From: an uncultured Aquimonas sp.
Lineage (GTDB): Bacteria > Pseudomonadota > Gammaproteobacteria > Xanthomonadales > Xanthomonadaceae
DNA: 22,899 nucleotides
NCBI GenBank assembly: GCA_946481615.1
Contig: CAMLOR010000029.1
Location: forward strand, 1 to 22,899
Direction of reading: 5' to 3'
Under the pieces are notes generated by a model that saw only the letters and a list, made by a program, of their open reading frames with translations, ran no database searches and had not been told where the DNA came from. The position numbers and the translations under genes are program-made. Position 1 is the first letter of the stretch, and each line of letters starts with the position of its first letter. This document shows positions 1 through 22,899 of this stretch, piece by piece.

Positions 1-1384
1 ATTCGCCGCGCGCCGCGGCTTCGGCCGCGGCGATGGCGATCAGGCCCTGGCCGCACGAAGCGTGTCCGCTGTCGGCGACGAGCGCGCGTGCGGCATCCAC
101 GCGCGCCGCGGCGCTTTCGCCCGACTGCAGCGTGCCGCTCACCGCGCGCGAAATGCCGACGTAGACCAGCGCGGGATGATGCGCGAGCAGGAACTCGAAC
201 TGGCGGCGGAAATCGCCCGGCGGCGGCTGCGAGGTCTGCGGCAGCACGCTGGCGGTGCGCAGCTTCGCGTAGAACTCGGCAGGCGAGATCGACACCTTGT
301 CGAGGAAATCCTCCTCGCCGAAATTCACCCGCACCGGCACCATGTGGATGTCGAGCCGCTCGCACACCTCCTTCGGCAGATCGGCGCCGCTGTCGGTGAC
401 GATGGCCACGCCTTGCGCGCGCAGCGCCGTGCGGTGCTGCGCCAGCATGTCCTCGGCCTTGCGCGCGCCGACCTTGCCGAACGCGCCCGCCGCCACGAAC
501 AGCGCGCAGGGATCGGCCACGTGCGCATGCACGCGCACGCGGCGCTCGCTGCCGGCGATCACCAGGCTGCCGGCGCCGCCCGCGGCGAGCGCGTCGCGCA
601 GGGCATCGCGATCGATGTTTCCGGCTTCCACCAGGCATTCGGTGCACCAGCGCTGCGCCGGGTCGATGTCTTCGTGCAGATGCTGGCCGGCGAATTCGAT
701 GTCGCTTGCGGCCGGCGCCGGATCGCCCTGCGCACCCGTGGCGATGAAGGCTTCGATGCCTTCGAGCAGATCGACGAACCCTTGCGCGCCGGCATCGACG
801 ACACCGGCCTGGCGCAGCACGGCGAGTTGCTTCGGCGTGTCGGCCAGCGCCACGCGCGCCCGCTGCACCGCCTGTGCGAATCCCGCGCGCCAATCGCGCA
901 GGCCGAGCGCGGCTTGTTGCTGGAAGGCTTCCGCGAAAGCGCGGATCACGCTCAGGATGGTGCCCTCGCGCGGCTGCGCCAGTGCGCCGTGCGCCTGCTG
1001 CGCGCCGGCCAGCGCGGCACGCGCCAGCAACGCGGGCGTAAGTACGCGCGCCTCGCCCGCGACCTCGCCCGCGCCCTGCAGGAACTGCGCGAGGATCGCC
1101 CCGCTGTTGCCGCGCGCGCCGTCGATGGCATCGTCGGCCACCTGCCGCAGCAGTTCGCCGGCCGAACGTGTGCGCCGGCTGAGCGCGCCCGACAGCACGG
1201 TGCCCAGCGTGAAAGCGAGGTTGCTCCCCGTGTCGCCGTCGGGCACTGGGAACACGTTGATCTTGTTGAGTTGCTCGCGCTGGGCGACCACCCGGCGCAT
1301 GCCGGCGATCAGGGCGCGCCGCAGTGCGGGGGCGGTGATGCGCGCCGCGGGCAAGGCGACAGCGTCCGGAAGAGTGGCGGCCAT
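1..1384 (-). CDS. DAK (DhaL-like) / DegV fusion protein, 3' end outside window
   Basis: The first 461 codons are present and the C-terminus runs off the window edge. Residues ~20-210 form a DAK2/DhaL-like kinase-type domain with the nucleotide/metal motif DGDTGSN (49-55) and GARGNSGAI (89-97). Residues ~245-320 resemble the middle domain of FakA-type proteins. A DegV domain starts at ~325 (VAIVTDSGADLP, 326-337) and continues through TSQP (384-387) and GISRAVSGTLQS (410-421). By family knowledge, DegV proteins bind a fatty acid and FakA-like DAK proteins phosphorylate it. A single chain holding both suggests a self-contained cytoplasmic fatty-acid kinase or a related acyl-binding enzyme; that function is inferred. 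The ATG at 1384 is the first in-frame start before the DAK domain. There is no clear Shine-Dalgarno, but CACACT lies 7 nt upstream. It is divergent from the small exported gene at 1594. Confidence 0.9.
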   Translation of the reverse strand, partial: MAATLPDAVALPAARITAPALRRALIAGMRRVVAQREQLNKINVFPVPDGDTGSNLAFTLGTVLSGALSRRTRSAGELLRQVADDAIDGARGNSGAILAQFLQGAGEVAGEARVLTPALLARAALAGAQQAHGALAQPREGTILSVIRAFAEAFQQQAALGLRDWRAGFAQAVQRARVALADTPKQLAVLRQAGVVDAGAQGFVDLLEGIEAFIATGAQGDPAPAASDIEFAGQHLHEDIDPAQRWCTECLVEAGNIDRDALRDALAAGGAGSLVIAGSERRVRVHAHVADPCALFVAAGAFGKVGARKAEDMLAQHRTALRAQGVAIVTDSGADLPKEVCERLDIHMVPVRVNFGEEDFLDKVSISPAEFYAKLRTASVLPQTSQPPPGDFRRQFEFLLAHHPALVYVGISRAVSGTLQSGESAAARVDAARALVADSGHASCGQGLIAIAAAEAAARGE

Positions 1385-1509
1385 GCGCGGCAGTGTGTCG
1401 AAGCGGACGCATCGGCGTCTTGTTGCGGCGCAGCGAAGGGAACTTGCGGCCGTGCGACGAAACGAAGCCAGGGTCCGCCCCGCCGAATGCACGCCGGGGA
1501 GGGAGGGGC

Positions 1510-1515
1510 TAGACT
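1510..1515 (+). promoter_or_regulatory. possible -10 element TAGACT
   Basis: TAGACT lies 78 nt upstream of the ATG at 1594 and matches the TAGACT ahead of the gene at 7687 and the TAAACT boxes elsewhere in the window. No convincing -35 is visible at the expected spacing. A transcript from here would have a leader of about 70 nt containing the CCCGACCCGGGG mini-hairpin. Apart from this element and the hairpin I see nothing else in 1385-1593. Confidence 0.3.
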
Positions 1516-1575
1516 GGCAACGTAACCTTTCGGCACCCGCGTGCATCCAACTTTCGAGTGCCGGTTCAGGTCCGG

Positions 1576-1587
1576 CCCGACCCGGGG
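1576..1587 (+). repeat. leader mini-hairpin CCCGACCCGGGG (copy 1)
   Basis: CCCG-ACC-CGGG can fold with a small loop, and its terminal GGGG sits 6 nt before the ATG at 1594, so it also offers the ribosome-binding purines. Near-identical copies lie just upstream of the starts at 7687 and 20057. Confidence 0.4.
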
Positions 1588-1593
1588 ATTCCA

Positions 1594-1872
1594 ATGTCAC
1601 GCTTCCTGCTCGCCCTGCTGATGCTCGCAGCCACGGTTTCCGCCCAGGCCATCACGCCCTCGCGCCAGGATGCCGACGGCACCGGCGGCGGCAATTGCCC
1701 GGACGCCGAAGAAATCGCCCGCGCCGAGGACGCCGCCGCGCCCGCCGCCGCGCCGCCCGCCCCGGCCAAGACCACTGCGCCGCCCGCGCAGGCCAAGGAA
1801 GCCGCCCCGCTGGCGCCGCGCCCACGGGCCGGCGCGCGCTGGCACTCCTTCCTGCCGGGCATGTTCAAGTAA
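1594..1872 (+). CDS. small exported Ala/Pro-rich protein, unknown function
   Basis: This encodes 92 residues. The N-terminus MSRFLLALLMLAATVSAQA is a clear Sec signal peptide with a likely AxA-type cleavage site near residues 17-19. The mature part begins with a polar stretch (TPSRQDADGTGGG), has a single Cys in GGGNCPD, a low-complexity Ala/Pro/Lys linker (~45-75), and ends WHSFLPGMFK. The upstream in-frame ATG at 1558 was not chosen because it would put 12 charged residues ahead of the signal peptide, whereas the ATG at 1594 has GGGGA at a suitable distance. It is probably periplasmic. No domain is recognised. A strong inverted repeat follows at 1925, before mtfA. Confidence 0.65.
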   Translation: MSRFLLALLMLAATVSAQAITPSRQDADGTGGGNCPDAEEIARAEDAAAPAAAPPAPAKTTAPPAQAKEAAPLAPRPRAGARWHSFLPGMFK

Positions 1873-1924
1873 GCCGCGGGAACCTTTCCGCAGCGCCGCA
1901 GTCCGAATGACGCAGGGCTGCAAC

Positions 1925-1968
1925 GGCAAGGGCGCGGTTCTCCCCACACACTCCTCCGCGCCCTTGCC
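1925..1968. repeat. perfect 13-bp inverted repeat between the small exported gene and mtfA
   Basis: GGCAAGGGCGCGG (1925-1937) and CCGCGCCCTTGCC (1956-1968) are exact reverse complements separated by 18 nt. There is no T-tract, so it is not a canonical intrinsic terminator. It lies 52 nt after the upstream stop and 30 nt before the mtfA ATG. It could be a Rho-associated or attenuating stem, or a large operator. Confidence 0.6.
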
Positions 1969-1998
1969 AAACCCGGCCAACCGCGCCAGATTCGCGGC

Positions 1999-2757
1999 AT
2001 GACCGGCCTCACCGGATGGCTGCGCCGCCTGGCCGGCGTCCCTGCTCCCCACCGCCTCGACGACACCCTCTGGCAGCGCGCCCTGCGCCGCCCGGCCTGG
2101 ACGCGCGCGCTCGACGAAGCATCGAAGGCCACGCTGCGCGAACTCACCGAACGTTTCCTCGGCGACAAGGCCATCACGCCGGCCGGCGGCTTCACGCTGA
2201 CCGACGACCGTCGCGTGCTGATCGCGATGCTGTGCTGCCAGCCCGTGCTGCGGCTGGGCTACGACTGGCTGCGCGGCTGGCACGAGGTGATCGTCTATCC
2301 CGGCCAGTTCCGCGTGCGGCGGCACGACTACGACGAAGACACGGGGGTGCTGCAGGAATGGGACGACGACCTCGCCGGCGAGGCCTGGGACCGCGGCCCG
2401 CTGATCCTGAGCTGGGCCGACGTGCGCGCCGATCTCGACGCGCCCGAACCGGGCTACCACGTCGTGGCGCACGAGATCGCGCACAAGCTCGACGCGCTCG
2501 ACGGTGCCATCGACGGCATGCCGCCGCTGCCGGCCGCGCAGCGTGCGGGCTGGGCGCGCGATTTCCAGGCGGCGTTCGATGCGCTGCAGGGCGAGGTCGA
2601 GGCGGGGCGTGAAACAGTGATCGATGCCTACGCGGCGGAAGCGCCCGACGAGTTCTTCGCGGTGTGCACCGAATACTGGTTCACGGCGCCGGAGGTGCTG
2701 CGCGAGCACTTGCCGAAGGTGGCGCAGCACCTCGAGGATTTGTACGGCGCGGCGTAG
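1999..2757 (+). CDS. mtfA: MtfA-family zinc metallopeptidase (M90)
   Basis: This 252-residue protein matches the MtfA family (about 265 residues in E. coli). The zincin motif HEIAH is at residues 158-162, and a second conserved acidic patch APDEFFAV places E218 as the likely third zinc ligand. The segment around 93-110 (RGWHEVIVYPGQF) and the EWDDDLAGEAWDRGPLILSW stretch (120-139) are typical family blocks. In enterobacteria MtfA binds the repressor Mlc and has aminopeptidase activity; whether an Mlc partner exists here is unknown. It is cytoplasmic, with no signal peptide. The ATG at 1999 has no clear Shine-Dalgarno; CAGATT ends 6 nt before it. The gene converges on the histidine kinase gene, with a REP-like repeat between. 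Confidence 0.93.
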   Translation: MTGLTGWLRRLAGVPAPHRLDDTLWQRALRRPAWTRALDEASKATLRELTERFLGDKAITPAGGFTLTDDRRVLIAMLCCQPVLRLGYDWLRGWHEVIVYPGQFRVRRHDYDEDTGVLQEWDDDLAGEAWDRGPLILSWADVRADLDAPEPGYHVVAHEIAHKLDALDGAIDGMPPLPAAQRAGWARDFQAAFDALQGEVEAGRETVIDAYAAEAPDEFFAVCTEYWFTAPEVLREHLPKVAQHLEDLYGAA

Positions 2758-2814
2758 GGCGTCGATTGCGGTTCCGCAGCTTGCCGCGTGCGGCGCCGGA
2801 GACTGGGGCGACTT

Positions 2815-2902
2815 TTCGACAGGCTCACCACGAACGGTCTTGGGAATTCGCCCGTCTGCTTTCCTTCGCCGTTCCTCCGCCGTTCGCGGTGAGCCTGTCG
2901 AA
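2815..2902. repeat. REP-like inverted repeat between convergent genes
   Basis: The 23-nt arm at 2815-2837 (starts TTCGACAGGCTCACCACGAA) pairs with 2880-2902 with one mismatch, around a 42-nt centre. The TTCGACAGGCTCA core resembles a dispersed palindromic repeat of many proteobacterial genomes (from memory, not searched). It lies between the stop of mtfA and the stop of the kinase gene, where it could serve as a bidirectional transcription end or mRNA 3' stabiliser. Confidence 0.7.
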
Positions 2903-2919
2903 CCGCCTTCGGCCGAACC

Positions 2920-4296
2920 TCACAAGCTCGGCGAGAACCGCACCACGAACCTCGCCCCGCCCAGTTCCTCGCTGCGCTCCACGAACAGCTCGCCGCGATA
3001 CGCCTTCACGATGTCCTGCACGATGGCCAGGCCAATGCCGTGCCCATGCACGCGCTCGTCGCCACGCACGCCGCGCTGGAGCATCGAATCGACCTTCTCC
3101 GGCGGGATGCCCGGGCCATCGTCCTCCACCGTGATCAGCACGCCGGAGCGCCGCTGCGGCGCGATGGTCATGGCGCGCGCGGTGAGCAGCACGCGGTGGT
3201 CGGCCCACTTGAAGGCGTTTTCGAGCAGGTTGCCGAACAGTTCCATCAGATCGCCCTGCTCGCCGTGGAAGCGCGCACTGCGGTCGATGTCGAACTCGCA
3301 CAGGATGTTCTTGCTGGCGTAGACCTTCTCGAGGCTGGAGACGATTTCTTCGGCGGGCGCTTCCAGCGCCAGCGGCGTGGAGAAGGTCTGGCGGCCCGAG
3401 GTGGCGGCGCGCGAGAGCTGGTAGGCCACGATCGCGCCCATGCGTCCGACCTGCTCCTTGAGCGCGCCGCGCAGTTCCTGCGCGGGGTGCTCGGATTCGA
3501 GTTCGCTGCGCATCACCGCCAGCGGCGTCTTGAGCGAATGCGCAAGATCGGCCAGCACGTTGCGCGTGCGCCCGATCTGCTCGCGGCCGACGTCGATCAT
3601 CTCGTTGAGGCTGTCGGTGAGCAGCGTGAGTTCTTCCGGATAGCCGCCCGGCAGGCGTTCGAGCCGCCCGTCCATGATGCGTTCCATGTCGCCGACCACG
3701 CGCCGCAGCGGCGCCAGGCTCCAGCGCAGGACGAGGATCTGCAGGCCGAGCAACAGGAGCGCCGCCGCGCCCAGATAAACCCACAGGCTGCGGCGGAACA
3801 CCGCCACCTGGCGGTCCATGGAGGCGGTGTCTTCGGCGACGTGCAGCGTGAAGCGTACTTCCTGGTCCTCGCTGACTTCCCAGGCCACGCCCATCGAATA
3901 GCGATAGACCTGCGAGCCGGGAATCGGCAGCGGACCTTCGAAGCGGGTCTCGCCGGGAGCCAGCTGCAGATCGAAGGGCAGCTGGCGGCCGACGGTGGAG
4001 CCGGATTCGCGGCGGAATTTCTCCCCTGCGGCGCCGGCATACAGCCCGCTGCCGGGGCGGTCGAAACGCGCATCGGGCAGGTCTTCGGGGAAGATCAGCT
4101 CCCCCGAGCGCAGCATTTCCGATCCTTCGAGATAGGCCAGCGCGTAGTTCTCCAGGCGCTGCCGCAGGCCCGTTTCCGCCGTCTCCGCGAAAGCGCGGTC
4201 AAGGGCGTAGCCCGTGAGCCCCAGGAAGGCGACCAGCCCCAGGCTCGCCGCCAGCAGCTGGCGCGCCTGCAGGGAAAGCATGCGCGTGACGCTCAT
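2920..4296 (-). CDS. phoQ: PhoQ-like sensor histidine kinase
   Basis: This is a 458-residue inner-membrane kinase. A transmembrane helix at ~12-32 and a second at ~171-190 bracket a ~135-residue periplasmic sensor region. A HAMP-like linker follows (~190-240). The H-box LADLAHSLKTPLAV places the phospho-acceptor at H253; its AHSLKTPLAV wording is characteristic of PhoQ. The N-box NLLEN (356-360), G1 EDDGPGIP (391-398) and G2 GHGIGLAIV (418-426) are intact. It is the last gene of a minus-strand operon, 43 nt after the response regulator, across a very GC-rich palindrome. In enterobacteria PhoQ senses low Mg2+, cationic peptides or acid; I see no direct proof of the same ligand here. The phoQ assignment rests on motif similarity plus pairing with a PhoP-like regulator. 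Confidence 0.9.
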   Translation of the reverse strand: MSVTRMLSLQARQLLAASLGLVAFLGLTGYALDRAFAETAETGLRQRLENYALAYLEGSEMLRSGELIFPEDLPDARFDRPGSGLYAGAAGEKFRRESGSTVGRQLPFDLQLAPGETRFEGPLPIPGSQVYRYSMGVAWEVSEDQEVRFTLHVAEDTASMDRQVAVFRRSLWVYLGAAALLLLGLQILVLRWSLAPLRRVVGDMERIMDGRLERLPGGYPEELTLLTDSLNEMIDVGREQIGRTRNVLADLAHSLKTPLAVMRSELESEHPAQELRGALKEQVGRMGAIVAYQLSRAATSGRQTFSTPLALEAPAEEIVSSLEKVYASKNILCEFDIDRSARFHGEQGDLMELFGNLLENAFKWADHRVLLTARAMTIAPQRRSGVLITVEDDGPGIPPEKVDSMLQRGVRGDERVHGHGIGLAIVQDIVKAYRGELFVERSEELGGARFVVRFSPSL

Positions 4297-4308
4297 GCCG
4301 CCGACCTT

Positions 4309-4336
4309 CCGCGGCCGCGGCCGGGCCGCGGCCCGG
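4309..4336. repeat. GC palindrome in the phoP-phoQ gap
   Basis: CCGCGGCCGCGG (4309-4320) is palindromic and is followed directly by the 16-bp perfect palindrome CCGGGCCGCGGCCCGG (4321-4336). CCGCGGCC at 4309 can also pair with GGCCGCGG at 4324-4331. The element fills most of the 43-nt gap between the regulator stop and the kinase start, so an mRNA hairpin there could modulate kinase output relative to regulator. Confidence 0.55.
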
Positions 4337-4339
4337 CGC

Positions 4340-5020
4340 TCATTCGTTGCGCGGGATGGCGAAGCGGTAGCCGCGGCCGCGCACGGTCTCGATCGGCTTC
4401 AGGGTGCCTTCCGGATCGAGCTTCTTGCGCAGGCGGCCGATGAAGACTTCGAGCACGTTGGAATCGCGGTCGAAATCCTGCTGGTAGATGTGCTCCGTGA
4501 GATCGGCCTTCGACACCAGCTCTCCGGCGTGCAGCATCAGGTATTCGAGGACCTTGTATTCGTAGCTGGTCAGATCGACGCCGGCGCCGTCCACGCTCAC
4601 CGTCTGCGCGGCGAGGTCGAGGCTGATCGGGCCGCAATCGAGCGAGGGCTTGCTCCAGCCGGCGGCGCGGCGCAGCAGCGCGTTGAGGCGGGCCAACAGT
4701 TCTTCCACATGGAACGGCTTGACGAGGTAATCGTCGGCGCCGGCCTTGAGGCCTTCCACCTTGTCCTGCCAGCTCGAACGCGCCGTGAGGATGAGGATGG
4801 GGAATTTCTTGCCTTCCGAACGCAGCAGCTTCACCAGATCCATGCCCGACATCTTGGGCAGGCCCAGGTCGATCACCGCCACGTCGAAGGGCACTTCGCG
4901 GCCGAGGTAGATGCCCTCTTCGCCGTCGCTGGCGGCGTCCACCGCATAGCCTTCGCGTTTCAGGCGGGCGCTGAGCGTCTCGCGCAGCGGGGCCTCGTCT
5001 TCCACCAACAGGATGCGCAT
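4340..5020 (-). CDS. phoP: PhoP-like OmpR-family response regulator
   Basis: This 226-residue regulator has a receiver domain (~1-115) with the acidic pair E7/D8, phospho-acceptor D51 in VIDLGLPK, T79 and K101 (VKPF). An OmpR/PhoB winged helix (~125-224) follows, with LTSYEYKVLEYLM and the C-terminal VRGRGYRF hairpin. Length and motifs match PhoP/OmpR members. GAGGAG lies 6 nt before the ATG, a strong ribosome-binding site. It is preceded on the same strand by the PepSY-like gene (117-nt gap) and followed by the kinase, so the cognate pair is self-evident. The phoP symbol depends on the PhoQ-like kinase. Confidence 0.92.
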   Translation of the reverse strand: MRILLVEDEAPLRETLSARLKREGYAVDAASDGEEGIYLGREVPFDVAVIDLGLPKMSGMDLVKLLRSEGKKFPILILTARSSWQDKVEGLKAGADDYLVKPFHVEELLARLNALLRRAAGWSKPSLDCGPISLDLAAQTVSVDGAGVDLTSYEYKVLEYLMLHAGELVSKADLTEHIYQQDFDRDSNVLEVFIGRLRKKLDPEGTLKPIETVRGRGYRFAIPRNE

Positions 5021-5137
5021 GCCTACTCCTCAAAGGGCAGATTGATTCAACACGAACCAACAGGGGCGCCAGCAGGAAGCGCCGCCTTTACGAAAACCTT
5101 CCCCGCCACCGACGGATACGCGCCGGACGCGAGTCCG

Positions 5138-5479
5138 TCAACCGTCGTCGCGCGCCGGCTCCGGCTCGCGCTCGACGATCGGCTCGCGCGCCACGGCCGG
5201 ACGCGGACCGCGTTCGCCGCGGCGCGTGCCGTCGCGGCGCTCGCGCTGCGGGTCGTCCCACATCACGCGCACGCGACCCTCGGGGGTATAGACCTTGATC
5301 CGGTTCATCTCGCGGCCGCCGCGCTGGCGCGGCTCGGCCGAGAGCACGCGGCCGCCGGTTTCACGCTCGATGCGGCTGACCGATTCGGGCAGGCGGCCGG
5401 CTTCGGCCGCGAACACGGCACCGCCGCCTGCGATCAGCAGGAGAGCCAGGAGGAGCGTGTGGAGGGAACCGGGGCGCAT
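5138..5479 (-). CDS. periplasmic PepSY-like protein ahead of the two-component genes
   Basis: This encodes 113 residues from the ATG at 5479. The open frame extends further upstream, but this start puts MRPGSLHTLLLALLLIAGGG directly at the N-terminus as a signal peptide (cleavage near VFAAEA, ~23-28). The short mature domain (~30-75) has a PepSY-type pattern: SRIERETGGRVLSAEP, then NRIKVYTPEGRVRVMWDDP. The tail (~76-113) is low-complexity and charged (Arg/Glu/Pro). PepSY modules are generally inhibitory or ligand-binding extracytoplasmic domains. As first gene of the operon, it may feed a signal to the PhoQ-like sensor; that is inference. A TTGCAG-16-TAGGAT promoter precedes it. Confidence 0.75.
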   Translation of the reverse strand: MRPGSLHTLLLALLLIAGGGAVFAAEAGRLPESVSRIERETGGRVLSAEPRQRGGREMNRIKVYTPEGRVRVMWDDPQRERRDGTRRGERGPRPAVAREPIVEREPEPARDDG

Positions 5480-5490
5480 GGCGTAACGAC

Positions 5491-5518
5491 ATCCTAACGC
5501 GAGCGCGGATGTCTGCAA
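5491..5518 (-). promoter_or_regulatory. sigma70-type promoter for the PepSY-phoP-phoQ operon
   Basis: On the minus strand TTGCAG (5518-5513) is followed by a 16-nt spacer and TAGGAT (5496-5491). The -10 ends 11 nt before the ATG at 5479, implying a very short leader. Three of six -35 bases and four of six -10 bases agree with consensus. Confidence 0.4.
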
Positions 5519-5573
5519 ACCCTTTGGCTGCGTGGACTTGGGTGCGATTTTCGAGGTTACGCAGTGAATTTGG

Positions 5574-5599
5574 TCTGAACTTTTCTGAACGGTCAGAAC
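5574..5599. repeat. phased TC(T/A)GAAC heptamer repeats
   Basis: TCTGAAC occurs at 5574-5580 and 5584-5590 with exactly 10-bp phasing. A third near copy, TCAGAAC, is at 5593-5599 and overlaps the stop codon of the hydrolase gene. TTCTGA/TCAGAA also makes an inverted pair. The cluster sits about 60-100 nt upstream of the predicted promoter at 5491-5518, on one face of the helix, as an activator operator might. Confidence 0.3.
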
Positions 5600-6473
5600 A
5601 GCTCCCCAACGCAGCACCGCAGGGAACCGCCGGCCTTCTCGATTTCGTCGAGCGCCACCGCGACCAGCCTGAACCCCAGTTTTTCGAACGCCGCGCGGTT
5701 GCCCGGCGCGAGCGCGTCGGCCGCTGCCTCGCTCAGGAACACCGCATCGTCGGACAGCGCGATGCAGTTGCCGGCGAAAGCGTTCTTCTCGGCCGCCGAC
5801 AGTTCGATCACGGCCGGCGCGTAGAACCGCGCCACCGCCTCCGCGTCCTGCGGACGCTCGAAGCTCTCGGGGCAGATCACCAGCGCGCGCCCGGCCAGGA
5901 CGCTCATGACCACGTTGGCATGGTATTCGTCGGTTCTGAGCGGGAAGCGAACCGTGGCGCGCAGGCCGAAGGCCGCCTCCATGGCATCGGCGCCGGCCTC
6001 GTCGCAGCGCTCGGTGTAGGCCACGAAGCCCACGCCGTGCGCGCGATCGATCACCATCGAGCCGGTGAGTTCGCAGATGCCCGGCTGGCGGCGCAGGTCG
6101 ATTTCCTCATAACCCAGCACGCCGGTGAAGAAACCGCGGATGTCCGTGCGCTCGGCTTCGCGCTGGCGCACCGGATGGCGCATGTGGCCGATCACGAGGC
6201 GCCCGGGCGCCGTGCCGAACACGTTGTTGGGGAAGACCGCATCGGGCGTCGCCGCATCGCCCGCGAAACAGACCACCGGCAGCACTTCGGCGAGCGCGCG
6301 CTGCAGGCCGCGGTGCTGCGCCAGGGCGCGCTCGGCGCTCACGGTCTTCGAAAGATCCATGTAGCGGTTGTCGCCGGCCGATTGCTCGGCCAACGCGAAC
6401 CCTTCCGGCGCCACCAGGAAGGCGCCGCGCGCGTTCGCGGGCGCGCGCGACGGGAAGTGCGCGGGATCGAGGC

Positions 6474-6477
<4 letters not shown>
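5593..6477 (-). CDS. CtlX / arginine deiminase-related amidinohydrolase
   Basis: This 294-residue member of the guanidino-group-modifying (pentein) superfamily has a conserved TPDAVFPNNVF block (77-87), CELTGSMVIDR (135-145), catalytic-His block YHANVVMSVLAGR (H186 in 185-197) and the C-terminal nucleophile block GGSLRCCVGELF (C288). The closest named family I recall is the citrulline-utilisation hydrolase CtlX, so hydrolysis of citrulline or another ureido/guanidino compound is the likely reaction; arginine deiminase or dimethylarginine hydrolase activity cannot be excluded. It is cytoplasmic. The start at 6477 overlaps the dusA stop as ATGA, implying translational coupling. The frame stays open upstream through dusA, which would mislead automatic start choice. 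Confidence 0.8.
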
Positions 6478-7472
<995 letters not shown>

Positions 7473-7478
7473 GCCGAT

Positions 7479-7484
7479 ATTGTA
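7479..7484 (-). promoter_or_regulatory. -10 element TACAAT, possible leaderless start for dusA
   Basis: TACAAT on the minus strand is followed by exactly 6 nt and then the ATG at 7472, so transcription would start at or next to the A of the start codon. No Shine-Dalgarno is present, and the -35 region is poor. Confidence 0.45.
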
Positions 7485-7633
7485 GCGGCCGGCCGTCGCG
7501 CGCCCATGCCGCTCGCCTGCAGCGTGCACGCGAATGGCATGTCGATGCCGCAGCCCGTGCGTTTCGCACCGAAGCTGGGAGATCGCTCACATTCGACCCC
7601 GGCACAGCGGCCCCGGCGGTAATCGTCTTTGGT

Positions 7634-7639
7634 TAGACT
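7634..7639 (+). promoter_or_regulatory. possible -10 element TAGACT for the beta-helix protein gene
   Basis: TTAGACT is the most AT-rich stretch upstream of the ATG at 7687 and matches the TAGACT at 1510. It would give a ~40-nt leader that contains the CCCCGACCCGGGG hairpin and a GGAGG site. No clear -35 is present. Confidence 0.35.
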
Positions 7640-7651
7640 CGCCCTTCCCCG

Positions 7652-7664
7652 CCCCGACCCGGGG
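7652..7664 (+). repeat. leader mini-hairpin CCCCGACCCGGGG (copy 2)
   Basis: This has a CCCCG/CGGGG stem with an ACC loop, 22 nt before the ATG at 7687 and 6 nt before the GGAGG ribosome-binding site. Twelve of 12 positions match copy 1, and 12 of 13 match copy 3 at 20028. Confidence 0.45.
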
Positions 7665-7686
7665 CACGCCGGAGGCCACGCGTCCC

Positions 7687-9399
7687 ATGCGACCCGTCCA
7701 CGCGCTTTCCTGCAGTTTCCTCGCCTTGCTGCCGGTTGCAGCCGGCGCCGCCACCATCGACGTGCCCTGCGACGTCGCCGATCTGAAAGCGGCGCTCGTC
7801 GCGGTCGAGACCAACCCCGACGCCGCGAACACCATCGCCCTGGCGGAAGGCTGTACCTACACGCTCACCACCGTCGACAACGAAGAAAACAACATGGTCG
7901 GCGCGAACGGCTTGCCGCGCGTGACCCGGCCGCAGACGCTGCTGATCGACGGCAACGGCGCCACCATCGAACGCAGCAGCGCCGCGCTCACGCCCGAGTT
8001 CCGCGTGCTGCAATTCGGCGTGCAGGGCGCGCCGCTGCCTGACGGCAATCTGCTGCTGACGATCCGCGAGCTGACGGTGAGCAACGGCCGCATCGCGACG
8101 GCGCTCGGGAGTCCGCCCTTCCGCAACGGCGGCGGCATGAACTTCCGCGGCGATCCGGGCGACGTGCTGGCGCTGGAGGACGTCACCTTCAGCGGCAACC
8201 ACGCCGATTCCGGCGGCGGCCTGGTCGCCGCCTCGTTCCAGGGCGGCATCGGCGCCAACCTGCAGGACGTGCGCTTCACCGGCAACTCGGCCTTCGTGTC
8301 GGGCGCGGGACTGCAGCTCGAACAGGCCACCGCCACGCTCGAGGGCCTGCTGGTCAGCGGCAACACGCTCAATCCCGACGGCAACTCGCCGAACAACGGC
8401 TGGACGTTGCCCTTCGAGCGCGGCGAAGGCGGCGCGGTGGGCATCGCGATCTTCATGAGTCCCACCCTGACGCTCACCGACTCGGTGATCGAGGACAACA
8501 CCGGCCGCGGCATCGGCGGCGGCGGCGTGGGCGTGATCGGCAGTTCGGGCAGCATCCGCAACACCCGCATCCGCAACAACAGCATCGCGCCCTACCTGCT
8601 GGGCGCGAGCGCCGGGCGCGGCGGCGACGGCGGCGGCCTAGTGGCGCTGGAAGGTTTCTTCACCGGCGTGACGCTCGACGTGGAAGGCAGCGCTATCCTG
8701 GGCAACAGCGCCACCGGCAAGGGCGGCGGCATCGCCATCGCCGGCAGTGCGACCGGCGGACCGACGTCGACGGTGCGCATCTTCAACACCACGGTCTCGG
8801 GCAACAGCGCGCAGGACTCGGCCGGCGGCATCGCCATCGGCGGCGCCGACACCCTGCTCGCCAACGTCACCGTCACCGGCAACACGGCGCGCTACGCGGG
8901 CGGCGTGGGCGTCGGGCATTACGACTACGATTCGCTGATGATGACCGACAAGGTCACGGTCGGCGTGGCGCGCTTCGTCAACACCATCATCGGCGGCAAC
9001 GACGCCACCGACGCCACGGTCGACACCGGCGACTGCGCCATCGAAGCCGGCACTGCGACCGATGGTGGCGGCGTGATGGAGAATCTCTTCAGCCTGGTGC
9101 AACTCGACGCGCCCGCCGCGCCGGTCGATCTGCGCTGCAGCGCCGTCTACCCCTTCGCGCTGGTCGCCGATCCGCTACTCGGGCCGCTGGCCGACAATGG
9201 CGGCCCCGATTTCAGCCACGAGCCGCTGACCGGCTCGCCCGTGCTCGACGCCGGCAGTACCGCCGCGCTGCCGCTCGATTTCACGCTCGATTTCGACCAG
9301 CGCGGCGCGGGCTTCCCGCGCGTGGTCGCCGCGGGCATCGACCTGGGCGCGATCGAGAAGCTCGTCATCGGGATCTTCGCCGACGGCTTCGAGGACTGA
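7687..9399 (+). CDS. secreted parallel beta-helix protein, choice-of-anchor Q type
   Basis: This encodes 570 residues from the ATG at 7687, with GGAGG 11 nt upstream. Residues 1-21 are a signal peptide (SFLALLPVAAGA). The body (~50-460) is a succession of short Gly/Asn-rich rungs of the type SGNxAxxxGGG typical of right-handed beta-helix (pectate-lyase-fold) surface proteins. The end carries the choice-of-anchor Q signature: DNGGPDFSHEPLTGSPVLDAG, then FDQRGAGFPRV and IDLGAIE. The final residues are IFADGFED, a short tail I associate with Lysobacterales exported proteins. No catalytic residues for polysaccharide cleavage were identified, so adhesin or surface display is as likely as enzyme. 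Its TGA directly abuts the reversed stop of the next gene (TGATCA). Confidence 0.85.
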   Translation: MRPVHALSCSFLALLPVAAGAATIDVPCDVADLKAALVAVETNPDAANTIALAEGCTYTLTTVDNEENNMVGANGLPRVTRPQTLLIDGNGATIERSSAALTPEFRVLQFGVQGAPLPDGNLLLTIRELTVSNGRIATALGSPPFRNGGGMNFRGDPGDVLALEDVTFSGNHADSGGGLVAASFQGGIGANLQDVRFTGNSAFVSGAGLQLEQATATLEGLLVSGNTLNPDGNSPNNGWTLPFERGEGGAVGIAIFMSPTLTLTDSVIEDNTGRGIGGGGVGVIGSSGSIRNTRIRNNSIAPYLLGASAGRGGDGGGLVALEGFFTGVTLDVEGSAILGNSATGKGGGIAIAGSATGGPTSTVRIFNTTVSGNSAQDSAGGIAIGGADTLLANVTVTGNTARYAGGVGVGHYDYDSLMMTDKVTVGVARFVNTIIGGNDATDATVDTGDCAIEAGTATDGGGVMENLFSLVQLDAPAAPVDLRCSAVYPFALVADPLLGPLADNGGPDFSHEPLTGSPVLDAGSTAALPLDFTLDFDQRGAGFPRVVAAGIDLGAIEKLVIGIFADGFED

Positions 9400-10695
9400 T
9401 CAGCCCTCGCGCCGCGCGGCGGCCAGCTGCGCGGCGGCGTTTTCCAGCGCCGCCGCGGTGTGCTCGCTGGTGACGAAGAAGCGCAGCCGCGCGGCCTGCT
9501 CGCCGACGGCCGGATACGTCACCGGCTGCACGTTGATGCCGCGTTCGAACAGCCGGTTCGACAACCGCACCGCTTCGATCGAACCGCCCACCATCGCCGG
9601 CACCACGGCATGGCCCTGGGCGGCGCCGGTGTCGATGCCGTGGGCATGCAGGGCCGCAAGGAAACGATGCGCGTTGTCGCGCAGGCGTGCCACGCGCCCG
9701 GGTTCGGCCTGCATCGTCTGCAATGCCGCGAGCGCCGCGGCGGCGAGCGGCGGCGAAAGCCCCACGCTGTAGACGAAGCCCGGCGCGGCGTAGCGCAGGT
9801 TCTCGATCAGCGCGCGTTCGCCGGCGATGTAGCCGCCGCAGGCCGCCAGCGTTTTGCTCAGCGTGCCCATCCAGATGTCGACGTCGCCGCCCGCCAGGCC
9901 GAAGTGTTCGCGCACGCCGCCGCCGTTGCTACCCAGCACACCGATCGAATGCGCTTCGTCCACCATCAGGAACACGCGATGCCGGCGCTTGAGCGCGACC
10001 AGCGCCGGCAGATCGGGCACATCGCCGTCCATGCTGTAGAGGCCTTCCACCACTACCAGCACGCGCTCGAAGCGCAGCCGCAGTTCGGCGAGCAACGCAT
10101 CGAGCGCCGCGACGTCGTTGTGCGGGAAGGCGCGGCGCGCGCAGCCGGCCAGCGCCAGGCCTTCGAGCACGCTGTTGTGGATCAGCGCATCGTGCAGCAC
10201 CAGATCGCGCGGGCCGAACAGATAACCCAGCGTGCTCACGTTGGTGGCGTGGCCGCTGACGAAGGCCAGGCAATCGTCGACCCCGTGCAGCTTCGCGAGC
10301 GCGGCTTCGAGTTCGCGCTGCACGGGACGCTCGCCGGCCACGTAGCGGCTGGACGAGGCCGACGTGCCGTAGCGGTCGATGGCCTCCTTCGCAGCCTGCG
10401 ACACGCGCGCATCGCCGCACAGGCCCAGATAGTTGTAGCTGGAAAAGTTGTCGTATCCGCGACCATCGATCACGGTGCGCGCGCCGCCGATGCCCTCGTG
10501 CATCCGGTAGTAGGGATTGTCGAGGCCGAGCCGAGCCGCGACGGCGCGCGGCACCTGCATGCGCTCGTAACCCGGATGACGATCGAAGCGGCAGAAAGCG
10601 TCGGGCACCGCCGGCGTCGGGCCGCCGGCAAGCTTGCGGTCGCGCACGCGCTCGATGAGACGGGCGCGTTCTTCCGGATCGAGCGGCGTGGTCAT
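9400..10695 (-). CDS. PLP-dependent alpha-oxoamine synthase, PKS off-loading enzyme
   Basis: This 431-residue fold-type I PLP enzyme belongs to the KBL/BioF/SPT/ALAS group. The family block NFSSYNYLGL is at 83-92 and GTSASSSRYVAGERP at 110-124. DEAHSIG holds D246 and H249 (cofactor contacts), and the Schiff-base lysine is K281 in GTLSKTLAACGG. These enzymes condense an amino acid with an acyl thioester, losing CO2, to give an alpha-aminoketone. Because the start codon overlaps the PKS stop (ATGA, 10692-10695), the acyl donor is most likely the PKS ACP, as for Fum8 or prodigiosin PigH, rather than a CoA ester. The N-terminal ~60 residues before the core are Arg/Glu-rich and could contact the PKS. 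BioF was considered but no biotin genes are near. The amino-acid partner is not predictable. Confidence 0.88.
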   Translation of the reverse strand: MTTPLDPEERARLIERVRDRKLAGGPTPAVPDAFCRFDRHPGYERMQVPRAVAARLGLDNPYYRMHEGIGGARTVIDGRGYDNFSSYNYLGLCGDARVSQAAKEAIDRYGTSASSSRYVAGERPVQRELEAALAKLHGVDDCLAFVSGHATNVSTLGYLFGPRDLVLHDALIHNSVLEGLALAGCARRAFPHNDVAALDALLAELRLRFERVLVVVEGLYSMDGDVPDLPALVALKRRHRVFLMVDEAHSIGVLGSNGGGVREHFGLAGGDVDIWMGTLSKTLAACGGYIAGERALIENLRYAAPGFVYSVGLSPPLAAAALAALQTMQAEPGRVARLRDNAHRFLAALHAHGIDTGAAQGHAVVPAMVGGSIEAVRLSNRLFERGINVQPVTYPAVGEQAARLRFFVTSEHTAAALENAAAQLAAARREG

Positions 10696-13600
10696 GCGGA
10701 CGCCGCCTCATCGTCATGCAGACGCCGCCGCGCATCGCCGGCGAGCAGCGCGGCGTGATCGGGCGCCAGGCTTTCGCCATGCTGGCGCGCCAGCTGCGCC
10801 ACCACCTCGCCGATGCCGTCGTGCGCGGCGGGCGGTCGGCGCAGCGCGTCGAGCAGGCAGGCGGCGATGCGCTCCACGGTCGGCGCATCGTGCAAGGCCA
10901 TCACCGGGAACGTGGTGCCGAAGCGCTGCTCCAGTGCGTAGGCCAGTTCCACCGCCATCAACGAGTCCATGCCGGCGTCGTGCAACGGGCGCGCCACCTC
11001 GATGCGTGCGGCGTCGAGGCAGAGGATGCGCGCGACTTCCTCGCGCACCTGCGCCACGGCCAGCGCCTGCGCCGCCTCGTCGGGAAGCTCCAGCAAGCGT
11101 TCCCGCAGATCGCCGCCGGGGGCGTCCGGCGCGGCCTCGCCACGCGCAGCTTCGAGCGCCGCGAAGCGCGTCGTGCCCGCAGCCGGCAGCATGCGTGAAA
11201 CCACCGGCCAATCGAAATCGGCCACCGTGCAGACGGTGTCGCCGCGCGCCAGCACTTCGCCGAGCCGCGCGAGCGCTTCGCCGCTCTGCAACGGCGGCGC
11301 GCCGAGCCGGCGCGCGGCGCCCTCGCGCAGCGCCTCGTTGCGCGCGAGGAAACCCGCATCGGCGATCGGTCCCCAGCCGACGCAGGTGGCCGGCAGACCT
11401 TCGGCGCGGCGACGGCGCGCCAGCGCCTCGAGTCCGCCGTTCGCCGCGACGTAACTGCCCTGCCCCGGGCTGCCGAACAGCGTGGTCACCGAGGAATACA
11501 GCACGAAGTTCCGCAGCGGCAGCCCGCGGGTGGCGGCGTGCAGGTTCCATGCGCCGCGGAGTTTGGGCCGCAGCACGTTCGCGAGGCGTGTGGCATCGAG
11601 ATCGACGAGCAATCCGTCGTCGATGACCATCGCCGCGTGCAGCACGCCGGTGAGGGGCGGCAACACATGGGCCGCGTTCTCGATCGCCTGTTGCAGCGCC
11701 GCGGCGTCGGCGACATCGCAGGCTTCGGCCAGCACCTGCACGCCCCGTGCAGCGAATTCGTCGAGGACTTCCGACCCGCCCGGCGTCTGCGCGCCGCGCC
11801 GCCCGAGCAGCAGCAGATGACGCACGCCGCGCGCCGCGAGCCAGCGCGCCGACGCCAGCCCGAAGCCGGCCAGCCCGCCGGTGACGAGCCAGCATTCGCC
11901 GGACTCCGGACGCCAGGTGGCAGGCGGCGCGGGAGCCACCTGCGGCGCCTGCGCCATCGATATCACGAGCTTGCCCAGATGCCGCGATTGCTGCATCGCG
12001 CGGAACGCCTGCGTCGCATCGGCGGCGGTGAACACGCGGCAAGGCAGCGGCGCGAAAACACCGTCGCGCAGGCGCGCCATCACTTCTTCGAAAGCCAGTG
12101 CGGCCCAGGCCGGGCGCGCCACGAGCAGGCGGTCGGCGTCGATGCCGAAGAAAGCTAGGTTGTCCTTGAACGGACGCTGCCCGAGCGGGGTGTCGGCGAA
12201 GAAATCGCGCTTGCCCAGTTCGAGGAAGCGCCCGAAGGGGCGCAGCAGCGCCAGACTGCGGCGCTGCGCTTCGCCCGCCAGCGAATTGAGCACGACGTCC
12301 ACGCCTTCGCCACCGGTCGCCTCGCGCACTTCGTCGGCGAAGGCGAGACTGCGCGAATCGAACACGTGGCGTGCGCCGAGCCGCCGCAGCAGTTCGCGTT
12401 TTTCCGTGGTGCCCGCCGTGGCGATGACTTCCGCGCCCAGATGCTGCGCGATCTGCAAGGCCGCCAACCCGACACCGCCTGCCGCGCCATGGATGAGCAC
12501 ACGCTCGCCCGGTTGCAGGCGCGCCAGCCCGTGCAGCGCATGCCACGCCGTCACGAAGGCGACCGGCACCGTGGCCGCGGCCTCGAACGTCCATCCGGCC
12601 GGCAGCGGCGCGACGGCTTGCGCGCGCGTCACCACGTGGCTGGCGAAGCAGGCGCCGCCGAAGCCGAGCACCGCGTCACCCACGGCGACGCCCTGTACGC
12701 CCGCGCCGATGCGCTCGACGATGCCCGCGAATTCGAGCCCGAGCGTGGCACCCGCGAAGCCGCCTTCCACCGCTTCCTCCGGCAACAGACCGAGCGCGTA
12801 CATCACGTCGCGGAAGTTGAGTCCGGCGGCGTGCACGCGCACTTCCACCTCGCCTTCGCCCGGCTCGCGCGGCGTGTCCTGCCGCCAGGTCAGATTGCGC
12901 AGCTGGCCGGGCATGTCGAAATCGAGCCGGAAACGCGCGGTGGAACGGGACGGCGGCTCGTATTGGAGCAGGCACGGCACGTGGCGCGCCTGTGGTGTCA
13001 GCTGGATTTCGTCGGCGCCGTCGGGATGCAGCAGTTCGTCGCGGAGGCGTTGCGCGACGGCATCGTTGTCTTCCGGAGTCGCGTTTTCGCTTTCCGCGCA
13101 TGCCACATCGATGCAGACGATGCGTAGCGTGGGGAATTCGTTGGCGGCCACACGCGCCAGGGCCCACGCCGCGCCCTGGCCGGGATGCGCGGAACCTGCA
13201 GTCCCGAAGGGTGCGCCGCCGCGTGTCACCCGCCACCAGCGCGGCGGTCGTGGTTGCGCCGCCAGCACCCGCAGGGTGGCGAGCGTGGAAGCGCTCGTGT
13301 GCTCCAGATCATCGGCCTCGTCGGTCCAGCCGCGCAGATCCACGATGTTTTCGGCCGCGTGAGCGTCGAGTATTTCGGCGAGGTTCGCGTGTTGGCCCGC
13401 GTGCTGCAGGAGCGTCTGCAAGCGTTGCGCGATGTCCGACGACACCGCATCGCGCAGCAACAGCCACGTGCCTGGCACCGTAGCCTGCAGTTCGGCCGGT
13501 TCGCAGGGACGGCGCGCGAGCACGAGATAGGCGCCTGCCGCGAAGCCCTGTGCGGCCGGCTCGATGATCGCCTGCACCGCTTCGAACCCCAGGCTTTCGA

Positions 13601-16600
13601 GCACGCCGCTCCAGGCTTCGGGCGAACGCAGCGGCGACACCGGCTCGCCCGAGGCATCGCCGTGCCACCACGCCGCATCGAGCCCGCCGACCAGATCCGC
13701 GCACCAATCCGGATGCCGCTCGGCCAGCAGCAGCACGCCACCCGGCGCCAGCCAACGCCGCGCCTGCGCCAGCACCGCCTGCGGCCGCGCCGTGGCGTGC
13801 ACGGCGTGCGACAACAGCACCAGATCGAACTGCGCGGGCAGCTCGCGTTCGCCGCCGAGCGTCCATTCGGCGGAGTCGAGCGTCGCCGGCACGACTCCCG
13901 CCGGAAGCGGCGGGAAGTCGCCCGCGCTGGCGAACACCGCGTCGACATCGTCGCCGCCCGGAAGCGCGTGCAACACGGAATCGCCGATGCCGAGCACGCT
14001 AAGGCGTCGACCCTTCGCGACACCCGCATGCGCGGCGCGCACGGCAGCCGCGAGTGCGCGAGCCGTTGCGGCACGCGCCGGATCGTCCATCACGCCTGAT
14101 TGCGCCAGCAGCGAAGGCTCCGGGCGATGCGGCGTCCCGCCCCAGAGCGCCGGCAATGCCGCGGCCGCGCGGGCCAAGCCCGCCAGCGTCGCCGCGCAAG
14201 CGGGAGCCTCGCGCCACAGTGTCCGCAACAACGTGTCGGCCGGCGGTGGCGCGCTTGGCTCGCCGTTCGTATCCCCGGCGTCGTGCGATGCAACGTCGAT
14301 GCCGAAGTCGCAGCTGGCATGGCCTTCCGCAGATTCGTGCGACGCCGCGTCGTCGAGCCAACCCGCATCACGCAGCCGCGCCAACGCCCAGCGCAGCGAC
14401 GGCGGCGCCAGCGGGTCGGCGCGCCGGCGCACCACGCCGGCGGCATGCACGGCTTGGTGCAGCAGCGACAATACGAGCGCTTCCAGCAGCGGTAGCGTTT
14501 CGCCGAACCAGGCGCGGCGTGCCGGCGTATCCGGCAATTCGGTGCGCAAAACCTCCGCAAGATCGATCGGTGCCAGCGCCGATTCGCACTGCTCGACGGG
14601 CAATGGCTGCCGTCGCGCGGCCAGATGCCAGATGGCGGTTCGATCGCGTTCGCGCGTACGCAGTGGCGCGGCTCGGAACCGGCAGCCGCGCGCGCGGCCG
14701 ACGAGTCTTCCGGAGGCATCGAGGAATTCGAAGTCTGCCAGCAGCGAGCGCCGCGTGCGGCCAAGCAGACGCATGCGGCACGAAGCGACGGGCGCCCGGG
14801 CGAAGCATTCGCAGGCCGCGACGCGCACCGGCAGCATGGCGTCGGCCTCGCCGCGTCCGATCTCGTCGCGGAACAGCGCGGAAATCGCCTGGAAGCAGGC
14901 GTCCTGCGCCGCCGGATGCAGGAGATAGCGCGCGTCCTGCACCGCTTCGGGCAACTCCAGGCGCGCTTCGAGCAGCCCATCGCCGACGCGCACCTCGTGC
15001 AGGCCGCCGAAAGCGGGGCCCGGCTCGACGCCCAGGCGCACCGCGAGGGCGCGCACGGTGTCGGCATCGAAACATTCGGCGCCTTCGCCGGGGTCCGGAA
15101 TGCAGGCTTCCGGTGCATCGTCCGGCATTTCGATCACGCGGCCGCTCGCATGCAGCGTCCAGGCGTCCTCCGACAGACGCCGGCGGCTCGATACCGTCCA
15201 GCGACCGTCCTGCGGCGCGAGTTCGAAGCGCACGAGCCGCGCCTGGCCTTCGTCGAACACCATCGGCGCATGGATGTCGAGGTTTTCGCAGGCCGCATGC
15301 CGGCCCGCGTGCCATTCGTGCGCCGCGGCCAGGGCCAGCTCGACGTAGGCCGTGCCCGGCAGCAGCACGCTGCCGCCCACGCGGTGATCGGCGAGCCACG
15401 GCAGCACCATCGCATCCAGCGTGTTCTCCCAGCCGGCCGCCAATTCCGACAGGCGCCAGCCGAGCAGAGAATGTACGCGGCGGCGTGCGGCCAGGCGATG
15501 CGACTCGCTGGTCGGCGCCTGCCAGTGGCGTTCGCGCTGCCAGGGATAGGCGGGCAAAGCGACCATCGGGACGCGATGCGTCTGCCTCGGCGTCGATTGC
15601 AGCGAATGCACGCGCAAGGCGGTGTCCTCGATGCGGCTTTCGCCGTCGTCTTCGCGGCGCAAGGTCGCCAGCACGCGCACGCGGCCCGCCGCGAGGCATT
15701 CGGTGAGATAGCGCTGCAGGATGCCGTGCGGGCCGATCTCCACGAACACGCGACAGCCGCGCGCGGCGAGCGTGGCGACCGCCTGGTCGAAGCGCACCGG
15801 TTCGCGCACGTTGCGCCACCAGTAGGCGGCGTCGAGTTCGTTGCCGACGCACTCGGCGCCGCTCACGCTGGAAACGAAGCGTGCCGCCTGCGCCGCCGCC
15901 GGAACGAGGCCGTCGAGATCGCGCGCCAGCGGCGCGGCGATCGGGTCCATGTGCCGGCTGTGGAAGGCGTAGTCGAGATCGAGCAGGCGGAAAAACCGCC
16001 CGTCCCGTTCGACGCGTTCGCGCACGCGCGCCAGATCGGCCGGCGCGCCGCTGAGCGTGACTTGCCCGGGGCTGTTCACGGCGGCCAGCGCGAGATCGCC
16101 GCCGAGTTCCTCGAGCAGGGCGCGAGCCGCGATTTCCGGCAACGCGGCCGCCGCCATGCGTCCCGCGCCGCGTGTCGTCGCCTGCGCCGCGCTGCGCGCG
16201 CACACCACGCGCGCGGCCTGCGCCAGATCGAGCGCGCCCGCGGCGCAGGCCGCGGCGATTTCGCCGACGCTGTGCCCCGTCACCGCATGCGGCGCCACGC
16301 CGCGATCGCGCAGCAGGCCGGTGATTGCGTACTGCATCGCGAACAGCATCGGCTGCGCGATCGCGGTGTCGTCCAGGCGCGCGGGCTCGGCCTGCAATTC
16401 GTCGATCGGCACGAATGCGAGGTGCGGACGCAGCGCGGCGTCGGCTTCGGCGAACCACGTACGGAAGCGCTCGCACTCGTCCCACAACCGGCGGCCCATG
16501 CCCGACCACTGCGCACCGTTGCCCGAATAGACGAAGGCGACGTGCGGATCGTCGTCGGGCAAGGCCTGTTCGAGGACGAGGCGCGGCGGCGACTCGCCGC

Positions 16601-18191
16601 GCGCGTGGCGCGCCAGCAGATCGGCCGCGCCGGACAGCGGCACCGCCAGGCGATGTTGCAGGCGGTCGCGCCGCCACCATGTCGCGGCTGCGGTCGCGCG
16701 CCCAGCTTCGAGCGGCGCGTCGCGCAGCCTCATCGCGTATTCGTGCGCCAGCGAGCGCAGCGCCGCCTCGCTGCGCGCCGACAGGATCAACGCAGGCGGC
16801 TCGGCGACCTCGCTTGCAGGCGATTCGATTCGGAGCGCATCCGCCACGCCGCGCGCTTCGCTGCACACGCCCGGCAGCACGGGCGCCTGCAGGATCGCAT
16901 GCGCATTGGCGCCACCGAATCCGAACGAATTCACCGCCGCACGCAGCGGCCGATCGGATGCCAACGGCAACGGCGCGACCGCCACGCGCAGATTGAGCGC
17001 GGCGAAATCGATGTGCGGATTGGGCGTGGCGAAGTGCAGCGAGGGCGGCAGCACGCCATGCTTCAGCGCGAGCACCGCCTTGAGCAGGCCGGCGAGGCCC
17101 GAAACGGGCTCCAGGTGCCCGAGGTTGGTCTTCACCGAGCCGATCGGCAGCGGCTGCTTGCGCGCACGGTAGACGCGCCCGAGCGCCGCGGCTTCCACCG
17201 GATCGCCGACTGGCGTGCCGGTGCCGTGCGCCTCGACGAAGTCGATGTCGTCCACCGCCAGCCTGGCGCGCGCGAGCACGCCCGCGAGCAGTTCGGCCTG
17301 CGCGTCGACGCTGGGGATGGTGAGGCCGGTCTTGCGTGCGCCGTCGGTGTTGACGCCGCTGGCGAGGATCAGTCCGTGGATCGGATCGCCGTCGGCCAGC
17401 GCATCGCGCGCGCGCTTGAGGAACAGCATCACGCCGCCTTCCGCGCGCACATAGCCATCGCCCGCGGCATCGAAGGCGCGGCAGCGGCCGGTGGCCGACA
17501 GCATCGAGGCCTTGGTGAACCCGACGAAGGAATACGGATGCAGCAGCAGGTTGACGGCGCCGACCAGCGCGCAGGGCGTCTCGCCCGCCCGCAGCAGCGC
17601 GCAGGCCTGGTGCAACGCCACCAGCGACGACGAACACGCCGTGTCCAGCGCGAGCGAAGGCCCGCGCAGATCGAGGAACCACGAGATGCGGTTGGCGACG
17701 AGACTCAGCGTATTGCCGGTCATCGCATGCGCGGTCATGTTGGCGAGGTCGTCCAGCCCGCGCATGCCGTTGTCCAGGCTCGACAGGCCCACATGCACGG
17801 AACAATCGGAGCCCGCCAGCGCCGACGGCCGCTGACCGGCGTCTTCCAGCGCCTCCCAGGCCAGTTCCAGCATCAGGCGTTGCTGCGGATCGAGCGCGGC
17901 CGCTTCGCGCGGCGAAATGCCGAAGAAGGCGGCGTCGAATTCCTCCAGCCCGGAAATCACGCCGGCCGCGAAGGTGATGCTGCGCCCGGGCTCGGCACGG
18001 CGCGGATGGCGCAGTTCGTCGATCGCCCACCGCTCGGGCGGCACCTCCGTGACCAGATCGCGTCCCTCGCGCAAGGCGGCCCAGAGCGCGTCGGCATCGC
18101 GCAGGTCGCCCGGCAGGCGAAAGGCGAGTCCGACGATGGCGACGGCGTCGGCCGGCACGTCGCCGGACTTCGGATCGGTGGTGGAACCCAT
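10692..18191 (-). CDS. iterative-type highly reducing type I polyketide synthase (KS-AT-DH-psiMT-ER-KR-ACP)
   Basis: A single 2499-residue multienzyme. KS (~16-435): DTACSSS with nucleophile C186, H322 in EAHGTGT, H359 in NLGHLEPVSG. AT (~550-845): GHSVG with S641 and YAFHS (741-745), more malonyl- than methylmalonyl-like. DH (~905-1175): H936 in HRVGGSVLLP and D1097 in HPAAQDACFQ. A methyltransferase-like region (~1330-1560) has lost the glycine-rich SAM motif (RLSVLGIGDSV, 1396-1406). ER (~1755-2078): HGAAGGVGLA (1901-1910). KR (~2098-2330): TGGLAGFG, K2210, S2234, Y2247, N2251, with VIDDG suggesting a B-type reductase. ACP (~2375-2450): phosphopantetheine site S2410 in GMDSLMAVEL. No thioesterase or reductase ends the chain; a ~50-residue tail follows. 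Domain order equals fungal highly reducing PKSs. The lone full module implies iteration and a saturated chain. TAAACT ends 6 nt before the ATG. Confidence 0.95.
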   Translation of the reverse strand: MGSTTDPKSGDVPADAVAIVGLAFRLPGDLRDADALWAALREGRDLVTEVPPERWAIDELRHPRRAEPGRSITFAAGVISGLEEFDAAFFGISPREAAALDPQQRLMLELAWEALEDAGQRPSALAGSDCSVHVGLSSLDNGMRGLDDLANMTAHAMTGNTLSLVANRISWFLDLRGPSLALDTACSSSLVALHQACALLRAGETPCALVGAVNLLLHPYSFVGFTKASMLSATGRCRAFDAAGDGYVRAEGGVMLFLKRARDALADGDPIHGLILASGVNTDGARKTGLTIPSVDAQAELLAGVLARARLAVDDIDFVEAHGTGTPVGDPVEAAALGRVYRARKQPLPIGSVKTNLGHLEPVSGLAGLLKAVLALKHGVLPPSLHFATPNPHIDFAALNLRVAVAPLPLASDRPLRAAVNSFGFGGANAHAILQAPVLPGVCSEARGVADALRIESPASEVAEPPALILSARSEAALRSLAHEYAMRLRDAPLEAGRATAAATWWRRDRLQHRLAVPLSGAADLLARHARGESPPRLVLEQALPDDDPHVAFVYSGNGAQWSGMGRRLWDECERFRTWFAEADAALRPHLAFVPIDELQAEPARLDDTAIAQPMLFAMQYAITGLLRDRGVAPHAVTGHSVGEIAAACAAGALDLAQAARVVCARSAAQATTRGAGRMAAAALPEIAARALLEELGGDLALAAVNSPGQVTLSGAPADLARVRERVERDGRFFRLLDLDYAFHSRHMDPIAAPLARDLDGLVPAAAQAARFVSSVSGAECVGNELDAAYWWRNVREPVRFDQAVATLAARGCRVFVEIGPHGILQRYLTECLAAGRVRVLATLRREDDGESRIEDTALRVHSLQSTPRQTHRVPMVALPAYPWQRERHWQAPTSESHRLAARRRVHSLLGWRLSELAAGWENTLDAMVLPWLADHRVGGSVLLPGTAYVELALAAAHEWHAGRHAACENLDIHAPMVFDEGQARLVRFELAPQDGRWTVSSRRRLSEDAWTLHASGRVIEMPDDAPEACIPDPGEGAECFDADTVRALAVRLGVEPGPAFGGLHEVRVGDGLLEARLELPEAVQDARYLLHPAAQDACFQAISALFRDEIGRGEADAMLPVRVAACECFARAPVASCRMRLLGRTRRSLLADFEFLDASGRLVGRARGCRFRAAPLRTRERDRTAIWHLAARRQPLPVEQCESALAPIDLAEVLRTELPDTPARRAWFGETLPLLEALVLSLLHQAVHAAGVVRRRADPLAPPSLRWALARLRDAGWLDDAASHESAEGHASCDFGIDVASHDAGDTNGEPSAPPPADTLLRTLWREAPACAATLAGLARAAAALPALWGGTPHRPEPSLLAQSGVMDDPARAATARALAAAVRAAHAGVAKGRRLSVLGIGDSVLHALPGGDDVDAVFASAGDFPPLPAGVVPATLDSAEWTLGGERELPAQFDLVLLSHAVHATARPQAVLAQARRWLAPGGVLLLAERHPDWCADLVGGLDAAWWHGDASGEPVSPLRSPEAWSGVLESLGFEAVQAIIEPAAQGFAAGAYLVLARRPCEPAELQATVPGTWLLLRDAVSSDIAQRLQTLLQHAGQHANLAEILDAHAAENIVDLRGWTDEADDLEHTSASTLATLRVLAAQPRPPRWWRVTRGGAPFGTAGSAHPGQGAAWALARVAANEFPTLRIVCIDVACAESENATPEDNDAVAQRLRDELLHPDGADEIQLTPQARHVPCLLQYEPPSRSTARFRLDFDMPGQLRNLTWRQDTPREPGEGEVEVRVHAAGLNFRDVMYALGLLPEEAVEGGFAGATLGLEFAGIVERIGAGVQGVAVGDAVLGFGGACFASHVVTRAQAVAPLPAGWTFEAAATVPVAFVTAWHALHGLARLQPGERVLIHGAAGGVGLAALQIAQHLGAEVIATAGTTEKRELLRRLGARHVFDSRSLAFADEVREATGGEGVDVVLNSLAGEAQRRSLALLRPFGRFLELGKRDFFADTPLGQRPFKDNLAFFGIDADRLLVARPAWAALAFEEVMARLRDGVFAPLPCRVFTAADATQAFRAMQQSRHLGKLVISMAQAPQVAPAPPATWRPESGECWLVTGGLAGFGLASARWLAARGVRHLLLLGRRGAQTPGGSEVLDEFAARGVQVLAEACDVADAAALQQAIENAAHVLPPLTGVLHAAMVIDDGLLVDLDATRLANVLRPKLRGAWNLHAATRGLPLRNFVLYSSVTTLFGSPGQGSYVAANGGLEALARRRRAEGLPATCVGWGPIADAGFLARNEALREGAARRLGAPPLQSGEALARLGEVLARGDTVCTVADFDWPVVSRMLPAAGTTRFAALEAARGEAAPDAPGGDLRERLLELPDEAAQALAVAQVREEVARILCLDAARIEVARPLHDAGMDSLMAVELAYALEQRFGTTFPVMALHDAPTVERIAACLLDALRRPPAAHDGIGEVVAQLARQHGESLAPDHAALLAGDARRRLHDDEAASA

Positions 18192-18197
18192 GGCCGG

Positions 18198-18227
18198 AGT
18201 TTAGCGGCAGCCCCCTTCCGCTAAACT
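18198..18227. promoter_or_regulatory. divergent promoter palindrome between PKS and methyltransferase genes
   Basis: AGTTTAGCGG (18198-18207) and CCGCTAAACT (18218-18227) are perfect 10-bp inverted repeats around a 10-nt centre. Each arm provides a TAAACT -10-like hexamer: on the minus strand it ends 6 nt before the PKS ATG (18191), and on the plus strand it ends 17-26 nt before the methyltransferase start. The whole intergenic region is only ~60 nt, so both transcription units probably share this element, as core promoters, as an operator, or both. Confidence 0.5.
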
Positions 18228-18253
18228 GCGCGTCCCGCCGCAGGATGCGCCCG

Positions 18254-19012
18254 ATGACCGATCTCGAACGCCAGGCCCTGGCCAAGACCTGGTTCTATCC
18301 GTTCCGACTGCCTTCGGGCGCCACGACGCCGACCTACGGCACGGGCGAGCTCGATGCCGTCCACCACACCCGCACGCAGATGCTCGATGCGGTGCTCGCG
18401 ACCGAGTTCGGCAGCGAACGTGGGGCGTTGTCGGCGGTCGATCTGGCCTGCCATCAGGGCTGGTTCTCGACGCATCTGGCGCAGTCGGGCTTCGGCAAGG
18501 TGACGGGCATCGATGCGCGGCCCGAGCACATCGGCGATGCGGCACTGATCCGCGACGCGTTGCAGCTGGGCGATCGCATCGAGCTGGTGCAACGCGACGT
18601 GCACGAGGTGACCGCGAAGGAATTCGGCACGCACGATCTGGTGCTGTGCTTCGGGCTGATCTATCACCTCGAGAACCCGGTCGGCGCGCTGCGCGTGGCG
18701 CGTACGCTGACGAAGAAGCTATGCCTGGTGGAAACCCAGGTCGTGCCGGGCCTCACCGGCTGGGTCGATTACGGCAGCTACCGGTTCGTACGCCCGCTCA
18801 AGGGCAGCTTCGGCATCATCGACGAGACCGGCGAGACGCACGGCCCGGAAGCTTCGACCACCGGCATTTGCCTCGTGCCGAGCGTGGAAGCGCTGGTGTG
18901 GATCATGGATCGCCTCGGCTTCAAGCGCGTCGAAGTACTGCCGGTGCCGGAAGACGGCTACGAGCAGCTCGTGCACCGCAAGCGCGTGATGGTGGCCGGC
19001 TGGGTCGACTGA
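18254..19012 (+). CDS. class I SAM-dependent methyltransferase
   Basis: This encodes 252 residues from the ATG at 18254, chosen because AGGA lies 8 nt upstream; an in-frame ATG at 18245 would add MRP. A Rossmann-type methyltransferase core spans ~58-165. Motif I is atypical, AVDLACHQGWFS (61-72), followed by VTGIDARPEHI (83-93), RDVHEVT (114-120) and the post-motif HDLVLCFGLIYHLENP (127-142). The YHLENP-type block recalls CmoB-like and related small-molecule or tRNA methyltransferases, but the fold does not fix the substrate. It is divergent from the PKS operon across a shared palindrome, so tailoring of the aminoketone product (N- or O-methylation) is possible but unproven. It ends 6 nt before the convergent GNAT gene stop. 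Confidence 0.82.
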   Translation: MTDLERQALAKTWFYPFRLPSGATTPTYGTGELDAVHHTRTQMLDAVLATEFGSERGALSAVDLACHQGWFSTHLAQSGFGKVTGIDARPEHIGDAALIRDALQLGDRIELVQRDVHEVTAKEFGTHDLVLCFGLIYHLENPVGALRVARTLTKKLCLVETQVVPGLTGWVDYGSYRFVRPLKGSFGIIDETGETHGPEASTTGICLVPSVEALVWIMDRLGFKRVEVLPVPEDGYEQLVHRKRVMVAGWVD

Positions 19013-19018
19013 ACCCGG

Positions 19019-19492
19019 TCAGCCCGGCGGCTGCCACACCATGTAGACGTCGCTGCGCGCGTAGTGCGAATCGACGCGCTGGCCTTGGTGCCGGAAACCG
19101 AGGCTCTCGTACAGGTGCAGCGCCGGCGCCAGCCCGCTGTTGGTTTCCAGGAACAGCTTCGTGCCACGCAGCGCCACGAAGCGATCGATCGCCGCCTGCA
19201 CGATCAGACGGCCGATCCCATGGCCCTGCCTGCCCGGCTCCACCGCCATCTTGCCAAGTTCGTACACGCCCTCGCTTTCGCGCAGCAGCGCGCCGGTGCC
19301 CACCACGCGATCGCCTTCCGCAGCGAAGAAGACGTGCCCGCCGGGCGCGAGGATCCAGCGCTCGGGATCGCCGAGCAGACGGCGATCGATGTCCTCGACG
19401 CTGAAATAGCGTTCGAGCCAATCGAGGTTGAGGCGTTCGAAATGCCGGCGCCACTCCGGGCGCCAGTCGTGCAGGGTGATCGCGAGCGTCAT
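19019..19492 (-). CDS. GNAT-family N-acetyltransferase
   Basis: This 157-residue single-domain GNAT shows beta4/motif A at ~77-100 with the acetyl-CoA pyrophosphate loop VEPGRQGHGIGRLI (83-96), and the C-terminal block APALHLYESLGFRHQG (122-137) typical of motif B. The acceptor amine is not predictable. The ATG at 19492 has TAAACT ending exactly 6 nt upstream and no Shine-Dalgarno, as in the PKS and dusA genes. It follows the membrane-protein gene on the same strand by 18 nt, so it may also be co-transcribed. It is convergent with the methyltransferase gene, with 6 nt between stops. Confidence 0.88.
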   Translation of the reverse strand: MTLAITLHDWRPEWRRHFERLNLDWLERYFSVEDIDRRLLGDPERWILAPGGHVFFAAEGDRVVGTGALLRESEGVYELGKMAVEPGRQGHGIGRLIVQAAIDRFVALRGTKLFLETNSGLAPALHLYESLGFRHQGQRVDSHYARSDVYMVWQPPG

Positions 19493-19498
19493 TCGCGC

Positions 19499-19504
19499 AG
19501 TTTA
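19499..19504 (-). promoter_or_regulatory. -10-like TAAACT, possible leaderless start for the GNAT gene
   Basis: CTAAACT on the minus strand lies in the 18-nt gap after the membrane-protein gene. It is followed by 6 nt and then the ATG at 19492, the same geometry as the PKS start. No recognisable -35 is seen in the GC-rich 3' end of the upstream gene. Confidence 0.4.
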
Positions 19505-19510
19505 GAAGCC

Positions 19511-19900
19511 TCAGCGCGGCTGCGGCGGCGGCAACGCGAGGGCGTTGCGTTCGCTCGCCGGGCGGCGCGCGATCAGCCAGACCACGGCCAGCACCAGCGC
19601 CACCGGGATGACGATCGGGGCCAGCCCCGCGGCCAGCGCCACCAACGTGACGATGGCGGCGAAGAGCAGGGCCAGCACCGTCACCACCAGCGCGAACGGC
19701 CCGGCCATCAGCGCGACGATGCCGCCGACCACGAGGCCGATCACGCCCAGCACCACCGCCACGAACACGCCCGCCACTACGCCCGCGAGCCCCAGACCGG
19801 CGCCGCCCAGGCCCGTGCCGAGCTCGACCACCCAGAACGGCCCGCTGCTCGCGAGTGCCACGAACACGAGGGCGGCGAGGACGATGAGGGCGGCTTTCAT
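19511..19900 (-). CDS. small hydrophobic membrane protein, unknown function
   Basis: This encodes 129 residues, almost entirely Ala/Val/Leu/Gly. Beginning with MKAALIVLAALVFVALASSG it forms about four membrane segments (~1-20, 30-55, 58-85, 90-112), separated by Gly-rich turns. A short polar tail (ARRPASERNALALPPPQPR) is probably cytoplasmic. GGAG lies ~8 nt before the ATG at 19900. No named family is recognised; composition alone resembles small integral membrane proteins of the DUF type. It is divergent from tonB and followed closely by the GNAT gene. Confidence 0.65.
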   Translation of the reverse strand: MKAALIVLAALVFVALASSGPFWVVELGTGLGGAGLGLAGVVAGVFVAVVLGVIGLVVGGIVALMAGPFALVVTVLALLFAAIVTLVALAAGLAPIVIPVALVLAVVWLIARRPASERNALALPPPQPR

Positions 19901-20027
19901 GGCGGGTCTCCGGCGCGGCGCGCAGGCGCCGTGTGCAAAGTCTGACGCGGCGCGCCGTGCGGTTGTGACGCAGGGATTTTCATCCGGCCAACCCCAGGCG
20001 CGCCGCGGGCGCGTTGCGAGCCTCGAA

Positions 20028-20040
20028 CCCCGGCCCGGGG
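20028..20040 (+). repeat. leader mini-hairpin CCCCGGCCCGGGG (copy 3)
   Basis: This has a CCCCG/CGGGG stem ending 16 nt before the tonB ATG and 6 nt before GGAGG. It is the same arrangement as the leader at 7652-7664. Otherwise 19901-20056 shows no clear promoter or operator. Confidence 0.45.
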
Positions 20041-20056
20041 TGCTTCGGAGGCCCGC

Positions 20057-20710
20057 ATGTCCACGCTCGCTCTCGCCCGCCCACCCGTGTCGCCGCTGCG
20101 CATCGCCGGTTTCGCCGGCGCCATCGCCCTGCATCTGGCGGCCTTCGCGCTGCTGGTGCTGCCGCCCTCGCTGATGCTGGATGCGATCGCGGAAGAGCCC
20201 GCCGAGATCGTCGTCGACTTCATCGTCGCGGCCAAGCCGCCTCCGCCGATCCCGGTGCCGCCCGTGCCGCCGCCGCCCGTGCGTCCCGCCCCCGCGCCGC
20301 GCACGACGGCGCCCGTCGTGGTGCCGGTGGTGATCGCCGAATCGAATCATCAGATCGCCGCGCCGGTGGCCGAACCCATCCCGGAATCGCTGGGCGAGCC
20401 CGTGGTGGATGCGCGCCCGACACTGCCCACGGCGGCCGCGCTCGCCTACGACGACGTCCCGCCGCCGCCTTACCCGGCGATGGCGCGCAAGCGCAACTGG
20501 CAGGGCGAAGTGATGCTGCGCGTGCGCGTGGACGAGGCCGGCAAGCCGATCGCGGTGGAGATCGCGAAAAGCAGCGGCCATCGCCTGCTCGACAACACCG
20601 CGCGCGACCACGTGCTCCGGCGCTGGCGTTTCCAGCCGGCGCTGATCGAGGGCCGCGCGGTGGCGGCCTGGGCGCTGGTGCCGCTGAATTTCCGGATCGA
20701 GGCCGGCTAA
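20057..20710 (+). CDS. TonB family energy transducer
   Basis: This encodes 217 residues. A short cytoplasmic start precedes one transmembrane helix (~17-38) containing H26, the position of the functionally important TonB His. A Pro-rich periplasmic spacer follows (~60-85, PPPPIPVPPVPPPPV). The C-terminal TonB domain (~125-217) has the family blocks YPAMARKRNWQGEVMLRV and the RRWRFQPA strand (188-195). It spans the inner membrane and periplasm and couples proton motive force, with ExbB/ExbD, to outer-membrane receptors; none of those genes is in the window. GGAGG 5 nt before the ATG supports the start. The stop overlaps the stop of the opposing ArsR-like gene by 2 nt (CTAA). Confidence 0.9.
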   Translation: MSTLALARPPVSPLRIAGFAGAIALHLAAFALLVLPPSLMLDAIAEEPAEIVVDFIVAAKPPPPIPVPPVPPPPVRPAPAPRTTAPVVVPVVIAESNHQIAAPVAEPIPESLGEPVVDARPTLPTAAALAYDDVPPPPYPAMARKRNWQGEVMLRVRVDEAGKPIAVEIAKSSGHRLLDNTARDHVLRRWRFQPALIEGRAVAAWALVPLNFRIEAG

Positions 20711-21027
20711 CCGGCACGCGCTGCGGGCGCGTTGCCGAGCGCGAGCAGCAGGCGCACCGATTCCACGGCATCCGCGCCGGCAATGCGGTAGTACACCGCA
20801 TTGTCGACGCGCTCGGTGTCGATCAACTGCGCGGCCTGCAGCCGCACGAGGTGCTGCTTCATCAGCGGCAGCGCCACGTGGAAACGCCGCGCCAGCACGC
20901 CGGCGCGATACGGCACGCCGTCCACCATCAGCGCCAGAACGCGCACCCGCAAGGGATGCGCCAGTGCGCGTCCGACGCGTACCACCGCGGTTTCGGGAGC
21001 CGGTCGCGCAGCGGAAGGAGCAGCCAT
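20707..21027 (-). CDS. ArsR-family winged-helix regulator
   Basis: This encodes 106 residues. The N-terminal helix ALAHPLRVRVLALM (21-34) and the winged HTH (~40-85, LARRFHVALPLMKQHLVRLQAAQLI then VYYRI) match ArsR/SmtB-type regulators. There is no cysteine at all and no ELCVCD metal motif, so classical thiol metal sensing is excluded. It more likely resembles metal-independent SdpR/BigR-like members, though these also vary. Target genes are unknown; the neighbours are tonB (convergent, overlapping stops) and its own upstream region. The start lacks a good Shine-Dalgarno. Confidence 0.8.
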   Translation of the reverse strand: MAAPSAARPAPETAVVRVGRALAHPLRVRVLALMVDGVPYRAGVLARRFHVALPLMKQHLVRLQAAQLIDTERVDNAVYYRIAGADAVESVRLLLALGNAPAARAG

Positions 21028-21117
21028 GCAACTAGGCTGCTCGTCACGCGTGGCACTCCACAGTGCCCGAAGTCACGCAGGTTTCGCGGTAGGCCGTCGC
21101 TTCGGCGCAATCGCTTC

Positions 21118-21198
21118 CGTCATTCCCGCGCAGGTGAGACCTGGGCGCGACACCTTACGGCATGCCTCGCACCTGGGGTCTCCGCCTGCGCGGTGACG
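21118..21198. repeat. imperfect REP-like inverted repeat
   Basis: The left arm 21118-21143 (CGTCATTCCCGCGCAGG...) and right arm 21172-21198 (...GCCTGCGCGGTGACG) are imperfect reverse complements around ~28 nt. The CGTCATTCCCGCG core resembles dispersed repeats common in proteobacterial intergenic regions. It sits next to the terminator, in the gap between the ArsR-like gene start (21027) and the exported-protein stop (21256). Confidence 0.5.
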
Positions 21199-21204
21199 AC
21201 AACG

Positions 21205-21232
21205 AAAAAGGCGGAGCCGAAGCTCCGCCTTT
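21205..21232 (-). terminator. intrinsic terminator of the Tyr/Asp/Arg-rich protein gene
   Basis: Read on the minus strand, AAAGGCGGAGC-TTCG-GCTCCGCCTTT is an 11-bp perfect stem with a stable TTCG tetraloop, extended to a run of five T (21209-21205). It begins 23 nt after the stop codon at 21256. Confidence 0.9.
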
Positions 21233-21255
21233 CCCATGATCAGCCGACGACAGGG

Positions 21256-21639
21256 TTACCAGCGACGGCGATCCCAGTCGCGATCCCAGCGGCGGCGGTC
21301 GTAGCGATCATGTCGATCGTAGTAGCGATCGTAGCGATGGCGACGGTCGTAGCGGCGGTCGTAGCGATCGTAGCCCACGTAGATCGACGGACCGTCGTAG
21401 CGGTCGTAATACGTCGCCGAGTAGTACGGGCGCGAGTAGCGGTAGTAGCGCGGATAGCCGCGGTCGTACACCACGTACAGCGGTTCGCGGTTGTGGCGCC
21501 AGTACGGGCGGCCGTAAGAGAACGTCACGTCGCCGACGTCGACGTAGATGCGGCCCGACTGGGCCGATGCCGGCGCCGGGCCCGCCAGGCCGATCGCGCC
21601 GGCCGCGGCCAGGAACAGGGTCAGTATGGTCTTACGCAT
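21256..21639 (-). CDS. secreted Tyr/Asp/Arg repeat-rich protein
   Basis: This encodes 127 residues. The signal peptide MRKTILTLFLAAAGAIGLAG ends at ~27 (PASAQ). A short ordered segment follows (SGRIYVDVGDVTFSYGRPYW, ~28-47). The second half (~58-127) is a low-complexity run of YDR, DRR and YYR units ending WDRRRW, with no Cys or Lys there. The underlying DNA is a degenerate short tandem repeat of CGTAGCGAT-type units. GAGGA lies 7 nt before the ATG. It is monocistronic, with its own terminator. Cell-envelope or nucleic-acid/polyanion binding is conceivable from composition; no named family is recognised. Confidence 0.75.
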   Translation of the reverse strand: MRKTILTLFLAAAGAIGLAGPAPASAQSGRIYVDVGDVTFSYGRPYWRHNREPLYVVYDRGYPRYYRYSRPYYSATYYDRYDGPSIYVGYDRYDRRYDRRHRYDRYYDRHDRYDRRRWDRDWDRRRW

Positions 21640-21749
21640 GGCGCATTCCTCGACAAGACACGTCGTATGGACGTAGGCCGAGGATCGCGCCGAGGGCGTG
21701 AATCGGGCTGCAATCCGGGGCTTCAGCTACCTGAAAGACACGAGTCGAT

Positions 21750-22463
21750 TCAGGCACTTGCCTCGTCGAGCCCAGCGATCGCCGCGGGAATCGCAGCAGG
21801 CTGCGCCACCGTCACCACGCGTTCGTGGCCCGCGCCCAGCCCATGCTCGAGCTCGTGCGCCCAGGTCACGTGATACGGCAGGTGCACGCCCCAGCCGCCC
21901 AGCGCCACGACGGGCTCGATATCGGAGCGCAGTGAGTTGCCCACCATCGCGAAATGGCGCGCGTCGCTGCCGCATTCCTTCAGTACCCGCGCATAAGCGG
22001 CCGGGTGCTTTTCCGAGACGATTTCGATGCGCGTGAACAGATCGGCCAGCCCCGACGCCGCGATCTTGGCTTCCTGATGGAAGAGATCGCCCTTGGTGAT
22101 CAGCACCACGCGGTGGCGTGACGCCACCGCTTCCACCGCCTCGCGGATGCCGGGCAACAATTCCACCGGATGCTCCAGCACGCTCTTGCCAAGATGCAGG
22201 ATGCGATGCAGATCGGCCGCCGAGATCCGCTCGGCCGAAAGCTCGATCGCGGTCTCCAGCATCGACAGCGTCATGCCCTTGGCGCCGTAGCCGAAGATAC
22301 GCAGGTTGCGGCGCTCGGTGGCGAGCAGCGTGTCGTGCACGCGCGCGTCGGCCAGGTCGATGTAGCCGCCCACGATGCGCTCGAACTCGGCGTGCGCGGA
22401 CTGGTAATAGCCCTCGCTGTGCCAGAGCGTATCGTCGCCGTCGAAACCCACCAGATCGATCAT
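21750..22463 (-). CDS. HAD-superfamily hydrolase
   Basis: This encodes 237 residues from the ATG at 22463. HAD motif I is FDGDDTLW, with nucleophile D8 and acid/base D10; motif II is VLITKGD; the motif III lysine is in SEKHP; motif IV is [11 protein letters not shown] helical cap lies between motifs I and II (~20-100). It is likely a small-molecule phosphatase; the substrate is unknown. The ATG overlaps the exporter stop as ATGA, indicating one operon under the guanidine-responsive leader. An alternative in-frame ATG at 22472 would add MRA. TAAAAT ends 7 nt before the chosen ATG and could be an internal promoter. Confidence 0.88.
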
Positions 22464-22774
22464 GGCGCGCATTTTAATCCGACGATGCCCGCCACGATCA
22501 GCGCGATGCAGGCGATGCGCGCCGGCGAGGCCGAATCGCCGAACAAGGCCATGCCCAGGATCGCCGTGCCGACCGCGCCGATGCCGGTCCAGACCGCGTA
22601 GCCCGTGCCCACGGGAATCTCGCGCAGGCCCTGCGCCAGGCACCAGAAACTCACCGCCATCGCCGACAGCGTGAAGGCCGTCGGCCAGGGGCGGGAGAAT
22701 CCTTCGGTGTATTTCAGGCCGATCGCCCAGGCGATCTCGAGCAATCCGGCAACGAACAACCACATCCAGGCCAC
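22460..22774 (-). CDS. gdx: guanidinium exporter Gdx/SugE, SMR family
   Basis: This encodes 104 residues with four transmembrane helices. A GTG start at 22774 is preferred: GGAG (22784-22781) lies 6 nt upstream, and it places the essential proton/guanidinium-coupling glutamate at E13 ([16 protein letters not shown]), as in E. coli SugE/Gdx; the ATG at 22765 would leave 101 residues and a 15-nt spacing. The signature [17 protein letters not shown] distinguishes Gdx from drug-exporting EmrE-type members. It exchanges guanidinium for protons across the inner membrane as an antiparallel dimer. A guanidine-II-like riboswitch precedes it. Confidence 0.94.
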
Positions 22775-22787
22775 GGCGAACTCCAGC

Positions 22788-22833
22788 GGCCGCCGTCGGC
22801 CTTCGCGGTGCAACCGGCGGGTCGTCCCGCCGG
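22788..22833 (-). promoter_or_regulatory. guanidine-II (mini-ykkC) riboswitch
   Basis: On the minus strand two GC hairpins stand in tandem. P1 is CCGGCGGG-ACGA-CCCGCCGG (22833-22814) and P2 is GGCCG-ACGG-CGGCC (22801-22788), joined by a 12-nt linker. Paired hairpins each capped by an ACGR tetraloop define the mini-ykkC/guanidine-II class, and the next gene is a gdx/sugE exporter, its commonest target. P2 ends 3 nt before the GGAG ribosome-binding site, consistent with translational control. The element begins 11 nt after the stop of the upstream gene. Confidence 0.9.
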
Positions 22834-22844
22834 AGGGTTCGGAA

Positions 22845-22899
22845 TCAGTCCAGGTTGCGGCCGTGGAAGAGTTCTTCGATCTCGCGGCGCAGCTGCATC
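22845..22899 (-). CDS. C-terminal end of an unidentified protein
   Basis: Only the last 17 complete codons before the stop are inside the window: [17 protein letters not shown], stop TGA at 22847-22845. The reading frame leaves the window upstream, and the Met is probably internal. The composition is a charged amphipathic helix end. I do not recognise the family. It lies on the same strand as gdx, with the riboswitch between. Confidence 0.4.

Follow-up and report, generated by a model that had tools for sequence, protein, structure and literature searches.

Introduction

The closest described system is the two-gene pair PfSgaA-PfSgaB of Pseudomonas fluorescens MYb115, which makes C24, C26 and C28 sphinganines that are abolished by deletion of either gene (Peters et al., 2025, PMC12134224). 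In the available sections of that paper, PfSgaB uses serine almost exclusively, SgaC is the presumed ketoreductase of the locus, and the products are free sphinganines and probable phosphoglycerol (PG) sphingolipids that alter nematode lipid metabolism, the lipid being linked by the authors to host interaction (PMC12134224). The same authors counted 6,101 homologous clusters, mostly in Burkholderia. Nowhere does PMC12134224 use the terms capsul, kps, polysaccharide, rkp or wcb, and Xanthomon is absent from it too.

An older literature concerns rhizobial capsules. In the portions of these papers that were accessible, the rkp-1 products are given a role in making a specific lipid carrier (PMC4881576), the rkp-1 product is termed a lipid carrier or anchor, and rkp-1 is reported to be chromosomal. 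In the Burkholderia capsule cluster, wcbR is described as a type I polyketide synthase (PKS) gene that forms part of capsule I fatty-acid synthesis, in an operon running from wcbT to manC (PMC7858667), with wcbT as the end gene of the cluster (PMC2945791, PMC7858667). The usual capsule anchor is phosphatidylglycerol, and Kdo is added by KpsS and KpsC (PMC11041684). No link between capsules and a PKS-made sphingolipid is made in the accessible parts of PMC9386255, PMC8895605, PMC2945791 and PMC12220298, and a literature search on the two together, with the original rkp papers outside its reach, found no statement of one. The 2025 sphingolipid work and the older rhizobial lipid-carrier work seemingly deal with the same genes, and within this search the connection was stated nowhere.

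Release of a chain by decarboxylative condensation with an amino acid is common to Fum1/Fum8, SphA, PigH and the vitroprocine enzymes; RedL, of prodiginine synthesis, uses glycine. Here we describe a PKS gene and an alpha-oxoamine synthase (AOS) gene in the window, that is, the whole stretch of DNA analysed (22.9 kb, about 71% G+C). Judged from sequence, the pair is an added case of the already known SgaA-SgaB (RkpA-RkpG) kind, to which it contributes a probable Xanthomonadales member, and the new part is that such pairs travel closely with ABC-transporter capsule genes.

Results

Anatomy of the pair

The stop codon of the PKS and the start codon of the AOS share the nucleotides ATGA (10695-10692, minus strand). 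An earlier note on this DNA had proposed a lone PKS without thioesterase joined to an AOS by such a 4-nt overlap, and its coordinates agree exactly with the ORFs and Pfam matches (Table 1). The arrangement, a single-module, fully reducing PKS without thioesterase followed directly by the AOS, is that of SgaAB and RkpA-RkpG.

Table 1. Positions of the pair, its domains and its adjoining genes in the window.
Feature	Positions	Strand	Basis
AOS, SgaB/RkpG-type PLP alpha-oxoamine synthase, 431 aa, predicted serine-using	9400-10695	minus	Pfam, tree, PDB comparison
K281 codon in AOS	9853..9855	minus	residue invariant in 25-row alignment
PKS, SgaA/RkpA-type iterative type I, 2,499 aa, without thioesterase	10692-18191	minus	ORF and Pfam
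KS domain including C-terminal extension, residues 15-495	16707..18149	minus	Pfam; DTACSSS and EAHGTGT motifs
AT domain, residues 553-865	15597..16535	minus	Pfam; GHSVGE/YAFHS motifs
DH domain, residues 907-1176	14664..15473	minus	Pfam; HxxxGxxxxP and DxxxQ present in alignment
Methyltransferase remnant, residues 1448-1540	13572..13850	minus	Pfam (second half of models only); alignment
ER domain, residues 1778-2077	11961..12860	minus	Pfam
KR domain, residues 2101-2277	11361..11891	minus	Pfam; YVAAN active site
ACP domain, residues 2381-2446, GMDSLMAV	10854..11051	minus	Pfam
SAM methyltransferase, divergent, 53 bp from PKS start; tie to pair unproven	18245..19012	plus	Pfam
Beta-helix protein, choice-of-anchor Q domain, convergent; stop abuts AOS stop	7534..9399	plus	

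In the PKS, Pfam recognised the KS (N-terminal part, 2.3e-78), AT (1.2e-67), KR (4.7e-57), ER (ADH_zinc_N, 5.8e-24), DH (1.1e-22 and 5.6e-18) and ACP (8.3e-16), and the active-site residues of the KS (Cys), DH (His and Asp), KR (Tyr-Asn) and ACP (Ser) were all seen. The AT motifs GHSVGE/YAFHS are presumably of the malonyl type. Pfam found no thioesterase family in the PKS, in which 53 residues are left after the ACP. The protein is 40-54% identical over its full length to the 21 relatives listed; among solved structures, mycocerosic acid synthase matched best (905 bits), and fungal LovB scored 554 bits.

The domain string of the earlier note (KS-AT-DH-MT-ER-KR-ACP) holds for KS, AT, DH, ER, KR and ACP, but the methyltransferase (MT) is only a remnant. 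Three methyltransferase Pfam models match from profile positions 59, 61 and 75 onward, which is their second half only, and the SAM-binding loop site reads VLGIGDS-VLH, with a deletion relative to related PKSs; by Pfam and alignment, the complete SAM-binding domain of an active C-methylating PKS is missing. A strict SAM-loop motif occurred in 0 of 60 PKSs, yet two stand-alone methyltransferases were missed by the same motif, and this search is given no weight. The domain is probably inactive, and because only the second half of the models matches and the SAM loop is degenerate, unmethylated chains are expected. This expectation fits the sphinganines published for the Pseudomonas relative.

The AOS matches the Pfam family Aminotran_1_2 (2.2e-50), and we take K281 to be the PLP lysine expected from knowledge of the family. 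Against solved structures it scored 214 bits with bacterial serine palmitoyltransferase (SPT), 200 with the human enzyme and 83 with fungal SphA, so that it stands closer to bacterial SPT than to the fungal AOS, for which SphA was the reference. The likeness to Fum1/Fum8 asserted in the earlier note can be kept as one of function, but the nearest solved structures are bacterial SPT for the AOS and mycocerosic acid synthase for the PKS, with SphA and LovB as the only fungal references. All 15 NCBIfam models listed score the AOS under their curated cut-offs; the highest score is with BioF (328 bits, cut-off 426), KBL (NF005394) gives 280 (cut-off 460) and the CqsA-type model 146 (cut-off 428).

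A separate clade of PKS-linked oxoamine synthases

We built a maximum-likelihood tree of 45 PKS-family AOS rows (38 of the 80 loci described below, six plasmid enzymes and the window) with reference rows for BioF (five, one of them under the BioF cut-off), KBL (six), SPT (nine) and CqsA (six). The tree was rooted at its midpoint; one BioF row, the Sinorhizobium meliloti row and one CqsA row were flagged for long branches, and SPT lay beside CqsA. The 45 PKS-linked rows, from Pseudomonas, Burkholderiaceae, Sinorhizobium and others, formed a single clade (100/100), separate from BioF (95/88), KBL (100/100), SPT (97/98) and CqsA (100/100). Within it, the window AOS is sister to two Burkholderiales loci (97/98) inside an 18-row branch (96/90). 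A further branch of 20 rows (100/98) contains Pseudomonas, Bordetella, Achromobacter, Burkholderiaceae, Thiothrix and others. Outermost in the clade lie two proteins that are fusions, a Planktothrix KS-AT-DH-ER-KR-ACP-AOS and a Streptomyces KS-AT-ACP-AOS, the layout of the latter being like that of RedL. Sequence does not prove serine use: a RedL-like protein is among the outermost rows, and the best NCBIfam score of the AOS is with BioF.

The enzyme is also set apart from CAI-1/LAI-1-type synthases, by the separate CqsA clade and by its score under the cut-off. BioF proteins above the cut-off are encoded elsewhere in all four pair-bearing genomes searched. The earlier note had named a tree joining the PLP enzyme to true BioF or KBL as a refutation of its reading; the separate clade and the scores under the NCBIfam cut-offs go against such a placement.

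Conservation of the pair

The protein search returned at least 7,999 AOS candidates, all with E ≤ 1e-20, and the named organisms among the best 120 matches were Betaproteobacteria-type. Loci were collected from one genome per species (84,980 species scanned), as the best 80 of 536 confirmed stretches, and were fetched by the AOS alone, not by the PKS. Within these best 80 of 536, an ACP lies beside the AOS in 79 loci, the full set of KS, AT, DH, ER, KR and ACP accompanies it in 62, and a possible start codon falls in the same 4-nt overlap in 38. A contig end truncates 17 of the 18 loci in which the set is incomplete; the remaining one, L073, has no PKS. Identities of PKS and AOS co-vary (Spearman 0.72; 60 loci, with the window), and none of 300 permutations reached as high a value. 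An even sample across the class gave an AOS at E ≤ 1e-120 in 11 of 369 genomes (centre included), and in 8 of these 11 a close PKS homologue adjoins it. The anatomy of the pair, its clade and its neighbourhoods are shown at the level of sequence.

Capsule genes near the pair

Across the 80 loci (best 80 of 536), the commonest conserved neighbours are polysaccharide-export genes. Representatives of these neighbours match KpsM, an ABC ATPase, BexC/CtrB/KpsE, Poly_export, Capsule_synth/KpsS, an LTA-synthase-like sulfatase and an SDR; the NCBIfam scores shown for them lie under the curated cut-offs, and the assignments are therefore to families, not equivalogs. By tblastn with 19 reference proteins, at least one of five capsule families was found at 53 of the 80 loci, and two or more at 28 (best 80 of 536; the families were chosen from the same loci, three of the 53 positive loci, L007, L014 and L046, supplied queries, and two Ferrovum loci in the set are near-copies). 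Where at least 5 kb of flank was available, 44 of 56 loci carried capsule families and 12 did not (from the best 80 of 536). Three of these 12 have an LTA-synthase-like gene nearby, two of the three with PF05159 at 10-11 kb. A ketoreductase and an LTA-synthase-like gene occur together at 13 of the 80 loci (best 80 of 536).

Applied to 20 regions around AOS paralogues that these genomes carry (drawn from 31 paralogues, four of the regions surrounding a BioF above the cut-off), the same tblastn test found capsule families in none. The Pfam family PF05159 is present in 25 of 30 pair-bearing genomes; 19 of 31 pair-type AOSs have it at a distance of 25 kb or less, versus 0 of 31 paralogues, a comparison in which contig ends may conceal neighbours on both sides. 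An independent check covered 10 further genomes of the even sample, chosen without regard to neighbourhood: PF05159 is present in 6 of 10 genomes with the AOS versus 2 of 20 without it, the latter being the first 20 listed in the sample (Fisher p = 0.007, uncorrected for kinship). Capsule genes lie within about 10 kb of the pair at 5 of the 7 even-sample loci with a close PKS; of the other two, one belongs to a genome without PF05159 and sits on a contig of 21.6 kb, and the second has an SDR alone nearby. At the four even-sample AOS sites without a close PKS, no capsule family was found nearby.

Neighbours differ between the two branches. The 20-row branch often has ketoreductase, LTA-synthase-like and Capsule_synth genes, and KpsS/KpsC-type genes are found at four Pseudomonas loci and on the Pseudomonas plasmid examined, which carries PKS, AOS, capsule proteins, LTA synthase, SDR, KpsF, KdsB and KdsA. 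In the window's 18-row branch, capsule-family genes, mostly of export type, are present in 14 of the 17 other rows, and in the three negative rows (L001, L010, L040) the sequence ends within 2 kb of the AOS. An SDR or LTA-synthase-like gene was found near the pair in 0 of these 17 rows, and PF05159 had no match in the draft genomes of Leeia, Nitrosomonas and Alcaligenes, so KpsS/KpsC are probably not acting there. With no adjacent ketoreductase or LTA synthase in this branch and three genomes without PF05159, its anchor chemistry may differ. In a Nitrospira MAG (L073), the AOS heads a capsule-export cluster from which the PKS is absent.

The neighbourhood in the window

On the PKS side, the SAM methyltransferase is followed by a GNAT protein, a TonB C-terminal protein, a HAD hydrolase and an SMR transporter. 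The AOS side holds the beta-helix protein, probably unrelated to the pair, then Dus, a DDAH/CtlX-like enzyme, a response regulator, a histidine kinase, an M90 peptidase and a DAK2-DegV protein. The two-component genes lie 4.4 kb past the AOS end. The M90 peptidase has its named matches in Arenimonas (74%), Chiayiivirga (70%) and Xanthomonadaceae (two, 59%), so that this one gene gives a lead towards a Xanthomonadales-like host and not a classification. None of the window ORFs falls among the 40 neighbour families listed for the relatives, and so no third conserved gene was found at this pair. Direct comparison with seven families (the five capsule families, SDR and LTA-synthase-like) found none in the 22.9 kb, which lacks KpsM/KpsT/KpsE, Wza-like and KpsS/KpsC proteins as well as a ketoreductase and an LTA-synthase-like protein of an rkp/kps locus. 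We therefore do not file the window as a capsule locus. Genes for capsule, ketoreductase and phosphoglycerol transferase are all missing from it, so that how its bearer employs the lipid is inferred.

Discussion

The best explanation of the locus is an operon whose PKS makes a chain that the AOS condenses with serine, with a part in surface polysaccharide as the likeliest general role; we give this whole reading a probability of roughly 70%. The PKS would iterate on malonyl units, with full reduction in every round, and keep its product, an acyl chain that is long, saturated and unbranched, bound to its ACP. Because the PKS has no thioesterase, the chain would be unloaded by the PLP enzyme, which would condense it with L-serine, release CO2 and yield a long-chain base of the 3-ketosphinganine type, for conversion to sphinganine by an unlinked reductase. 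A sphingoid base is quite probably the product of the window pair. The earlier note had named it too, and it stands as the best prediction; the CAI-1-type signal proposed alongside is disfavoured by the distance of the CqsA clade and by the CqsA score. Serine use is a prediction for the window AOS, others having shown it for PfSgaB only and the C24-C28 sphinganines for MYb115 only; the length of the chain and the purpose of the lipid in the window organism are likewise inferred.

In one branch of relatives, later steps may be carried out by an RkpH/SgaC ketoreductase, an LTA-synthase-like phosphoglycerol transferase and KpsS/KpsC-type proteins encoded in the capsule locus; in the window's branch they would fall mainly to KpsM/KpsT/KpsE-type and Wza-like export proteins. 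Since many relatives place these further steps in capsule loci, the likeliest general role is for the sphingoid lipid to act as primer or anchor of an exported surface polysaccharide. Phosphoglycerol-sphinganine resembles lyso-phosphatidylglycerol and so would be a plausible primer for KpsS/KpsC. Taken with the older lipid-carrier proposal for rkp-1, the capsule neighbourhoods therefore suggest a sphingoid lipid as capsule anchor in place of phosphatidylglycerol. For the window organism itself, the part of anchor or primer of a surface polysaccharide is put forward tentatively.

The pair might instead make free sphinganine or phosphoglycerol-sphinganine that stays in the membrane as a lipid or diffuses as a host-active metabolite, unconnected with polysaccharide. 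PfSgaAB does give free sphinganines and probable PG-sphingolipids that affect nematode lipid metabolism (PMC12134224), and the window pair, like 12 of the 56 well-flanked relatives (from the best 80 of 536), stands without capsule genes. We nevertheless consider this less likely, given that capsule genes adjoin most well-flanked relatives but not the AOS paralogues in these genomes, that KpsS/KpsC-type genes lie at the four Pseudomonas loci and on the Pseudomonas plasmid, and that three of the 12 negatives keep an LTA-synthase-like gene, two of them with PF05159 at 10-11 kb. The polysaccharide reading also faces the proposal that the AOS takes glycine or alanine and makes a long alpha-aminoketone or a 1-deoxysphinganine, a CAI-1/LAI-1-like signal. 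The enzymes do belong to one superfamily, the clade includes the Streptomyces KS-AT-ACP-AOS with its glycine-using counterpart RedL, and a two-component pair is close by; but nothing ties those two genes to the pair, the CqsA type is a distant clade (146 bits versus a cut-off of 428), and the two-gene member that has been characterised takes serine almost exclusively (PMC12134224), so that a signal of this sort is improbable.

Still less credible is an oxidised long-chain base, a toxin of the fumonisin or sphingofungin type: the pair shares its reaction logic with a fungal PKS plus oxoamine synthase, and a methyltransferase, a GNAT protein and an SMR transporter lie near the pair, but none of the window ORFs tested was recognised as an oxygenase, and the closest solved relatives of both PKS and AOS are not fungal enzymes. 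The odds are poorest for a housekeeping BioF or KBL that merely adjoins the PKS. BioF gives the best NCBIfam score, but under the cut-off, and the 100/100 clade, the BioF genes elsewhere in four of four genomes searched, the 4-nt overlap and the covariation with the PKS all speak against it. We reject a BioF or KBL enzyme beside a PKS on the AOS tree and the separate BioF genes.

We thus return to the polysaccharide reading, which might be extended, as a possibility that we hold somewhat short of even odds, to the Proteobacteria as a whole. A PKS-made sphingoid base, capped with phosphoglycerol or directly glycosylated, would replace phosphatidylglycerol as the anchor of ABC-transporter capsules; RkpA-RkpG-RkpH-RkpI, WcbR-WcbT and SgaA-SgaB-SgaC would then belong to a single pathway, with PG-sphinganine as the lipid carrier of rkp-1, and the polysaccharide served by the window pair would be an unlinked one in a xanthomonad. 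If these are one pathway, mass spectrometry of capsule termini could test the identity of the rkp-1 lipid, and sphingolipid-anchored capsules would occur in many bacteria now left out of the tally of sphingolipid producers.

Comparison with known systems

The interpretation in the earlier note is partly supported: its guess at the chemistry was largely right, but its view that the compact two-gene form had no described product is outdated, given PfSgaAB and the 6,101 homologous clusters reported (PMC12134224). Like the window pair, PfSgaA-PfSgaB consists of two genes for a single-module iterative PKS and an AOS. Four Pseudomonas relatives, among which the MYb115 sequence itself is not included, are 40% identical to the window PKS over its whole length and 57-60% identical to its AOS. 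The PfSga locus has the ketoreductase SgaC, whereas the window shows none, and the window AOS lies on a different branch of the tree from the Pseudomonas rows.

In S. meliloti (L081), the order is an export protein on the opposite strand, PKS, AOS (4-nt overlap), SDR, a sulfatase/LTA-synthase-like ORF, Capsule_synth and KpsF, which parallels rkpA-rkpG-rkpH-rkpI-rkpJ of the Sinorhizobium K-antigen, the rkp names being assigned by order alone. The L081 record is labelled pSymB (3.7 Mb, with secD), whereas rkp-1 is reported as chromosomal, and may be a mislabelled chromosome. The window shares only the first two genes with rkp-1, and its AOS is 52% identical to that of L081. In wcbR/wcbT of Burkholderia capsule I, where we take WcbT to be the oxoamine synthase, a PKS gene again sits in a capsule cluster, a likeness by description and not by sequence.

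The enzyme of a Planktothrix plasmid (L086), a single protein of 2,532 aa (KS-AT-DH-ER-KR-ACP-AOS), belongs to the same AOS clade as the window but differs in the fusion of PKS and AOS and in having none of the capsule families sought nearby. Bacterial and human SPT are the best solved relatives of the AOS; proteobacterial SPTs form a clade of their own and, to our knowledge, classical SPT is not fed by a PKS. Of the fungal and bacterial release enzymes, SphA alone was compared with the window AOS by sequence (83 bits).

Variant arrangements around the oxoamine synthase

Oxoamine synthases of the type found in the window also occur with other partners (table). They form the C-terminal part of the polyketide synthase (PKS) in the Streptomyces and Planktothrix plasmid loci, and in genome G505 an SgaB-like enzyme follows another kind of PKS, a protein of 2,126 aa with the Pfam architecture KS-AT-MT-ER-KR-ACP and a fuller methyltransferase match. 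Downstream of this oxoamine synthase lie an SDR gene, an MGDG-synthase-like glycosyltransferase and a GT2/fatty-acid-hydroxylase fusion; the product looks like a glycosylated long-chain-base lipid, possibly branched and hydroxylated. A capsule-export cluster in a Nitrospira MAG is headed by an SgaB-type oxoamine synthase with no PKS upstream, and its acyl chains may be supplied by ordinary fatty acid synthesis.

In Caballeronia and Paraburkholderia, an LpxC-like gene separates the PKS from the oxoamine synthase. Ten loci carry a formyltransferase-like gene next to the oxoamine synthase, where N-formylation of the long-chain base is possible; the one member tested, from L044, matched Formyl_trans_N.

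Other genes in the window

The SAM methyltransferase gene, divergent from the PKS gene across only 53 bp, is absent from the conserved neighbour families listed for the relatives. The HAD hydrolase and transporter genes apparently overlap by a few bases, provided that the HAD start is near 22463.

Features of the window and of related loci (L numbers)
Feature	Position	Strand	Remarks
Fused fatty-acid-kinase-like ORF	window, 2-1600	-	DAK2, FakA-middle, DegV domains; cut by window edge
SAM methyltransferase	window, 18245-19012	+	
HAD hydrolase, small multidrug resistance family transporter	window, 21750-22897	-	
PKS-oxoamine synthase fusion	L085:10311-15134		Streptomyces plasmid; KS-AT-ACP-AOS
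PKS-oxoamine synthase fusion	L086:3602-11200		Planktothrix plasmid; KS-AT-DH-ER-KR-ACP-AOS
PKS, oxoamine synthase locus	L169:1591-13600		genome G505
Capsule-export cluster	L073:9827-21119		Nitrospira MAG
LpxC-like gene	L083:13000-13926; L084:12992-13906		annotated as UDP-3-O-acyl-GlcNAc deacetylase
Formyltransferase-like gene	L031, L032, L043, L044, L051, L055, L058, L067, L068, L075		

The Sinorhizobium locus

The Sinorhizobium meliloti locus lies on CP090106.1, a 3.7-Mb record labelled plasmid pSymB. This label may be wrong, because the record contains secD and an rkp-1-like region, and the rkp-1 (K-antigen capsule) region is chromosomal according to a published paper.
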